A DNA stretch of 64,000 nt, from NCBI RefSeq assembly GCF_003987475.1, contig NZ_PIQH01000003.1, positions 1-64,000 on the forward strand, given 5' to 3'. Below are positions 1-64,000 of the stretch, one piece after another; within the stretch, counting starts at the first letter, position 1, and each line of letters begins with the position of its first letter. Source of the stretch: Idiomarina tyrosinivorans (GTDB taxonomy: Bacteria > Pseudomonadota > Gammaproteobacteria > Enterobacterales > Alteromonadaceae). The translations under genes and the position numbers were made by a program. Below the pieces are notes generated by a model. That model ran no database searches. It was not told where the DNA came from and saw nothing but the letters and a program-made list of their open reading frames with translations.

Positions 1-10
1 GAACAGTTTA

Positions 11-128
11 TGTCTGGCGGCCATAGCGGTGTGGCACCACCTGAATCCATTCCGAACTCAGTAGTGAAACGCACCAGCGCCGATGGTAGTGTGGGGTTTC
101 CCCATGTGAGAGTAGGACACCGCCAGAC
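11..128 (+). rRNA. rrf: 5S ribosomal RNA
   Basis: This is a complete 5S rRNA of about 118 nt. The 5' arm (TGTCTGGCGG, 11-20) is complementary to the 3' arm (CCGCCAGAC, 120-128), forming the closing helix. Between them lie the typical gammaproteobacterial segments CCGAACTCAG, GTGAAACGC and GATGGTAGTGTGGGG. It is the last gene of an rRNA operon whose 23S lies to the left of the window. A strong rho-independent terminator follows within about 12 bases, so no tRNA trails this operon copy. The exact mature ends are uncertain by a base or two. Confidence 0.97.
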
Positions 129-140
129 TTCAAATAAATA

Positions 141-176
141 ATCCCTCGTGCGAAAGCACGGGGGATTTTTTATTTT
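141..176 (+). terminator. rRNA operon terminator
   Basis: An 11-bp stem (141-151 pairing with 156-166, one G-U pair) is closed by a GAAA tetraloop and followed by a run of T (167-176). This is a classical intrinsic terminator just after the 5S gene. Confidence 0.95.
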
Positions 177-192
177 ATGGCCAGTGGCCTAC

Positions 193-657
193 GTAGCCTG
201 CCGCTACCGCGGCAGGACATCGACATCACCCGCCGCCTCCCCGATCTCTGATCACCGAACACTGAAAAACCTCGAACATCGCGGAATTCCTGTTGCAATA
301 GCAACAGGCTACGGCATAGCAACAGGCTACGGTATAACCGCATCACGGAATTCCCGTGCGGTAGCCTGCCGCTACCGCGGCAGGACATCGACATCACCTC
401 CCGCTTCCCCGATCTCTGATCACCGAACACCGAAAACCTCGAACATCACGGAATTCCTGTTGCAATAGCAACAGGTTACGGCATAGCAACAGGCTACGGC
501 TGGATCGCGGCCCTGTGCGGTAGCCTGCCGCTACCGCGGCAGGACATCGACATCACCTCCTGCTACCCCGATCTCTGATCACCGAACACCGGAAAACCCC
601 AAACACCGCGGAATTCCCGTTGCAATAGCAACGGGCTACAGCATAGCAACGGGCTAC
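193..657. repeat. Array of GTAG-type REP hairpins (three BIME-like units)
   Basis: Most of the gene-free stretch between the 5S terminator and the TonB receptor gene is a threefold repeat with a period of about 160-168 bp; units start at 193, 361 and 520. Each unit opens with GTAG plus a hairpin, CCTGCCGC-TACC-GCGGCAGG (193-216, 361-384, 520-543). A conserved linker of roughly 70 bases follows, containing GACATCGACATCACC and CCGATCTCTGATCACCGAAC. Each unit closes with an oppositely oriented hairpin ending in CTAC (289-312, 456-479, 616-639) and a partial second copy of that tail (317-330, 484-497, 644-657). GTAG followed by a palindrome is the hallmark of REP sequences processed by REP-associated tyrosine transposases (RAYTs), and facing pairs form a BIME. 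No RAYT gene is in the window. The third reverse hairpin has CCCGTTGC/GCAACGGG where the others have CCTGTTGC/GCAACAGG, so pairing is preserved. Confidence 0.85.
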
Positions 658-684
658 GTCTACGACGATGGTCTTGTTGGGCTA

Positions 685-713
685 GAATATAAACTTTAAC
701 TATGCTTATATTC
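685..713. promoter_or_regulatory. Inverted repeat upstream of the TonB receptor (candidate operator)
   Basis: GAATATAA (685-692) and TTATATTC (706-713) form a perfect 8-bp inverted repeat around a 13-nt AT-rich spacer. It lies about 27 bases upstream of the receptor start codon, where a promoter is expected. That is a reasonable place for a repressor site, but it matches no regulator consensus I can name with confidence. Confidence 0.4.
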
Positions 714-739
714 GTATGAAGTCCTAGGGGAGAGTGATC

Positions 740-3148
740 ATGACCAAACGTAATGCAATAACTGTCGCTATTTTGGGTTCACTGCTGGCACTGCCCAGCT
801 TCGCGCAAGAAGCCCAACAAGACCAAGATAAAAAAAATGTCGATGAAAAAATTCAGGTGGTGGGTTCGCGCTTGTCGATGCGTACCGCGACCGATGGCGC
901 CGCACCGGTCGATATTATCAGCGCTGAAGATCTGTTAAAAACCGGTATCACCGAAACGGCTAAAGCGTTGCAATTTGCTGTACCGAGCTTTAATTTTCCA
1001 CAATCTTCCATTACCGACGGTTCCGATGCCGTGCGCCCTGCTTCATTGCGCGGTCTATCGCCTGACCACACATTAGTACTAGTAAACGGTAAGCGCCGGC
1101 ATAAATCCGCATTAATTCACTTAAACGGTACGACAGGGCGCGGTAGCTCGAACGTTGACTTGAATGCCATACCGATGTCTGCGATTAAACGCATCGAAGT
1201 GCTGCGCGACGGAGCGGCAGCATTGTATGGCTCCGACGCGATTGCCGGGGTTATCAACATTGTACTTAAAGACAATGCTGATGGTGGCATGATCACTGCG
1301 ACTGGTGGACAAACCTATGAAGGTGACGGTGAACAGTGGAAGCTGTCGGGTTCGACCGGTATCGCCGTTGGCGATGGCGGCGCCCTGACACTTTCTGCAG
1401 AGCTACACCATAAAAATCGTACCAACCGCGCAGGCCCTGATCCGCGGCAACAATACCCATTATTGGACAACGGCGATCCCGACCCACGGGAGGCGACGTT
1501 CGACCGCTACAGCTTCCATGTGGGAGACGCTGAATATGATAATGCCGCATTGTTTGCCAATTACGAACAAGCGTTGGGCAACGGCACGTTATATGCTTTT
1601 GGCGGCGTCAGCGACCGTACCTCGAAATCAGGCGCCTTTTATCGTCGCGCGCTGCAAGACGGTAACCTGACAGAAATTTATCCAGACGGCTTCTTGCCCA
1701 TATTAGCGCCGGACGTCAATGACTACTCGGGCTACGTTGGTTATAAGTGGATGGTTGGCGAATGGACCTTGGATTTGAGTGGTGGCATGGGACAAAGTAA
1801 GTTCCAGTACAACGTAGAGCATTCGTTGAATGCGTCCTTAGGCCCGGACGCAACGCCAACCGAATTTGATGCGGGTACACTGATTAATACCGAGACCAAT
1901 GCCACCTTTGATGTGTCACGGTTTGTACCGTTTTACAATAATTCTGACTTGTCGGTCGCGTTTGGAATAAGCTATCGCCGTGCGAATTATCAAATAGAGG
2001 CTGGCGAGGAAGCGTCATACATAAATGGTGGTTATCAAGATCGCCCGGGCGGTAGCCAAGGCTTCACTGGCTTTACGCCAGAGAGCGAGGTCGACCAATC
2101 GCGCAACAATACCGGTCTCTATGTTGAGTTGGAAAACCAACTGACAATGGACTTTATGTGGGGCGCAGCGGTGCGCTACGAAAACTATTCTGACTTTGGT
2201 AGCAATACCAGTTGGAAGTTAAGCGGACGCTACGACTTGACCGATCGGTTCTCGATTCGCGCGACAGCGAATACCGGTTTCCGAGCGCCAAGTGTGCAGC
2301 AGTTATACTTTACCAATATTTCTACGCTGTTCGTTGACCGTGGCGATGGCTTAGTGCCAGAACAGTCGGGTACGTTCAATAACATCAGCGATGTTGCGCA
2401 GAGTCTAGGTATTGGCGAGCTTCAACCGGAAGAATCACAAAGCTACAGTTTGGGCTTTGTTTGGAATGGCTATAACGGTTTAGCCGTTACCGTAGATGCA
2501 TACCACATTGCGATTGATGACCGGATTATTCTCTCTGGCGACGTTTCGCCCGAAGACTCACCGGTGGTGGCCGACGCGCTAGAAGGCACCACAGCGCAGA
2601 ACGCCCGATTCTTTGTTAATGCCGTAGATACCACAACGCAAGGGGTGGATGTCGTGGTTGCTAAGACGTTTGACCTAGGCAGCAATGGCGATCTGAAAAC
2701 GCAGCTCGCCTACGGTTACAACGATACCGAAATTGATGCGATTCACTTGCCTCAGCTATTGGATGGTCTCGAAAGCCAATTATTCGACCGGACCGAACAA
2801 GTACGGATGACGGACTCTACGCCCGAAAGTAGCGCGTCGTTAGGCTTTACCCATAGTATTGGCGCGTGGACATCGACGCTGCAGCTAAGTTACTTCGGTA
2901 AATACACCATCGACTATAGCTCAGGTGCCGAAACCTACGGTCCAGATTGGTTAACTGATATTAGCGTAGGATATCAGGTGAACGATGCTTGGCAGGTGAA
3001 AGCTGGGGTGCAGAACTTGTTTGATCAGTACCCGGATGAGCGTGGTGAGAATAACCAGTTTAATGGCATTTTTAAGTATCCACTGACTAACTCACCGATT
3101 GGGTTTAACGGGGGTTATTACTTTGCTGAAGTGACTTATCAGTTCTAA
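740..3148 (+). CDS. TonB-dependent outer membrane receptor
   Basis: This is an 802-residue outer-membrane active transporter. A signal peptide (residues 1-22, ending SFA) is followed by a TonB-box-like region (KIQVVGSR, about 36-43). The plug domain (about 45-175) contains TLVLVNGKRR and the block RIEVLRDGAAALYGSDAIAG. The rest is a 22-strand-type beta barrel ending in an aromatic terminal strand (AEVTYQF). I chose the ATG at 740 because AGGGGAG (726-732) sits 7 nt upstream of it; the in-frame GTG at 734 is too close to that site. The substrate cannot be read from sequence. The large size and plug style resemble iron-complex or vitamin receptors, and no siderophore or haem genes flank it. It appears monocistronic, with a terminator directly downstream. 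Confidence 0.95.
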   Translation: MTKRNAITVAILGSLLALPSFAQEAQQDQDKKNVDEKIQVVGSRLSMRTATDGAAPVDIISAEDLLKTGITETAKALQFAVPSFNFPQSSITDGSDAVRPASLRGLSPDHTLVLVNGKRRHKSALIHLNGTTGRGSSNVDLNAIPMSAIKRIEVLRDGAAALYGSDAIAGVINIVLKDNADGGMITATGGQTYEGDGEQWKLSGSTGIAVGDGGALTLSAELHHKNRTNRAGPDPRQQYPLLDNGDPDPREATFDRYSFHVGDAEYDNAALFANYEQALGNGTLYAFGGVSDRTSKSGAFYRRALQDGNLTEIYPDGFLPILAPDVNDYSGYVGYKWMVGEWTLDLSGGMGQSKFQYNVEHSLNASLGPDATPTEFDAGTLINTETNATFDVSRFVPFYNNSDLSVAFGISYRRANYQIEAGEEASYINGGYQDRPGGSQGFTGFTPESEVDQSRNNTGLYVELENQLTMDFMWGAAVRYENYSDFGSNTSWKLSGRYDLTDRFSIRATANTGFRAPSVQQLYFTNISTLFVDRGDGLVPEQSGTFNNISDVAQSLGIGELQPEESQSYSLGFVWNGYNGLAVTVDAYHIAIDDRIILSGDVSPEDSPVVADALEGTTAQNARFFVNAVDTTTQGVDVVVAKTFDLGSNGDLKTQLAYGYNDTEIDAIHLPQLLDGLESQLFDRTEQVRMTDSTPESSASLGFTHSIGAWTSTLQLSYFGKYTIDYSSGAETYGPDWLTDISVGYQVNDAWQVKAGVQNLFDQYPDERGENNQFNGIFKYPLTNSPIGFNGGYYFAEVTYQF

Positions 3149-3174
3149 ATAGCAAGTTTAACCAACAGTTAGCG

Positions 3175-3207
3175 AAAGCCGCCATATTTTGGCGGCTTTT
3201 CTTTTTG
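3175..3207 (+). terminator. Terminator after the TonB receptor
   Basis: AAAGCCGCCA (3175-3184) pairs with TGGCGGCTTT across a 5-nt loop, followed by a T-rich tract to about 3207. It separates the receptor from the psp operon. Confidence 0.92.
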
Positions 3208-3279
3208 TTTATTGGTTTCGGCATTGCATAAAAGCGACAAAATTCATATAACCAACTGAATTAAAAGGATAATTTTAGT

Positions 3280-3297
3280 TTGGCACGATAAATGGAA
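3280..3297 (+). promoter_or_regulatory. Candidate sigma-54 promoter for pspA
   Basis: TTGGCACG (3280-3287) is a perfect -24 element of the sigma-54 consensus. It is followed at the right spacing by ATGGA (3292-3296), an imperfect -12 element (consensus TTGCW). The predicted start of transcription lies about 30 bases before the pspA ATG. Enterobacterial psp operons are transcribed by sigma-54 with the activator PspF, which supports the call. The weak -12 box and the absence of a nearby pspF gene are the caveats. Confidence 0.6.
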
Positions 3298-3336
3298 GTG
3301 TACATCCGAGACATTTATTCTGTAGGAGATAGTCAC

Positions 3337-4008
3337 ATGGGTACATTTTCACGTTTAACCGATATTATTAATGCCAACTTGAATGCATTGATGGATAAAG
3401 CGGAAGATCCAAAAAAATTGCTGCGCTTGCTAGTGCAGGAAATGGAAGAAACATTGGTTGAATTGCGGGGCCAAGCTGCACGTTGCATTGCTGAGAAAAA
3501 GCAACTTCAACGGAAAATTAGCCAGGCACAAACCGCGGCTAAAGATTGGGAAGCGAAAGCGGAACAAGCGTTAGATCATGAGCGCGATGACCTTGCTAAA
3601 AAAGCCTTACAAGAAAAAGTAGCGGCTGAGCAAAGTGTTCAACCTTTGCAGGACGAATTAGCGCGTTTAGATGGCTTGTTGACGCAAATGGACGGAGATA
3701 TCAGTAAATTGGCTGACAAGATTTCCGAAGCCCGCAGTCGTCAACAGGAAGTTGAACGTCGCCATGACACGGCGCAAGTACGGTTAACCGCAAAACGCCA
3801 GTATCAGCGTCAAGCGGTAGAACAAGCACTGCAAAAGTTTGACCGTTACGAACAAAAAGTTGAAGCGCTGGAAGCGGATGTCGAGTCAATGGATTTAGGC
3901 AACAGCTCGCGTGCAAGCTCACTCCGTGCTGAATTTGACCAGTTACAAGCTGAGTCGAGTGTTGAACAGGCCTTGCAGGCGTTAAAAGAACGTCGTGCCA
4001 GTGCCTAG
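3337..4008 (+). CDS. pspA: Phage shock protein A
   Basis: This 223-residue PspA/IM30 family protein is peripheral on the inner membrane. In this family it senses envelope stress, oligomerises and stabilises damaged membrane. It opens with MGTFSRLTDIINANLNALMDKAEDP, typical of the amphipathic membrane-binding helix of PspA. The rest is almost entirely charged coiled coil, and the length matches the usual 222 residues. The ATG at 3337 has TAGGAG about 8 nt upstream; reading the frame further upstream adds only 15 non-conserved residues. The gene starts a short operon with the small membrane-protein gene 12 nt downstream. No pspB, pspC or pspF is adjacent, so the local psp system is reduced compared with E. 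coli. Confidence 0.95.
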   Translation: MGTFSRLTDIINANLNALMDKAEDPKKLLRLLVQEMEETLVELRGQAARCIAEKKQLQRKISQAQTAAKDWEAKAEQALDHERDDLAKKALQEKVAAEQSVQPLQDELARLDGLLTQMDGDISKLADKISEARSRQQEVERRHDTAQVRLTAKRQYQRQAVEQALQKFDRYEQKVEALEADVESMDLGNSSRASSLRAEFDQLQAESSVEQALQALKERRASA

Positions 4009-4020
4009 GAGGGTCAGGTA

Positions 4021-4332
4021 ATGAGACAGCAACATAAAATATGGTGGGTTGTTGCCGGAATCGTCATAGCGCTGTTTTTCGGCAAGGAAATCCTAGGTGC
4101 GCTCGGTCATGTAGTGGGTTCTATTATTGAACTGAGTGTCGCTGGATTGGTAGGCTTAGCGGTCGTCGGTATCGTCTTCTTTGTTACCATGACCGTGTTC
4201 GGTAGTGTACTGATTGCTTTGGCGGCAGGGTTTGTCACGTTGTTGCTAACAGGCATCGGGTTGTTCTGGCCACTACTACTTTGCGTCGGAATTCTGTATC
4301 TGATGCTTAGAAAAAAACCACGAAGCGTGTAA
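4021..4332 (+). CDS. Small polytopic membrane protein in the pspA operon
   Basis: This 103-residue protein is nearly all hydrophobic. It has about three to four membrane segments (roughly residues 8-25, 30-56, 58-78 and 80-96), a basic N-terminus and a basic C-terminal tail (RKKPRSV). I do not recognise the family. It is not clearly PspB, PspC or PspG by motif, although PspG is also a small hydrophobic psp-regulon protein. Its start is 12 nt after pspA and is preceded by AGGAGGGTCAGGTA, a strong ribosome-binding site. Co-transcription with pspA suggests a role in envelope stress, which is inference from position. Confidence 0.8.
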   Translation: MRQQHKIWWVVAGIVIALFFGKEILGALGHVVGSIIELSVAGLVGLAVVGIVFFVTMTVFGSVLIALAAGFVTLLLTGIGLFWPLLLCVGILYLMLRKKPRSV

Positions 4333-4367
4333 ACTGGAACCATACAGTCTAAAACTTCGGAACGTTT

Positions 4368-4805
4368 ATGAGTAAATCTCGTATTTGGCTGGTAGCGCTC
4401 GCAATGCTACCAGCCCTTTGTTTTGCAGACACCGGCAAAATTTCAATAAAAAACCCGTGGGCAAGGGAAACACTTCCTGCGACCACCACGGGTGTGATTT
4501 ATCTTACATTAGAAAACCACAGTGAGCAGGCCATTGCTATCGAGGCAGTATCAACCCCCGTTGCCAAAAAGGCCGAGGTACACAAACATGCGATGGTGAA
4601 CGGGATGATGTCGATGGAGAAAGTCGACCACCTACAAATTGCTGCAGGAACGTCGGCAATATTTAAGCCTGGCTCGTTGCATTTGATGCTATTTGATATT
4701 AAGCAACCGTTAAAAGTTGGCCAATCGGTGTCGGTTGCTATCCAATTGGATAATGGTCAGACGCTGAGCTTTGATGCGCCTGTGAAGCCCATCGTTAAAC
4801 GATAA
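4368..4805 (+). CDS. PCu(A)C-family periplasmic copper chaperone
   Basis: The protein is 145 residues with a signal peptide (1-20, ending CFA). It has the cupredoxin-like PCu(A)C fold and carries the family's Cu(I) ligand pattern H-x10-M-x21-H-x-M as His72, Met83, His105 and Met107. Family members receive copper in the periplasm and pass it to the CuA/CuB sites of cytochrome c oxidase. No oxidase genes are in the window. It is followed within a few bases by a DUF2333 gene, so the two are probably co-transcribed. Confidence 0.93.
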   Translation: MSKSRIWLVALAMLPALCFADTGKISIKNPWARETLPATTTGVIYLTLENHSEQAIAIEAVSTPVAKKAEVHKHAMVNGMMSMEKVDHLQIAAGTSAIFKPGSLHLMLFDIKQPLKVGQSVSVAIQLDNGQTLSFDAPVKPIVKR

Positions 4806-4814
4806 GTGAATGTC

Positions 4815-5804
4815 ATGAAAAAAATCAGTTGGCGATGGATTACCATCGCTGTAGCAGTCATCGTTGTTGCACTCACCTTTACCGGTTGGTTACTCGATAA
4901 AGAGCCGGATACCTTTTCGGTTAAAGCGCGCGTTGAACAAGATTTGCAGCAACAGCAGCTAACCTACGTTACCGGCTATGCGACGACCACAAGCTTAATC
5001 AATGTGCTGGAAACCATGTTGAATAAGCGCGGCGGGTATCTCAGTAATGATGTCTTACCGCCAATGATTTTTATGGATAACATGCCAGCCTGGGAATACG
5101 GGGTATTAGAAATGTCTCGTGACCTCGCTCTGGTAATGCGCAACGATTTTAGCCGCTCGCAGTCACAATCTACCCAGAACCCATTGCTGACCAAAGCCCA
5201 GCCTGCACTCAATATCGACAATACCAGTTGGATTGCGCCGACCGCTGAAGATGAATACCAAAGTGCGATTGAAGCGTTGCAGGAATATCGCCTGGCGTTG
5301 GCCGATCCGAACGATTACAGCGCCCAATTTTACAGCCGCGCGGATAACTTAAGAAGCTGGTTAGCAGAAGTTGAGAAGCGCTTAGGCTCATTGTCGCAGC
5401 GGCTTAGTGCCAGTGTTGCCCGAGTCCAAGTGAATACCGATTTAGCCGGCGATAGCCAAGCTAAGCAGTCTACTAAGAGCCCAGCGCTCAGTGTCCAGCA
5501 AACGTCGTGGTGGCAGATCGATAACGTTTTTTACGAGTCGCGCGGCGCCGCGTGGGCGTTGCTCCACTTTTTAAAAGGGGTAGAAATCGATTTTGCTGAC
5601 GTGCTAGAAGATAAAAACGCATTGGTCAGTTTACGGCAAATTATTCGCGAGCTGGAAGCCACCCAGGCGACAGTCTGGAGTCCGATGGTGTTAAACGGTT
5701 CGGGCTTTGGTATGTTGGCTAACCATTCGTTGGTGATGGCAAATTATCTATCTCGTGCCAACGCCGCAGTGATTGATTTACGCAGTTTGTTATCGCAGGG
5801 ATAA
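4815..5804 (+). CDS. DUF2333 family membrane-anchored protein
   Basis: This 329-residue protein has one N-terminal membrane segment (about residues 9-27) and a large, mostly helical periplasmic part. Phrases such as GYATTTSLINVLETMLNKRGGYLSND, MPAWEYGVLEMSRDLALVMRNDFSRSQSQS and FYESRGAAWALLHFLKGVEIDF mark it as the DUF2333 family, whose function is unknown. The ATG at 4815 is favoured because AAGTGA lies about 5 nt upstream. A GTG at 4806, directly after the previous stop, is an alternative that adds three residues. It sits between the copper chaperone and an outer-membrane barrel, which hints at an envelope role but proves nothing. Confidence 0.88.
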   Translation: MKKISWRWITIAVAVIVVALTFTGWLLDKEPDTFSVKARVEQDLQQQQLTYVTGYATTTSLINVLETMLNKRGGYLSNDVLPPMIFMDNMPAWEYGVLEMSRDLALVMRNDFSRSQSQSTQNPLLTKAQPALNIDNTSWIAPTAEDEYQSAIEALQEYRLALADPNDYSAQFYSRADNLRSWLAEVEKRLGSLSQRLSASVARVQVNTDLAGDSQAKQSTKSPALSVQQTSWWQIDNVFYESRGAAWALLHFLKGVEIDFADVLEDKNALVSLRQIIRELEATQATVWSPMVLNGSGFGMLANHSLVMANYLSRANAAVIDLRSLLSQG

Positions 5805-5825
5805 CGTTGATATTAAGGGTATGTA

Positions 5826-6584
5826 ATGAATAAAAAGCAACTTGGATTAGTGGTCGCATTAATGCCAGCGATGATGGTAGGTTCGGCTCAGGCCGATACA
5901 GTATTCGGGGTTTATTTCGATGCGAAGTATTGGCAGTACGATACAGACGGTAATATTGGCAGTGGTTCTGACCAAGCAACGTTTGATTTTGATCAAGAGC
6001 AACGAGCTATTCTGAGCATCGCACTTGAACATCCAATTCCGCTGTTGCCCAACCTGAAAATTCGCCAGTCTGTGCAGAAAAGCACGGGCAGTACTACCCT
6101 GACATCAAACTTCACCTACGATGGCCGCACCTACCTCGCCGGTTCTACAATTGGCGCAGACCTAGATTTTAGCCATACCGACTTCACCCTTTATTACGAA
6201 ATTTTAGACAACGATGTGGTGTCGTTTGATATTGGCGTCAGCGGCCAAAAGTACGATGGTTATGCGACCGTCATCGACCAAAACGGTAACCGCAATGAGT
6301 TGGCATTTAATGGTGTCATTCCAACAGGTTACTTGGCAGCACAAATTGGTATTCCGGGAACAGGCTTTAATTTTTATGGTGAAGGCTATTTACTCTCCAT
6401 CGATGACAGTTCTTTGCGCGATATCGATGCAGGCATTGAATACCGTTTTATCGAAAACGTAGCGGCAGACGTCAGCTTACAAGTCGGTTATCGAACCATG
6501 AAAGTGGAGCTCGACGATCTTGATGGATTGTATAGCGATATAAGCTTCAAAGGGCCTTACATCGGACTGAAAGGGCACTTTTAA
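5826..6584 (+). CDS. TIGR04219-type outer membrane beta-barrel protein
   Basis: This 252-residue protein has a signal peptide (1-23, ending AQA). The remainder alternates like beta-strands (for example FDFDQEQRAILSIALEHPIP and DIDAGIEYRFIENVAADVSLQVGYR) and ends in a C-terminal phenylalanine, as outer-membrane barrels do. It resembles the TIGR04219 family of uncharacterised barrels from marine gammaproteobacteria. The size suits an 8-10 strand barrel. Its stop codon overlaps the start of the HupE/UreJ gene by one base (TAATG), so the two are translationally coupled. Function is unknown. Confidence 0.87.
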   Translation: MNKKQLGLVVALMPAMMVGSAQADTVFGVYFDAKYWQYDTDGNIGSGSDQATFDFDQEQRAILSIALEHPIPLLPNLKIRQSVQKSTGSTTLTSNFTYDGRTYLAGSTIGADLDFSHTDFTLYYEILDNDVVSFDIGVSGQKYDGYATVIDQNGNRNELAFNGVIPTGYLAAQIGIPGTGFNFYGEGYLLSIDDSSLRDIDAGIEYRFIENVAADVSLQVGYRTMKVELDDLDGLYSDISFKGPYIGLKGHF

Positions 6585-7153
6585 TGCTTTGGATAATCAG
6601 TTTAGTGGCTGTTGCGTTGTTTTCACCAAGCGCTTTGGCCCATAGTGGTTCTACCGATGGTGGCTTCTTAGCGGGTATCCAGCATCCAGTGCTGGGTCCC
6701 GACCATCTGCTCGCCATGCTGTCGGTTGGTATAGTCAGCGCCATGATGGGTGGCCGTGCAATTTGGACAGTCCCGCTGACATTCGTCGTGTTTATGATTG
6801 TGGGTGGCCTGCTTGGCATGGAACGCTTATATTTTCCTGGTGTCGAGCTAGGGATTGCGATAAGTGTAATCCTATTAGGTGCTGCCATCGCTTTTGATCG
6901 TGGCTTATCGGTGACGTGGGTGATGGCCTTTGTTGCGCTGTTCGGGATTGTCCATGGTCATGCTCACGGTTATGAAATGCCGGCTTTGGCGAAACCTTGG
7001 ACCTATGCGCTTGGCTTTACTGTCGGCACCGCTGGCATTCACATTGCTGGCGTTTTTATCGCGCTGCCTGCGACCCGTCATGTCGGTTACCGTAACGGCT
7101 TGAGAGTCGTCGGTGCTGCCATCGTGGCCGCTGGGGTTTACTTCTTAATTTAG
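6584..7153 (+). CDS. HupE/UreJ family membrane protein (putative metal transporter)
   Basis: This 189-residue polytopic inner-membrane protein has a cleavable-looking N-terminus (ALA) and about six membrane segments. It carries the two family signatures: HPVLGPDHLLAML (about residues 27-39) and the histidine cluster GIVHGHAHGYEMP (about 122-134). HupE and UreJ proteins are nickel or cobalt permeases linked to hydrogenase or urease. Neither enzyme is encoded here, so the metal is uncertain. It overlaps the upstream barrel gene by one base, which suggests a shared role, perhaps in metal handling together with the PCu(A)C chaperone a little further upstream. Confidence 0.88.
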   Translation: MLWIISLVAVALFSPSALAHSGSTDGGFLAGIQHPVLGPDHLLAMLSVGIVSAMMGGRAIWTVPLTFVVFMIVGGLLGMERLYFPGVELGIAISVILLGAAIAFDRGLSVTWVMAFVALFGIVHGHAHGYEMPALAKPWTYALGFTVGTAGIHIAGVFIALPATRHVGYRNGLRVVGAAIVAAGVYFLI

Positions 7154-7215
7154 TCTTATCAAGATTTTTCCTTGCTGATTGACGATTATCTAAGCTAAAT
7201 TGTTAAGACGCTGTA

Positions 7216-7240
7216 TGTAGGCTCTATTGTGGAGCCTACA
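7216..7240 (+). promoter_or_regulatory. Hairpin in the leader of the EAL-domain regulator
   Basis: TGTAGGCTC (7216-7224) pairs perfectly with GAGCCTACA (7232-7240) across a 7-nt loop, ending 18 nt before the ATG at 7259. No T-run follows, so it does not look like a terminator. It could control ribosome access or protect the mRNA. Confidence 0.45.
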
Positions 7241-7258
7241 ATCTGTTGGGAAATCTTG

Positions 7259-9499
7259 ATGCACAGTAGCGATGACGAACCGCTGTTCTTCGATGATTCC
7301 ATTGAAGAACCGGAACAAGAAGTCAGCGAAGGCGCTTGGACGTTGTTGATTGTCGACGACGACAAAGAAATTCACGCCGTGACCAAAATGGCCCTGTCCG
7401 GGGTCAATATCGCCGGAAAGCGTTTAGAATTTGCGCACGCCTACAGTGGCGCAGAAGCGCTAGATTATCTGCGCGAGCACGATGATGTAGCGCTGGTATT
7501 GCTGGATGTCGTGATGGAAACTGACGACGCTGGCTTGCAAGTCGCTAAGGCCATTCGAGAAGAATTAAAAAATGATGAATTACGCATCGTATTGCGGACT
7601 GGCCAGCCTGGCTATGCGCCGGAAGAGAGCGTGGTCAAAAATTACGATATTAACGATTACAAAACCAAAACCGAATTGACTCGCAGTCGGTTGCTGACAA
7701 CGGTATTTTCTTCTATTCGCTCTTACCAACAACTGCGCACAATCAACGAAAACCGTCGGGGCTTACGAAAAATCATTCACTCCGCCTCTAACCTGATGGA
7801 ACGGCATTCGATCATTAATTTCTCTGAGGGCGTGGTCACACAGATAGCCTCGCTACTTGGTATTCATGCGGAAGGCGTGGTCGGTGCACGTGTCGAGAGT
7901 GAAAAAGACGTGATGGTGCTTGGGGCTGCCGGCCATTATGCCAAAAGTATCCATCAGCCCCTATCGAGTGTGGGCTCGAAGGCGGTTGAGTCATTAATAC
8001 GCCGTTGTTTATCTGAGCGGCGACACATATATGCCAATGACGCTACAGTGTTTTTTATTGATGCGCAGCATCATCAGGCGGCTGCCTTTATTGAAACTCA
8101 GCGGTCTATCGAAAGCTATGACCAAGAGTTAATAGAAGTATTCTTGGCGAATATCGCCATCGGCTTTGAAAACGCGAACCTTTTTGAAGATCTGCGCACA
8201 GCCGCGTATCTCGATACGCTTACCAGCATTCCTAACCGTACGGAAATGATCAAGATGCTCGATTCGCTGAGCGAGGAGCAGCAGCAACGTTGTGTCGCCA
8301 TGGTGGTTGATATCGATCATTTTTCCGATGTTAACGATGGCTTAGGACAAGACGTTGGTAACGAGCTATTGCGTTCGGTGGCGCGCCGCTTACGCAGTCA
8401 GTTACCCGATGAAGTCTTTGTCTCCCGTGCGGGTGCAGATGTGTTTGGTTTGATCGGTGCTGAAACGTTACTCACTGCAGAGGTTATTGAAAGTATTTTT
8501 GAGAGCCCATTCCAGGCTGGCGAACACTTTATTCCGCTTCGAGTCTCTTGCGGTGTGACGCGTTGCGCATGTAATCAAGTTGAACAAAATGTTGGCAAAG
8601 AACTGTTAAAACAAAGCTATATTGCGTTAAAGCGTGCCAAGTTGAACTCGTTAGAAAGGGTTGCGAGCTACCACCCCAGCATGGAAGAGGAAACCCAACG
8701 GCGGCTAGACCTCGTGCGCTACTTACGGCGCGACTTTTCGGAGCGTAGGCTTGAAGTCTGGTACCAACCTCAGGTGAGTTTAGACAATGGCGAAATTATT
8801 GGTGCGGAGGCGCTTTTGCGCTGGCCACAAGCCGATGGTAGCTTTATTTCGCCGGCCGAATTTATCCCGGTTGCCGAGTACACTGGCCTTATTGTAGAAA
8901 TTGGCGAGTGGGTGTTAGAGCAAGCCTGCGAAGAGCTGCGCCGCTTCGACGAACTGGGCTTACCCGAACTGCGCATCGCGGTTAACGTGTCGGTGCCGCA
9001 ATTTAGGAAACGAGACTTCCCCGAGGTGGTCGAACGCGTATTGCAAAAACAGGGTATTGATCCGTGCCGGCTAGAGCTCGAGATCACTGAAAGCATCGTG
9101 ATGGATGATCCTGGCATGGTGGTTAACATTCTCAATCGGCTAAAAGAGCAAGGTGTGAGAGTTGCCATTGATGACTTTGGAGTGGGTTTTTCTTCGCTCA
9201 GTTATCTGCAACAGCTGCCATTAGATCGGCTGAAAATCGACCGTACTTTTGTCAACAATGCTGCCACAGATAGTGGGCGAGTGATCATCGAAACCATCGT
9301 CAACATGGGACATCGACTTGGCATGAGCTTGTTAGCTGAAGGTATTGAAGAGCCACATCAGGCGAAGTACTTCGCGGAGCTTGGATGTGCCGAAGCGCAG
9401 GGCTACTTTTATGCTAAGCCAATGAATGCTGAGGCGTTGACGGATCTATTGAAAGCGCGAGCAAAGAACCGTCAACGGCAGCAAGTGAGTGGTCACTGA
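7259..9499 (+). CDS. Response regulator with REC, DUF3369, degenerate GGDEF and EAL domains
   Basis: This 746-residue cytoplasmic regulator probably hydrolyses cyclic di-GMP. Domain order: REC (about 35-155, phosphoacceptor Asp83 in LLLDVVM), DUF3369 (about 170-305), GGDEF (about 320-470) and EAL (about 480-735). The GGDEF signature is degenerate (AGADV, 391-395), so diguanylate cyclase activity is unlikely. The EAL domain keeps EALLR (517-521), NVS, LEITES, the DDFGVGFSSL loop, LKID and the late EGIE glutamate, all expected for an active phosphodiesterase. I chose the ATG at 7259 because GGGA lies about 7 nt upstream; the GTG at 7229 lies inside a leader hairpin. No partner histidine kinase is adjacent. 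The 3' end overlaps the convergent DUF3299 gene by 7 bases. Confidence 0.93.
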   Translation: MHSSDDEPLFFDDSIEEPEQEVSEGAWTLLIVDDDKEIHAVTKMALSGVNIAGKRLEFAHAYSGAEALDYLREHDDVALVLLDVVMETDDAGLQVAKAIREELKNDELRIVLRTGQPGYAPEESVVKNYDINDYKTKTELTRSRLLTTVFSSIRSYQQLRTINENRRGLRKIIHSASNLMERHSIINFSEGVVTQIASLLGIHAEGVVGARVESEKDVMVLGAAGHYAKSIHQPLSSVGSKAVESLIRRCLSERRHIYANDATVFFIDAQHHQAAAFIETQRSIESYDQELIEVFLANIAIGFENANLFEDLRTAAYLDTLTSIPNRTEMIKMLDSLSEEQQQRCVAMVVDIDHFSDVNDGLGQDVGNELLRSVARRLRSQLPDEVFVSRAGADVFGLIGAETLLTAEVIESIFESPFQAGEHFIPLRVSCGVTRCACNQVEQNVGKELLKQSYIALKRAKLNSLERVASYHPSMEEETQRRLDLVRYLRRDFSERRLEVWYQPQVSLDNGEIIGAEALLRWPQADGSFISPAEFIPVAEYTGLIVEIGEWVLEQACEELRRFDELGLPELRIAVNVSVPQFRKRDFPEVVERVLQKQGIDPCRLELEITESIVMDDPGMVVNILNRLKEQGVRVAIDDFGVGFSSLSYLQQLPLDRLKIDRTFVNNAATDSGRVIIETIVNMGHRLGMSLLAEGIEEPHQAKYFAELGCAEAQGYFYAKPMNAEALTDLLKARAKNRQRQQVSGH

Positions 9500-9975
9500 T
9501 ACGCACTCACTGAGGTTGCGTCCATTTTATATCCCACCACTGCAAGGTCACCTTCAACCCGCTCAACGTGAAGGGTCCCTTCTACCCACACTGCATCGTA
9601 GGTATTTTCGTAGGGTACACCCTCTGGAAACTCAACCTGAATAATTTGATTGGGTGGCGGTGGCGGCACATGAATACAAGCGCCAAAGTAAGGCACTAGC
9701 AAGAACTCTGTCACTGCATCCGCGTTGCCTTCAAGCTGCACTACATAGCCGGGAATTCTCACCGTTTGCCCATCTAACGCCTCAACCACTGGTGCATCCA
9801 AGTTTGCTTGGTGCGCCATTTCTGGGTTTTTATCATAAAACGATTGTGGCTTAACTGGAGGCGGAGTAAAGCCTTCAGGTACCAGATCTTTCCAGGTTAG
9901 GGTTTTGCCATCAGCCAACGCAACTGCGCTAAAAAGGTAGGCTGTAGCGGCCAATAACGACAATAGATACTTCAT
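9493..9975 (-). CDS. DUF3299 family periplasmic protein
   Basis: This 160-residue protein has a signal peptide (MKYLLSLLAATAYLFSAVALA) and the DUF3299 core: KTLTWKDLVP, VRIPGYVVQLE, EFLLVPYFGACIHVPPPPPNQ and VEGTLHV. The single cysteine followed by His-Val-Pro-Pro-Pro-Pro-Pro is the most conserved part of the family. The start is set by a 4-base ATGA overlap with the permease stop. It is the last gene of a four-gene cassette with a DUF2796 lipoprotein, an ABC ATPase and an FtsX-type permease. Similar cassettes in Vibrio (zrg genes) are zinc-regulated and linked to zinc uptake, so a metal-related role is likely by association. Confidence 0.88.
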   Translation of the reverse strand: MKYLLSLLAATAYLFSAVALADGKTLTWKDLVPEGFTPPPVKPQSFYDKNPEMAHQANLDAPVVEALDGQTVRIPGYVVQLEGNADAVTEFLLVPYFGACIHVPPPPPNQIIQVEFPEGVPYENTYDAVWVEGTLHVERVEGDLAVVGYKMDATSVSAYQ

Positions 9976-11225
9976 AATTTCACCGTAAGTCCATCCGCCA
10001 AAGATTGGCGGTAAGCCCGCCAGGCTGGCAGTAAGCTTAACACAAAGCCTGCCACAACAACGATGGCTATTCGCCACCATTCGGCGTTACTGGGCCAATG
10101 AATGCTGAGGATGACGCCGAAGTAGTGCTGAATGACGCCGTTAAGGCTGAGTTGCAGCAAGTAAATTAATGCAACGCCTGCTGCTGTGCCAACCAGTGTG
10201 AGTAAAAATGCTTCAGCAAGAAGCAAGCCGAATACCGTACCGGGACCAGCTCCCAAGGCGCGTAAAATCGCCATTTCTCGGCGCCGCTCGCGTAAGCTTG
10301 CCAACAATGATGTCAACATTCCCAGTAACCCTGTGAGCACCACCATAAAGGACACAATGGTTAACGCTTGCTCGAATAAGCGTAAGGTTTTCCATAGCTG
10401 TTGCAGGGTTAAGCCGGGAAGCAACGCTGTCAGCGGTTCACCTCGTTGGGTATTAATTTCGCGCTGTAAACGTAGTGCCAGTGGTTTCACTTTTAAGCCA
10501 ATAAACGCCGCGCTGATCGATTCAGTCGGTGGCCCAGAAAAGGCACTGAGTAATTTGTCTTGATGCTGTTGGTGCTCCGCCTCGGCCTCATGGTGTGCGC
10601 CATGAATCTGTTCTAAGCCGCGTAGTGGAATATAAATGGCTTCGTCTACAGGAGTGCCGGTTGGCGCCAGAATGCCCGCCACAGTAAAGGGGTGGTCACC
10701 GTGTTCGGTAAAGCTAATCCCTCCACTGCCATGCGCAACAATGAGCGCATCACCCAGTTTTTTATCCAGCTTGGCAGCAGCATTGCTCCCTAATACCGCG
10801 CCAGTCACATGAGTAAACACTTGGCCCTGACGAAGATTCAGTGATTGGTGCTCGCCATAATGAAAGTGTTGAAAGAACGCCTGGGTTGTTGCCACAACCG
10901 GCATTCCACCCACGCTATCTCCGAGTGATACCGGAATTGACCATTTAACCTCGCGACGTTGGCTGAGGTCTTGGTAGCTCTTCCAGCTCATATTGTTGGT
11001 CATCGCGCCGATGTGAAATACCGAGGCCATTAACAGTTGCACGTCTCCGGTACGTGCTCCAACGATCAAGTCGGTGCCCGACACAGTATTGGCAAAATGG
11101 CTTTGTACTTGGTCACGCACGCGTTCTACAGCAAGGAGTAAGGCCACGCTAATAGCAATCACTGCAATGGTCAAAATGGCCGTAGTACGGCGGCTTCTGA
11201 GGCTAGCTAGAGCGAGTTGAATCAT
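9972..11225 (-). CDS. FtsX/MacB-type ABC transporter permease
   Basis: This 417-residue inner-membrane permease has the four-helix FtsX/MacB layout: one N-terminal helix (about 17-34), a large periplasmic domain (about 40-270) and three C-terminal helices (about 285-310, 330-360, 385-405). The motif ERRREMAILRALGAGPGTVF before the third helix is typical of the family. The periplasmic part has a histidine-rich segment (about 208-221) with six histidines, unusual for this family and suggestive of metal binding. It overlaps the upstream ATPase gene and the downstream DUF3299 gene by 4 bases each. FtsX-type transporters often drive envelope reactions rather than import, so direct zinc transport is only one possibility. 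Confidence 0.92.
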   Translation of the reverse strand: MIQLALASLRSRRTTAILTIAVIAISVALLLAVERVRDQVQSHFANTVSGTDLIVGARTGDVQLLMASVFHIGAMTNNMSWKSYQDLSQRREVKWSIPVSLGDSVGGMPVVATTQAFFQHFHYGEHQSLNLRQGQVFTHVTGAVLGSNAAAKLDKKLGDALIVAHGSGGISFTEHGDHPFTVAGILAPTGTPVDEAIYIPLRGLEQIHGAHHEAEAEHQQHQDKLLSAFSGPPTESISAAFIGLKVKPLALRLQREINTQRGEPLTALLPGLTLQQLWKTLRLFEQALTIVSFMVVLTGLLGMLTSLLASLRERRREMAILRALGAGPGTVFGLLLAEAFLLTLVGTAAGVALIYLLQLSLNGVIQHYFGVILSIHWPSNAEWWRIAIVVVAGFVLSLLPAWRAYRQSLADGLTVKL

Positions 11226-11929
11226 TTCGCTAGCTCCTCTGTTGTGGCTACTTGGTTAATCTGTGCGAGCTCCACATGCTGGTCAAAGTGGGTCGCAAGG
11301 CTCGGATCGTGTGAGACAAATAACACGGTGGTATTGTGCTCCGACGCCATTTCCAATAACACATCCAAGAACGCATCACGACGCTGAGTATCTAGAGCAG
11401 AAGTGGGTTCATCGGCAATGATCAATGGCGGATTTCCCAATAAAGCGCGCGCTACGGCCACTCTCTGCTGTTGACCGACACTTAAGTTGCCAGCAGGGCT
11501 TTGTTGCTGGGCAGCCGTTAAGCCTAAACGGCTGAGTAACTGCTGTGCTTGCGCGTGCGCTTTACCCTGTAGTTGCTGGCGTCGGGCTTTAGAGAAACGT
11601 GCAATTAGCACCACGTTGTCGAATGCAGTCAGGTACGGCAGTAAATTGAATTGCTGAAAGATATAACCCATATGGTTGGCGCGCACTATATCGCGTTGGT
11701 GGCTGCTGAGTTGGGTTAGATTTTGCCCTTCAACTACAACGCTGCCTTGCTGTGGTGTTTGTACACCAGAGAGTAACGATAATAAGGTCGATTTTCCTGA
11801 GCCACTGGCGCCACGCAGCAAAATTCTTGCGCCACGGTCAACGTGCCACTCGGGAATATCTAAGGTTAACGGTTGTTGCGGCCATGCAAATTTTACGTCG
11901 GATAACGCAATACTTCTTGAAGCGTTCAT
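11222..11929 (-). CDS. LolD/MacB-type ABC transporter ATPase
   Basis: This 235-residue ATP-binding subunit has Walker A GASGSGKST (40-48), a Q-loop in YIFQQFNLLP, an ABC signature LSVGQQQRV, Walker B LIIADEP and the H-switch FVSHD. Sequence style and size place it in the LolD/MacB group, which pairs with FtsX-type permeases, as here. The ATG at 11929 overlaps the stop of the DUF2796 gene by 4 bases (ATGA). A GTG 15 bases upstream is possible but less likely given the coupling. It powers the permease encoded immediately downstream. Confidence 0.94.
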   Translation of the reverse strand: MNASRSIALSDVKFAWPQQPLTLDIPEWHVDRGARILLRGASGSGKSTLLSLLSGVQTPQQGSVVVEGQNLTQLSSHQRDIVRANHMGYIFQQFNLLPYLTAFDNVVLIARFSKARRQQLQGKAHAQAQQLLSRLGLTAAQQQSPAGNLSVGQQQRVAVARALLGNPPLIIADEPTSALDTQRRDAFLDVLLEMASEHNTTVLFVSHDPSLATHFDQHVELAQINQVATTEELAK

Positions 11930-12489
11930 TGAGAAGGTGTCCACTTTCGCTGGCTAGGGGTGAGCAACGTTTCACCATCTTGCCAATCGACTGCTAACTG
12001 GGTCAAGCGCGGCAGGTAATCAAACAGATGAACTGTCCAAGAGTTACGATACAACGCGGCTGGCTGTTGGCAACTGAAACGCCATGTCCCCTTAGTCACA
12101 ACCGCTTCCTGCGAGAACCGTGGTTGCGGCTGTTGGTGTTGGTGGGCTGGCGCGCCGTCTGGATGCATGTGATAACTGGTATTCGGTAGCCCTTCCACGT
12201 TAACTGATCGCAACTGGCAATCAGCTGCTTTGGGTAGCTGTATCCAATCGAAAGGGCGCTTCAGCCGAATACGGGCTTTCGCCACTGCGCGAGCCTGGCT
12301 CATATCGTGCGGTTTGCTGGCGCCAAACAGCAATACGTTAGAGCCTTCGAAATGCAGCGCTAATTGCTGCTGTTGCAGAGTCACCGTGAGTGTCGGCGTT
12401 CGGTCCTGCGGTAACAGGTCACAACTGGCTAAAAAAAACGCCGCGAGGCTAATGAATAACCCGCGGCGCTTATGCAAGAGACTGTTCAT
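11926..12489 (-). CDS. DUF2796 (ZrgA-like) lipoprotein, putative zinc-binding
   Basis: This 187-residue protein begins with a lipoprotein signal (lipobox LASC, Cys23). The DUF2796 parts visible are HFEGSNVLLFG, AVAKARIRLK, WRFSCQQP and the ending WTVHLFDYLPRL. Between the two halves is a histidine-rich run (YHMHPDGAPAHQHQQ), as expected for metal capture. ZrgA proteins of Vibrio belong to this family and act with an ABC system in zinc acquisition. The gene starts only 8 bases after the ppa stop and has no promoter of its own, so it is likely transcribed from the ppa promoter. I see no clear Zur box upstream of it. Confidence 0.87.
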   Translation of the reverse strand: MNSLLHKRRGLFISLAAFFLASCDLLPQDRTPTLTVTLQQQQLALHFEGSNVLLFGASKPHDMSQARAVAKARIRLKRPFDWIQLPKAADCQLRSVNVEGLPNTSYHMHPDGAPAHQHQQPQPRFSQEAVVTKGTWRFSCQQPAALYRNSWTVHLFDYLPRLTQLAVDWQDGETLLTPSQRKWTPSQ

Positions 12490-12497
12490 TGTTGCGC

Positions 12498-13028
12498 TTA
12501 CGCTTTCTTCGCGCGCTCGAATGAACTGGTGATTTCTTCTTTGGCGGCTGCGGCATCGCCCCAACCATCCACTTTCACCCATTTGCCTTTTTCCAGCTCT
12601 TTGTAGCGCTCGAAGAAGTGGGTAATTTGGGCGCGCAGTAATTCTGGTAAGTCATTAACATCGTTAATGTGGTCGTATTCTTTGGTCAGCTTGCTTACCG
12701 GAACCGCAACCACTTTGGCATCTTCGCCTGACTCATCAGTCATTTTCAATACACCCACCGGGCGACACTTAATGACTGAGCCTGGTTGTAATGGATACGG
12801 CGTAGGAACCAGCACGTCCACTGGGTCGCCATCTAAAGACAAGGTTTCATTAACGAAACCGTAGTTGCACGGATAAAACATTGGGGTCGACATAAAGCGG
12901 TCAACCCATAAGGTGCCGGTATCTTTATCGACTTCGTATTTAATCGGATCGGCGTTAGCTGGGATCTCGATGATAACGTTAACTTCTTCAGGCAGGTTTT
13001 TACCTGCAGGTACACTTCCTAAGCTCAT
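12498..13028 (-). CDS. ppa: Inorganic pyrophosphatase
   Basis: This 176-residue family I soluble pyrophosphatase hydrolyses pyrophosphate to phosphate in the cytoplasm. It carries the metal-binding signature DGDPVDVLV (66-74), plus YPCNYGFV and the conserved basic and acidic residues around KYEVDKDTG. The length equals the E. coli enzyme. AGGAAA precedes the ATG. A promoter with a perfect TATAAT lies 38-43 bases upstream. The zinc-type ABC cassette follows 8 bases after the stop, an unusual operon partner. Confidence 0.97.
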
Positions 13029-13065
13029 AATGTTTTCCTGATGCGAACAGTAAAAATATTAACCC

Positions 13066-13094
13066 ATTATATAGTTTTGCTGCGCGGCTGCGAA
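13066..13094 (-). promoter_or_regulatory. Sigma-70 promoter of ppa
   Basis: Read leftward, a perfect -10 box TATAAT (13071-13066) is preceded by a weak -35 (TTCGCA) at 17-nt spacing. It lies between fbp and ppa and probably also drives the downstream DUF2796/ABC genes. Confidence 0.6.
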
Positions 13095-13101
13095 CCCCAA
13101 A

Positions 13102-14082
13102 TTAAAACGGCTTCGGGTGGTTTGCGTGATATGCCATGCAGCTCTCAACTTCTTCTTTAGAACCCAATACCACACCAACACGTTGGTGAATATCGGTCGG
13201 CTGAATGGTCATAATCGGATCGTAGCCATCGGTGGCTAAACCATCGGCTTTTTCTACCAGCATTGCCATCGGATTGGCTTCATACAGCAAGCGTAATTTG
13301 AACGGTTTATTCGGTTTACGTTTATCCCAAGGATAAGTAAATAAACCTCCACGACTTAAGACCCGATGAACATCGCCGACCATGGCGGCAATCCAGCGCA
13401 TGTTAAAGTTTTTTTCGCGAGGCCCCTCTTTACCTGCCAACAAGTCACTAATGTACTCATGCATGGCCGTTGACCAATGGCGCTTATTCGACATGTTGAT
13501 TGCAAACTCTTGGGTTTGGTGGGGGATCTTTACTTCGGGTTTGGTCAGTAAAAATTCGCCAACGGTTTGGTCAAGCGTATACATTCTGACGCTTTGCCCA
13601 GTAGTCAGCACTAACATTGTTGATGGCCCATAAAGCACGTAGCCGGCAGCAACTTGGTTTTTGCCGGGTTGTAGGAACATTTCTTCACCTTCGATGCCCG
13701 CTGGACGCGGTAACACCGAAAAAATGGTGCCGACTAGGCCATTAATGTCGATATTGGAGCTGCCATCAAGCGGGTCGAAAGCAATTAAGTACTCGCCGCG
13801 CTGGTCGCCAACGACAATACTGTCTTCCTCTTCAGACGCCACTGCATGCACGTATTGGCACTCGAGCAGTAAGTCTTTCAGTAGTTGGTTTGCGACAACG
13901 TCGAGCTTTTTCTGCGTTTCGCCTTGGATATTTTCATCAAGGGTTGACCCTAATACGCCCGCCATCGCCCCTTGGTGCAGACGAAAGGCAATTTCTTTGG
14001 CTGCCGTTTGCACAGTGTTCAGCACAGAAATTAATGACTCCTCGCAAGCATCGGCGCGGAGAGTCGGGATCAATCGTTTCAT
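13102..14082 (-). CDS. fbp: Class 1 fructose-1,6-bisphosphatase
   Basis: This 326-residue gluconeogenic enzyme converts fructose 1,6-bisphosphate to fructose 6-phosphate. It shows the metal/phosphate signature [10 protein letters not shown] (103-112), SEEED (83-87) and the substrate-binding region [28 protein letters not shown]. It is slightly shorter than the E. coli enzyme (332). A gluconeogenic enzyme is expected for a marine bacterium living mainly on amino acids. It is divergent from mpl. Confidence 0.97.
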
Positions 14083-14216
14083 GACGGCCTCATCATGTTG
14101 TTGGTGTTCGGAGCATGTTGACGGGGCGTAAGTTTACCGCAAATCTACGGAAAATGCCTGCCCTGTTGCACGGGGTTTGATAAACTGGTTTTTTTATTCA
14201 CGAACAAGTACTTGCC

Positions 14217-15575
14217 ATGCATATTCACATTGTTGGTATTTGCGGCACTTTTATGGGCGGCGTTGCCGCGCTGGCGCAACAGTTAGGGCACAAAGTCACG
14301 GGCTCTGACCAACACGTTTACCCGCCAATGAGTACCCAACTCGAAGCGTTGGGCATTGAACTGCAGCAAGGTTTCAGTGCCGAGAATTTAACCCCAACAC
14401 CCGATTTAGTGGTTATTGGAAACGCTCTCAGCCGCGGCAACCCAGAAGTTGAAGCGGTATTAAGGCGACGTTTGCCTTATCAATCGGGAGCGGCTTGGTT
14501 GCACGATCATATACTCACCCAGCGCTGGGTGATCGCGGTGGCGGGAACCCATGGTAAAACCACCACGGCTAGTATGGTGGCGTGGATCTTGGAATATGCC
14601 GGATTACAGCCAGGTTATTTGATCGGTGGCGTGCCGGGCAACTTTGATACCAGTGCTAGGCTAGGAGCAGAGCCGTTTTTTGTCATTGAAGCAGACGAAT
14701 ACGATACCGCCTTCTTCGATAAGCGTTCCAAATTTGTGCATTATCAGCCATCGACGCTAGTGATCAATAATCTAGAATTCGACCACGCCGATATTTTTGC
14801 CGATTTAGCGGCCATTCAAAAACAATTTGCGCATTTGCTCCGTATTGTTCCTGACAATGGCCAAGTGATTATCCCCGCCGCTACAGACAGTATTGAACAG
14901 GTGTTGCAACAAGGCTGTTGGTCGCCCGTGCTGCGTTTTGCCAGCCAAGAGATTGCTGCCGATTGGCATATCCTCGCCGAAGATGCTGCAGCGAGCCGTC
15001 TGTGCGTTAAGCAAAACGCTATCGAGCGTGGCCGCTTTAGCTGGGAATTGTTGGGTGAACACAATCAGCAGAATGCGATTGCGGCGATTTTGGCTGCACG
15101 CCATGCTGGCGTTGACGTTGCCACTGCCTGCGAAGCCTTGGCAAAATTTGTGAGCCCAAAACGGCGGCTAGAAAAGCGCGGCGAGGTAGCGGGAGTAACG
15201 GTGTTTGATGATTTTGCCCATCACCCGACCGCGATTCGAACCACCCTGAGCGGGGTTCAGGCTACCCAGCGTTACAAGCGGGTAGTGGCTGTGTTAGAGC
15301 CGCGCTCTAACACGATGAAACTGGGGGTTCACGGCAATGCGTTAGAGCAGGCATTGCAACAGGCCGATGCGGTCTTTGTGTTGCAGCCCGAGCAGATTGC
15401 TTGGTCGCTGCAACAACAGTTACCCAAAGCGCATGTCGCACATTCGGTCGCCGAATTAGTCCAAGCCATCGTCGGCTATGCGGCACCAGGCGATGCCATC
15501 GTGGTCATGAGTAATGGTAGTTTTGATGGTATTCATGAACGCTTATTAAGCAACCTGCGTAAGGACAAAGGATGA
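14217..15575 (+). CDS. mpl: UDP-MurNAc:L-Ala-gamma-D-Glu-meso-DAP ligase
   Basis: This 452-residue Mur ligase attaches the recycled murein tripeptide to UDP-MurNAc. It has a MurC-like N-terminal domain ([17 protein letters not shown]), the ATP-binding loop [10 protein letters not shown] (110-119), the Mpl-type catalytic segment [21 protein letters not shown] and the C-terminal [22 protein letters not shown] rather than the MurC sequence, together with VIEADEYD, distinguishes Mpl from MurC. It overlaps ubiX by 4 bases (ATGA). Together with amgK, murU and anmK in this window it forms a wall-recycling set. Confidence 0.97.
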
Positions 15576-16192
15576 AACAACGACAGATTACCGTTGCGAT
15601 TACTGGCGCCTCGGGTGCCCCTTATGCGCTACGTTTGATACAATGCCTGTTGGCTCAGGGTTGCCAAGTGTTGGTGATGGTTTCAAGTGCCGCGCAAGTG
15701 GTGTTAAAAACCGAACAACAACTGTCCTTATCGGCTTCGCCGGAGCAAATGAATCAACAATTATGTGATTACTTTTCTGTCGATGCCGAACAGTTAAAGG
15801 TGTTTGGTCGCCAAGATTGGTTTTCACCAGTGGCGTCAGGCTCGTCAGCACCGAAACAAATGGTGGTCTGCCCCTGTTCCACCAGCACATTGGCAGCGCT
15901 CGCTACGGGCGCAAGCAATACGCTCATCGAGCGTGCTGGCGATGTCATCTTAAAGGAGCGCGGACAACTGATTTTGGTTCCCCGCGAAGCGCCGTTATCA
16001 GCGATTCATTTAGAACATATGTTAAAGCTTAGCCAATTGGGCGCCACCATTATGCCGGCGGCGCCGGGTTTTTATCATCAACCGAAAAGTATTGATGATC
16101 TTATCGATTTTATGGTCGCACGGTTACTAGACCACTTGGGCTTGGAGCAAACGCTGGTGCCTCGGTGGGGCTATGGAAAGGAGCATAAGTAA
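15572..16192 (+). CDS. ubiX: Flavin prenyltransferase
   Basis: This 206-residue protein transfers a dimethylallyl group to reduced FMN, making the prenylated flavin used by the UbiD decarboxylase in ubiquinone synthesis. It has the N-terminal nucleotide loop [12 protein letters not shown] (11-22), [30 protein letters not shown] and [20 protein letters not shown], all characteristic of UbiX. The length is normal. It is coupled to mpl by a 4-base overlap. Confidence 0.97.
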
Positions 16193-16197
16193 TAGTT

Positions 16198-17133
16198 ATG
16201 AATGCACTGGAAATTAGTGGACTGGAAAAGGTATACAAAGGCGGTTTTAAAGCCTTAAAGGGTATCGACTTCAGCGTAAAGGAGGGCGACTTCTTTGCCT
16301 TGCTGGGGCCGAATGGTGCCGGCAAATCGACCACCATTGGGGTGATTTCATCACTGGTGAATAAAACCGCCGGTAGTGTGAAAGTATTTGGCTACGACCT
16401 CGATACTCAGTTAATGGAATTAAAACGGCAAATCGGATTGGTCCCACAAGAGTTTAACTTCAACCAGTTCGAAACTGTGCGCCAGATTGTGGTGAACCAA
16501 GCTGGGTATTATGGGGTGCCGCGGGAGCTAGCTCACCAGCGAGCGGAAAAGTACCTTACCCAACTCGGTTTATGGGAAAAGCGCGACGAGCCGGCACGTT
16601 CGCTGTCGGGCGGGATGAAGCGACGGTTGATGATTGCGCGTGCGCTTTTGCACGAACCACGTTTGTTAATCTTAGACGAACCGACAGCCGGTGTAGACAT
16701 CGAACTGCGCCGTTCGATGTGGGATTACCTGACGCGCCTGAATAAAGAAGGTATCACTATTATTCTGACGACCCACTATTTAGAAGAAGCAGAAATGCTT
16801 TGTCGCAATATCGGCATTATTGACGCGGGGCAAATCATCGAGAACACCTCAATGAAGCGCTTGTTGGCAACCTTGAGCCAAGAAACCTTCATTTTGGATG
16901 TGGAAGCAAGCGACAAACAACCGAGCTTGGAAGGTTTTGCGACACGCTGGACTGATGAGCATACCGTGGAAGTGGATGTGGATAAAAACGCGGGTCTGAA
17001 TGGCGTATTCGAGCAGTTATCAGCTCATGGTATTAAAGTGTTGTCGATGCGTAACAAGGCCAACCGCTTAGAAGAGTTATTCGTGAATTTAGTGGAGAAA
17101 GGGCGTCAGCAAGGTACAGGGGGAGCGGCATGA
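16198..17133 (+). CDS. yadG: ABC-2 type transporter ATPase (YadG-like)
   Basis: This 311-residue ATP-binding subunit has Walker A GPNGAGKST (37-45), signature LSGGM (136-140), Walker B LLILDEP (156-162) and the H-loop TTHYLEEAE. A C-terminal extension of about 90 residues is typical of ABC-2 exporters of the YadG/YhhJ group. It overlaps its permease gene by 4 bases. The substrate is unknown; such systems export lipids, drugs or polysaccharides. Confidence 0.93.
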   Translation: MNALEISGLEKVYKGGFKALKGIDFSVKEGDFFALLGPNGAGKSTTIGVISSLVNKTAGSVKVFGYDLDTQLMELKRQIGLVPQEFNFNQFETVRQIVVNQAGYYGVPRELAHQRAEKYLTQLGLWEKRDEPARSLSGGMKRRLMIARALLHEPRLLILDEPTAGVDIELRRSMWDYLTRLNKEGITIILTTHYLEEAEMLCRNIGIIDAGQIIENTSMKRLLATLSQETFILDVEASDKQPSLEGFATRWTDEHTVEVDVDKNAGLNGVFEQLSAHGIKVLSMRNKANRLEELFVNLVEKGRQQGTGGAA

Positions 17134-17906
17134 ATCAGTCGACCAGTTTAATTGCACTAAAAACCATCTGGATTAAAGAGTGCACGCGGTTCTTGCGAAT
17201 TTGGGTGCAAACTCTGGTGCCACCTGCGATAACGATGACGCTGTACTTTGTCATTTTCGGTAGCATCGTGGGCGAGCGGATTGGACAAATGAGCGGCGTG
17301 ACCTACATGGAGTTCATTGTGCCTGGTTTGATCATGATGTCGGTGATTACCAATTCGTACTCAAATGTTGCATCGTCATTTTTTAGTGCTAAGTTCCAAC
17401 GCAACATCGAAGAGATGCTCGTGTCGCCGGTATCGACACCAGTGATCATCGCTGGCTATATTGGTGGTGGTATGGCGCGAGCGATGATCGTCGCTGTGAT
17501 CGTCACCGCGGTATCATTTTTCTTTGTCGACAACGTCCACCTTGAGCATCCTTTGTACGTTGTGCTTACTGTCATTCTTACTTCGACACTGTTTTCTCTG
17601 GGCGGCTTAGCAAATGCGGTATTTGCTAAAACCTTTGACGATATTTCCATTGTTCCAACGTTCGTGCTGACGCCGTTAACCTATCTCGGTGGGGTATTCT
17701 ATTCGGTCAGTTTGCTACCGGATTTCTGGCAGGGCGTATCGATGGCAAACCCTATCCTGTATATGGTTAATGGCTTTCGCTATGGCTTTTTAGGTCAAGC
17801 TGATGTGCCGATCGGTGTTGCGATGGCGGTCTTGATTGGTTTTAATATTGCATTTTTTGTGCTGGTTTACCGGTTGCTCAGTAAAGGTGTAGGTATTCGT
17901 TCGTGA
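17130..17906 (+). CDS. yadH: ABC-2 type transporter permease (YadH-like)
   Basis: This 258-residue inner-membrane permease has six predicted helices and the ABC-2 family region FVLTPLTYLGGVFYSVSLLPDFWQ in the C-terminal half. The N-terminal phrase LKTIWIKECTRFLRIWVQTLVPPAITMTLYFVIFG is the usual YadH entry. It is translationally coupled to the ATPase upstream and, through a GTGA overlap, to the methyltransferase gene downstream. Confidence 0.93.
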   Translation: MNQSTSLIALKTIWIKECTRFLRIWVQTLVPPAITMTLYFVIFGSIVGERIGQMSGVTYMEFIVPGLIMMSVITNSYSNVASSFFSAKFQRNIEEMLVSPVSTPVIIAGYIGGGMARAMIVAVIVTAVSFFFVDNVHLEHPLYVVLTVILTSTLFSLGGLANAVFAKTFDDISIVPTFVLTPLTYLGGVFYSVSLLPDFWQGVSMANPILYMVNGFRYGFLGQADVPIGVAMAVLIGFNIAFFVLVYRLLSKGVGIRS

Positions 17907-18589
17907 GCTTTATTGCCCGTGCCGTTACCACCAATCAAACCGGCAACCATGAAGATTTGATGAAGCATGTCGAGCGGCAAGCTCGCTCGACCTTTAAAAA
18001 GCCTATTCAACAACACAACCAAGCGGCATTTGATGAGATTAATGCGCGTGTTGCAGAAAGCGACAAGCCATTGATTTTGGATTCCTGTTGTGGCGTGGGA
18101 GAGAGCACTGCGTGGTTGGCGCAACAATACCCACAGGCGTTAGTGGTGGGAGTGGACAAGTCTGCTCATAGGTTAGCGCGTCATGGTGCCTACCAAGGTC
18201 AGTCGCAAGGGCACAACTACTGGTTAGTACGCGCTGATCTTATTGATTTCTGGCGCTTGGCGGCCGCAGCAGGATGGCGTTTAGAAAAGCACTATTTGTT
18301 GTATCCCAACCCCTATCCCAAAGCGTCTCAGTTATCACGCCGTTGGCATGCGAGTCCGGTGTGGAAGTCGTTGTGGCAACTTGGCGGGGAGTTAGTGATG
18401 CGCTCCAACTGGGTGACTTATTTGACGGAAGTTGCAGAATCGCTAACCTTAATCGAATGTCAGGCGCAGATTGCACCGCTATTACGGTCACACCAAGCAA
18501 TGACGCCGTTCGAACGCAAATATCAGCGTTCGCAACAGCAGCTATGGCAGCTTCGCGCGCAATTACCAGAGGAAGTGCGATTTGAGTAA
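17903..18589 (+). CDS. TrmB-like SAM-dependent methyltransferase
   Basis: This 228-residue class I methyltransferase resembles tRNA (guanine-N7) methyltransferase TrmB. Motif I is DSCCGVGEST (60-69), and the region YLLYPNPYPKASQLSRRW matches the catalytic (N/Y)xPDPWPK-type motif of TrmB, with Asn-Pro-Tyr in place of Asp-Pro-Trp. That change, plus DSCCG instead of EIGFG, suggests a diverged paralogue rather than TrmB itself. The GTG start overlaps the permease stop by 4 bases. Its target is unknown, and a second genuine trmB is expected elsewhere in the genome. Confidence 0.85.
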   Translation: MSFIARAVTTNQTGNHEDLMKHVERQARSTFKKPIQQHNQAAFDEINARVAESDKPLILDSCCGVGESTAWLAQQYPQALVVGVDKSAHRLARHGAYQGQSQGHNYWLVRADLIDFWRLAAAAGWRLEKHYLLYPNPYPKASQLSRRWHASPVWKSLWQLGGELVMRSNWVTYLTEVAESLTLIECQAQIAPLLRSHQAMTPFERKYQRSQQQLWQLRAQLPEEVRFE

Positions 18590-20222
18590 AACGCCACAAT
18601 ATGCCGAGGTCAATCAAGAGTCGTTGTACCGGATTTTTACCATCCCGGAAGCGCCAGACTCCACCTTGGGTCGCATTGAAAAGCATTTGTCAGAGAATTT
18701 GATGGGCTTTTTGGGTGAACATATCGTCGCTCGAGAAAAGCCACTGCAAGCGATCGAACAGGATTTTCAAGGCGCAACGGTGCCAGAAGATCCACAGTTC
18801 GTCTCTGACCATACCGAGTTTCTGCTGGATAAGTTAGTCGCTCATTCGGTACATACAGCGTCGCCGCGGTTTATTGGCCACATGACCTCTGCGCTGCCGT
18901 ATTTTCTGCTGCCGCTAGCAAAATTGATGGTTGGCTTAAACCAGAACTTGGTCAAGATAGAAACCTCGAAAGCGTTTACTCCGCTTGAGCGCAATGTCAT
19001 TGGTATGCTGCATCACTTGGTTTATCAGCGCGATGGGGATTTTTATCGACGCTGGATGCACAGTGCACAACACTCCTTAGGGGCGTTTTGTTCGGGCGGC
19101 ACGGTGGCCAATATCACCGCACTTTGGGTCGCCCGGAACCAGCTACTCAAGCCAACCAATGGCTTTGCAGGCATTGCCGCTGATGGTCTAGCTGCTGGAC
19201 TTCAACACTATGGTTATCAGCGGCTGACGGTAATGGTTTCCGAGCGCGGTCATTATTCGTTAGCAAAAGCCGCCGATGTGTTGGGTATCGGTCGTAAAAA
19301 CCTCATTGCGGTGCCTACTGATCATAATAACCGTGTGCAAATTGCTGCATTACGGGAAAAGTGTCAGCAGGTGGAAGCCGACGGTGGCAAGGTGATGGCC
19401 ATTATTGGTGTTGCCGGAACCACAGAAACCGGCCATATTGACCCACTCGAAGAGATGGCGGAAGTCGCACAACAAGTGAATGCTCACTTCCATGTGGATG
19501 CCGCTTGGGGCGGGGCAACACTGATGTCATCGCGGCACCGTCAACTGTTAGCGGGTATTGAGTTGGCCGACAGCGTAACCATTGATGCGCACAAGCAAAT
19601 GTATGTACCAATGGGGGCGGGTTTAGTGCTTTTCAAAGACCCGTCAGCGGTACGCGCCATCGAACACCACGCCGAATATATTATTCGCCATGGCTCCAAA
19701 GACTTAGGAGCACACACCATGGAAGGATCGCGTTCAGGTATGGCGATGATGGTGTTTTCGGCATTGCACGTGATCGGTCGTCGGGGCTATGAGTTATTGA
19801 TTGATAACAGCATAGAGAAAGCACACTACTTTGCTGATCTCATTCGTCAGCAAGATGATTTTGAAGTGATCACTGATCCTGAGTTGTGTCTGTTAACCTA
19901 CCGCTATGTGCCTGAGCCGGTGAAACATGTGCTAGAGCAAGGAAATGCCGAGCATATAAAACGGCTAACACCACATTTGAATGCGCTAACCCGCTATATT
20001 CAAAAACGACAGCGGGAAGATGGACAATCGTTTGTGTCGCGTACCAAGCTCACACCGCATCAGTACCACAGCGAGCCCACCGTGGTTTTTCGGGTGGTAT
20101 TGGCTAACCCGTTAACTACCGAAGCGATGCTTGCAGACGTACTCGCTGAGCAGCGCAAAATTGCTAGCCGCGCAACCAGTTTGTTGGGCGCGTTGTATAC
20201 CGAAATGCGTGAGTTAGGTTAG
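18582..20222 (+). CDS. panP: PLP-dependent aspartate 1-decarboxylase PanP (putative)
   Basis: This 546-residue group II PLP decarboxylase has the cofactor-binding lysine at K338 in [17 protein letters not shown] upstream of it, and [14 protein letters not shown] in the phosphate-binding region. Length and the N-terminal segment match the PanP family, which makes beta-alanine from aspartate in bacteria lacking the pyruvoyl enzyme PanD. The context supports this strongly: it converges with panC-panB, overlapping panC by 4 bases. It uses a TTG start with GAGGAAG about 6 nt upstream, overlapping the methyltransferase gene by 8 bases. A glutamate or other amino-acid decarboxylase is the alternative. 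Confidence 0.9.
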
Positions 20223-21070
20223 GCGCGAGCCACGACGATATTATCGATCAGCCGCGTTTTACCAAGGAATGCGGCAATTAAGATCACCCAGCGCTCGGCA
20301 GCATCAACGCTTGGCGCTGACAAATCTCTGGCGTTGCGAATACTGACATAATCAGGCTTGAGTCCGCACTGCTGCAAGGCTTCCCGGGCTTGTTGCTCAT
20401 AAGCCGAAAAATCTGTGCCACCGCTTTGCAAAGTCGCTGCCAAGGTTTTTAAGGTCTGATAGATAACGCTTGCTTGCTGGCGCTCGGCATCACTCAAGTA
20501 GCCGTTTCGCGAGCTCATGGCTAAGCCGCTAGCTAAACGTTGAGTCGGCACGCCAATAATCTCGACCGGCAATGAGAGATCCGCGGTCATTAAGCGAATC
20601 ACTTGTAATTGCTGAAAGTCTTTTTGGCCAAACACTGCAACGTCTGGTTGCACCATATTAAACAACTTACAGACAATCGTGGCGACACCGGTAAAATGTC
20701 CTGGCCGGCTAGCGCCACAAAGGATGTCAGAAATCCCCGGGACTTCGACCCGAGTTTGTTGACCAAGACCCCGCGGATAGACGTCATCCACGGTCGGTGT
20801 GAAAACCGCATCCACGCCCAAACTCGCAAGCTTTTCGCAGTCTTCAGTAAGGGTGCGAGGGTAACTATCGAGGTCTTCGTTGGCACCAAACTGCATCGGA
20901 TTTACGAAAATACTCACCACCACTCGCTCGGCATTTTGCTGAGCATGCTTAACGAGGGCTAAATGACCGTCATGGAGGTTACCCATGGTTGGGACCAATG
21001 CCACGCGTTCAGCGCTTGGAAGATTGCGGCGCCATTGGCGCATATGGTTTAGATCTTGAAGTTGCTGCAT
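20219..21070 (-). CDS. panC: Pantothenate synthetase
   Basis: This 283-residue enzyme joins pantoate and beta-alanine with ATP to make pantothenate. It shows [14 protein letters not shown] (27-40, the HIGH-like ATP site), [33 protein letters not shown] and the KMSKS-equivalent [11 protein letters not shown]. The start at 21070 gives the exact usual length and lies 4 bases after the panB stop. It is downstream of panB in a folK-panB-panC order. Confidence 0.97.
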
Positions 21071-21074
21071 AGGA

Positions 21075-21866
21075 TTAACGATAGCTATGTTCGGGAGCCG
21101 GGAACTGGCCTTGCTGGACCTCATCACGGAAGGCAATGATGGCGTTGCGTAACGAACCTTGGCCCGCTAAAAAGTCTTTGGTGAATTTGGGCAAGTAATC
21201 GCTATTAAGCCCAAGCATGTCGTGCATTACCAAAATTTGACCATCGGTGTCTGCACCCGCACCAATACCAATGGTGGGAATACTCAAGGCCTCACTAATC
21301 CGTTTACCTAAGCTGGCTGGAATGCATTCCAGTACTAACAATTGCGCACCGGCTTGTTCTAGTTTTTGTGCTTGTGCCAAGGTCGCGTCCGCTTGCGCTT
21401 GCTCTTTAGCTTGCACTTTATAGCCGCCGAGGACATTCACCGACTGTGGTAATAATCCCAAGTGAGCACATACTGGGACACCACGGGTGACTAATCCTTG
21501 GATGGTGTGTTCCAGCCATTCACCGCCTTCTAATTTGACCATGTTGGCGCCGGCTTGCATTAACCGTGCGGCATTTTGGTAAGCCTGCTCTGGCTGGCTA
21601 TAGCTCATAAAAGGTAGGTCGGCTACCACGAATCCAGCAGGCGCACCGCGGCGCACCGCTTCGGTGTGATAGCAGATATCGTCCACGCTAACCGGAATGG
21701 TGGAATCGCGGCCTTGGACCACATTACCCAGCGAGTCACCCACCAGCATAAAGTCGATACCACACTCAATAAACAGCTTGGCGAAGCTGGCATCATATGC
21801 GGTTAGCGAGGTGATTTTTTTTCCCTCGGCCTTCATCTTTTGTAGCGTCGCGATGGTGGTTGCCAT
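21075..21866 (-). CDS. panB: Ketopantoate hydroxymethyltransferase
   Basis: This 263-residue enzyme makes ketopantoate from 2-oxoisovalerate and methylene-tetrahydrofolate. Family segments are [44 protein letters not shown] and [24 protein letters not shown]. The length matches E. coli (264). Its start overlaps the folK stop by one base (TAATG), so the two are coupled. Confidence 0.98.
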
Positions 21867-22384
21867 TACTGACTCTCCTGTAGTCGTTGAGCAATCTCTG
21901 CTGCCGAGATTAGCATATTTAGCTGATAGTCAGGAACTGTCGAGGTAAATGCTTGTAGCGCTTTGCCATTAGGCAAGCGGGCTTGTGGCGCAATTTCTAA
22001 CAGCGGCAAGAGGGCGAAATCGCGTTCGGTTAGGCCGATGTGCGGAATATTCAAGCGCGGATGCCGCAATACGATTGCGTCACTCAAAAGTATATCTAGG
22101 TCTAGTGTCCGCTCGCCCCAGCGCCGGTCGCGGACGCGCCCTTGTTGTTGTTCGATGTGCTGTAACTGCTGCAATAAAGCGAAGGGTGCTAAGGTGGATG
22201 CCACTGCGGCAACGGCATTGATATAATCGGGCTGATCCTGCGGCCCCATCGGCGCACTTTGGTAAAAACCTGAGTGCGCTAAAAGGCGGCTATCTGGAAG
22301 CTGTTTTATCGCCTGAAGTGCTTGCAGTAACTGGTGTTCTGGGTGCTGCTGATTACTTCCTAAGCCGATGTAGTAATTAGTCAT
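21866..22384 (-). CDS. folK: 6-hydroxymethyl-dihydropterin diphosphokinase
   Basis: This 172-residue enzyme transfers pyrophosphate from ATP to the pterin precursor of folate. Motifs include YIGLGSNQ at the N-terminus, [22 protein letters not shown], and the substrate loop [13 protein letters not shown] followed by [18 protein letters not shown]. The ATG at 22384 overlaps the pcnB coding sequence by 8 bases. It is part of the conserved pcnB-folK-panB-panC block. Confidence 0.97.
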
Positions 22385-23771
22385 TACGCGCCGGGGACGA
22401 AGAGTTCTGTGAACGCGGCTTACGTCGTCGATTACTGCGGCGACGTCCTTGATTACTGGGTTTCGCCGCAGATTGAGGCTGATTTTGCCATTCCGTCCAA
22501 CGTTGCGCGGCTTGTTGCAACAACTGTTGTTCATCACCCGTAGCGATATCCGCGCGCAATAATAAGAAATCGTAGGCAGCACGGAAGCGGCCATGCTCCA
22601 GTACCGAGCGAACTCGGGCTCCGCCTTTGGTACGTTCCATACGCTGCTGTAAGTGCCAAATATCACGTGCTGGCATACTAAACCGTTTAGGGATAGCGAT
22701 AGACTGTGCTTGTTTACCAACCACATCTGCGGCTGCGATATTGAGTGCATCAACGGGTGGTAAGCCCCCTTCTGCCATCAATTGTTGTTGACGTGCCTGC
22801 AACGGATACCAGAGCAGTACTGCAACAAGATAAGCTGGGGTGACGCGTTGATCGTTATTGACGCGTTTATCGGTATCGGCAAACGAGCGACGAATCAGTT
22901 GGAAGCTTTCACTGTCAGGATTCTTGATGTATTGCTTGAGCATTGGGAACAGCATTTGGAACAAGCCAAACTCACTGAGCTGTTCAAAGTTTGCTGCCGC
23001 TTTACCGGCCATGAATAATTTCAAGAACTCTTCAAACAAGCGCGCTGGCGGTATGTGACCTAACAAGTCTGCTAACCGTGGAATCGGTTCGGCAACCTGA
23101 GGCGTCAATTTCATATTAAGTTTCGTGGCGAAGCGAATAGCGCGCAGCATTCTCACCGGATCTTCACGATAACGTTGCTCGGCGTCGCCAATTAATCGCA
23201 ACTGGCCAGCCTCAATGTCTTTCACACCGTCGGCAAAATCATAGATCGCGAAGTCAGCGATGTTGTAATACAGGGCGTTAACAGTAAAGTCACGACGCTC
23301 GGCGTCTTCTTCAATATCGCCATAGACGTTATCGCGAAGTAACATGCCCTTATCATTTTGCTGGGCAATTTTGTCGCTGCTGTCGGGGCTATCGTGGTGG
23401 CCGCGGAAGGTAGCGACTTCGATAATTTCTTTTCCAAATACCACATGTGCTAGGCGAAAGCGGCGGCCAATCAAGCGGCAATTGCCAAATAGACGTTTAA
23501 TTTGCTCTGGCGTTGCGTTAGTGACGACATCAAAATCTTTAGGCTGGATGCCAAGCAGTAAGTCACGCACACAACCGCCAACTAGATAGGCGTCATAGCC
23601 ACTATTATGCAAACGATATAATACCTTGACCGCGTTTTTGCTTAACGCACTGCGAGAAATAGGATGTTGATCACGCGGAATAATAATCGGCTCGGCGAGG
23701 ACGCGGCCTGCGGTTGTCGTTTTTTCCGAGGTAAAGGCACGTTTCGCAAGTGCTTTTAGGCGCTTAATAAT
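22377..23771 (-). CDS. pcnB: Poly(A) polymerase I, probable AUU start
   Basis: This enzyme adds 3' poly(A) tails to RNAs for decay. The nucleotidyltransferase core holds LVGGCVRDLLLG (from residue 63) and the catalytic aspartates in DFDVV (79 and 81). A basic, proline/arginine-rich C-terminus follows. Conserved family sequence (PIIIPRDQHPISRSALSKNAVKVLYRL) runs upstream of the only standard in-frame start, a TTG at 23612, so that start is wrong. No ATG, GTG or TTG precedes it before the stop further upstream. ATT at 23771 has GGAG 7 nt before it and gives 464 residues, almost exactly the E. coli length. E. coli pcnB is known to start at AUU. A second ATT immediately follows and cannot be excluded. 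Confidence 0.9.
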   Translation of the reverse strand: MIKRLKALAKRAFTSEKTTTAGRVLAEPIIIPRDQHPISRSALSKNAVKVLYRLHNSGYDAYLVGGCVRDLLLGIQPKDFDVVTNATPEQIKRLFGNCRLIGRRFRLAHVVFGKEIIEVATFRGHHDSPDSSDKIAQQNDKGMLLRDNVYGDIEEDAERRDFTVNALYYNIADFAIYDFADGVKDIEAGQLRLIGDAEQRYREDPVRMLRAIRFATKLNMKLTPQVAEPIPRLADLLGHIPPARLFEEFLKLFMAGKAAANFEQLSEFGLFQMLFPMLKQYIKNPDSESFQLIRRSFADTDKRVNNDQRVTPAYLVAVLLWYPLQARQQQLMAEGGLPPVDALNIAAADVVGKQAQSIAIPKRFSMPARDIWHLQQRMERTKGGARVRSVLEHGRFRAAYDFLLLRADIATGDEQQLLQQAAQRWTEWQNQPQSAAKPSNQGRRRSNRRRKPRSQNSSSPARND

Positions 23772-23813
23772 GGTCGTTCTCCAGAGTGTTTCTGCTGCCT
23801 GCTCCAGCAGCCG

Positions 23814-23841
23814 TCGATGGCGCTATTGTAGCGCGCATCGA
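23814..23841 (-). promoter_or_regulatory. Leader hairpin upstream of pcnB
   Basis: TCGATG and CATCGA close an inner GCGCTA-CAA-TAGCGC hairpin with one bulged base, giving a 12-bp stem. It sits between the stop of the preceding gene and the pcnB start. A second small hairpin (CTGCT-GG-AGCAG) follows before the ribosome-binding site. Neither has a T-run. They could slow transcription, protect the mRNA end or tune pcnB translation. Confidence 0.4.
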
Positions 23842-23859
23842 GCGGAACTGGAATGGGGT

Positions 23860-24777
23860 TTACTGGGTTGTAACCTCAGTCACGGTAATTGGCATGGGCT
23901 GCAGTGTTTTCAGATTGCCAAAAGTGACGGGTTGTTCTGGCGTTAAGGCAATTTTCACTGCATTTTCGCCCGTGAAAAAGCCAACGATGGCTTTTGACTC
24001 TTGCTCGTCGACTTGGCTGAAAGAGCCCAGCATTTGTATCGTGTTAGCCGCTAGAAGTTTTTTAAACTGGGTTTCTTCGATGTTCTGCTGTTGGCTGATC
24101 AACGAGCTGTAAAATGGAATAAATTTTTCATCAGATAAGGTGACTTCAAACTGTTCAATAACAGCATCCTGCATTGCAGTTTTCAGTTCATCCACTAGCG
24201 CCTTAGTTTGTTCTGGCGTGAGCTGATTTTGTGATTGCTGCTTAGATTGCTGCACCATTTGTTGCAGCTTTTGCATAAAAGCTTCAGCCTGACTTAAGCG
24301 AATATCGAGCTGTAACTGGCCGTAATCTTTCATGTCGTAATTGAGGTCTACGTCAAACACGCCTGGTTGTTTATCAAACTCAACGTCGGCGCTTACGTCC
24401 AGCGCCATGGGTTCAACAAAGGCTTTGAGGTTAGGCGGTAACAGGCTCATGAATTTGCCGTCAACGCTAATTCCCTTAACGCTTGCTGAAGACTGTTCTG
24501 GTAATTCGTCGAAGTTAAAATTGTGGTTAACGACTTGCTTTACCGCAATGCTGATATCAGGCTGGCTTAGTTTTAACGAGATGTTGCTCACACTCCATTG
24601 CCAGGCCAGCAAATCTACATCGATTTCACCGTAGCTTAAGGTTGCTCCCGCCGGCAATTGTTGTTTGCTCAGTTGCAACTGCTGTTCAATTTTCCCTTCG
24701 AGATAGTGGTCTGCTAATGCCGCTCCACCTAAAACAATAACGACAGCGGCGACAATAGCGATAATAACTTTTTTCAT
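23860..24777 (-). CDS. Uncharacterised membrane-anchored protein between gluQ and pcnB
   Basis: This 305-residue protein has one N-terminal membrane segment (about residues 3-23) and a predicted periplasmic body mixing beta-rich stretches (SYGEIDVDLLAWQWSVSNIS) with a glutamine-rich helical section (FMQKLQQMVQQSKQQSQNQ, about 168-190). I do not recognise the family with confidence. The opening pattern (GKIEQQL...LSYGEIDVDLL) loosely recalls DUF945/YdgA-type or AsmA-like envelope proteins. It interrupts the otherwise E. coli-like dksA-gluQ-pcnB order. It is probably expressed, with a reasonable start and normal codon use. No function is assigned. Confidence 0.8.
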   Translation of the reverse strand: MKKVIIAIVAAVVIVLGGAALADHYLEGKIEQQLQLSKQQLPAGATLSYGEIDVDLLAWQWSVSNISLKLSQPDISIAVKQVVNHNFNFDELPEQSSASVKGISVDGKFMSLLPPNLKAFVEPMALDVSADVEFDKQPGVFDVDLNYDMKDYGQLQLDIRLSQAEAFMQKLQQMVQQSKQQSQNQLTPEQTKALVDELKTAMQDAVIEQFEVTLSDEKFIPFYSSLISQQQNIEETQFKKLLAANTIQMLGSFSQVDEQESKAIVGFFTGENAVKIALTPEQPVTFGNLKTLQPMPITVTEVTTQ

Positions 24778-24842
24778 AACAATCCTTGTTTAATAAATAG
24801 GCGATTTGTAATTTTTGTTGAATAGATCTGACGGATTAGCAT

Positions 24843-25706
24843 TTAAATTGTACCGTTCAGGTATTTTCTGATCCAACATTTTTTTAACCATTGCAGCAAT
24901 TCCTCTATCCCATCGATACACTCTTCTGGAGGCCGCTCTAGCGCTAAATAGTCAGCCGCCTGTAAAAGATTAGCAACCGCATGACGACTATCAATGGCGG
25001 GCGCGTGATTCTGCTTACTTAGCTTGCGCTGATCGGTTCCCATGACTAACGGCAAATGCAGATATCTCGGCGGTTGTGGTTGCAGTTGCTGCCACAGTGT
25101 TAACTGCCAAAACGTTGGAATGCACAAATCCTCGCCACGAACAATGTCGGTAACTCCGCTGTCAATATCGTCAACAACCACGGCTAGTTGGTAGGCGTAC
25201 AAGCCATCACGACGACGCAACACAAAATCTTCTGCATCTTTTGCGCTAGTGCTCAGTTGCGGGCCCAAGCGGCGATCTTGCCACTCGATAACGGCTTGTT
25301 GGTTAAAAAAACGAATGGCGTGCGCTTCGCTGCTAGACGGTGGGTGCTTTAGACAATAGCGGTCATACCCATCTGACAATGTTTGTAGGCGCTTACGACG
25401 GCAAACACAGGGGTAAGTTAAACCTTGTTCGGTCAGTTGTTGAATCACCGCTCGATAACGCGCATCCCGTTGGCTTTGATATAACACCTCGCCGTCCCAA
25501 TGTAAGCCATGAGCATCGAGTTGTTGGAGAATGGTATCAGCGGCACCGGCAACGGCTCGTGGCTTATCGACATCGTCAATACGCAGTAGCCAACGCCCTT
25601 GATGGGCTTTGGCGTCTAAGTAGCTGCCGAGGGCGGCAACGAGCGAGCCCATGTGGAGAGGACCTGAGGGTGTGGGGGCAAAACGACCACAGTAGGATGT
25701 TGTCAT
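24843..25706 (-). CDS. gluQ: Glutamyl-Q tRNA(Asp) synthetase
   Basis: This 287-residue paralogue of the catalytic half of glutamyl-tRNA synthetase glutamylates the queuosine base in tRNA(Asp). It has FAPTPSGPLHMGSLVAALGS (HIGH-like site, about 9-28), the zinc-type cysteine region TYPCVCRRKR with a later YRYCL-like segment (YDRYC), and the KMSKS-like TDQRKLSKQN. It lacks an anticodon-binding domain, as GluQ should. It sits 34 bases after dksA, the same neighbour as in E. coli. Confidence 0.96.
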   Translation of the reverse strand: MTTSYCGRFAPTPSGPLHMGSLVAALGSYLDAKAHQGRWLLRIDDVDKPRAVAGAADTILQQLDAHGLHWDGEVLYQSQRDARYRAVIQQLTEQGLTYPCVCRRKRLQTLSDGYDRYCLKHPPSSSEAHAIRFFNQQAVIEWQDRRLGPQLSTSAKDAEDFVLRRRDGLYAYQLAVVVDDIDSGVTDIVRGEDLCIPTFWQLTLWQQLQPQPPRYLHLPLVMGTDQRKLSKQNHAPAIDSRHAVANLLQAADYLALERPPEECIDGIEELLQWLKKCWIRKYLNGTI

Positions 25707-25740
25707 TGCTGCCCCACAACTACGCGTTGACCAGATTGGC

Positions 25741-26196
25741 TTACGCGCCGGTCATTTGCTTTTCTTTGATTTCCGCTAAGGTTTTGCAGTCTACGCATAA
25801 ATCTGCAGTTGGGCGTGCTTCCAAACGGCGGATACCGATTTCGATGCCACATGATTCACAAAAACCAAAATCATCCTCTTCGATTTTCTGAAGGGTTTTC
25901 TCGATTTTTTTAATCAACTTGCGCTCACGATCGCGAGTACGCAATTCGATGCTGAATTCTTCTTCCTGCGCTGCACGATCCACCGGATCAGGAAAGTTCG
26001 CCGCTTCATCTTTCATGTGGTGAACGGTGCGATCAACTTCTTCGCGCAATTGGGCGCGCCAGGCTTCAAGAATTTTTCTGAAGTGCTCACGTTGAGCATC
26101 GTTCATGTATTCTTCACCCGACTTTTCCTTATATGGCTCAAGGCCGGCTAACGCCAGGATGCCGTGCGTTTTCTTCTCTGTGCCCTTTGGCATCAT
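25741..26196 (-). CDS. dksA: RNA polymerase-binding transcription factor DksA
   Basis: This 151-residue protein enters the RNA polymerase secondary channel and acts with ppGpp. The coiled-coil tip has the functional DPVDRA motif (Asp70, Asp73, Ala75). The zinc finger is a complete four-cysteine type (Cys113, Cys116, Cys134, Cys137), ending in the conserved [15 protein letters not shown] lies 4 nt before the first of two adjacent ATG codons and 7 nt before the second, so the second may be the true start. It lies between sfsA and gluQ, as in E. coli. Confidence 0.98.
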
Positions 26197-26267
26197 GGAT
26201 CTCCTAAAACAATACTGTTACACGGGTTGTGAAAAAAAGGACGCTACATATACCAGAAAGATCCCAG

Positions 26268-26984
26268 TTAGGCAATTTTCCATGTCGGTACGGGGAGTAA
26301 TTGTTTCGCTATTATGTGTTCGGGAGTTATCTCGCATCCAACGGCATAACACTCGACGCCTTTTTGTGCCGCTTGTTTACAGATTTCAGCATACTTTGGA
26401 TCAATTTCAGTGGCCGGCTCGGCGGAACGAATCGCTGAGTGCAGCGCCACAAACAACAGAATGGCGCGATGCCCCTGTTCACGCATCGCCATCAATTCTT
26501 GCACGTGTTTGCTGGCGCGCTGGCTTACGGTATCAGGAAACAATCCGCGTGCGCCCTGTGCGAGGGTTACACTTTTCACCTCAATATAGGTTTGCCGTTG
26601 TTGGTGATCCAGCGTAAACCAATCAATACGGCTATTCTGCTCACCATAACGCCGCTCAGGCTGCAGCTCGCAGCGTTCATCAATATCGGCAATAAAGCCT
26701 GCGCGAAGCGCCTCGCCAGCCACTTGATTAGCGCGCTGCGTGTTCACCGCAATCCAGTTATTTTGTTTGTCTTGAGTGAGTTCCAGAGTAAGTGAATACT
26801 TACGTTTGGGATTGTTGCTGCGGCTACAAGCCGCGCCAAAACCTGCCTCAGCACAACCTGTCATTGCACCGGTATTAGGACAATGGACCGTTTCTACTTC
26901 GCCATTGGGCCATTCGATATCGGCCAAAAAGCGTTTGTACCGGCGCAACAGTTTTCCTTGTTGTAGGGGCGGATTAAATTGCAT
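26268..26984 (-). CDS. sfsA: SfsA family protein (DNA-binding / sugar fermentation stimulation)
   Basis: This 238-residue protein matches SfsA along its length: FLADIEWPNGEVETVHCPNTGAM near the start, SRIDWFTLDHQQRQTYIEVKSVTLA in the middle, and FPDTVSQRASKHVQELMAM. The central part looks like a nuclease-type fold (D..E.K), although the biochemical role is unclear. The ATG at 26984 is preferred over the adjacent upstream TTG because GAGG lies 6 nt before it. It is upstream of dksA in the conserved order. Confidence 0.95.
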   Translation of the reverse strand: MQFNPPLQQGKLLRRYKRFLADIEWPNGEVETVHCPNTGAMTGCAEAGFGAACSRSNNPKRKYSLTLELTQDKQNNWIAVNTQRANQVAGEALRAGFIADIDERCELQPERRYGEQNSRIDWFTLDHQQRQTYIEVKSVTLAQGARGLFPDTVSQRASKHVQELMAMREQGHRAILLFVALHSAIRSAEPATEIDPKYAEICKQAAQKGVECYAVGCEITPEHIIAKQLLPVPTWKIA

Positions 26985-27043
26985 CAATTACCTCAAAACC
27001 GCTAAAGTGTTAAGCATCAATAAGCTATAGGGGGAATCACTTG

Positions 27044-28348
27044 ATGTCTACCGCACTACCCGTTTTACTCACCACCGAACAACCTGATGGCTATTGGAAG
27101 CCCCACACGCCATTGATATTTAACGAACAAGGCGCGGTCATCGTTGTTGGTGAAGACGAGGCCGAGAACCTACGGCGTATTCAAAAGGCTGGCCGACTGC
27201 TGGATAACAACGGCGTGAATCGCATCGAACCGAGCGCGGAGGGCTGGGATAAAGAACGTCAATGGGCGTTAGCAAAAGGCTTCACCTCTACACAGTCAAC
27301 CAACGAAGTGGTCTGGCATAGCAGCGAACCAGCGGTAGCAGAGCAGCTAAGTCACTTGAGTGAGATTAGCCGTTGGGCTCGAGCACTCATTAATGCGCCG
27401 GCCGAAGAGTTGTACCCAGAAACGCTGGCGCAGCGCGTTATTGACTACTTTGAAGAGCTCGTTCCATCGCAAGTCAGTTACAACATCATTAAAGGTGATG
27501 ACCTACTAAAACAGGGATGGGCGGGTATTCATGCCGTCGGCCGCGCTAGTGTGCGTCAGCCGTTGATGTTGCAACTCGATATTAATCCCACCGGTGATGA
27601 CAATGCCCCCGTTGCTGCGGCGTTAGTGGGTAAAGGAATTACTTTTGATAGCGGCGGTTACAGCATCAAAGGTAGCGAAGGCATGCTAGCAATGAAATGT
27701 GATATGGGCGGTGCAGCGACCCTAGCGGGGGCGTTAGCGCTGGCAGTGCAACGCGGCTTAAAACAGCGCGTTCGATTGATTCTTTGCTGTGCAGAAAATC
27801 TTATCGATGGTAGTGCTTTTAAATTAGGCGATATTATCACCTACAAAAACGGGTTAACGGTAGAAGTGGTCAATACCGATGCGGAAGGCCGTTTAGTGTT
27901 GGCTGACGGCTTGCAGGCAGCGGCTGAGAGTGGTGCAAAATGGGTGATTGATGCGGCAACCTTGACCGGTGCGGCGCAGATGGCTGTGGGTAAAGAATAC
28001 AATGCCCTATTCAGTGTTGACGATGGTGCTGCCGCAACAGCAATCAACTGCGCGGCTCAAGAGCGGGAATTGTTGTGGCGATTGCCATTGGCGCCTTGGC
28101 ACAGTAATAACTGCCCGTCGCCATTTGCTGATACCGCCAACAGTCGGCCGCAAAAAGGCGGTGGACCGGGCGGTGCGAGCAATGCCGCTGGATTTTTACT
28201 GCGCTTTGCACCCAACGACGGCAACGGCTGGTTGCATTTCGACTTAGCGAGTGCTTATTTAGGCAGTGCTGATGCGATGTGGTCAGCGGGCGCTACCGGT
28301 CACGGTATTCGCACGATTGCCGCGACGCTATTGCAATTGTCGGACTAA
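27044..28348 (+). CDS. pepB: M17 leucyl aminopeptidase, PepB type
   Basis: This 434-residue cytosolic metallo-aminopeptidase shows the two-metal active site of family M17: LVGKGITFDSGGYSIKGSEGM, KCDMGGAA and the signature NTDAEGRLVLADGL. The N-terminal domain is short, as in PepB rather than PepA. The ATG at 27044 has AGGGGGAA about 7 nt upstream; an adjacent TTG precedes it. It converges with thpR, with 7 bases between stops. Confidence 0.95.
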   Translation: MSTALPVLLTTEQPDGYWKPHTPLIFNEQGAVIVVGEDEAENLRRIQKAGRLLDNNGVNRIEPSAEGWDKERQWALAKGFTSTQSTNEVVWHSSEPAVAEQLSHLSEISRWARALINAPAEELYPETLAQRVIDYFEELVPSQVSYNIIKGDDLLKQGWAGIHAVGRASVRQPLMLQLDINPTGDDNAPVAAALVGKGITFDSGGYSIKGSEGMLAMKCDMGGAATLAGALALAVQRGLKQRVRLILCCAENLIDGSAFKLGDIITYKNGLTVEVVNTDAEGRLVLADGLQAAAESGAKWVIDAATLTGAAQMAVGKEYNALFSVDDGAAATAINCAAQERELLWRLPLAPWHSNNCPSPFADTANSRPQKGGGPGGASNAAGFLLRFAPNDGNGWLHFDLASAYLGSADAMWSAGATGHGIRTIAATLLQLSD

Positions 28349-28355
28349 AGGGTAT

Positions 28356-28886
28356 TCAACGCAGGGGTAACGGCCACCGAGCAAGTGGTTGATAACGCAC
28401 ACCCTGTTCTGTCGGTTTCGACCAGAACAGGGTCAACGCGGTCCAGCGGATGCGAAAGTTGGCGGGGTTGCCCATCATCTGTGCGGGTTCTTTGGCGCCG
28501 CGAATAAGCGAGATATGGGGCGCAAAAGGGCGCTCATCATTGATCGCCAAGTGTTGGCGCAATTGCCCGGCAAATGCGTTCAGACTGGCATTGGGCTGAC
28601 TGGGTGCCAGGTATACGGTGCGACTTTCTGGCCAGTAGCCGAGCAATCCAAACTGACTCGTCAATGTCGGTCGTTCAACGTTGCTAATGCGTTCCACCAG
28701 AGCATCACGCTGTTGCTGAGTGCAAGCACCAAAAAAGCCTAGGGTCAGGTGGTAGTTGCCCCAATAGACGGCATGGCGCGGATGGTTAAGATGGCGGTAC
28801 TGCCAGTCGGCGAGCGCTTGCTTTTCTGGCGTGAGTAAGTCCAAGCCCAGAAATAATCGTTGTGTGGTTTTCGTGTGATCACTCAT
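28356..28886 (-). CDS. thpR: RNA 2',3'-cyclic phosphodiesterase
   Basis: This 176-residue member of the 2H phosphoesterase family opens 2',3'-cyclic phosphates on RNA. The two active-site motifs are HLTL (46-49) and HISL (about 123-126), each in the expected strand. The length is usual. It lies between pepB and hrpB on the opposite strand to both. Confidence 0.93.
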   Translation of the reverse strand: MSDHTKTTQRLFLGLDLLTPEKQALADWQYRHLNHPRHAVYWGNYHLTLGFFGACTQQQRDALVERISNVERPTLTSQFGLLGYWPESRTVYLAPSQPNASLNAFAGQLRQHLAINDERPFAPHISLIRGAKEPAQMMGNPANFRIRWTALTLFWSKPTEQGVRYQPLARWPLPLR

Positions 28887-28965
28887 CGCTACCCCAAAAC
28901 AGGCTTTTTTGGCATACTAAACAGTCTGTTGCCGTTGCTCAATAGCGAATACTTAAGGAGAGTGT

Positions 28966-31428
28966 TTGACCCTCCCGATTACCGAACTTTATCGTCAAAT
29001 CGCGCAACTTCCCCATGCTGGTGTGAAAGTATTGCAAGCGCCACCAGGCAGTGGGAAGTCGACCGCATTACCGCTATTTCTTCTGCAGCAAGGCTACGCG
29101 GCTGACGGCCTGATTGTTATGCTGCAACCGCGCCGAGTCGCGGCCTTGAGTATTGCACATTACCTAGCTGAACAGTTAGGTGAGAGAGTCGGCGAGCGCA
29201 TCGGGTACCAAATTCGCGGACAGCGCAAAACAGGTACCCAAACGCGGTTAGTGGTGGTAACCGAAGGGGTGTTGTTGCAATGGTTGCAGCGAGACCCTGA
29301 ATTACCAGGTATCAGCACCATCTTGTTCGACGAATTTCATGAGCGCAATCTGTTCAGTGATTTGAGTTTAGCGTTATTACTCGATGTATTACCGCTGCGC
29401 ACTTACCTGAGCGTCTGGGTAATGTCGGCGACCATTGATGTTGACGCTTTGGTAGACTTCCTTAGCCCACATAGCGAACAAATTACTGCGCTGACCGCAG
29501 CAGGCCGGCAGTACCCTATCGACTACCATTATGTGCCGTTGCAAGCGCAAGAAGATTGGCTGCAAGCAACTTTGCGTGCGATTTTGCTGGCGACCGGGTT
29601 GGCGCAACAAGGTATTTTGGTGTTTGTGCCTGGGCAGCGGGAAATGCGTTGGTTGCAGCAGCGCTTGGCGGACGCAAGCCAATGGCCGGTGCAGCTATTA
29701 CATGGTGGCTTAACCGTGGCTCAGCAGCAACAGGTGGTGCAGGGTAGCGATGCTGCAACAGCCGCACAACGAATTATTCTTAGCACCAATATCGCTGAAA
29801 CCAGTATTACCGTGCAGCACATCGATACCGTCGTTGACAGTGGCCGAGAGCGGGTGGCTGTTTATGACCCGAACTTGCGTACCAGCAAGCTTATGACGCA
29901 GCGGGTGAGTCAAGCTTCAGCACAACAACGCGCCGGTCGCGCCGGGCGGTTACAGGCGGGGCACTGTGTTCGATTAGGCAGTGAAGCTGAGTATCAACGT
30001 CTTAGTGCATTTCAGGCGGCGGAGATTGACTACAGTGATTTAGCACCGTTAATACTGCAAGCCAAGTTGTGGGGCACCGAGGTCGCAGCAATGGCGTGGT
30101 TGACGCCTCCCAATGCTGGATTGCTGGCCCATGCGGAGGACTGGTTAACGGCCTTTGGGTTACTTGAGCAGGGCGCGTTGACCGATGCTGGGCGGTGGGT
30201 GGCGAGTGCTGCTGCTGAACCCCGTATTGCCTTGGTCGCCTATCACGGCTTGCAATTATCCGTGGCCGAACGGGCACAACTGGCGCGTTATCTCGCAACC
30301 ATTGAAGAGCCACCGCGGAGTCAACAACTCGAGCTTAAACACCTTAGTGAGTTATGTCAGCAGCAGAGGCATGCACGCTGGCAGCAGCGTTGGCAATACT
30401 GGGGACGGCAATTGAAACTCAGTGAAGCAGAGCTAAACGGATGCGGTGAGCATTGTTTATCGGCATTGCTATGGGGCTTTTTCGACCGTATTGGGCAGCG
30501 CCAAGGCGAGTTACGTTACCGCTTAACAAGCGGCGGTGCCGCGCGTTATTACGACGCGCCTCAGCAAGCCCCAGAATACCTCTTGGCACTGAGGTTGACC
30601 TTTCCTGCCGAGCACAATGAAGCGGTTTTGCAATGCGTGGTGAATTTGGATGAGTTGGATTGGCAACAACATCCAGCATTGCCGATTAAACAGCAAACTG
30701 TCGCGCGTTGGCAGGGCCAACAACAGCGTTTACAACGCGTAAAGCAAGTTACTTTAGGGCGCTTACAACTGCGTAGTGAAGTGCTTTCTGGGGAAGTCAG
30801 TGCGGTCGAATTACAACAGGCATTAATAGCTTACGTGCAAGAGCATGGGCTGGAAGTGTTAACGTTGAGTAAAACTGCGCACCAATGGTTGGCGCGTTGT
30901 CGTTTGTTGGCAGAATATGGTGATGACGTGTTTGCGCAGTTTCAGCAATCGCGCTTGCTGGCTGAGTTAGCGGACTGGGCACTGCCCTTTTGGCAAGACA
31001 TTCGCTCATTAAAACAGTTGCAGCAGTGGGATCCATTGCCGGCGTTGCAAGCGCGTTTGGATTATCAACAGCAACAACAGTTACAGCAAGCTTGTCCGAG
31101 TCACTGGCTGGCGCCGTCAGGTCGAAGCGTGGCTATCGACTATCAAGCCGTAACGCCGATTGCGGCTGTGAAACTGCAAGAAGTGTTTGGGGAACCGCAG
31201 TCTCCGACATTGGTCTATGGCAAGGTAACATTGACCTTGGATTTACTGTCACCAGCAGCACGGCTACTGCAGCGTACCAGCGACTTAGCGAGCTTCTGGC
31301 AAACGGCCTATCCACAAGTGCGAAAGGAAATGCGCGGACGTTACCCCAAGCACCCGTGGCCGGAGCATCCGCAACAGTCGCTAGCGACCACAAAAACCAC
31401 GCGGCAATTGCGTAAAGATAGTCATTGA
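28966..31428 (+). CDS. hrpB: ATP-dependent RNA helicase HrpB
   Basis: This 820-residue DEAH-type helicase has Walker A APPGSGKST (25-33), motif II DEFH in ILFDEFHERN, SAT in WVMSATID, STNIAETSITV (motif V region) and QRAGRAGR (motif VI). The C-terminal HrpB-specific region follows. The start is a TTG at 28966 with AAGGAG 5 nt upstream; no better start exists. HrpB is widespread in proteobacteria, with poorly defined RNA targets. The next gene, mrcB, begins one base after its stop, so it is co-transcribed with a cell-wall enzyme. Confidence 0.96.
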   Translation: MTLPITELYRQIAQLPHAGVKVLQAPPGSGKSTALPLFLLQQGYAADGLIVMLQPRRVAALSIAHYLAEQLGERVGERIGYQIRGQRKTGTQTRLVVVTEGVLLQWLQRDPELPGISTILFDEFHERNLFSDLSLALLLDVLPLRTYLSVWVMSATIDVDALVDFLSPHSEQITALTAAGRQYPIDYHYVPLQAQEDWLQATLRAILLATGLAQQGILVFVPGQREMRWLQQRLADASQWPVQLLHGGLTVAQQQQVVQGSDAATAAQRIILSTNIAETSITVQHIDTVVDSGRERVAVYDPNLRTSKLMTQRVSQASAQQRAGRAGRLQAGHCVRLGSEAEYQRLSAFQAAEIDYSDLAPLILQAKLWGTEVAAMAWLTPPNAGLLAHAEDWLTAFGLLEQGALTDAGRWVASAAAEPRIALVAYHGLQLSVAERAQLARYLATIEEPPRSQQLELKHLSELCQQQRHARWQQRWQYWGRQLKLSEAELNGCGEHCLSALLWGFFDRIGQRQGELRYRLTSGGAARYYDAPQQAPEYLLALRLTFPAEHNEAVLQCVVNLDELDWQQHPALPIKQQTVARWQGQQQRLQRVKQVTLGRLQLRSEVLSGEVSAVELQQALIAYVQEHGLEVLTLSKTAHQWLARCRLLAEYGDDVFAQFQQSRLLAELADWALPFWQDIRSLKQLQQWDPLPALQARLDYQQQQQLQQACPSHWLAPSGRSVAIDYQAVTPIAAVKLQEVFGEPQSPTLVYGKVTLTLDLLSPAARLLQRTSDLASFWQTAYPQVRKEMRGRYPKHPWPEHPQQSLATTKTTRQLRKDSH

Positions 31429-31429
31429 G

Positions 31430-33718
31430 GTGAGTCTTTTGAGTAGAAATTCTTTTTTTCGGCATGTTGGCTGGCTAGCCGTTAAGCTTGGGCTGGTCGC
31501 GGCTGCATTACTGTTTTTCTACTGGATTTACCTAGACACTACATTGACCCAACGCTTTAGCCAAAGCCGCTATCAGGCGCCTGCTTTAGTTTACGGCTAT
31601 GCGCTACCCCTTCACCCGGGGCAAAAGCTGCCTCCGGAACAATTACGGCGCCGGCTTCAATTACTGGGTTACCGTGCGGTAGCAGACGTGCGTGATAGCG
31701 GCCAGTTTCAGCAAACGGGTGACGCCTTCGTGCTGTATCGGCGGCCGTTTGATTTTGCTGATGGTCCACAAATGGCGCGTAAAGTAGCGCTCCACTTTAA
31801 TGACGAAACGCTGACTAAAATCATTAGCCTACCCGACGGCCGCGAACTCGATTCTATGCGCCTAGAACCGCCGCTGATTGGAAGGTTCAGTACCCATTCG
31901 AGGGAGGACCGTTTACTGGTGGGTTTTGAATTGGTCCCGAACTTATTCGTTGACACCTTATTACTGGTCGAAGATCGTAATTTTTACCACCATAATGGTG
32001 TCGCACCGCTGGCAATCGCCCGCGCACTCGTAGCTAACATCCGTGCTGGACACACCGTGCAAGGTGGTAGCACGTTAACTCAGCAGCTGGTCAAGAATCT
32101 TTATTTGACGCGCGAACAGACGCTTTTGCGTAAGGCGCATGAAGCGATGATGGCGTTGGTGATTGACGCCAGATTCAGCAAAAACGATATTCTCGAAGCC
32201 TACTTAAACGAAGTCTACTTTGGCCAAGATCGCGGTAATGCGATTCACGGACTGGGGCTCGCCAGCGTGTTCTATTTTGGCAAGCAAGTGCAAGAGCTAA
32301 ATGCGGCTGATATTGCATTGCTGGTGGGCTTAGTCAAAGGTCCTTCATACTATGACCCACGTCGTCATCCGGAACGTGCGAAGCAACGGCGCGATATGAT
32401 TTTGCAGTTGATGTTTGAGCATGACTTACTGAGCAAACCTGACTACTTGGCAGCATTACGCAGTGATCTCGAGGTTAAAGCATCGGGGCACTTGGTCAGT
32501 TCCAGTCAACCGGATTATCTAGACCGAGTGCAACAAGAGTTAGCCCATATTCCGTTACCAGCCGATTGGCAAAAGCAGGGTCTACGCATCTTTACAGGGC
32601 TGGATCCACTGCAGCAGGCGGCTGCTGAACAAGCCCTACAAGACACTGTAAGGCGCTTAAAAAAGCCGGATCTGCAGGGCGCTGTAGTGGTTGCTGACTA
32701 TCACGATGGCAGTGTTCGGGCATTAGTGGGTGGCACCCAGAATAATGCCGCGGGTTTTAACCGAGCGTTGTTAGCGTTGCGTCCCATCGGCTCACTGATT
32801 AAGCCAGTGATTTATAGCCTAGCGTTACAGCAACCTGACCGTTATCAACTGGCGACGCCTTTGTTAGATAACCCAGTGATTTTAGATGTGCAAGGTGATA
32901 AAGCGTGGCAGCCGAATAATTATGACGGTGAATTTCTGGGCCAGTTACCGCTTTACCAAGCGTTTGTGACCTCGCGTAATATTCCTGCGGTAAACGTGGG
33001 ATTGGATATTGGCCCTGAGCGCATTGTTGAGCAACTCAGAGCTTTGGGCGTAGAAACCCCCTTGCATGCGTACCCGTCGATATCGCTGGGTGCGTCAGCG
33101 TTGTCGCCTTATGCTGTTGCCCGACTTTATGCAGGCTTAGCCAATCCGCAGGGGTTTCGCCCGTTGCATACTATAGAAGCGATTACCCAGCACGATGGCA
33201 TGAGTGTCTACCATCATCAACCACAGCCGTTGCAGCAGGTGCTTAGTCCAGAAAGTCAGTACCTAACCGAGTACACCATGCAAGGCGTAGTACGTGAAGG
33301 AACCGGTAAGCGCTTGGGCGAAGCTTTTCCAAACGCGCATCTCGCCGGCAAGAGCGGTACCACCAACGATCTACGTGACAGTTGGTTTGTTGCCATCGAT
33401 GCGGAGCAAGTGATGACGGTATGGATGGGTTATGATGACAATCGCTCTACCGGGCTTACGGGCAGTTCAGGTGCGTTAAAGGTATTGCGCCAAATGCTCA
33501 AGCAACAGCCACCGCAGCCACTGCAATTACGTCGTCCAGAGACCATTATTGATGCTAACTTTCGGAGTGACTCTGGGGTACGTGTACCAGATTCCTGCAG
33601 TGATGCGGATCCCGAAGTTTTGCGCTTTCCAGCGATAGATAAGCCGGTTATTGAAGGAATGACTTGTGCAGGGACGGTGGAAGAAAAAAGTTGGTGGCAG
33701 CGAGTATTTGGCAATTAA
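31430..33718 (+). CDS. mrcB: Penicillin-binding protein 1B
   Basis: This 762-residue bifunctional peptidoglycan synthase is anchored in the inner membrane (helix about 15-37). A UB2H-type domain is followed by the glycosyltransferase family 51 domain, with catalytic Glu181 in EDRNFYHHNG and GGSTLTQQLVKNLYL. The transpeptidase domain carries S455-LIK458 (SxxK), SRN and KSGTT (641-645). It is shorter than E. coli PBP1B (844), mainly at the termini. The GTG at 31430 is given as start. A TTG at 31439, with GAGGTG about 7 nt upstream, is equally plausible and removes three residues. Its usual activator LpoB is not in the window. Confidence 0.96.
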   Translation: MSLLSRNSFFRHVGWLAVKLGLVAAALLFFYWIYLDTTLTQRFSQSRYQAPALVYGYALPLHPGQKLPPEQLRRRLQLLGYRAVADVRDSGQFQQTGDAFVLYRRPFDFADGPQMARKVALHFNDETLTKIISLPDGRELDSMRLEPPLIGRFSTHSREDRLLVGFELVPNLFVDTLLLVEDRNFYHHNGVAPLAIARALVANIRAGHTVQGGSTLTQQLVKNLYLTREQTLLRKAHEAMMALVIDARFSKNDILEAYLNEVYFGQDRGNAIHGLGLASVFYFGKQVQELNAADIALLVGLVKGPSYYDPRRHPERAKQRRDMILQLMFEHDLLSKPDYLAALRSDLEVKASGHLVSSSQPDYLDRVQQELAHIPLPADWQKQGLRIFTGLDPLQQAAAEQALQDTVRRLKKPDLQGAVVVADYHDGSVRALVGGTQNNAAGFNRALLALRPIGSLIKPVIYSLALQQPDRYQLATPLLDNPVILDVQGDKAWQPNNYDGEFLGQLPLYQAFVTSRNIPAVNVGLDIGPERIVEQLRALGVETPLHAYPSISLGASALSPYAVARLYAGLANPQGFRPLHTIEAITQHDGMSVYHHQPQPLQQVLSPESQYLTEYTMQGVVREGTGKRLGEAFPNAHLAGKSGTTNDLRDSWFVAIDAEQVMTVWMGYDDNRSTGLTGSSGALKVLRQMLKQQPPQPLQLRRPETIIDANFRSDSGVRVPDSCSDADPEVLRFPAIDKPVIEGMTCAGTVEEKSWWQRVFGN

Positions 33719-33725
33719 GTGGTAG

Positions 33726-33764
33726 AAAAACTCAGGCGCGCTGGCATGCGCCAGCACGCCTGAG
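33726..33764 (-). terminator. Terminator between convergent mrcB and hemL
   Basis: A long stem (33731-33738 with 33757-33764, and 33740-33745 with 33750-33755, one mismatch, loop ATGC) lies between the two convergent genes. Read leftward it is followed by TTTTT (33730-33726), so it should terminate hemL. In the mrcB direction the T-run is poor. Confidence 0.8.
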
Positions 33765-33779
33765 CTGCTATTACTAATA

Positions 33780-35069
33780 CTAAGCCGCCGCCAACGCTAC
33801 GAAGGCGATTTTGGCCGCCGCAAGAGTTTGTTCAATATCGGCCTCGCTATGCGCCGCCGACATAAAGCCACCTTCGTAGGCCGAAGGCGCTAAGTAAACC
33901 CCTTGCTTCAGCATTTCATGGTAGAACCGCTTAAAGTGCTCCATATTGCACTGCGTCGCCTGCTGGTAGCTGGTGACGTGCTTCTCGCGGGTAAAGAAAA
34001 AGCCGAACATTGAACCTGCACGGTTAGTGGTAAACGGGATCCCTGCTTGGTCAGCAAGTTGTTGCATGCCGCTTAGTAATTGTTCGACGCGAGCATATAG
34101 CTGTTCGTATAGGCCAGGTTTGGCCAATTCGTTGAGGGTCGCAAGCCCGGCCGCCATCGCCACCGGATTACCCGACAGTGTTCCAGCTTGGTATACCGGA
34201 CCGACGGGAGCAATATGGTCCATAATCGCTTGTTTACCACCAAATGCGCCGACTGGCATTCCTCCACCAATCACTTTACCTAAGGTCGTCAGGTCTGGGA
34301 TTACCTGGTAGCGCTCTTGTGCACCTCCCGGGGCGGCGCGGAAGCCACTCATCACTTCGTCAAAAATCAATACGCTGCCGAAGTCGTCACAGATTTTGCG
34401 CAAGCCTTCCAGAAAGCCCGGCTGCGGTGGGATACAGTTCATGTTGCCGGCGACGGGTTCAACAATAATACAGGCAATGTCTTGGCCAAATTCAGCAAAC
34501 ACTTTGGCGACTGAATCGATGTCGTTGTAGTCCACGGTTAAGGTGTGTTTGGCGATATCTTCTGGGATGCCTGGAGAATTTGGTACGCCCAGTGTCAACG
34601 CACCTGAACCAGCTTTGACCAGTAGCGAGTCGGCGTGGCCGTGGTAATTACCTTCGAACTTCAAGATTTTATCTCGCCCAGTGTAACCCCGCGCTAAGCG
34701 AATAGCGGTCATCGTCGCTTCGGTACCACTGTTAACCATTCTGACTTTTTCAATCGATGGTACGATCTGCTTAATTTTTTCCGCCATGGTAATTTCGACT
34801 TCGGTAGGGGTACCGAAGCTTAGGCCGCGTTCAGCCGCTGCCAAGGTTGCCTGCAGTACTGCTGGGTGGTTATGGCCGAGAATCATTGGGCCCCAAGAAC
34901 CGACATAATCGATATAGCGTTGGCCATCGGCATCCCACATGTAAGCGCCTTTGGCGCGCTCAATAAAAACTGGTGAGCCACCGACACCGTTAAATGCTCG
35001 CACTGGCGAGTTTACGCCACCAGGAATGCTTTTCTGGGCTTGTTGGAAAAGGGTTTCTGAACGACTCAT
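33780..35069 (-). CDS. hemL: Glutamate-1-semialdehyde 2,1-aminomutase
   Basis: This 429-residue PLP enzyme makes 5-aminolevulinate, the first committed haem precursor in the C5 pathway. It shows [12 protein letters not shown] at the N-terminus, [38 protein letters not shown] and the PLP lysine in [16 protein letters not shown]. Length and sequence are fully typical. It is followed on the same strand by a terminator and preceded by pyrB at 9 bases. hemJ, a later haem gene, lies just upstream. Confidence 0.98.
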
Positions 35070-35078
35070 TCGAACCTC

Positions 35079-36092
35079 TTACAAATTAGGTTTATTGGTG
35101 AACCAGTTCACCGCACATTCATGTTGCTGAACTTGGTCTTCGACCCCTAACGTCAATGCAAACAATGCCATCCGAATTAACACGCCATTATCCGCTTGGC
35201 GAAAGATCGCCAAGTTTGGGTGTTGGTTGAGGTCGTTATCGAGCTCGTTGGCCTCTGCTCGCGAGTCGCGAGGGAGTGGATGCATAATGACCGTATTGGG
35301 TTTGTAGTATTTGGTATAAATTTCGCTGTTTAAACGGAATTTTCCGCGATATTGATCAGCGTCTTCAGGGCTAGCAAAGCGCTCTTGTTGAATACGGGTT
35401 TGATAAACAATGTCAGCGTCAAGCGACTCTGTGACTTGTTCAGTAACGGTAACCCGATGTCCTGCTTGTTCTAATGTGGCTAGCACAGAGTCAGGCATGC
35501 TCAACGCTTTCGGCGACAGCAGGGTGAAACGTAAATTTTTGTACATCGACAGCAGCGTCGACAGCGAGTGCACGGTACGGCCATATTTTAAGTCGCCCAT
35601 CATACAAATGTGCATGCCATCGACACTCTGGCCATGGTAGGCCAATTCTTTTTGAATAGTATATAGGTCTAACAATGCCTGAGTTGGGTGTTCGTTAGCG
35701 CCGTCGCCGCCATTGATCACCGGCACTCGACTACCTTCCGCAAATTCCGCAACCGAGCCAGATTTGGGGTGGCGCATGGCAATCACATCGGAGTAGCTAC
35801 TCAGCACTCGTGCGGTATCGTACAGCGATTCGCCTTTGGTTAACGCAGAGCTTTCCATGCCGGTGGTTTCGCGAACTTCACCACCGAGCAAGTTAAACGC
35901 CGTGCCAAAACTCACCCGCGTCCGAGTCGAGGGTTCAAAAAATAAATTTCCGAGAATGGCGCCGTCTAATACGCGAGTGCGTTTGGCGCGTCGAGCGTAA
36001 GGCTGCATTTTGTCAGCGACAGAGAAAATATATTGAATGCTATCGAGATCAAATTGATTCACCGACAGAATATTCGACCCAGTAAAATTCAT
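35079..36092 (-). CDS. pyrB: Aspartate carbamoyltransferase catalytic subunit
   Basis: This 337-residue enzyme catalyses the first committed step of pyrimidine synthesis. Carbamoyl-phosphate and aspartate sites are visible: FEPSTRTRVSF (STRTR 55-59), HPTQALLDLYT, MMGDLKYGRTVHSL, and MHPLPRDSRAEANELDN near the C-terminus. It is about 25 residues longer than the E. coli chain, with the extra at the C-terminus (HECAVNWFTNKPNL). No pyrI regulatory subunit gene is adjacent, so it may be an unregulated or differently assembled form. The start at 36092 fits the family; the Shine-Dalgarno sequence is weak. Confidence 0.94.
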   Translation of the reverse strand: MNFTGSNILSVNQFDLDSIQYIFSVADKMQPYARRAKRTRVLDGAILGNLFFEPSTRTRVSFGTAFNLLGGEVRETTGMESSALTKGESLYDTARVLSSYSDVIAMRHPKSGSVAEFAEGSRVPVINGGDGANEHPTQALLDLYTIQKELAYHGQSVDGMHICMMGDLKYGRTVHSLSTLLSMYKNLRFTLLSPKALSMPDSVLATLEQAGHRVTVTEQVTESLDADIVYQTRIQQERFASPEDADQYRGKFRLNSEIYTKYYKPNTVIMHPLPRDSRAEANELDNDLNQHPNLAIFRQADNGVLIRMALFALTLGVEDQVQQHECAVNWFTNKPNL

Positions 36093-36159
36093 CGTAGCTC
36101 GCCTCGGCTGGACATCAGATTTGCTGCGCGATGATAGCAAAAAATCACCGCGCTGAACA

Positions 36160-36591
36160 TTAGAAGGGCTTTAATACCGCTAATAAAATAATCGCAAACA
36201 GGGCGATAACGGGGAGCTCGTTGTAGACCCGATAGAACCGATGACTGCGTTGGTTTTTGCCGTCCCGGAATTGTGTCCAGATTTTGTAGCAATAACCGTG
36301 GTAAGCCAAAAGTAATGCCACCAGCAGCAGCTTAGCGTGCATCCAACCGGCGCTAGCGAACCACGCTGAACCGTAGCTGACCAGTAAAATCAGGCCGAAC
36401 ACCACAGTGAGTACGGCAAAAGGCGTGACAAACCAAAACAGACGTCGCTCCATCACCGTTAATTGCTTGTCTACCGCAGGCTCGGTTGCCATGGCGTGAT
36501 ACACGAATAGCCGCGGCAGATAAAAAATACCGGCGAACCAAGCCACCATAAATATTAAGTGGAACGCTTTAATCCATAATAACGTGGTCAT
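36160..36591 (-). CDS. hemJ: Protoporphyrinogen IX oxidase HemJ
   Basis: This 143-residue inner-membrane protein has four helices. It carries the family-defining N-terminus LWIKAFHLIFMVAWFAGIFYLPRLFVYH and the later GWMHAKLLLVALLLAYHGYCY; the histidines in these helices are thought to bind haem. HemJ is the main protoporphyrinogen oxidase in many bacteria lacking HemG. The start is set by a 4-base ATGA overlap with the ClC gene, so the two are co-transcribed. hemL lies two genes further along. Confidence 0.95.
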   Translation of the reverse strand: MTTLLWIKAFHLIFMVAWFAGIFYLPRLFVYHAMATEPAVDKQLTVMERRLFWFVTPFAVLTVVFGLILLVSYGSAWFASAGWMHAKLLLVALLLAYHGYCYKIWTQFRDGKNQRSHRFYRVYNELPVIALFAIILLAVLKPF

Positions 36592-38288
36592 GCTAACTCT
36601 CTCTGTAGGGCTTTTCTGACTGTTTCCCAAGTGACTAACGCGAGTGGGTCATTGCTATCTTGATCGTAAATATATACAGCGCCGCGTCGTTGTGGTGACA
36701 AAATGTCGTAGACTTCGGACAGGGTTGCAGTAATCCGTAACCCCTGTAATGGCAAATAATTCAATGACGGATTTTCACCGTAAGCGGCGGCAATGTCATA
36801 GCTGACCATGCGATACTCCGGCTGATTATTTTCATTGACCGTCATCACCACGACCGATTGTGCTTGCGCGGTCTCCAAGGCATCGAGTAACTCTTCTTGG
36901 GTGGGGTCTAAAAGTAACTTGAATTCGCGTTCCATGACTGCTTCGACACCCGTTTTTTGCAGGGCAATGGTGACCGGCGCAATTTGGTAGGGTAAGTCTT
37001 GTAACTCAAGCTGGGCAATAAAAATAGACTTTGACCGAAACAGCTGGTTAGAGACCAGATATGCCGGCACGATAACCAGCATGGCTGGAATCACCACTTC
37101 GATGCTACCGGATAATTCTACAATCGCCAGCAACGCCGCCAGTGGTGCATGAATAGAGGCCGCCAACATGCCTGCCATGCCCAGCAGAATAAAGGTGTCG
37201 AAACTGTCGACTGGCATCCAATGCAGTGGACTGAGCAAACTCACGAAGAGTGCTGCCGAGATTGCACCAATACCAAATACAGAGCCTATTAATCCGCCGG
37301 GCACCCCCATTCCTAAAGCGACAGCAGCGGCCACAGTTTTAGCGAACAGTAAGGTAAAAATGACCGACATTGCGGGGTGACTCATAGCGACTTGCGCAAT
37401 CGCCGAAAGCCCCGGACCGTGGCTGCTGGGAATCAGCAGTGCCAAAATTGCGGTAATTAAACCAGCGAACAATAGTCGGGTAGATAATGCAATGGGTTGC
37501 ACGGTTTTCAGCACGTCTAACATTAACGCTTTGAAGACCACGCCAATAACCCCCAGCAACAGACCGAATAACACCACCGAAGGTAAAGTGGCGGGCTCAA
37601 TATTGACCGGAATCAGCATCGCAAACTCCGTGGTGGGTCCGAAAATCTGCTCAGTAATTAACGAGCCGGCCACCGCGGCTAACATCACGGGAATAAATAT
37701 GTGAACTTTATATTCCCGCAGAACCACTTCCATCACCAGTACCATTGCCGCCAAAGGTGTGTTAAAAGACGCGGCAATTGCCGCTGCAATGCCGCAAGCA
37801 GCGAGGGTACGGATGCTATTCTTGGGTGCATCAACGTGGTAGCCCAACCAAGTGGCACTGGCTGCACCCAAATGCACAGCAGGACCTTCGCGACCAACAC
37901 TGAAGCCGGCAATTAAGGCAATAATCCCGCCAAAAAACTGATTCAAGGTAGAACGCCACGGCAGAATCCCATAGTGCTGTTTCATGCGATGAATCACATA
38001 AGGAATGCCCAAACGGATGCGTTTAAAGCCGGTTAATTTGAACAGCAGGTAAATAATGGCGACAGCAACCAGCGGGATAACAAAGCGTGACACATCAGAC
38101 ATTGGCTGTTGCCACTGGGTGCTATTTCCGACAAGATAACCGCCGTGCTCAATGGCGAAGCGGAATAACACAATCACTAATGCCGCAGCGCAGCCACCAA
38201 GCAGCCCCATAAGGCAAATAGCCAGCGTGGTTGCGGGCCGAGCTAATTGCGATCGAAGCTGAAGTTGCAAAGTGCGCAGCAGGCGCAT
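36588..38288 (-). CDS. ClC family chloride channel / transporter
   Basis: This 566-residue membrane protein has the ClC fold. The gating glutamate is present in VGREGPAVHLG (Glu134), and the third anion-site motif appears as GMGVPGGLIGSVFG. The first selectivity motif, normally GSGIP, reads RLGIP (92-96), so the anion-coordinating serine is missing. A C-terminal cytoplasmic segment of about 140 residues resembles a pair of CBS domains. I chose the ATG at 38288, with AAGGA about 8 nt upstream, over a TTG 18 bases earlier. It is coupled to hemJ. Whether it is a channel or a proton-coupled exchanger cannot be decided here. Confidence 0.92.
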   Translation of the reverse strand: MRLLRTLQLQLRSQLARPATTLAICLMGLLGGCAAALVIVLFRFAIEHGGYLVGNSTQWQQPMSDVSRFVIPLVAVAIIYLLFKLTGFKRIRLGIPYVIHRMKQHYGILPWRSTLNQFFGGIIALIAGFSVGREGPAVHLGAASATWLGYHVDAPKNSIRTLAACGIAAAIAASFNTPLAAMVLVMEVVLREYKVHIFIPVMLAAVAGSLITEQIFGPTTEFAMLIPVNIEPATLPSVVLFGLLLGVIGVVFKALMLDVLKTVQPIALSTRLLFAGLITAILALLIPSSHGPGLSAIAQVAMSHPAMSVIFTLLFAKTVAAAVALGMGVPGGLIGSVFGIGAISAALFVSLLSPLHWMPVDSFDTFILLGMAGMLAASIHAPLAALLAIVELSGSIEVVIPAMLVIVPAYLVSNQLFRSKSIFIAQLELQDLPYQIAPVTIALQKTGVEAVMEREFKLLLDPTQEELLDALETAQAQSVVVMTVNENNQPEYRMVSYDIAAAYGENPSLNYLPLQGLRITATLSEVYDILSPQRRGAVYIYDQDSNDPLALVTWETVRKALQRELA

Positions 38289-38373
38289 GGGCAGTGTCCT
38301 TGGCAATCAGTCATGATAATGTGGTTACTGAGTGAGCTCAGTGTAACATATTACCAACAATAACAATCACCCG

Positions 38374-39138
38374 ATGAGTCAACAACTTATGAATGAAAAA
38401 TGGCGTCTCTCTTATTGGCAACAACGCTATGGGCGGTTACCCGTGATGTTGATATCGGTTGCCTGTTTGGCCATTTTGCTGTGGGCATCGTATCGCTTGG
38501 GAATGTGGTACGGCGGAGTATTGCAAGATAAAGTCGCACAACAAGGGCAGCAGTTAAGTCAGCTTTATCAACGCATTGAGCGGTTGGAATATCAACGCCA
38601 TGTGAACGAAGTGGAGTTGGATATTGAAAAGGCAGCCAACAGCAGCCTGCAACAGGAGCTCACGATTGCGCAAGATGAAAACTTCGGCTTGCGTCGGGAA
38701 TTAGCGTTTTACCAAAAGATCATGGCGCCAGAGTTGGAAGCGGATGGTGTGGTTATCGATTCATTCGTGTTAACGCCGAATATTGCTGAACGTCACTTCC
38801 ACTTTAAACTGGCGGTTATTCAACTCGAACGACGGCGTAAATTGATTGAGGGGCGCATTAGCATTCACTTGGTTGGTCGCTCAAATGGTGCGGTAAAGTC
38901 GTACGACCTGCTCGACTTAGCACGGATTAGCGATGCGGACCGCAAATTCGCGATGCGATACTTTAGCTTGTACGAGGGCGATTTCTTCTTGCCTGAAGAC
39001 TTTGTACCAGAACGTTTTGATGTCAAAGTGAGTTTACCCGAAAGCGCCCAACGCCAGCTTGAGCGACGATTTTACTGGCGCTCAGTGCTGCAAAGTGTCG
39101 AACCACGAGAGGGTGTCACCACCCATAGTAATACTTGA
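38374..39138 (+). CDS. DUF6776 family coiled-coil membrane protein
   Basis: This 254-residue protein has a short basic N-terminus, one membrane helix (about 23-43), a coiled coil (about 50-115, rich in Gln, Leu and Glu) and a small beta-rich C-terminal domain containing HFHFKLAVIQLERRRKLIEGRI and YFSLYEGDFFLPEDFVPERF. This matches DUF6776, a family of unknown function commonly found near erpA in marine gammaproteobacteria. It is 56 bases upstream of erpA on the same strand. Confidence 0.87.
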   Translation: MSQQLMNEKWRLSYWQQRYGRLPVMLISVACLAILLWASYRLGMWYGGVLQDKVAQQGQQLSQLYQRIERLEYQRHVNEVELDIEKAANSSLQQELTIAQDENFGLRRELAFYQKIMAPELEADGVVIDSFVLTPNIAERHFHFKLAVIQLERRRKLIEGRISIHLVGRSNGAVKSYDLLDLARISDADRKFAMRYFSLYEGDFFLPEDFVPERFDVKVSLPESAQRQLERRFYWRSVLQSVEPREGVTTHSNT

Positions 39139-39194
39139 CCCAAATAGTCGGGTAAGCGACAATGCGCGGGCAAATCATGGGAGGTAGTCGAACG

Positions 39195-39542
39195 ATGAGC
39201 GCAGTTGAAACCGCAATGCCAATTCAATTTACCGAAGCGGCAGCGAAAAAGGTTAAGAGCCTAATCGCGGAAGAACAGAACCCTAATTTAAAGTTGCGTG
39301 TCTACGTGACGGGTGGCGGCTGTTCGGGCTTTCAGTATGGTTTCACGTTTGATGAAAAATGTAACCCTGGCGATATGGAAATCGAGAAAGAAGGAGTATT
39401 GCTAGTGGTCGATCCGATGAGTTTGCAATACCTTGCCGGTGGTACCGTCAATTACGAAGAAGGCCTACAAGGCTCACGTTTCTTCGTGGATAACCCCAAC
39501 GCAACCACCACTTGTGGCTGTGGAGCCAGCTTCTCCATCTAA
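39195..39542 (+). CDS. erpA: Iron-sulfur cluster insertion protein ErpA
   Basis: This 115-residue A-type carrier delivers Fe-S clusters to target enzymes. The three cluster-binding cysteines are conserved: Cys43 in [11 protein letters not shown], and Cys107 and Cys109 in [35 protein letters not shown] is the ErpA-type centre. The ATG at 39195 gives almost exactly the E. coli length (114); GGGAGG lies about 10 nt upstream. Confidence 0.97.
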
Positions 39543-39632
39543 CCGAGGGTCTGTGCTGTTCATCCTGCTTTGGATGCAGTGACCACCGAGTTGCGATAAA
39601 ATACCCCTCAGTTTTCACGCAGTGAGGTGGTA

Positions 39633-40955
39633 ATGAGCTTGTACGCAACCCATATTGAGACAGTAAAACAGCGTTTTGACGCTGCATTAGCCGCAACCGG
39701 TTTTGATTCGGTTTTAGTGTATGCCGGCCAGCCCCGAGTCGCCTTTTTGGACGACAACCCGTACCCCTTTCGCGTCAATCCATTATTTAAGTATTGGTTG
39801 CCGCTAACTGACAGTGCAAAAAGCGCGATTTTCTATCGCCGGGGTGATAGCAAGCCGACGTTATACTTTTTCCAAGCCAAAGATTTTTGGCATGCACCTG
39901 TTAATATGCCAGAAGCCGAGTGGCAACAGCACGTTACTGTCAAAGTCATCAGCGATCTAAAGCAGTTAGAAAGCGATTTAGGCAGCGCCCTGAAAGACAC
40001 AGCATTTTTAGGGGAGTACTTTGCGCAACCGGTGAAAGACTGGCAGGTTAAAGCGCGTAATCCGCAAGCCTTAATTGATCACTTGCACTTCCACCGAGCG
40101 ATTAAAACCAAATGGGAAGTGAGCAACCTGCGTGAAGCCAACCATTTAGCCGCCAAAGCCCATTTGGCTGCCAAGGCAGCGTTCTTTGAAGGTAAGAGTG
40201 AGTTCGCCATTCACCAAGCGTACTTGGACGAAATCACCATGCGAGAATCGGAAGAGCCCTATAACAGCATCGTGGCGTTGAATGAGCACCCTGCTATTTT
40301 GCATTACGACGTGTATGACCGCAGCGCGCCAGCCGAATCGCGTTCGTTCTTGATTGATGCTGGCGCAACCTACAACGGTTACTGCGCAGACATTACCCGA
40401 ACCTACGCACGCGAAACCGGATTTTATGCAGACATCGTAAAAGCTGTTGATGATGCACAGAAAGCAGTTCTGGCTGAAATCCGTCCAGGTAAAAGCTACT
40501 ACGACTTGCATGTTTCTCAGCATATGAAGCTGGCACAAATCCTATCTGACTTTGATTTTGTTAAAGGCGATGTCGATAGTATTTATCAGAAAGGCTACAC
40601 CAGCGCCTTTATGCCACACGGTCTAGGCCACTTCATTGGGCTTCAAGTACACGATGTCGGCGGTTTTATGAAGGCCGATGATGGCAGTGAATATGCCCGT
40701 GATGATCGCCACCCATTCTTGCGCTTGTTGCGTCCTATCGAGCAAGGGCAAGTATTCACCATCGAACCAGGTATGTATGTGGTTGACCAACTGCTAGAGG
40801 CACACAAAGACAGCACCGATATCAACTGGGCGAAGGTTGACCAGTTGCGTCCGTTTGGTGGTGTGCGGATAGAAGATAGTGTGGTGGTTGGTGCTGATGG
40901 CGATAACGAAAACCTGACGCGCGATGCCTTCACTAAATTAGGTGAAGCGCAGTAA
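39633..40955 (+). CDS. pepQ: Xaa-Pro dipeptidase (prolidase)
   Basis: This 440-residue M24 metallopeptidase cleaves dipeptides with C-terminal proline. Members from marine gammaproteobacteria also hydrolyse organophosphates (OPAA). Metal-binding residues lie in LIDAGATYNGYCADITRTYA, FMPHGLGHFIGLQVHDVGG, FTIEPGMYV and GGVRIEDSVVV. The ATG at 39633 has AGTGAGG 5 nt upstream. The stop is immediately adjacent to the convergent anmK stop, with no bases between, leaving no room for a terminator outside the coding sequences. Confidence 0.96.
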   Translation: MSLYATHIETVKQRFDAALAATGFDSVLVYAGQPRVAFLDDNPYPFRVNPLFKYWLPLTDSAKSAIFYRRGDSKPTLYFFQAKDFWHAPVNMPEAEWQQHVTVKVISDLKQLESDLGSALKDTAFLGEYFAQPVKDWQVKARNPQALIDHLHFHRAIKTKWEVSNLREANHLAAKAHLAAKAAFFEGKSEFAIHQAYLDEITMRESEEPYNSIVALNEHPAILHYDVYDRSAPAESRSFLIDAGATYNGYCADITRTYARETGFYADIVKAVDDAQKAVLAEIRPGKSYYDLHVSQHMKLAQILSDFDFVKGDVDSIYQKGYTSAFMPHGLGHFIGLQVHDVGGFMKADDGSEYARDDRHPFLRLLRPIEQGQVFTIEPGMYVVDQLLEAHKDSTDINWAKVDQLRPFGGVRIEDSVVVGADGDNENLTRDAFTKLGEAQ

Positions 40956-42080
40956 TTAATCGGGGAGGTACTTCACTCCCAATATTGCCGGGCTACTCGC
41001 TCCTGTTACCGCAGGCAGGTTGCCCGGTTTTTTATGTTCGAAACACCAACCTAGCCAAGCAAACGCCATCGCCTCAACCCACTGCGGTTCTACCCCAAGC
41101 TGCTCTGTGGTTGCCAGCGTAATAGTGCGCGGCAATGCCTGTTGTAATGCTTCCATCAATAACGGATTCAGCGCGCCACCACCGCAAACATAAAGTCGCT
41201 GTGGTTGTTGCGGTAAAAAGCGTTCAACCGCATCGGCGACAGTTTTAGCGCTCAATGCCACCAACGTGCGCTGCACATCGGTAGCAGCGATGTCGCCACA
41301 GGCTTGGATATGCGCAGTTAACCACGGCAAATGGAAGTCGTCACGGCCAGTACTTTTTGGTGGTTGACGATTAAAGTACGGGTCTGACAGTAGGCGCGCC
41401 AAAAGTTGAGGGTGTACCTGCCCCTGAGCTGCCCAGTTACCGCCTTCATCAAACCCTTGGCCGTTGTGGTGTGCTTGATACCATTGGTCGAGCAGGGTAT
41501 TTGCTGGGCCGGTATCAAATCCGGTAACGGCGTCGGCGGCGCCTGGTAGCCAGGTGATATTTGCAATCCCCCCGAGATTGAGAATCGCCGTCGGTTGATC
41601 CGCGCGGGCAAATACCGCCTGATGATAAGCTGGTACTAGCGGTGCGCCCTCGCCGCCAAGCAGTATATCTTTGCGGCGGAACTCGCTAATAACAGGAATG
41701 GCGGTTAACAAAGCTAAGCGCATGGGGTCACCGATTTGCACGGTGTAGGGTGGTTTAGCCTGTGGTTGATGACGAATGGTTTGGCCGTGGCTAGCAATCG
41801 CCGTGATATCAGTGGCTTTAAGTTGTGCCTGCGCTAAAACCTCGGCAACCACCAAAGCACAGGCTTCAGCGAATGCGGCTTCCGCTGCAGCGATGCGCTC
41901 AACTTCGTTGTCGCCGCTGTGACACAGTGCCAGTAAAGATTGTTGCAATGCCCTTGGCATAGCGAGACTGTAGCTCGCACGCAGCTCGGCTTGTTTGGGA
42001 TTCGCAAAATCGACGACGACGGCATCGATAGCATCCATACTGGTGCCAGACATGATGCCGATATAGTAGTCGCCCGCCAT
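40956..42080 (-). CDS. anmK: Anhydro-N-acetylmuramic acid kinase
   Basis: This 374-residue enzyme opens and phosphorylates 1,6-anhydro-MurNAc recovered from old cell wall, giving MurNAc-6-phosphate. It has the ATP-site N-terminus YYIGIMSGTSMDAIDAVVVDF, IASHGQTIRHQP, NLGGIANITWLP, GFDTGPANTLLDQW and YVCGGGALNPLLM. Its start overlaps the stop of the M23 peptidase gene by one base, coupling a recycling enzyme to a wall hydrolase. The window also encodes the alternative AmgK/MurU route. Confidence 0.97.
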   Translation of the reverse strand: MAGDYYIGIMSGTSMDAIDAVVVDFANPKQAELRASYSLAMPRALQQSLLALCHSGDNEVERIAAAEAAFAEACALVVAEVLAQAQLKATDITAIASHGQTIRHQPQAKPPYTVQIGDPMRLALLTAIPVISEFRRKDILLGGEGAPLVPAYHQAVFARADQPTAILNLGGIANITWLPGAADAVTGFDTGPANTLLDQWYQAHHNGQGFDEGGNWAAQGQVHPQLLARLLSDPYFNRQPPKSTGRDDFHLPWLTAHIQACGDIAATDVQRTLVALSAKTVADAVERFLPQQPQRLYVCGGGALNPLLMEALQQALPRTITLATTEQLGVEPQWVEAMAFAWLGWCFEHKKPGNLPAVTGASSPAILGVKYLPD

Positions 42081-43393
42081 TAGCGCATCGCCAAATAAAC
42101 GCGCTTATTATTTTCCAACATTGCCATCAACTGGTCAGCCTTCGCGCGGAACGCTGGCAACTGCGAGTCATCCAACGATTTTGCTTTCGGTAGCTCGACG
42201 CTACGCGGGTTACGATGGACGCCGTCGACAAGGAATTCGTAGTGCAAATGCGCACCGGTGACACGCCCTGTAGAACCCAGTTTACCGATTATCTGGCCTT
42301 GGTGAACACGTTCGCCATTACGTACCAGCTTTTTACTCAAGTGCAGGTACTTGGTCACGTAGCGTTCACCGTGTTGAATAAAAATATAGTTACCATTCAA
42401 ACGGTTATAAGAGCTAGCGATAACTTTGCCATCGCCCGATGCCATAATTGGGGTGCCAACTGGGGCGACGTAATCAATCCCGTTGTGCGGTGCTATGCGC
42501 CCTGTCACAGGGTGCAGACGGCGTGGATTAAAGCTAGAGCTGATGTAGGTGAAGTTAACCGGAGAACGTAAAAAGGTTTTACGCATGGCACGACCGTTCG
42601 GTGTGTAATATTGGCCGTTGTCGTTGAATACCGCCTGGAAATACTCGCCATTATTGACAAACTCAGCAGCAAGAATACGGCCATAACCCACAAACTCACC
42701 GTCGATAAATTGCTTTTCGTACATCACGCTAAACTCGTCGCCTTTGCGTAAATCTAAAGCAAAGTCGATGTCCCAGCCGAAGATGTTCGCAATGCTCATG
42801 ATCTGGCCTTCGGTCAGGCCAGCGTCGATACCCGCATTCCAAAAACTTGATGTAATTACTGCGTGCGCAAACTGGTTGCGGACTTCAACCTGACGCTTTT
42901 CTACCTCGGCAACATAGCTATCGTTTTGGCGTGTGATCAATAGCGTGTCGGTATCCGACAGCGGGTACACTAACTGCACTAAGCCACCGTCACCATCTTG
43001 CGCGAAACGCAGACGTTCACCCGGGTGCAAGTTACGTAAAATTTTACTCTCGTCACCAGACTCAGTCACTTCATAAAGTTGTCGCGGACTTAGCCCCATG
43101 TGCTCAAAGATTTTCGCCAGACTATCGCCTGAACGAACTTTGTAAGAGCGCCAATTTAACGCATTTTCCGGATCTTGTTCATCGACATCCGGCGCTGGCA
43201 ACGCCAAAGCAAGATCATAGCGTTGGCCGGGAATAAGTTGTTCCGCAGGAGTGCTATTACGAGAAGCGGTTGCTTGGTCGGAGGGGACCAGCAACAGAAT
43301 AAACATCAAGGTGCTGATAAAACTTAGCAGCACTTGGTGGCGGTGCGGGAGCTGGGCAAGCAGCTGGCGCATTTTTTTAATTACAGACGTCAT
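42080..43393 (-). CDS. M23 peptidoglycan endopeptidase (MepM-like)
   Basis: This 437-residue envelope protein has one N-terminal membrane segment (about 18-38), a LysM/OapA-like region (YKVRSGDSLAKIFEHMGLSPRQLYEV, about 84-110) and a C-terminal M23 domain. The zinc ligands are present: His303 and Asp307 in PHNGIDYVAP, and His382/His384 in GAHLHYE. It therefore looks catalytically competent, unlike EnvC/NlpD-type activators. Closest known type is MepM (YebA), which cuts D-Ala-mDAP crosslinks during wall growth. It is directly upstream of anmK, as in related marine genera. Confidence 0.93.
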   Translation of the reverse strand: MTSVIKKMRQLLAQLPHRHQVLLSFISTLMFILLLVPSDQATASRNSTPAEQLIPGQRYDLALALPAPDVDEQDPENALNWRSYKVRSGDSLAKIFEHMGLSPRQLYEVTESGDESKILRNLHPGERLRFAQDGDGGLVQLVYPLSDTDTLLITRQNDSYVAEVEKRQVEVRNQFAHAVITSSFWNAGIDAGLTEGQIMSIANIFGWDIDFALDLRKGDEFSVMYEKQFIDGEFVGYGRILAAEFVNNGEYFQAVFNDNGQYYTPNGRAMRKTFLRSPVNFTYISSSFNPRRLHPVTGRIAPHNGIDYVAPVGTPIMASGDGKVIASSYNRLNGNYIFIQHGERYVTKYLHLSKKLVRNGERVHQGQIIGKLGSTGRVTGAHLHYEFLVDGVHRNPRSVELPKAKSLDDSQLPAFRAKADQLMAMLENNKRVYLAMR

Positions 43394-43588
43394 GTGTTAG
43401 CGCATATTCGTTATTGTCGGTGAATCAAAACAGCAAAAGCCATATAACCCCAGATTCACTGAGTCTTTTGCAGGATAATACGAAAAAAACGGGAATACCA
43501 GTGCACAATGCTTAAAACCTTGCCATGGTTGGCGTAGAATAACCGTTTTTACCCATGCTACGACCGCACAAAAAGGAGAAAGTTTGCA

Positions 43589-44791
43589 ATGAGTGTGTCG
43601 GTAGACGAAGCCATCGCGGAATTAACACGCGGTGCCGATGAAGTATTGCTTGAGCAAGAACTCAAAGAAAAATTGTCTGAAAACAAACCGTTAGTCGTAA
43701 AAGCTGGGTTCGATCCAACCGCACCTGATTTACACCTAGGGCACACGGTTTTGATCAATAAAATGCGAGCGTTCCAAGACTTGGGACATCGAGTAGTTTT
43801 TTTGATTGGGGATTTCACCGGCATGATCGGTGACCCAACCGGAAAAAATGCAACGCGCAAACCGCTCACCCCAGAGCAAGTGCTCGCTAACGCGGAAACC
43901 TATAAAGAGCAAGTGTTCAAGATCCTCGATCCCGAAAAGACCGAAATTCGCTTTAATTCAGAATGGATGCAAAAGCTCGGTGCAGACGGCATGATCAAAC
44001 TCGCCGCGCGCCACACCGTAGCGCGGATGCTGGAACGCGATGACTTTAAAAAGCGTTACCAGTCGAACCAACCCATCGCTATCCATGAGTTTCTCTACCC
44101 CTTAGTGCAAGGCTGGGATTCCGTGGCATTAGAAGCCGACATCGAACTCGGTGGTACCGACCAGCGCTTCAACCTGCTGATGGGACGCGAATTACAAAAA
44201 GAAGAAGGCCAACGCCCACAGACAGTCATGATGATGCCATTGTTAGAAGGCCTTGATGGCGTTCAGAAAATGTCAAAATCACTCAATAACTACATCGGTA
44301 TTACCGAGCCAGCGAACGAAATGTTCGGCAAGGTTATGTCGATTTCTGACGAATTGATGTGGCGTTACTTCGAACTGCTAAGTTTCCGCCCGTTACAGGA
44401 AATCGACGCCTTGAAGCAATCGGTGGAAGACGGTGCCAACCCACGTGATGTAAAAATTGCCTTAGCAAAAGAAATCATCGCCCGTTTCCATGACGAAGCC
44501 GCCGCCGAAGCCGCACATCAAGATTTTACCCAGCGCTTCTCTAAAAATGCGTTACCAGACGATATCCCAGAGCGAACTGTAGACAGCAAAGGCGAAGGCA
44601 TGGCGATCGGCAACTTACTCAAAGAAGCCGAACTCGTAGCCTCAACTTCAGAAGCCCTGCGAATGATCAAACAAGGTGCAGTAAAACTCGACGGCGAGAA
44701 AATCTCCGATACCCGCTGGCAGTGCCCAGCAGGAACCTCTGGCGTTCTCCAAGTCGGCAAGCGCCGCTTCGCTAAAGTGACACTAAGCTAA
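43589..44791 (+). CDS. tyrS: Tyrosyl-tRNA synthetase
   Basis: This 400-residue class I synthetase has HLGH (49-52) in [15 protein letters not shown] (227-231) and a C-terminal S4 RNA-binding domain. The overall sequence is the shorter TyrZ-like subgroup common in marine gammaproteobacteria, rather than the 424-residue E. coli form. AAAGGAGAAAG precedes the ATG. It reads into the structured gene-free region; I see no intrinsic terminator directly after its stop. Confidence 0.97.
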
Positions 44792-44903
44792 CCCGAGCAG
44801 CGGTTTACCCTATACTGCGACCGGCGGCTTATGCTCGCGGCATCGTCAGGGTTGGGATTGCTTGTTCCCTACCACGGAGTCTAGCTTGGGCGCGTCGGCA
44901 ATT

Positions 44904-45204
44904 CTTTACTGCGGCCTATGGCTGCGGCCCGCGGCATCGTTAGGGTTGGGGGAAGGCTCGGAGTGTGGGCGCTTGGGTGGTTAGTGCTCAGCGTCCCGCT
45001 GGTTCACGGTGTCTCCGGTAAAAAGACGCTCGAGCCATCCATGGCCGCTCAGTCTCTGGCCCTCCCTGGCCAGAGATGCTTTTTACCGGAGCCCCCGCGC
45101 CCCAACGATACGCTCATCAATATCGAGGAAAACACGCCCACACCCCGAGCCAAATAGGTGCGGAGAAGCGATGCCGCCCACCATCGCGGAAAGCCGCAGT
45201 AAAG
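44904..45204 (+). ncRNA. Structured module A (candidate non-coding RNA or folded DNA element)
   Basis: A nested set of perfect or near-perfect helices spans 301 bases. P1: CTTTACTGCGGC (44904-44915) with 45193-45204. P2: CGGCATCG (44932-44939) with 45169-45176. P3: 44955-44971 with 45135-45151, 16 of 17 pairs and one internal mismatch. P4: the small hairpin CAGCG-TCC-CGCTG. P5: CTCCGGTAAAAAG (45013-45025) with 45079-45091. Inside P5 lie a CCAT-CC-ATGG hairpin and a TCTCTGGCC/GGCCAGAGA hairpin. GTTCACG and GCGCCCCAACG flank P5 unpaired. A diverged copy (module B) keeps the same helices with compensatory changes. The class is not recognised. Orientation is assigned as downstream of tyrS. Confidence 0.7.
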
Positions 45205-45259
45205 AAGTACCAGCCTTTATCTATTAGCCGTTATCCACCAGCTTCAGACAGCCTGCTTG

Positions 45260-45582
45260 GGGTTGGTTGTTCTCTACCACGGCGCGCTGGGTGTGGCTTC
45301 GGCATCGCTTCTCCGTAGCCCTAAGCTTGGGGTGTAGGCGCGACTTCCCCCACATTTAACGCACAACGTTGGGGCGCGAAGCTGGGGAAAAAGTATCTCC
45401 GGCCATGGACGGCCGGAGACTAAGCGCCTCATGGATGAGCTCGAGCGGCTTTTTCCCCAGCTTCGTGAACCGGCGGGGTGCCGTGCAATGACTCTAACAA
45501 GCGCCTACACACCAAGCGCCCTCCAGCCCCTCACGATGCCGACGTACCCAAGCTAATCGCCGTGGTAGAGAGCAACCAACCC
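45260..45582 (-). ncRNA. Structured module B (inverted, diverged copy of module A)
   Basis: Read leftward, this repeats the architecture of module A over 323 bases. Terminal helix: 45260-45284 with 45558-45582 (24 of 25 pairs plus a wobble). P2: GGCATCG/CGATGCC, kept. P3: 45325-45341 with 45501-45517, one internal mismatch at the same position as in A. P4: CGGC-ACCCC-GCCG. P5: 45378-45393 with 45449-45464, 16 bp. Inside P5 are CTCAT-CC-ATGAG and TCTCCGGCC/GGCCGGAGA. GTTCACG and GCGCCCCAACG are conserved unpaired. Many helix positions differ from A, yet both strands of the helix change together. It lies downstream of the chemoreceptor gene, beyond that gene's terminator, so expression would need its own promoter. 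Confidence 0.7.
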
Positions 45583-45640
45583 TGACGATGCCGCGAGCCC
45601 AAACCCCCGGTCGCGGTAAAGAATTGGTACTTTAACGCAG

Positions 45641-45673
45641 GCACAAAAAAGCCCGCGGCTGCGGGCTTTTGTG
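45641..45673 (-). terminator. Terminator of the chemoreceptor gene
   Basis: GCCCGC-GGCT-GCGGGC (45651-45666) is flanked by A-rich sequence on the left and TTTT on the right, so it can act in both directions. Read leftward it has a run of six T. It separates the chemoreceptor gene from module B. Confidence 0.9.
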
Positions 45674-45689
45674 GTTTGGCTTGTGCGGT

Positions 45690-47690
45690 TTAGACCGTAA
45701 AGCTTTTGATCGAGTCTTGTAGTTCGTCTGCCAGTTTTGCCACTTCGTTTGATGCTTCGGCTGTTTGGCGTGAACCTGAAGCGGTTTGTTCGGCAATCGA
45801 AACAATGGCTTCCAAGCGCTCGCTGATATCTTGTGCTGTGCGGCTCTGTTCTTGTGCGGCTGATGCAATATGGTTACTGCTGTCAGCGGCTTGATGCACG
45901 GAGTCGGTAATTGACTGCAATGCTTGCGCAGCTTCGTCTGATTGGCCGACACAGAGTTCTGCTTGTTCGCGGCCTTTGTTCATTACTGTTACGGCGCGTT
46001 GCGCATCTGTTTGCAAGCTTTCAATCATTTGCTGAATTTCTTCAGTAGACTCTTGCGTCCGGCTTGCCAGTGTCCGTACTTCGTCTGCGACTACTGCGAA
46101 GCCTCGACCTTGCTCACCTGCACGGGCTGCTTCGATAGCGGCGTTCAGTGCCAGCAAGTTGGTTTGGTCGGCAATGCCACGGATAACGTCGAGGATGCCA
46201 CCGATATTGCTACTGTTCTCGTACAGTTGGTTAATAACGGTTGATGCGTTCTCAATTTCTGACGCCAAGCCTTCGATAGTTTTCTTGTTTTTGCCAGAAA
46301 TTTCACGTACGCGACTGGCTTCTTCATCAGAGTGCTGAATTTCGCGCAAGGCTTCTTGGGCGCCATTGGCCATTTCTGAAGAAGTGCTATTCATCTCTTG
46401 CGTGGCGGTGGCTACCTGTTCGATCTCATTACGCTGTTGTTCAATAGCGCTGGTGGTTTCCACTGAAACGGTGGATGACTGCTCTGCGGCTGTGGCAAGC
46501 TGCGTCGCCCGGTTAGCGATACCATTAATCAATTCACGTAGGTTGGCGGTTAACTTGTTGGTGTTGTTCGCCAGCTCACCAAATTCGTCTTTGGCGTTGT
46601 AGTTAACGCGTTCGGTAAGGTTGCCATCAGCCATGATGTTGAGCATGTGGTTAACCTTCGCTAACGGTTGGCTGATGCTGCGTACGGTAATCCAAGAAAT
46701 CACGACTGCTAAGGCGATAGAAATCAGGGTGATGATGCTATTCACCCAGCTACCGGTTGAAATCGTTGAGTCGACGTTCTGCCGTGTTTCTTCGGCAATA
46801 TTGCGCACAGCATCCTGCAATTTTTCCGCTAAGCCCATCACCACATTAAGTTGGCTTTCACTATCAACAAGCAGCTTCTGAGCATCGCGACGTGCTTTGA
46901 GACGGTTTATGACTTTATCAGGATACGAACCATCACCTTCTAGTTGTGAAATGGCATCGCGGGTCATACTAGCGGCGTCAGCCACTAGTTCTGCTGCTGT
47001 TTCACCTGATTGGTTCTCAAGCTTTGCAAGCTCGGGTTTGATACCTTCAAGGGCAATATTGATTTCACTATGGATAACGTCGGCTTTATCCAGCTTATCG
47101 GCATTACGCAGGTCGTAAAGCAAAGTGACTAGCGATGATAGCGAGGATTCTAAGTTACTTGCGGCACTTTTAACGTCCTTAGATTGTGCCGCATCCATGG
47201 TATCTAGCAATTTTACCGAAGCGTCATCAATACCAAAAGAGAGGTTATCCAGTTGATCGCTAACTTGGTTGCCTAAGCTAAGGTAGGTCGATTGTTTCGC
47301 GAACAGTTGTTCGACCAATGACATGTATTGCTCTGCTTCTTGACGGACAGCTTTGATGTTGTCTGATTGGCCTTCACCGGCAATGAGGTTTTGTAGCTGG
47401 TTAAGCGATTTATTGAGAGTGGTTTTCGACTCTTCAAACAATGCTTTGTGATGGTCTAGTTCGTCTTGTGTTTTATCGTAGAACGCTTGTAATTCGATAT
47501 TAGAGAGTTCCAGAATGTCGACTTTCACACGCGACACTTCCTCAAGGGCAGGTACTGCCTTGTCATTTAAGCGTTCTGCAGAATCGCCAATACCGTTGAT
47601 GTTAAACACTGAACTTAAGCTTATCACCAGCAGTAGCAGGGTAATGATGGCGAATCCACCAATTACTCGCATTGCAACGGTTATTTTCAT
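45690..47690 (-). CDS. Methyl-accepting chemotaxis protein
   Basis: This 666-residue chemoreceptor has a first membrane helix (about 8-28), a large helical periplasmic sensor of about 285 residues with no PAS or Cache motif that I can identify, a second helix (about 315-337), a HAMP domain (about 340-392) and a signalling domain. The signalling tip contains the near-invariant [47 protein letters not shown]. There is no C-terminal CheR-tethering pentapeptide. GAGG lies 8 nt before the ATG. No other chemotaxis genes are nearby, and the ligand is unknown. Confidence 0.96.
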
Positions 47691-47742
47691 GAAAAGTACC
47701 TCACCATTTCGCTGTTACAGCTTGTCAAAACTATCATCAAAA

Positions 47743-48552
47743 TTATGTCAAAGCGGGCTGCTGAATGACTTCACCGCTATCGGCGTTCCACAACGTCATG
47801 GACTCGCCCCACACGCAACCTGTATCTAACCCTATTATATCGTCACGCCCTGTGTGGCCCATTAAGGCCGCCCAATGACCAAAAACGATGCGTGTTTCGC
47901 TTGCTGAACGGTTATTAAACCAAGGTGCTAATCGGCTATCCGCAACCTCACCCGGTGGTCCCTTGTGGGAAAAATCTAAACGTCCATCAGCAAAGCAAAA
48001 ACGCATTCTAGTAAATGCATTGACTATAAATCGGTATCGGTCGAATCCGCTAAGACTTGAGCACCAATTGTCAGGTTTATTGCCATACATATTATGCAAC
48101 AGCTTGTTATCACTATCATTACGCAATCTGTCATGTACTTCATCGGCGTAGTTCAAAGCGTCAGTGATTGACCAACGGGGATAAAGCCCAGCATGACTCA
48201 TCAAGATGTTACGTCGGCTATCATAATGTACTAAAGGCTGTTGACGAATCCACTCATCTAAGTTCAATGCGTGGCGCTGTTCGATCAATGGCTGCAAACG
48301 GTCTGCTGGATTTGGCTCCCGTTCTCCCGCGAGAATGGCAAGTAAATTGAGGTCGTGATTGCCCAATACCCAGAGTGCCGCGTCGCCTAACTGTTGGAAG
48401 CGTTTTACCACTTCGTCAGAGTGAGGGCCTCGAGCCACCAAGTCGCCGACACAACGTAACTGGTCGAGATTTGGGTTAAAACCGACGCGAGTGAGTAGCG
48501 CGTCTAGTTCAGCAATACAGCCTTGAATATCGCCTACGTAATAAACGGCCAT
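47743..48552 (-). CDS. apaH: Diadenosine tetraphosphatase (symmetrical)
   Basis: This 269-residue metallophosphatase splits Ap4A into two ADP and can also remove Np4 caps from RNA. It shows the metal site GDIQGC, GDLVARGPHSDEVV, LGNHDLNLLAI and MSHAGLYP. The length is close to E. coli (280). The start overlaps the apaG stop by one base (TAATG). It is the last gene of the lptD-surA-pdxA-rsmA-apaG-apaH operon. Confidence 0.97.
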   Translation of the reverse strand: MAVYYVGDIQGCIAELDALLTRVGFNPNLDQLRCVGDLVARGPHSDEVVKRFQQLGDAALWVLGNHDLNLLAILAGEREPNPADRLQPLIEQRHALNLDEWIRQQPLVHYDSRRNILMSHAGLYPRWSITDALNYADEVHDRLRNDSDNKLLHNMYGNKPDNWCSSLSGFDRYRFIVNAFTRMRFCFADGRLDFSHKGPPGEVADSRLAPWFNNRSASETRIVFGHWAALMGHTGRDDIIGLDTGCVWGESMTLWNADSGEVIQQPALT

Positions 48553-48935
48553 TAGTGCAGGATATTAGGAATGGCAAGGCGGAATGATGGAATGTTAACG
48601 CGGAACGACTCGCCCTCATCAGTGACCATGCCGTAGTGTCCTTCCATTGTACCAATAGGTGTTGCGAGAACGGTGCCACTGGTGTAGCTAAACGATTCGC
48701 CTGGGGCGATTTGCGGCTGTTGCCCGACTACGCCATCACCCGCCACCCGAGTGATTTTGTTATCGGCATCGGTAATCCGCCAGTCACGATTTACTAACTG
48801 CAACGGCTTTTCCGAGTGGTTTATGATGGTGATGGTGTACGCAAACACAAACTGATTGTCATCAGGCGTCGACTGGGCGGGAAGGTACTGCGTTTCCACG
48901 GTAATCTCTACTGCTTCCTGTAACGTCATTGCCAC
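48552..48935 (-). CDS. apaG: ApaG protein
   Basis: This 127-residue protein has a fibronectin-like beta fold. It carries FAYTITIINHSEKPLQLVNRDWRITD, GDGVVGQQPQIAPGESFSYTSG and GTMEGHYGMV, all diagnostic of ApaG. The role is unclear and the family has been linked to Co/Mg resistance in Salmonella. The GTG at 48935 directly follows the rsmA stop; an in-frame ATG at 48929 is an equally good start. Confidence 0.96.
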   Translation of the reverse strand: MAMTLQEAVEITVETQYLPAQSTPDDNQFVFAYTITIINHSEKPLQLVNRDWRITDADNKITRVAGDGVVGQQPQIAPGESFSYTSGTVLATPIGTMEGHYGMVTDEGESFRVNIPSFRLAIPNILH

Positions 48936-49736
48936 TTAACTATTCTCACTTAACCAATTCGCGATAGCGCAATACTGCTCAACACTCAGCGTCTCAGGCC
49001 GAGCGCTGGGGTCTATTCCCAACGCCTCTAGTTGCTCTGCAGTCATTAGCGCACGCATGTTGTTTCTTATGGTTTTACGCCGCTGATTAAACGCTGTCAA
49101 ACAAACTTGGTGTAGACGTTTGCGGTCTTTTACCGAGTGCGGTGGTTGCTCATAAGGAATCAACCTGACGACGGCAGAGTCTACTTTCGGTGGGGGATTA
49201 AAAGCGCCGGGCGGTACCTCTAATACCGGAATCACTTCACAGGCCTGCTGCACACCCACACTTAAACGCCCATAGGCTTTACTGCCTGGCTCAGCCGCCA
49301 TACGTTCGACGACCTCTTTTTGCAGCATAAAATGCATGTCTTGAATCGCGCCTGAAAACGATAGCAAGTGAAAAATCAGCGGTGTTGAAATGTTATAAGG
49401 CAAATTGCCGAACACGCGTAGCTTTTTACCTTCACGGGTGAACTGCTGAAAATCGGTTTTTAGTGCGTCGCCGCGGTGAACCTGCAACTTGTCTTGCAAA
49501 AATGGATGTTGCTCTAGCCGTTCGGCAAGATCACGATCCAGTTCGACCACCTGCAGCAACCCACTAGCTTCGGCGACGGGTTCCGTTAAAGCCGCTAAGC
49601 CTGGACCTATTTCAACCAGGTTTTCGCCTGGCTGTGGGTTTATGGCGTGGACGATATTGGCAATGACGTTTTGGTCATGCAGAAAGTTTTGTCCGAAGCG
49701 CTTGCGGGCGCGGTGACCTAAATGTGTTTTACTCAT
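48936..49736 (-). CDS. rsmA: 16S rRNA dimethyladenosine transferase
   Basis: This 266-residue enzyme (KsgA) dimethylates A1518 and A1519 of 16S rRNA during small-subunit assembly. It shows [11 protein letters not shown], the SAM loop [14 protein letters not shown], the catalytic NLPYNIST motif, and the C-terminal [13 protein letters not shown]. The start overlaps the pdxA stop by 4 bases. The position in the operon is conserved with E. coli. Confidence 0.98.
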
Positions 49737-50719
49737 GAGCGTGTTGCATTAACCATATCGATTGCAGTGGCGATGGCCAGTCTGCAACTACCATCGTTGA
49801 CCTCGGATTTACCGGCTAAGTCGAGTGCGGTGCCGTGGTCTACCGAGGTTCTAATAAAAGGTAGCCCTAGGGTGATATTTACCGCATTGCCAAAACCTTT
49901 GTATTTCAGCACAGGCAAACCTTGGTCGTGATACATCGCGACCACAACGTCTGCTTGCTCGAGGTATTTGGGTTGAAACAGCGTATCGGCAGGCAGTGGC
50001 CCAACTAGGTTCATACCTTCTAGGCGCAGTTGCTGCAGTGTTGGATTGATGACATCCAGTTCTTCGCGACCAAGATGCCCTCCCTCGCCAGCGTGGGGGT
50101 TGAGCCCACAAATGATCATTCGTGGCTGCTGAATATTCCATTTCTGACGAAAATCGTCATGGATAATGCGCAGCACCATTTCTAGCCGCTCACGGGTAAT
50201 GGCTTTAGCAACATACGCGAGAGGGATGTGAGTGGTCACTAAAGCGACCCGCAACCCTTCGGTGGCTAACAACATTACCACATCATTGCAGTTAGCTTGC
50301 TGGGCAAAGTATTCGGTGTGGCCAGAAAACGCGATTCCAGCTTGGTTGATCACCCCTTTATGAACGGGGCCGGTAACCACCGCATCGAACTCACCATTAA
50401 GATTACCCTCACTGGCGCGGTGCAAGGTTTGCACAACGTAACTGCCGTTTGCTGGGTTAAGCTCGCCCGCAACCACGGGGGCTTCTAAAGGCGTATGAAT
50501 AATGGATAAGCTGCCGGGTGGGTTAGCGGTCGACTTCGCCGCAGCGTTATAGGGCTGCAAGGTTAGCGGCAGCCCTAATTGTTTCGCGCGTTGCGTTAAC
50601 AACTCGGCATCGGCAATCACACACAGCTGCGCCTGCCAGTCCTGTTGCGCCATGCGAATGGCTAAATCCGGACCGATACCCGCAGGCTCACCTGGGGTGA
50701 AAGCAATGCGGGGTAGCAT
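49733..50719 (-). CDS. pdxA: 4-hydroxythreonine-4-phosphate dehydrogenase
   Basis: This 328-residue enzyme acts in DXP-dependent pyridoxal phosphate synthesis. It shows the N-terminal [42 protein letters not shown], and the metal/substrate end [42 protein letters not shown]. The length is typical. It lies directly after surA with no intergenic bases. Confidence 0.98.
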
Positions 50720-52030
50720 CTACTTCTCTACCTCTTCCACGTAGGCTTGGTCGCGAATTTCTTGCAACCACGTATTGAGTTCCTCGCGATATTTACGGCT
50801 AAATAAAATTTGGTATGCCTTATCGCGCTTGCTCTCTTGTGTGGCGTCTAGCATTCGACGATCTTCAACTTGGACAATGTGCCAGCCAAACTGAGTTTTA
50901 AAAGGTTCACTGACCGTGCCCACGTCTAACGTTTTTACTTTTTCCGCAAACTCTGGCGCATAGCGGGCAGGGCGAGACCAACCTAAATCACCACCGCGTG
51001 ATGCTGAGCCTGGATCTGCCGAGTGCTCTTTCGCTAGCTCGGCAAACGTTTTCTCACCAGAAATGATTTGTTGACGATATTTTTGCAACCGCTCTTTGGC
51101 TTTTTCGTCGGATAAAATGACTGAAGGCTTGATCAAGATATGCCGTGCCTTTACTTCCTGAACTTTCACTTGCTGTTGGCCACGAATTTTTTCAACCTGA
51201 AGAATATGGAAGCCGATGCCGCTTCGAATGGGTCCAATGATCGCGCCCTCGCTTTTGCCGTCGACAGCATCAGCGAACAAGGTAGGCATTTCATTGGTGC
51301 TCATCCATCCAAGATCTCCGCCGTCTAACGCGTTATTACCTGCCGAGCGACTAATGGCGATGGCGGCAAAGTCGCCCCCGTTATTCAATTCGCTAATAAT
51401 GTTGTTCGCTTTGTCTTCCGCTGCGTCGATAGCTTTTTGGCTTGAGCCTGACTGAGCTGGAATAAGGATCTGGCGTAAATGATATTCCACCGTATTTGCA
51501 CCCTGTTCATCAATCAAGTCGACTAAGCTATCTACCTCTTGGCTGGTCACCGACACTCGACGCTGCACGGCTGCACGTTGCACCTGACCAGTAAGGATTT
51601 CGGTCCGCACATTCTCTCGATAAGCCGCCCAACTGGTGCCATCGGAAGTGACATCTTGGCGCAGTTCAGCAACTGTCATACCCTGGTCGGCTGCAATGCG
51701 GTTAATGGTTTGGTCAAGCTGCGCATCGCTAATTTCTATGCCCATACGCTTCGCCATTTGTAACTGCAATTCTTGCAATACCAAGCGTTCAATCGCTTGT
51801 GAACGCAGGACCTTTTCGCTCGGTAACGGTTGTCCAGCCTGTTCGGAACGGCGCTTAACTTGCGCGACCAGTTGATCTATCTGGCTTTCCAGAATGACAT
51901 TCTCATCAACAATCACCGCGACGCGGTCGAGCACTTGTTGTGCTTGAGCGGGAGCTGCAGAAAAGCTGCTTGAGAGTGCAACCGCCATAAGTGAGAACGC
52001 TAAAAAAATTCGCTTCATTGTGACTACCAT
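50720..52030 (-). CDS. surA: Periplasmic chaperone SurA
   Basis: This 436-residue periplasmic chaperone and peptidyl-prolyl isomerase helps outer-membrane proteins, including LptD, to fold. A signal peptide (ending AQA) is followed by the SurA N-terminal domain (about 30-165) and two parvulin domains (about 175-275 and 287-380), each with the pattern YHLRQILIP / ARHILIKPS and GGDLGW. The start overlaps the lptD stop by one base (TAATG). An internal ATG at 52018 is an alternative that gives a cleaner signal peptide. It lies next to its main client gene, lptD. Confidence 0.97.
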   Translation of the reverse strand: MVVTMKRIFLAFSLMAVALSSSFSAAPAQAQQVLDRVAVIVDENVILESQIDQLVAQVKRRSEQAGQPLPSEKVLRSQAIERLVLQELQLQMAKRMGIEISDAQLDQTINRIAADQGMTVAELRQDVTSDGTSWAAYRENVRTEILTGQVQRAAVQRRVSVTSQEVDSLVDLIDEQGANTVEYHLRQILIPAQSGSSQKAIDAAEDKANNIISELNNGGDFAAIAISRSAGNNALDGGDLGWMSTNEMPTLFADAVDGKSEGAIIGPIRSGIGFHILQVEKIRGQQQVKVQEVKARHILIKPSVILSDEKAKERLQKYRQQIISGEKTFAELAKEHSADPGSASRGGDLGWSRPARYAPEFAEKVKTLDVGTVSEPFKTQFGWHIVQVEDRRMLDATQESKRDKAYQILFSRKYREELNTWLQEIRDQAYVEEVEK

Positions 52031-54333
52031 TAGTTACTGAGATAAAACGGGCGACGATAGCCATATATGCTCTTTTGCAGCATATCGATAAGGCTATTAC
52101 TGTCACCGGTTAAGCCGGTAATGATAAATTGCAGGCTGATGCCATTGTCAAACTCAGGTTGCCCGAATGGCTGTGCTGAGTTTTGTACAAATTCAAGGTT
52201 GCGATTGATGCGCCGATAAGCACTGAACCTCAGTGCCCAACAGCAGCTTTGATATTGTAACCCGAGAATTGCATCATTGGTGCGATCATTACTTAAGTCG
52301 TAATAAACATTTGCTGCGACTTGCCAGCGTGAGCCTAGCGACCATACCGTCTGCATGCCAACCTGTTCAATATCTGTTGTGAAAACATCACTGACGTTTC
52401 GGTGGCTAAGCTGAATCAGGTGTTGGTCGTCTTTGCGGTATTCTAACGCGGTCTGACTCTTGCGGGTGACATTAAGTTCCGTATCGTATTGAATCGCGGC
52501 ACTAAACGACCAGCGTCGTCCCACTTGAAATGCCAAGTCACCTGCCACTTCGGAGTTACTCGAAGTGATCTCTGCACTGTCGTCGAGTAACCCGGTTCGA
52601 CTATTTTCCAAGTAATAAATTTGACCAATGCTGAGCCGCATCAGCTCGTGCTCGCTGGCATCGAAGAGTTGGGTGCTTGCCCCCACAGTCACTTGGTTTG
52701 CTTCGGCAACTCGGTCTAAGCCAGAGAAGCGTCGGGCGCGGAATAAGCCATTGTAGTCATCCTGCATTAACGTGGTGTCGTAAATGCCGATATCGCTTTG
52801 GTCTCGGAACGGAACGTAAAGGTACTGAATTTGTGGCGACAGTGTTTGACGGAAGTTTTCGCCGTCACTTTCGTAGATTCGCTCAAAGTTTACTTGGCCA
52901 CGCAAACGCAGACGTGGCAGCGTGCGGCCGGTAGATTCGGCTAGTTGTTCATTAGGGCTACGCTGCTCATAACGGGTGTACAACATACTGGCTTCCGCCA
53001 GCCCTTCAAAAGCGGGATCTTCATACGCCAAAGCCAGAGACGGTTGTAGATGTAAACGTAGCGCGTGTTCGTCCCCTCGCTGTTGGTTTTGGAAGTAGGT
53101 CAGCTCACTCTCCCAACGCGCGTTCAAGCCATTCTCTAATTGGAACGGTTGATAATCCAAGGAGATTTGCGGCATGGTGCGAAACGCTGGGTTGAATTGC
53201 CCCAACAGTTCATAGTCCTCGCTTCGTAACTGCGCATGCCAATCGTGGTATTGGTAGTCGAGTTGCGCGACGCGATAGATACTGGTATCGGCGCGACCAG
53301 CGAATTCGCTGCCAAAGTCATTAATATAATCATCATCGCTAATGCCGGTTGCATTGAGGTAGCCGCTGAGTCGATCGGAAAACTTGGCTGAGTGATTAAC
53401 ATGCCATAAATAGCGGTCTGGACGAGTTTCGATGCTATTGTCCGAACCCAAAAACTCCAAATTGACTTGGCCTTGCTGGCGCTCAAATAGGTAGCGGTAT
53501 TCCCCCGCAATCATCGCACCTCGATTGGTCAGTATCGACGGCGTTAGGGTTGCGTCCATATTGGCGGCGATATTGAAGTAATAAGGCAAGGATACCTCTA
53601 AACCACTTGTCGATGACGAATCTATAGTGGGGTATAACAACCCAGTTTTACGCTTGTCGTTCACAGGGAAGGTAAAGTAGGGAATGTAAAAAACAGGGAC
53701 ATCGAATAGTTCAAATTTTGCATTCCAGGCTTCGCCGAAATCTTCATTTTCGCTCACCGCAATGCGCTCTGCACTGAGTTGCCATGCCGGATCCTCAGCA
53801 GGGCAGGTGGTAAAGGTTGAACCAAGCAAATTAACCGACTGTTGATCGATTTTCAGGGTTTCGGCGACACCGGTCGCGTTGGTTGTTGCCATTTGGTAAC
53901 GGGTTTGGCGTAACTCGACTTGGTTATTCTGCCCGTCTAACGAAAAGCCTTCGCCAGTAACGTTTACGAAGCCATCACTAAAGCGTACATTACCGCGCGC
54001 CTCAATGCGGCCGGTTGCCTGATTGATGGTCGCTTGGTCGGTAAACAACCACAGTTGTTGGTTCTGAACTTCAACGTCGCCCCAGAAGTTGGCCTTATTA
54101 CCGACTTGTTCCACGGTGGCATGATCGGCACGCACACCGATACTGCCCTGCTGCATGCCAACGATTGGCGAAGGAGGAGCATAAGCCGCAATGCGATCGG
54201 TTGCTGGGCACTGAGCTGGCGCCGCTTGCTGCGGAGCCGCGGTGCCTGCAGCGCTGCACAGCAGCGCCAAGCTAGCTAAACTCAACCGTAAAAACGACGC
54301 TGTTAAACGTGGGCTTTGGACGTTACGCTTCAT
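52030..54333 (-). CDS. lptD: LPS-assembly protein LptD
   Basis: This 767-residue outer-membrane protein inserts lipopolysaccharide into the outer leaflet with LptE. It has a signal peptide (ending GTA/A), an N-terminal OstA/LptA-like jellyroll (about 55-190; WGDVEVQNQQLWLFTDQATINQATGRIEARGNVRF) and a large C-terminal barrel. The cysteines include Cys37 (AQCPATD), Cys174 (TTCPAEDP) and a late pair in QYQSCCWALRFSAYR, matching the disulfide pattern of functional LptD. The ATG at 54333 is chosen because it opens the signal peptide (MKRNVQSP). It heads the surA-pdxA-rsmA-apaGH operon. Confidence 0.97.
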   Translation of the reverse strand: MKRNVQSPRLTASFLRLSLASLALLCSAAGTAAPQQAAPAQCPATDRIAAYAPPSPIVGMQQGSIGVRADHATVEQVGNKANFWGDVEVQNQQLWLFTDQATINQATGRIEARGNVRFSDGFVNVTGEGFSLDGQNNQVELRQTRYQMATTNATGVAETLKIDQQSVNLLGSTFTTCPAEDPAWQLSAERIAVSENEDFGEAWNAKFELFDVPVFYIPYFTFPVNDKRKTGLLYPTIDSSSTSGLEVSLPYYFNIAANMDATLTPSILTNRGAMIAGEYRYLFERQQGQVNLEFLGSDNSIETRPDRYLWHVNHSAKFSDRLSGYLNATGISDDDYINDFGSEFAGRADTSIYRVAQLDYQYHDWHAQLRSEDYELLGQFNPAFRTMPQISLDYQPFQLENGLNARWESELTYFQNQQRGDEHALRLHLQPSLALAYEDPAFEGLAEASMLYTRYEQRSPNEQLAESTGRTLPRLRLRGQVNFERIYESDGENFRQTLSPQIQYLYVPFRDQSDIGIYDTTLMQDDYNGLFRARRFSGLDRVAEANQVTVGASTQLFDASEHELMRLSIGQIYYLENSRTGLLDDSAEITSSNSEVAGDLAFQVGRRWSFSAAIQYDTELNVTRKSQTALEYRKDDQHLIQLSHRNVSDVFTTDIEQVGMQTVWSLGSRWQVAANVYYDLSNDRTNDAILGLQYQSCCWALRFSAYRRINRNLEFVQNSAQPFGQPEFDNGISLQFIITGLTGDSNSLIDMLQKSIYGYRRPFYLSN

Positions 54334-54430
54334 TACCACTCGGTTTCGCGAAAAATTGGGGCTATGATAAAGCAATTTTCATTACGCCGCCATTTGCTAA
54401 GATGGTGTTTTACGGATTTTTGGGGGGAAT

Positions 54431-55435
54431 GTGGAAGATCAACGGGAAATAGCCTTACGAGCATGGTGCGAGGCACAAACAGGAACCACCCAACCACAGT
54501 TAGAAGTGGTTTCTGGCGATGCCAGTTTTCGCCGTTATTTTCGCGCCACTGATGGTAAGCGCTCGCTGATCGCGGTCGACTGTCCGCCCGAAAAGGAAAA
54601 TATGCAGCCATTTGTTGATGTCGCAGAAGCTTATCGTGACGCTGGCGTAACCGTCCCAGAGCTGATTGCTGTTCATCCGCAAAAGGGCTTCATGTTGCAA
54701 CAAGACTTTGGCGAGACATTACTACTGAGCAAGCTTAACGCGCGCAGCATGCAGGCGTTTTACCAACAGGCGTTAGCGGCCCTTCCCAATATCATGAGGG
54801 TTACACGCACGGCTACTGGCAACCTTGAGCATTATGATGCAGCCCTTCTTACGCGAGAAATGCGCTTATTCAGTGAATGGTTATTGGCGGCACACTTACA
54901 GCAGCCACTAGAATTGCGCGAAGAACGGTTGTGGAATGAAGTGCAGCAGCGGTTATTAGACAACGCGCTCGAGCAACCGCAAGTCGGTGTTCACCGCGAT
55001 TATCACTCTCGTAACTTGATGGTTTTAGCCAACGACGAGCTGGGTATTATCGACTTTCAAGACGCGGTTATTGGGCCGATAACCTATGATGCGGTGTCGT
55101 TATTACGCGACTGCTATGTGCAATGGTCGGCGCAAGATATTGATACCTTGGCACAAAACTTCCGCGAGCTGTTACAACAGCAACAATTACTTAGCGCCGC
55201 TATTGATGTTCAAACTTGGCAACGCTGGTTCGATTTAATGGGGATGCAACGGCACTTGAAAGCGGCGGGGATATTTGCACGGTTAGCCTACCGGGATGGT
55301 AAGCAGGGCTACTTGCAAGATGTGCCACGCACTTTGGGTTACTTAATTAGCATCAGCCAACGTTATCCGGAATTCACTGAATTCAGTGATTGGCTAGCGC
55401 AGCGAGTGTTGCCTGAGGTTGAGCGGCGTCAATGA
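54431..55435 (+). CDS. amgK: N-acetylmuramate/N-acetylglucosamine kinase
   Basis: This 334-residue aminoglycoside phosphotransferase-like kinase phosphorylates MurNAc (and GlcNAc) at C1 in the cell-wall recycling route that bypasses de novo UDP-MurNAc synthesis. It has the catalytic loop HRDYHSRNLM (His188, Asp190, Asn195) and the metal-binding IIDFQDAVIGP. The assignment to AmgK rests on the 4-base overlap with murU, which encodes the next enzyme. The GTG start has a GGGGGG tract about 4 nt upstream. It is divergent from lptD. Confidence 0.94.
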   Translation: MEDQREIALRAWCEAQTGTTQPQLEVVSGDASFRRYFRATDGKRSLIAVDCPPEKENMQPFVDVAEAYRDAGVTVPELIAVHPQKGFMLQQDFGETLLLSKLNARSMQAFYQQALAALPNIMRVTRTATGNLEHYDAALLTREMRLFSEWLLAAHLQQPLELREERLWNEVQQRLLDNALEQPQVGVHRDYHSRNLMVLANDELGIIDFQDAVIGPITYDAVSLLRDCYVQWSAQDIDTLAQNFRELLQQQQLLSAAIDVQTWQRWFDLMGMQRHLKAAGIFARLAYRDGKQGYLQDVPRTLGYLISISQRYPEFTEFSDWLAQRVLPEVERRQ

Positions 55436-56103
55436 AAGCGATGATCTTAGCGGCTGGACGCGGACAACGAATGCGGCCACTGACGGATAGCTGTCCTAAA
55501 CCGATGTTAACGGTTAACGGCAAGCCACTGCTGGTTTATCATTTAGAAAAGTTGCGCGACCTCGGCGTGACTGAGGTCGTCGTCAACACCGCTCATCTAC
55601 CAGAGAAAATTCATCAAGGCTTAGGTGACGGCAGTCAGTGGCAGTTGCAGATTCATTATTCAGATGAACCCGAAGGTGGTCTAGAAACTGCAGGGGGCAT
55701 CATTAATGCGCTGCCACTGTTGGGCGATGACCCCTTTTGGCTGATCAATGGCGATGTTTGGACCGACTACCCGTTCCATCTGCTGCCCACAACGTTACAG
55801 GGTTCGGATAAGGCTCATTTAGTGATGGTGGACAACCAACCGCACCACCCAAACGGCGATTTTGCCTTGCAGGATGGGCGTTTGCGCGAGGCGGAACCGC
55901 GCTTAACATATGCCGGCATTGGCTTGTTTGATGCGCGAGCGTTTTGCGGCCAAGCCGTAGCCAAAAAGCCATTGCGGCCGTTCTTTCAACAGGCAATTGC
56001 CAATGACCAGTTAGCGGGGAGCTATTGGCACGGGCAATGGACGGATGTCGGCACACCTGAACGGCTGCAGCAATTAGCGCAGCAGTTGCAACGACAAGAT
56101 TAG
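55432..56103 (+). CDS. murU: N-acetylmuramate-1-phosphate uridylyltransferase
   Basis: This 223-residue nucleotidyltransferase turns MurNAc-1-phosphate into UDP-MurNAc. It shows the UTP-binding MILAAGRGQRMRPLTDSCPKPML (4-26), metal-binding WLINGDVW and the end GQWTDVGTPERL. It is adjacent to amgK with a 4-base overlap, the arrangement known from Pseudomonas and other gammaproteobacteria. UDP-MurNAc made here feeds Mpl (14217-15575) and MurC. Confidence 0.96.
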   Translation: MKAMILAAGRGQRMRPLTDSCPKPMLTVNGKPLLVYHLEKLRDLGVTEVVVNTAHLPEKIHQGLGDGSQWQLQIHYSDEPEGGLETAGGIINALPLLGDDPFWLINGDVWTDYPFHLLPTTLQGSDKAHLVMVDNQPHHPNGDFALQDGRLREAEPRLTYAGIGLFDARAFCGQAVAKKPLRPFFQQAIANDQLAGSYWHGQWTDVGTPERLQQLAQQLQRQD

Positions 56104-56112
56104 GAGAAGGCG

Positions 56113-56934
56113 ATGTTTTGGGGAAAAGTACTGGGAGCGGTTGCGGGATTTTTATTTGCCCGTATTCCTGGTGCCATTATCGGCGTCCTTATAGGTCATT
56201 GGTTTGACCGTGGTGTAGCGCAAGACTTTAGTCAGCGCGGCGCTTTTGGACGCTACTTGTTCGGTACTGATAGGGCGGTAGGTGATGCGAGTTTTATCTA
56301 TACGCTATTTGCAGTACTCGGCCATTTAGCCAAAGCCAAAGGCCGTGTTACAGAGCAAGACATTGCTCATGCCAGTGCGCTAATGGATCGTTTCTATTTA
56401 CAAAACGACGCGCGCCGAGAAGCACAAAGCGCGTTCCGTGAAGGCAAACAACCGACCTTTCCACTCGAGCAAACACTGTGTGACTTTAAAGCGGCATTTT
56501 ACGGCAATATTGAGGTGCTTGAGCTGTTCATTGAGCAGCTTATCCGGATGGCGTTGGTGGATGGTAAACTAGACAAAACTGAGTACCAAGTGTTGTTGGC
56601 GGCTGCGAAAGCTCTCGGCTTTAATAAATTTCAATTAGACCAAGCGTTAATGATGCAAAAGGCGGGATTCCGCTTTCGTCGTTCGCAGCAACAACGTTAC
56701 CAGCAAAAAAGTCAGCACAACGATTTGGACGATGCCTACCAAATTCTGGGGGCGCATGCGTCAGACAGTGATGCCGAAATCAAGAAGACCTATCGTAAGC
56801 TGATGAGCCGACACCACCCAGATAAGTTAGCGGGGCAAGGGGTGCCTGAGAAAGTGATGAAAGAAGCGCAACAGCGTACCCAAGAAATTCAGGCAGCTTA
56901 CGAAACCATCAAAAAGCACCGCGGCATGCGTTAA
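56113..56934 (+). CDS. djlA: Co-chaperone DjlA
   Basis: This 273-residue membrane-anchored J-domain protein stimulates DnaK. An N-terminal glycine-rich membrane helix (about 6-28; VLGAVAGFLFARIPGAIIGVLIGHWFDRG) leads into a TerB-like acidic helical domain (about 55-180). A C-terminal J domain (about 205-272) carries the HPD motif (His235, Pro236, Asp237). Residues PGAIIGVLIG match the DjlA transmembrane dimerisation motif. AGGAGAAGG precedes the ATG. The lptD/djlA divergent arrangement is also found in E. coli, here with amgK-murU inserted between. Confidence 0.97.
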   Translation: MFWGKVLGAVAGFLFARIPGAIIGVLIGHWFDRGVAQDFSQRGAFGRYLFGTDRAVGDASFIYTLFAVLGHLAKAKGRVTEQDIAHASALMDRFYLQNDARREAQSAFREGKQPTFPLEQTLCDFKAAFYGNIEVLELFIEQLIRMALVDGKLDKTEYQVLLAAAKALGFNKFQLDQALMMQKAGFRFRRSQQQRYQQKSQHNDLDDAYQILGAHASDSDAEIKKTYRKLMSRHHPDKLAGQGVPEKVMKEAQQRTQEIQAAYETIKKHRGMR

Positions 56935-57728
56935 AAGCCCTGATATTTTGTCCAACCTTTAACACTGGCGGCGAGCTGTCGTAGCGCCGGTGCTCCGCGA
57001 CCATAAAGGCGCTGTTGACGGTAGCTCAAGTGTTGGTTTTTGTGTGCCAATTGGCGCCGATACTCGACCGTACTGGCGGCCCAGCGATTAGCGCTATCGG
57101 TCACCAGATCCAGCACCGGCAAGGTGGTTTCTGCTAGCTGTTTGGCCAGTTCGCGGTTGAGTTGGTATTGCGGCATGTAGGCATCAATCACTATCAATCC
57201 ATCAGGCATTTGTTCTGGGTGCTGTTGCAACCAGCGTAACAGCATCCCTGCACTGATTCCCTCAGCGACCCACAAACGAAACCCAGGTAACGCATCGGCA
57301 CGTTGTTGTAACGCCGCTAAGCGTTTGCCTAAGTCGTCGAGTAACGGCTGCAAAACGTCATCGTTCACTGGTTGAGGATATTCCGACGGCCCGGTTGCTG
57401 GCACTTGCAACATATCGGTTTGCAGTGGCTCAGGCGGTGCGACAAAGGCAAAGGTATGCCAGCCAAAGTCTGGCATCGTTGTTAGGAGCCGTGAGATGCT
57501 GGGCGACTGCAGCGGGTGTCTATTCCAGTCAGCAATGAGCAGGCTAGCGCCGCGCACGTAGGGCGTCATTTCTGCATAGCTTAAGGCTAAATAGCGGGCA
57601 TCATTCTCTCCAGTCAGCCACTCGGTGTGCTCTGGTGGAATGTAACGCTGCAGGTCGTCTTGCGCGGTCGCCATTGGCGCCGCGATCATCAGACTGGCGT
57701 AAAGCAAAAAGACGGAATGTATTCGCAT
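56931..57728 (-). CDS. DUF3530 family alpha/beta-hydrolase-like exported protein
   Basis: This 265-residue protein has a signal peptide (ending ATA) and an alpha/beta hydrolase-like body. A nucleophile elbow is visible as EGISAG (G-x-S-x-G), with ASLLIADWNRHP upstream and VIDAYMPQY and LDLVTDS downstream as candidate strands carrying an acid residue. This matches DUF3530, a family of unknown substrate. Its 3' end overlaps djlA by 4 bases (convergent). Activity on an ester or amide is inference from the fold. Confidence 0.85.
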   Translation of the reverse strand: MRIHSVFLLYASLMIAAPMATAQDDLQRYIPPEHTEWLTGENDARYLALSYAEMTPYVRGASLLIADWNRHPLQSPSISRLLTTMPDFGWHTFAFVAPPEPLQTDMLQVPATGPSEYPQPVNDDVLQPLLDDLGKRLAALQQRADALPGFRLWVAEGISAGMLLRWLQQHPEQMPDGLIVIDAYMPQYQLNRELAKQLAETTLPVLDLVTDSANRWAASTVEYRRQLAHKNQHLSYRQQRLYGRGAPALRQLAASVKGWTKYQGF

Positions 57729-57764
57729 GCCTTGTTATCGGTGGCGATGTTGAATTCTTGAGGG

Positions 57765-58430
57765 TTAAAACGGTGCCGGTAAGTAAAAATCTAGGGGATG
57801 TTCTGATACCGGATGGCACAACTGAATCCGCTCGGCATGCAAGTGAAGTCGCTGGGCAGCCTGATAGGCGGATTCGTGCGCGTAAAATTTATCCCCGATA
57901 ATGGGCGTATTTAATGCCTGCATATGGACGCGTAACTGGTGTGATCGCCCCGTGTGTGGGTATAGCTTTACACGTTGAATATCGGCGGTCATTGGCTTTT
58001 CTACGCGGTACCAAGTTTGGGCGGCTTTGCCAGCACTAAAGTCTAAATGTTGGCGCGGTCGATTCGGCCAGTCGCACTTCATGGGCAAATCAATAACCCC
58101 TTGTGAGGCGGGAAGCTGACCCCACACGTCGGCGACATATTGCTTACGTACTTGGCGTTGTTGAAACTGTCGACTCAAATGGCTTTGCGCAGGTTTACCA
58201 ATAGCAAACACGATCAACCCCGATGTCGCCATGTCTAAGCGGTGAATCAAACGGATGTCTGGCATCACGCGTTGTAGTCGGGTATACACCGAATCATAGT
58301 GAATCCGCTGTTTGCCCGGTACCGACAATAAGCCGCTTGGCTTATTCACCACTACCAATGCGTCATCGCGATAAACGATGTCTAAGTAGGGGGTTTGTGG
58401 TGGCGAATAAACAAACGGCCGATCAGTCAT
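57765..58430 (-). CDS. rluA: 23S rRNA/tRNA pseudouridine synthase RluA
   Basis: This 221-residue pseudouridine synthase modifies position 746 of 23S rRNA and U32 of several tRNAs. It has NKPSGLLSVPGK and the catalytic HRLDMATSGL (Asp in RLD), plus LYPHTGRSHQLRVHM. It lacks an S4 domain, and its compact size points to RluA rather than RluC/D. The ATG at 58430 overlaps the rapA stop by 4 bases, the same rapA-rluA order as in E. coli. Confidence 0.96.
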   Translation of the reverse strand: MTDRPFVYSPPQTPYLDIVYRDDALVVVNKPSGLLSVPGKQRIHYDSVYTRLQRVMPDIRLIHRLDMATSGLIVFAIGKPAQSHLSRQFQQRQVRKQYVADVWGQLPASQGVIDLPMKCDWPNRPRQHLDFSAGKAAQTWYRVEKPMTADIQRVKLYPHTGRSHQLRVHMQALNTPIIGDKFYAHESAYQAAQRLHLHAERIQLCHPVSEHPLDFYLPAPF

Positions 58431-61177
58431 CGTGGTACATTCACCCAAATACGCACGGCGGCTAAGTTCACGCTTGCTTCCGATAGCGCCTCGCTAAGGG
58501 CGTTTTGGCGCTCGCTAATGGCTGCTTTTTCGTCGTCCCGCACCGCCGGGTTTACCGCGGCCAAATAGTCCATACGTTGCAGCTGCTCAGCAAATTGTTG
58601 CTGCAATTGCTGTTGTAAGCTGTGTAACTGCGCTTGTGCCATTTCTTCTGCTTGTTGCTCGGTTGTTAGCAGCAGCGTTTGTAACGGCTGGCGCAGTTGC
58701 TTGAGCAGTTCACGAGAGAATTGCTTATCGCTATAGGTGCCTTGTTGCTCCAATGCTTTGGAACTGACTTTTTGGCTTAAATCGCGGCCTTGACTATCAA
58801 CCAGCAAGCGGTAGCTGGCGCCGGCGAAAAATTCTTGCAAGGCATAACGCTTTGGAGCTTGCGCACGAACTTCATAGTCGGCCTCCAAAAACCACGTCCC
58901 CGCCGGTAACGCTTTGTTATTTAACTGCGCCACACACACGCGTCCAAACTGCCTATCACAGAGGGTCTCAAGAGCCGCTTGCGTCATCGGGTGATCCCAG
59001 CTTAACCAATCAACATCTTCACGGGCTAACGCCGTTTCGCGGTCAAAGGTCACTCGGCTGCCTTCGTCACTCAAACCGGGTAAAGCCGGAATGCGCATAT
59101 GTTCGGTAGGGGTAAGCAACCAACTATTGTTATCAAGCGCCTCATAGTGGATGCCAAAACGGTCCCAAAAGCGGTTAAGGAAGTCGGCTAAATCGTTTTC
59201 TTGGTTAAACGTTTGTACTGCATCCACCCATTCATCGGCTTGGGGCTGACGACACGCACTGAGTTCTTGCAGGCGGTTGCGCCCCGCTTCGTGCTGCTGG
59301 GTGAGTTGTTGATGTTGCTGCTGGGTTTGTTGCAATAACTGTTCTAGGGCTTTACTGCCGCCATTCAATGCGCGTTGTAGTTGTTCAGCGACTGCTTCGC
59401 GGACACTAAAGCCGACTGGATTACATTGTTCAAAGGCGTTCATTCCCTGCTGATACCAAGGGTACAATATCGCCTCGTCTTCATCCTCTCGGTACGGCAC
59501 GTAAATGGTAATGTCATGTTGTTGGCCAATACGGTCTAAGCGGCCGATGCGTTGCTCCAGTAAATCAGGGTTACTGGGCAGGTCGTAAAGTACCAGATGA
59601 TGGACAAACTGGAAGTTGCGCCCTTCACTACCAATTTCTGAACAGAGGAGAATACTGGCTCCCTCTTCGTCACTGGCAAAGAAAGCCGCGGCGCGGTCAC
59701 GCTCGATTAAGCTCATTTGTTCGTGGAATACAGCGGCATGAATACCGGCACTCACCCTTAAGGCTTCATACAACGCCATCACCTGTTCGGTGGATTGGCA
59801 GATCAGTAGTGCTTTTTCCCCACGGTTATTACGCAGAAAATCGATAAGCCAGGCATATTTCGGATCGCCTTCCCACCACGGTTCAAGCGCTACAGCTTCC
59901 GTTAGTGGTATTGCTTCGACACGGCGTTTGGGAAAGCCGCCTACCGATTGGCGGCGGTTACGGAAGATGACCCTTCCAGTTGCATGGCGGTCGAGCAAAT
60001 CGTTCAGCCATTTGCGGTAATGTTGCGGATTGTTGTCGCTGCCGTCGGCTAAATCTAGATACTCATTGAGTTGTTGCCATTGCTCGGTTGATAACGGTTG
60101 TTCGCTCGCCAACTGCTGTGCCAATGGTGCTAACTGTTGGTATTGTGCTTGTTGCTGGTTGAACTGGGCGAAATCGTGGAAGCGTTCAGCATCGAGCATT
60201 TGCAGGCGGCTAAATTGTGCCTCAGGACCTTCCTGATCTGGTGTGGCGGTGAGCAGCAACAATCCGGGAATGCGCGTGCTCAGCGAATGCACCGCCGCAA
60301 ATTGTGGTTGTTGTGGATGAATGTGGTGGGCTTCATCCAACACCAACAAATCAAATTCAGCCTCCGCAATAGCGTCGGCCCAACGCGGCTCGGTCAGCAA
60401 GTTCTGGCTAACTAAAATATGCTGCGCAGCAAGGAACGGATTTTCGCCTTGCTCTGCTTCAACCAGACAGCGTTCTTCGTCAAATAGGCTCAGCGTAATC
60501 GCAAAGCGCCGCTGCATTTCCACAATCCATTGGTGCAACAAGCTATCAGGAACCGCAATCAACACCCGTTGGCTGCGTCCTGTGGCAATGCGGCGCTTAA
60601 TAATTAAGCCGGCTTCAATGGTTTTACCCAAACCCACTTCATCGGCCAACATCACCCGTGGGGCAAAGCGGTCGGCAACCGTTTTAGCGACATAAATCTG
60701 GTGGGCTAATAATTGCACGCGGGCGCCAAGCAGGCCTGCGACTTCACTTTGTTGCCATGCCACTTTGGCATTATGGGCCTGGCGGCGCAGTTGAAATAAG
60801 TCCAGCCGATCAGCCTTAACCGCAAGCACTTGGCTGAGCACTGGGTTCAGTGCCACTTGGTGGTGGATTTGCGACTCCATCACTACGTGTTCGTCGTCAC
60901 CGTCGTCAGGACGCACTAGGTAGACCATCAGTCCGCCTTGTTGTTGCACGTTTAACACGGTAAACCACCAACCTTCAAAATGCTGGGCGCGTTGCTCAGG
61001 TTGTAACTGAAAACGTGCCAGCGGCGCACTGTGGGTGGCGTAGAAACGGGTTTCATCTACGGCGGGAAAATGAATGGAGAGCTGGCGGCCGGAGACGTCC
61101 GTCACCAAGCCCAAGCCTAAATCAATTTCTGTTTCACTTAGCCAACGCTGGCCCACCGTAAATTCTGCCAAAATCAC
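58427..61177 (-). CDS. rapA: RNA polymerase-associated ATPase RapA
   Basis: This 916-residue Swi2/Snf2-type ATPase helps recycle RNA polymerase. It opens with FTVGQRWLSETEIDLGLGLV (a Tudor-like domain). It carries the helicase motifs LADEVGLGKTIEAGLI (Walker A), LLVLDEAHH (DEAH), LLTATPDQ, and later LLCSEIGSEGRNFQFVHHLVLYDLP and QRIGRLDRIGQ. It is about 50 residues shorter than E. coli RapA (968). The GTG at 61177 is given as start. A TTG at 61171, with GGTGAGG 5 nt upstream, may be the real one. A long glutamine-rich segment (about 625-650) is a local peculiarity. Confidence 0.96.
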   Translation of the reverse strand: MILAEFTVGQRWLSETEIDLGLGLVTDVSGRQLSIHFPAVDETRFYATHSAPLARFQLQPEQRAQHFEGWWFTVLNVQQQGGLMVYLVRPDDGDDEHVVMESQIHHQVALNPVLSQVLAVKADRLDLFQLRRQAHNAKVAWQQSEVAGLLGARVQLLAHQIYVAKTVADRFAPRVMLADEVGLGKTIEAGLIIKRRIATGRSQRVLIAVPDSLLHQWIVEMQRRFAITLSLFDEERCLVEAEQGENPFLAAQHILVSQNLLTEPRWADAIAEAEFDLLVLDEAHHIHPQQPQFAAVHSLSTRIPGLLLLTATPDQEGPEAQFSRLQMLDAERFHDFAQFNQQQAQYQQLAPLAQQLASEQPLSTEQWQQLNEYLDLADGSDNNPQHYRKWLNDLLDRHATGRVIFRNRRQSVGGFPKRRVEAIPLTEAVALEPWWEGDPKYAWLIDFLRNNRGEKALLICQSTEQVMALYEALRVSAGIHAAVFHEQMSLIERDRAAAFFASDEEGASILLCSEIGSEGRNFQFVHHLVLYDLPSNPDLLEQRIGRLDRIGQQHDITIYVPYREDEDEAILYPWYQQGMNAFEQCNPVGFSVREAVAEQLQRALNGGSKALEQLLQQTQQQHQQLTQQHEAGRNRLQELSACRQPQADEWVDAVQTFNQENDLADFLNRFWDRFGIHYEALDNNSWLLTPTEHMRIPALPGLSDEGSRVTFDRETALAREDVDWLSWDHPMTQAALETLCDRQFGRVCVAQLNNKALPAGTWFLEADYEVRAQAPKRYALQEFFAGASYRLLVDSQGRDLSQKVSSKALEQQGTYSDKQFSRELLKQLRQPLQTLLLTTEQQAEEMAQAQLHSLQQQLQQQFAEQLQRMDYLAAVNPAVRDDEKAAISERQNALSEALSEASVNLAAVRIWVNVPR

Positions 61178-61344
61178 CTCACCGTTACAGCTGTTTGAAA
61201 AAACGCGCGCAATAGTAACGAAAGCACCCGCAAAGGTAAAAAAATTTCCGTTTATTACGGTTTTGTCATCACGCTTTTGCCGAACCTAGACTAAGCTTGT
61301 CATAAAACCATAAGAAAACGCTAACGACAAAGGTAGGTGCTGAT

Positions 61345-62730
61345 ATGTCGGAAACCCTTGCCAAGTACTTCGTCCTCGATACCAATATCCTTCTGCACGA
61401 TCCGCTCGCATTCCTGAACTTTGATGAACACAACGTAATGATACCCATGGTGGTGTTAGAAGAGCTGGATAATATCAAAGACCGGCAAAAAGACGTGAGC
61501 CGTGATGCTCGCGTCGCCATCCGCTCGTTAGAGGATGTACTAAAAGATGCCACCCCAGAACAGATTGTCGACGGTGTGCCGTTACAACGCGTTCAGGGTG
61601 ATCACCAAGCGTCGGGAACGCTGGCAATCTTCCCTGATTACGAGTTGCAGCAACAAGAGTCCGTGTTGTCGTTAAAGGAGAATGATCATCGCATTATTCA
61701 GGCTGCCTTAGAGTTACAGCGTAAACACGCTCCGGCAACCGTGGTATTGGTGACCAAAGACATTAATATGCGCCTGAAGGCGAAAGGCGCTGGGGTTAAA
61801 TTTGTCGAAGATTATCGTACTGACCAATTAATCGACGACATTCGCCTACTGACCAAAGGCTTTTATGAGTTTCCGGGCGATTTTTGGGAAGGTGTCGGTG
61901 ATGTTGAAAGTCGGCAGGATGGGCGCGATACCTATCATTCCATTTCCCGCGAACTATTCCCACAACTGTTTTACAACGAATATGTGATTGACGAAACCGG
62001 CGAGTTTGCGGCGCGCGTGAGTGGCTACGACGAGCACCATGTAGAGCTGTTAGACCTCGGTTATGAGCGGTTGATGGCCTACGATGCTTGGGGCATCCAC
62101 CCGAAAAATATTTATCAGGGCATGGCGTTGCATGCGTTACTCGATACCAGTCTTGATATGGTGATCTTGACGGGGCCGGCGGGTAGCGGGAAAACGTTAC
62201 TGGCGCTCTCAGCTGCATTAGAAATGGTGATCGAGCAGGGTATTTATGAAAAAATCATTGTCACTCGAAATACCCCCGAAATCGCCGAATCTATTGGTTA
62301 CCTACCCGGAACCGAAGAAGAAAAAATGGCACCTTGGTTGGCGGCTATAACCGACTCGTTGGAGGTGTTGCATAAAAACGACGAGAGCATGGAGTCGAGC
62401 CTGAATTACATCATGAAGAAGGCCAACATCCAGTTTAAGTCGCTGAACTTTATGCGTGGCCGCTCTATTCAAAATGCTGTGGTGTTGTTAGATGAAGCGC
62501 AAAACTTAACGGCGTCGCAACTTAAGACCATCATCACGCGTTGTGGGGAAAATACCAAATTGGTGTTATCCGGCAACTTGGCACAAATTGACAGTTATTA
62601 CCTTACCGCGGTCACATCAGGCTTAACCTATGTGACCGAGCGCTTTAAAGATTATCCTGGTAGCGCCACGGTTAACTTGAATGGTGTGGTACGCAGTTCA
62701 CTAGCGCAGTACGCGGAGGAGAATTTATAG
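61345..62730 (+). CDS. PIN-PhoH fusion ATPase (PhoH2 type)
   Basis: This 461-residue cytoplasmic protein fuses an N-terminal PIN ribonuclease domain (about 5-150) to a C-terminal PhoH ATPase. The PIN acidic residues are visible in FVLDTNILLHDP (Asp12), VLEELD, SRDARVAIR and VTKDINMRLKA. The PhoH domain has Walker A GPAGSGKT (277-284), VTRNTPEIAESIGYLPGTEEEKM and LLDEAQNL. PhoH2 proteins couple RNA unwinding to cleavage. No antitoxin-like partner (PhoAT type) precedes it, which is usual in gammaproteobacteria. GGTAGGTGCTGAT lies before the ATG. It is divergent from rapA. Confidence 0.95.
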   Translation: MSETLAKYFVLDTNILLHDPLAFLNFDEHNVMIPMVVLEELDNIKDRQKDVSRDARVAIRSLEDVLKDATPEQIVDGVPLQRVQGDHQASGTLAIFPDYELQQQESVLSLKENDHRIIQAALELQRKHAPATVVLVTKDINMRLKAKGAGVKFVEDYRTDQLIDDIRLLTKGFYEFPGDFWEGVGDVESRQDGRDTYHSISRELFPQLFYNEYVIDETGEFAARVSGYDEHHVELLDLGYERLMAYDAWGIHPKNIYQGMALHALLDTSLDMVILTGPAGSGKTLLALSAALEMVIEQGIYEKIIVTRNTPEIAESIGYLPGTEEEKMAPWLAAITDSLEVLHKNDESMESSLNYIMKKANIQFKSLNFMRGRSIQNAVVLLDEAQNLTASQLKTIITRCGENTKLVLSGNLAQIDSYYLTAVTSGLTYVTERFKDYPGSATVNLNGVVRSSLAQYAEENL

Positions 62731-63678
62731 TGGCGCAACTTGGTATTGGTTACGGCTAATCGCCAATTTACTGTCTTCGGCAATTTGGCCGGCTGGCATC
62801 AGTGCTGGGCCGGCCACTTCGATCAACACATAGGAATAGCCGCTATCATCTAAGGTCTCATCGTCGCTGCGCTGGGTTACGCTAACTGCCACCAGCGCAT
62901 GCTTCGGTAGATACACAATAGCAGCGCTAACGTTAGGCATAATCTGCCTCACCAAAGCCAGCATCAATGTTGCTTTGCTGTCGCAATCCCCTTGGTTGTT
63001 GGCAAGCAGTTGTGCTGGCGGCTCATATCCTTGGCCGCGACTTTCGCTGTCGTCGGTCAGTGGGTTATACGGAATGCTCTGCACGAAACTGGCGAGCAAA
63101 TCGAGATAATTACGTTGGGTGTTGTCGCCTAGAATACTATTAAAAGCACGAGCTAATGGAGCAATCTTGGGTGTCACCGCGCGCGCTATGCCTAAATGGT
63201 CGGGAATAATCCCCGGCGCGCTCAATGGCAGATTTAATTGGCGATAATAATTGGCTTCGAGGTAATCTTGCCATTGTTGCTGATAGTAGCTTTGCGCTTG
63301 TTGTAGATGCTCTTTCAGGGTGTCGGTTAAGCGCCCTTGGTATTCAATAGATAACGTCTGTTCGCGTGGTGACAGGGTGGCATAAATGCGGCTCCAACGC
63401 TGTTGCTGAAAATAGCGATTTAACCGATAACGCAATTCCCGGTTAGCGCGCTCGCGCTGGTAACTACGATATTTTTCAAAGGGTTGGAAAAATTCATCAC
63501 GGTCGACAGCAAAACGGATGTCGTAGGACTGCTGGTTGCTGTCACGCCAGCGATAATGAAATTGGTACTGGCCATCATTAAGTTGTTTATCAAAAGCGAG
63601 CTGCTGAGCGCAGACGCTAGGCGCTGCGCTCAGGAGAAGGAGGCACGCCATCCATGTTTGGCGGCGGCATAGCTTCAT
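62725..63678 (-). CDS. Uncharacterised exported transglutaminase-like protein
   Basis: This 317-residue protein has a signal peptide (ending VCA, about 1-24). An arginine/glutamine/tyrosine-rich helical middle is followed by a C-terminal domain with a papain/transglutaminase-like triad pattern: Cys232 in QGDCDSKATLM, His260 in YLPKHALVAV, and Glu287 in YVLIEVAGPA. The motif GDCDSKA resembles that of bacterial transglutaminase-like proteases. I do not recognise a named family. The stop overlaps the convergent PIN-PhoH gene by 6 bases, and the start overlaps the upstream small gene by one base. It could be an envelope peptidase or amidase. Confidence 0.82.
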   Translation of the reverse strand: MKLCRRQTWMACLLLLSAAPSVCAQQLAFDKQLNDGQYQFHYRWRDSNQQSYDIRFAVDRDEFFQPFEKYRSYQRERANRELRYRLNRYFQQQRWSRIYATLSPREQTLSIEYQGRLTDTLKEHLQQAQSYYQQQWQDYLEANYYRQLNLPLSAPGIIPDHLGIARAVTPKIAPLARAFNSILGDNTQRNYLDLLASFVQSIPYNPLTDDSESRGQGYEPPAQLLANNQGDCDSKATLMLALVRQIMPNVSAAIVYLPKHALVAVSVTQRSDDETLDDSGYSYVLIEVAGPALMPAGQIAEDSKLAISRNQYQVAPL

Positions 63679-63968
63679 TAGAATTTCATTTCCGTAATCG
63701 GGCTTTCGGTGTATTTCAGGTCAACCTGATATTCCACGCCGCCAGCGCGCACAAAGAAGTAAGTCTTGTCGCGTTTAAACAATTCTTGTAGGGAAATATT
63801 CTTAACGCCAGGACGCCGTTCCGGTTCCCAGTCGCTTAATTCAACCGAATATTTACTAACCAAAATGTTTGGGTAGCGGTCGGCTGTCACCAACAACAAT
63901 TGCTTTGATTCGTCTTTTAGGGTGATGGTGTTACCGGTTACGGTATAAGGTTCTTCATTGCCAAACAA
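63678..63968 (-). CDS. Small uncharacterised protein upstream of the transglutaminase-like gene
   Basis: This 96-residue protein has no signal peptide or membrane segment. It is mixed charged/beta-like (YTVTGNTITLKDESKQLLLVTADRYPNIL and FFVRAGGVEYQVDLKYTE). The start is a TTG at 63968 with AGAGG about 9 nt upstream; an in-frame stop lies 9 bases further upstream, so the gene is complete in the window. It is coupled to the downstream gene by a one-base overlap (TAATG), suggesting that the two act together. The family is not recognised. Confidence 0.7.
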   Translation of the reverse strand: MFGNEEPYTVTGNTITLKDESKQLLLVTADRYPNILVSKYSVELSDWEPERRPGVKNISLQELFKRDKTYFFVRAGGVEYQVDLKYTESPITEMKF

Positions 63969-64000
63969 AATCGGCTACCTCTAAAACTGGCTTAACATTG

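Follow-up and report, generated by a model that had tools for sequence, protein, structure and literature searches.

The region between positions 44900 and 45625 of the window, the 64,000-nucleotide stretch of Idiomarina tyrosinivorans DNA analysed here, is occupied by one copy of a well-supported dispersed repeat, an apparently mobile, MITE-like element composed of two diverged RNA modules, A and B, in divergent arrangement. The element lies between a class I tRNA synthetase gene, which, from its architecture of this class (W/Y) with an S4 domain, we take to be tyrS, and a convergent gene for a methyl-accepting chemotaxis protein (MCP). Scores in the following list refer to the covariance model R1, described below, and to the model of the Rfam family RF01731 (TwoAYGGAY).

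43589–44791, + strand: flanking gene, class I tRNA synthetase (W/Y) with S4 domain
44810–44898, no strand assigned: traces of additional module ends, to the left of the element
44900–45625, no strand assigned: repeated element including both terminal inverted repeats, 726 bp, the unit common to 12 full copies in the genome
44995–45109, − strand: core of RNA module A (R1, 36.0 bits, E 5.8e-8; RF01731, 25.1 bits)
45193–45208, − strand: internal copy of the terminal-repeat sequence that closes module A (1 mismatch)
45260–45582, no strand assigned: module B within the limits set by its own inverted repeat of 25 nt (96% complementary)
45361–45481, + strand: core of RNA module B (R1, 56.0 bits, E 8.1e-14; RF01731, 29.0 bits)
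45640–45675, no strand assigned: intrinsic-terminator-like hairpin that has T-runs on both strands and separates the element from the MCP gene; it contains GGCACAAAAAAGCCCGC
45690–47690, − strand: flanking convergent gene, MCP

An earlier, sequence-only reading of this DNA had described A and B as inverted, diverged homologues whose stems pair with their own partners, and this holds: the inverted arms that it listed are present in the sequence. Its modular architecture is likewise real, but the bounds that it gave fall short of the repeated unit, which extends over 44900–45625, is delimited by terminal inverted repeats of the form AATTCTTTAC[CT]GCGGC and contains the inner end of A at 45193–45208. 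The assembly of the same genome (2.43 Mb in 21 contigs) contains 12 full copies of the element, as well as pieces at contig ends. The copies are 710–743 bp long as delimited by the end pattern of the search script, and eight other full copies, scored with a 683-base query, are 93–95% identical to the window copy. End-like sites number 43 at ≤2 mismatches and, judged by coordinates, all but four lie at known copies. To the left of the window copy, the remnants at 44810–44898 comprise a 79% copy of the left end of A and arms complementary to the right end of B. Contigs C2, C3, C16, C18, C19, C20 and C21 bear copies or pieces at or within ~300 bases of a contig end; the repeat thus seems to break the assembly, and its copy number may be higher than counted. 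The element is short and multicopy and has terminal inverted repeats, as do MITEs, and no consistent direct repeat indicative of a target-site duplication was seen in the 12 copies (3–4 nt in 3 of 12).

The insertion sites share a common setting. When the copies are oriented so that A comes first, the gene on the left is encoded on the + strand in 12/12 copies and the gene on the right on the − strand in nine of the ten copies where one was seen, as judged by a simple longest-ORF rule rather than a gene caller. The count of copies and inspection of their flanks that the sequence-only reading had called for gave 14 A and 15 B modules by blastn (R1 recovered the identical 29) and, under the same ORF rule, a position between convergent genes for 9/10 full copies with both neighbours visible. 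Around a set of 70 hits, the neighbours, again by this rule, were co-directional in 24, convergent in 21 and divergent in 5 cases, with 10 hits overlapping an ORF and 10 undecided. The 17-mer GGCACAAAAAAGCCCGC, which forms the edge of the terminator-like hairpin next to the MCP gene, recurs at 15 places with ≤1 mismatch, 12 of which adjoin, by coordinates, element copies or pieces; the hairpin itself is absent from the sites returned by a consensus terminator scan. When the 3′ flank of tyrS was read in 18 congeners and the fetched locus searched with R1, 17 had no module at this position and one (G006) had a pair of its own. The insertion in the window therefore probably postdates divergence from the congeners, and the tyrS flank was probably hit twice, once in the window genome and once in G006.

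The two modules retain a common fold despite their divergence. R1, whose input excluded this genome, has 38 base pairs; of these, 11 are paired in both A and B with both letters changed, compared with the minimum of eight compensatory pairs that had been claimed previously. A single further pair shows a one-sided change, 18 are identical and the remaining 8 are not paired in both modules. On the strand of that earlier reading, A with its flanks (44800–45240) and B with its flanks (45240–45660) each beat 100/100 dinucleotide shuffles in folding, with z values of −3.92 and −8.81, respectively. Across the 29 modules of the genome, which form 16 distinct rows, two-sided changes are found in 16/38 pairs and the covariation score is 0.346 versus 0.132 for shuffles, none of 500 shuffles being as high; the number of further pair types shows the opposite trend (23 versus 25.8, with 498/500 shuffles as high). 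Scores of R1 within the genome range from 52.8 to 57.1 bits for B and from 23.7 to 38.3 bits for A. In aligned congener pairs, modules of two classes, alpha and beta, occupy opposite strands and are separated by a variable spacer. B is nearer to the congener class beta (28.5 versus 9.0 bits), and A could belong to either class (6.7 and 4.0 bits).

At the gathering threshold, the only Rfam family found in the window was 5S rRNA, the gene for which is located at the start of the window (13–128); under permissive settings, miRNA, leader and further families also matched, which we discounted as chance similarity or as generic hairpins. The RF01731 model matched B on the + strand and A on the − strand at 29.0 and 25.1 bits, the best copy in the genome reaching 29.6 bits, all below the gathering cut-off of 43 bits. 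The Rfam comparison proposed in the sequence-only reading thus replaces its view that the modules belong to no known RNA class with a relationship to TwoAYGGAY, and since the scores fall below the family cut-off we file the element as a relative rather than as a member. Over 98 genomes (own and relatives), RF01731 matched at E ≤0.1 in 39 and above the cut-off in 16, compared with 0/14 control genomes.

A DNA-level search of 59 other genomes gave no match at E ≤1e-5, so that homologues had to be sought with models of structure. Eighteen cores found via RF01731, of which 17 are from congeners and one is from another genus (G028), were combined in an alignment (A1) with two-sided change in 26/38 predicted pairs, and these 18 sequences served to build R1. 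At E ≤0.01, this covariance-model search of related genomes, also suggested by the sequence-only reading, detected copies in 14/19 genomes of the genus, 8 to 33 in each and 28 in the window genome, and none in G009, G010, G013, G014 and G018; the element is therefore not essential. At E ≤1e-4, copies were present in 38/118 sampled genomes of the family, representing 19/52 genera. On 53 RF01731-recruited loci of other genomes, R1 gave 28 matches at E ≤1, of which those in six loci (L080, L087, L103, L130, L151 and L152) were strong (≥48.9 bits), and it connects the element to above-cut-off RF01731 members in G061, G020 and G086. Most other RF01731 loci scored weakly or not at all with R1, including most of the many copies in G065, G077 and G045, so that the link rests on few genomes. 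Within that scope, these intermediates indicate a shared ancestry of the element and RF01731. RF01731-type repeats are also multicopy in other genera, in G077 (L093–L102) and G065 (L133–L146), where their flanks are specific to the genus; R1 mostly misses these repeats. An exact pattern scan of genome contigs returned 56 stretches, 54 from Idiomarina and two from Desulfuromonadales MAG contigs that score 80.5 and 64.9 bits with R1; the modules in these MAG contigs (L256:98–216 and L257:191–309) are located near one end of the stretch and may reflect transfer or mis-binning.

With homologues included, covariation far exceeds that of the controls. In 87 distinct modules from the genus, G028 and the window genome, aligned by fitting to the structure, which favours pairing, 96.1% of cells are paired versus 66.8% in shuffles, 33/38 pairs show two-sided change and the covariation score is 0.727 versus 0.187 for the control. 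Sliding the partners by 1–3 columns reduces the score to 0.10–0.13. Such covariation could also be a mutational artefact, in which template switching in quasi-palindromes copies one arm from the other, and both the high share of double transversions among two-sided changes to the nearest neighbour (183/305) and the scarcity of wobble pairs overall (85/3230 cells) would suit this mechanism. Template switching predicts no preference for G-U, however, whereas near relatives differing at ≤6, ≤10 and ≤15 positions show, on the AUGGA strand, 25, 84 and 184 one-sided changes to G-U versus 7, 17 and 21 to A-C, with 5, 22 and 44 other mismatches, in counts that leave out gapped cells and draw on non-independent sequence pairs from rows fitted to the model. 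Fixed asymmetries, namely the linker CAAG and the unpaired 3′ stretch of hairpin 2, also persist, and we consider an artefact of this kind very improbable.

The same counts bear on the strand. A strand-neutral constraint, like template switching, would equalise G-U and A-C, so that the excess of G-U points to RNA, and to the AUGGA strand. The signal is weaker in sequence-only alignments, where, restricted to pairs found on both strands, G-U compared with A-C is 43 to 20 for alpha and 27 to 28 for beta; the mean difference in folding energy of sense minus antisense, −5.05 kcal/mol, is close to the −3.63 kcal/mol of shuffles, and the wobble total of the fitted alignment (85 G-U and 15 A-C of 3230 cells) leans to the model by construction. 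We give most weight to the near-relative counts, which depend least on fitting. Two antisense matches (L180 1501–1622 + and L198 392–513 +) were dropped from the strand, energy, pair and near-relative counts and kept, as one distinct row of 87, in the pairing and loop counts. Selection on the fold and base pairing of the modules is therefore well supported by sequence comparison, as had been claimed for a folded single strand, with homologues in congeners that covary strongly, whose absence would have refuted that claim, and an excess of G-U over A-C. The proposal of a folded strand holds, but the strand itself probably differs: the functional molecule is likely, rather than established, to be RNA of the AUGGA strand, complementary to the one first read (A on −, B on +), with single-stranded DNA of the AUGGA strand as a residual alternative. 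With the RNA most likely on the opposite strand, the modules would point outwards from the middle of the element.

The divergent arrangement recurs in many congeners. Among the best 150 matches in the genus, neighbouring modules <300 nt apart comprise 17 divergent, one tandem and no convergent pairs, and those at 300–1500 nt comprise seven divergent, four convergent and one tandem. Close pairs among 76 distinct modules from congener loci that were selected in part for having pairs, and from which the modules of the window genome (G000) and G028 were left out, are divergent in 26 cases and tandem in one. Outside the genus, among the 90 matches listed, neighbours within 350 nt form eight divergent, five tandem and no convergent pairs. 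Wider divergent pairs are ~830–990 nt apart, and several of these enclose toxin-antitoxin-like genes: L119, L126 and L167, with gaps of 833, 930 and 937 nt, contain ORFs of 86–90 and 110 amino acids between the modules, those of L119 being weakly Phd_YefM-like and ParE-like (ParE_toxin) below the Pfam cut-offs. A 151-amino-acid ORF enclosed in L117, without a family hit, may be HigA-like, and NCBIfam returned no family for the enclosed ORFs. These ORFs are placed as if they were cargo (L119:1186–1788, L126:1319–1921, L167:1813–2427 and L117:180–635), and some of the loci that enclose them may represent the same inherited site.

This architecture is the basis of the main rival explanation, namely that the modules serve as the two structured termini of a mobile element whose folded strand, RNA or single-stranded DNA, would be read by a mobilising enzyme through the CsrA-like loops. 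The nearly uniform inversion of close pairs (17/18, and 26/27 in the pair-enriched set), the terminal inverted repeats, the insertion at gene 3′ ends and the apparent cargo within wider pairs all agree with it. The tolerance of near relatives for G-U far above A-C is, in contrast, that expected of an RNA, and the loops vary exactly where the published CsrA consensus does. Neither of the two enzyme types searched tracks the element: as candidate mobilisers we rejected a RAYT/Y1 transposase, Y1_Tnp being found in 7/14 genomes with copies and 4/5 without, and a reverse transcriptase (5/14 with and 3/5 without; no association). A group II intron or retroelement was likewise rejected, 5S rRNA being the only Rfam family in the window at the gathering threshold and RVT_1 being absent from the genome at E ≤0.001. 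We regard structured ends as a real but doubtful possibility. The pairs also recall BIME/REP, in which palindromic units form inverted pairs at the ends of genes, and the associated RAYT system, from which the element differs in having modules of ~120 nt with two hairpins and no Y1 transposase that follows its distribution.

The reading that we prefer to structured ends starts from the hairpin loops, which are located as follows, each with its closing pair.

45061–45068, − strand: loop of A hairpin 1, CAGGGAGG, fits CANGGANG
45036–45043, − strand: loop of A hairpin 2, CATGGATG, fits CANGGANG
45404–45411, + strand: loop of B hairpin 1, CATGGACG, fits CANGGANG
45430–45437, + strand: loop of B hairpin 2, CATGGATG, fits CANGGANG

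All four thus agree with the core of the CsrA/RsmE consensus, reported as A/U-CANGGANG-U/A (PMC6849547). Both hairpins carry CANGGANG loops in 13/14 A and 15/15 B modules of the genome, and in the 87-module set C-ANGGAN-G is present in hairpin 1 of 84 and hairpin 2 of 85 modules, with both N positions varying. Outside the genus, at least two CA[N]GGANG motifs are found in 55/62 cores and one in the other 7/62, the antisense strand lacks the motif in 80/81 cores, and two motifs arise in only 4/1620 mononucleotide shuffles. The relatives were found with an Rfam model that itself contains the loops, so that the enrichment there is partly built in; the four loops of the window were not selected by that model. 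In TwoAYGGAY RNAs, a closing stem similarly encloses two hairpins whose loops read A-Y-GG-A-Y, a pattern that B fits (AUGGAC and AUGGAU) and that A, with AGGGAG and AUGGAU, fits in one loop, the other being only ANGGAN. TwoAYGGAY was classified in a 2010 survey as a probable RNA that is neither cis-regulatory nor a riboswitch (PMC2864571) and was proposed in 2014 to bind CsrA (PMC4333381). Apart from its sub-threshold score, the element differs from the family in its dispersed, multicopy, inverted-pair form and in the enclosed genes, which are absent from the accessible parts of the family accounts. A literature search, covering the accessible parts of its sources and thus not proof of absence, found no account that describes TwoAYGGAY as dispersed repeats or as inverted pairs with enclosed genes.

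CsrA itself was found in 26/26 genomes searched, including 16/16 of the genus. Genomes of the genus have 1 to 3 CsrA matches, without an obvious link to the presence of the element. The CsrB model RF00018 matched 0/19 genomes of the genus and 19/60 of all genomes searched, and gave no match at E ≤0.1 in the window genome under stricter filters, in a search that could miss a diverged CsrB and in which two of 14 controls, E. coli and B. subtilis, matched, one of them above the cut-off. The presence of CsrA without a CsrB match leaves room for another CsrA antagonist. The modules resemble CsrB, CsrC and RsmYZ in their GGA-loop hairpins that would bind CsrA. Those RNAs are single genes with their own promoters and many GGA hairpins; the element differs from CsrB, apart from the missing RF00018 matches in the genus, in having many copies with two hairpins per module.

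Transcription of the modules would depend on their surroundings. A consensus scan found no promoter-like site in the element, and visual inspection of the inter-module spacer revealed no conserved or central bidirectional promoter, so that a central bidirectional promoter was rejected and transcripts would come from neighbouring genes. The modules being inverted, one of them would be in sense orientation whichever neighbour reads through. Precedent for CsrA-interacting sRNAs generated in this way is provided by E. coli RrA, RrB and RrF, which derive from terminator read-through (PMC8144298) and are, unlike the dispersed repeat described here, fixed in rRNA operons. Four terminator-like sites were found in the region, compared with 1.1 expected, including one inside each module.

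45052–45077, + strand: terminator-like site inside A, antisense to the RNA, which would stop read-through from tyrS
45420–45395, − strand: mirror terminator-like site inside B, antisense to the RNA

Located on the antisense strands, these sites would cut read-through before it reached the sense module, which weakens the read-through idea in this genome. The same two sites, together with the position between convergent genes and adjoining terminators, would be natural for an ordinary palindromic intergenic repeat of the ERIC/REP type that acts on transcription ends or mRNA stability and has no protein reading its loops. In congener alpha modules, however, no T-run follows the antisense hairpin by eye, and across the 87 modules loop and linker letters are far more constant than the stems, making an ordinary repeat of this type unlikely in our view.

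Weighing these alternatives, we consider it about an even call that this is a MITE-like repeat, each module of which binds one CsrA dimer once transcribed, with expression and CsrA binding inferred from sequence. On transcription, each module would fold as a closed RNA with two hairpins, and its pair of CANGGANG loops could hold one CsrA dimer. Read-through from either side would present one module in binding orientation, and the copies may then act as dispersed CsrA-binding sites or as a CsrA sink. The element shares with known MITEs (ERIC, Correia/NEMIS and Coxiella QMITE2) its small size, copy number, terminal inverted repeats and intergenic location, and QMITE2 has been described as residing mainly in 3′ untranslated regions and as having given rise to sRNAs (PMC10969869). 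Distinct from these are its pair of diverged RNA folds, which are under selection and have loops matching a protein-binding consensus, as well as the lack of a consistent target duplication and of a detected parent transposon or transposase.

These observations present relatives of TwoAYGGAY in a new form, as dispersed and apparently mobile inverted pairs in 14/19 genomes of the genus and 38/118 of the family. We tentatively propose, as a broader scenario that is rather less probable than its CsrA-binding core, that a mobile family in marine gammaproteobacteria spreads paired, divergent CsrA-binding RNAs into gaps between convergent genes, where the insertions would serve as read-through CsrA sinks, that the Idiomarina copies would replace CsrB and that some members would carry toxin-antitoxin-like genes. 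The locus allows a direct test of whether mobile repeats, as opposed to one regulated sRNA gene, titrate a global post-transcriptional regulator. If this proves true, a mobile repeat may spread binding sites for the master regulator CsrA.
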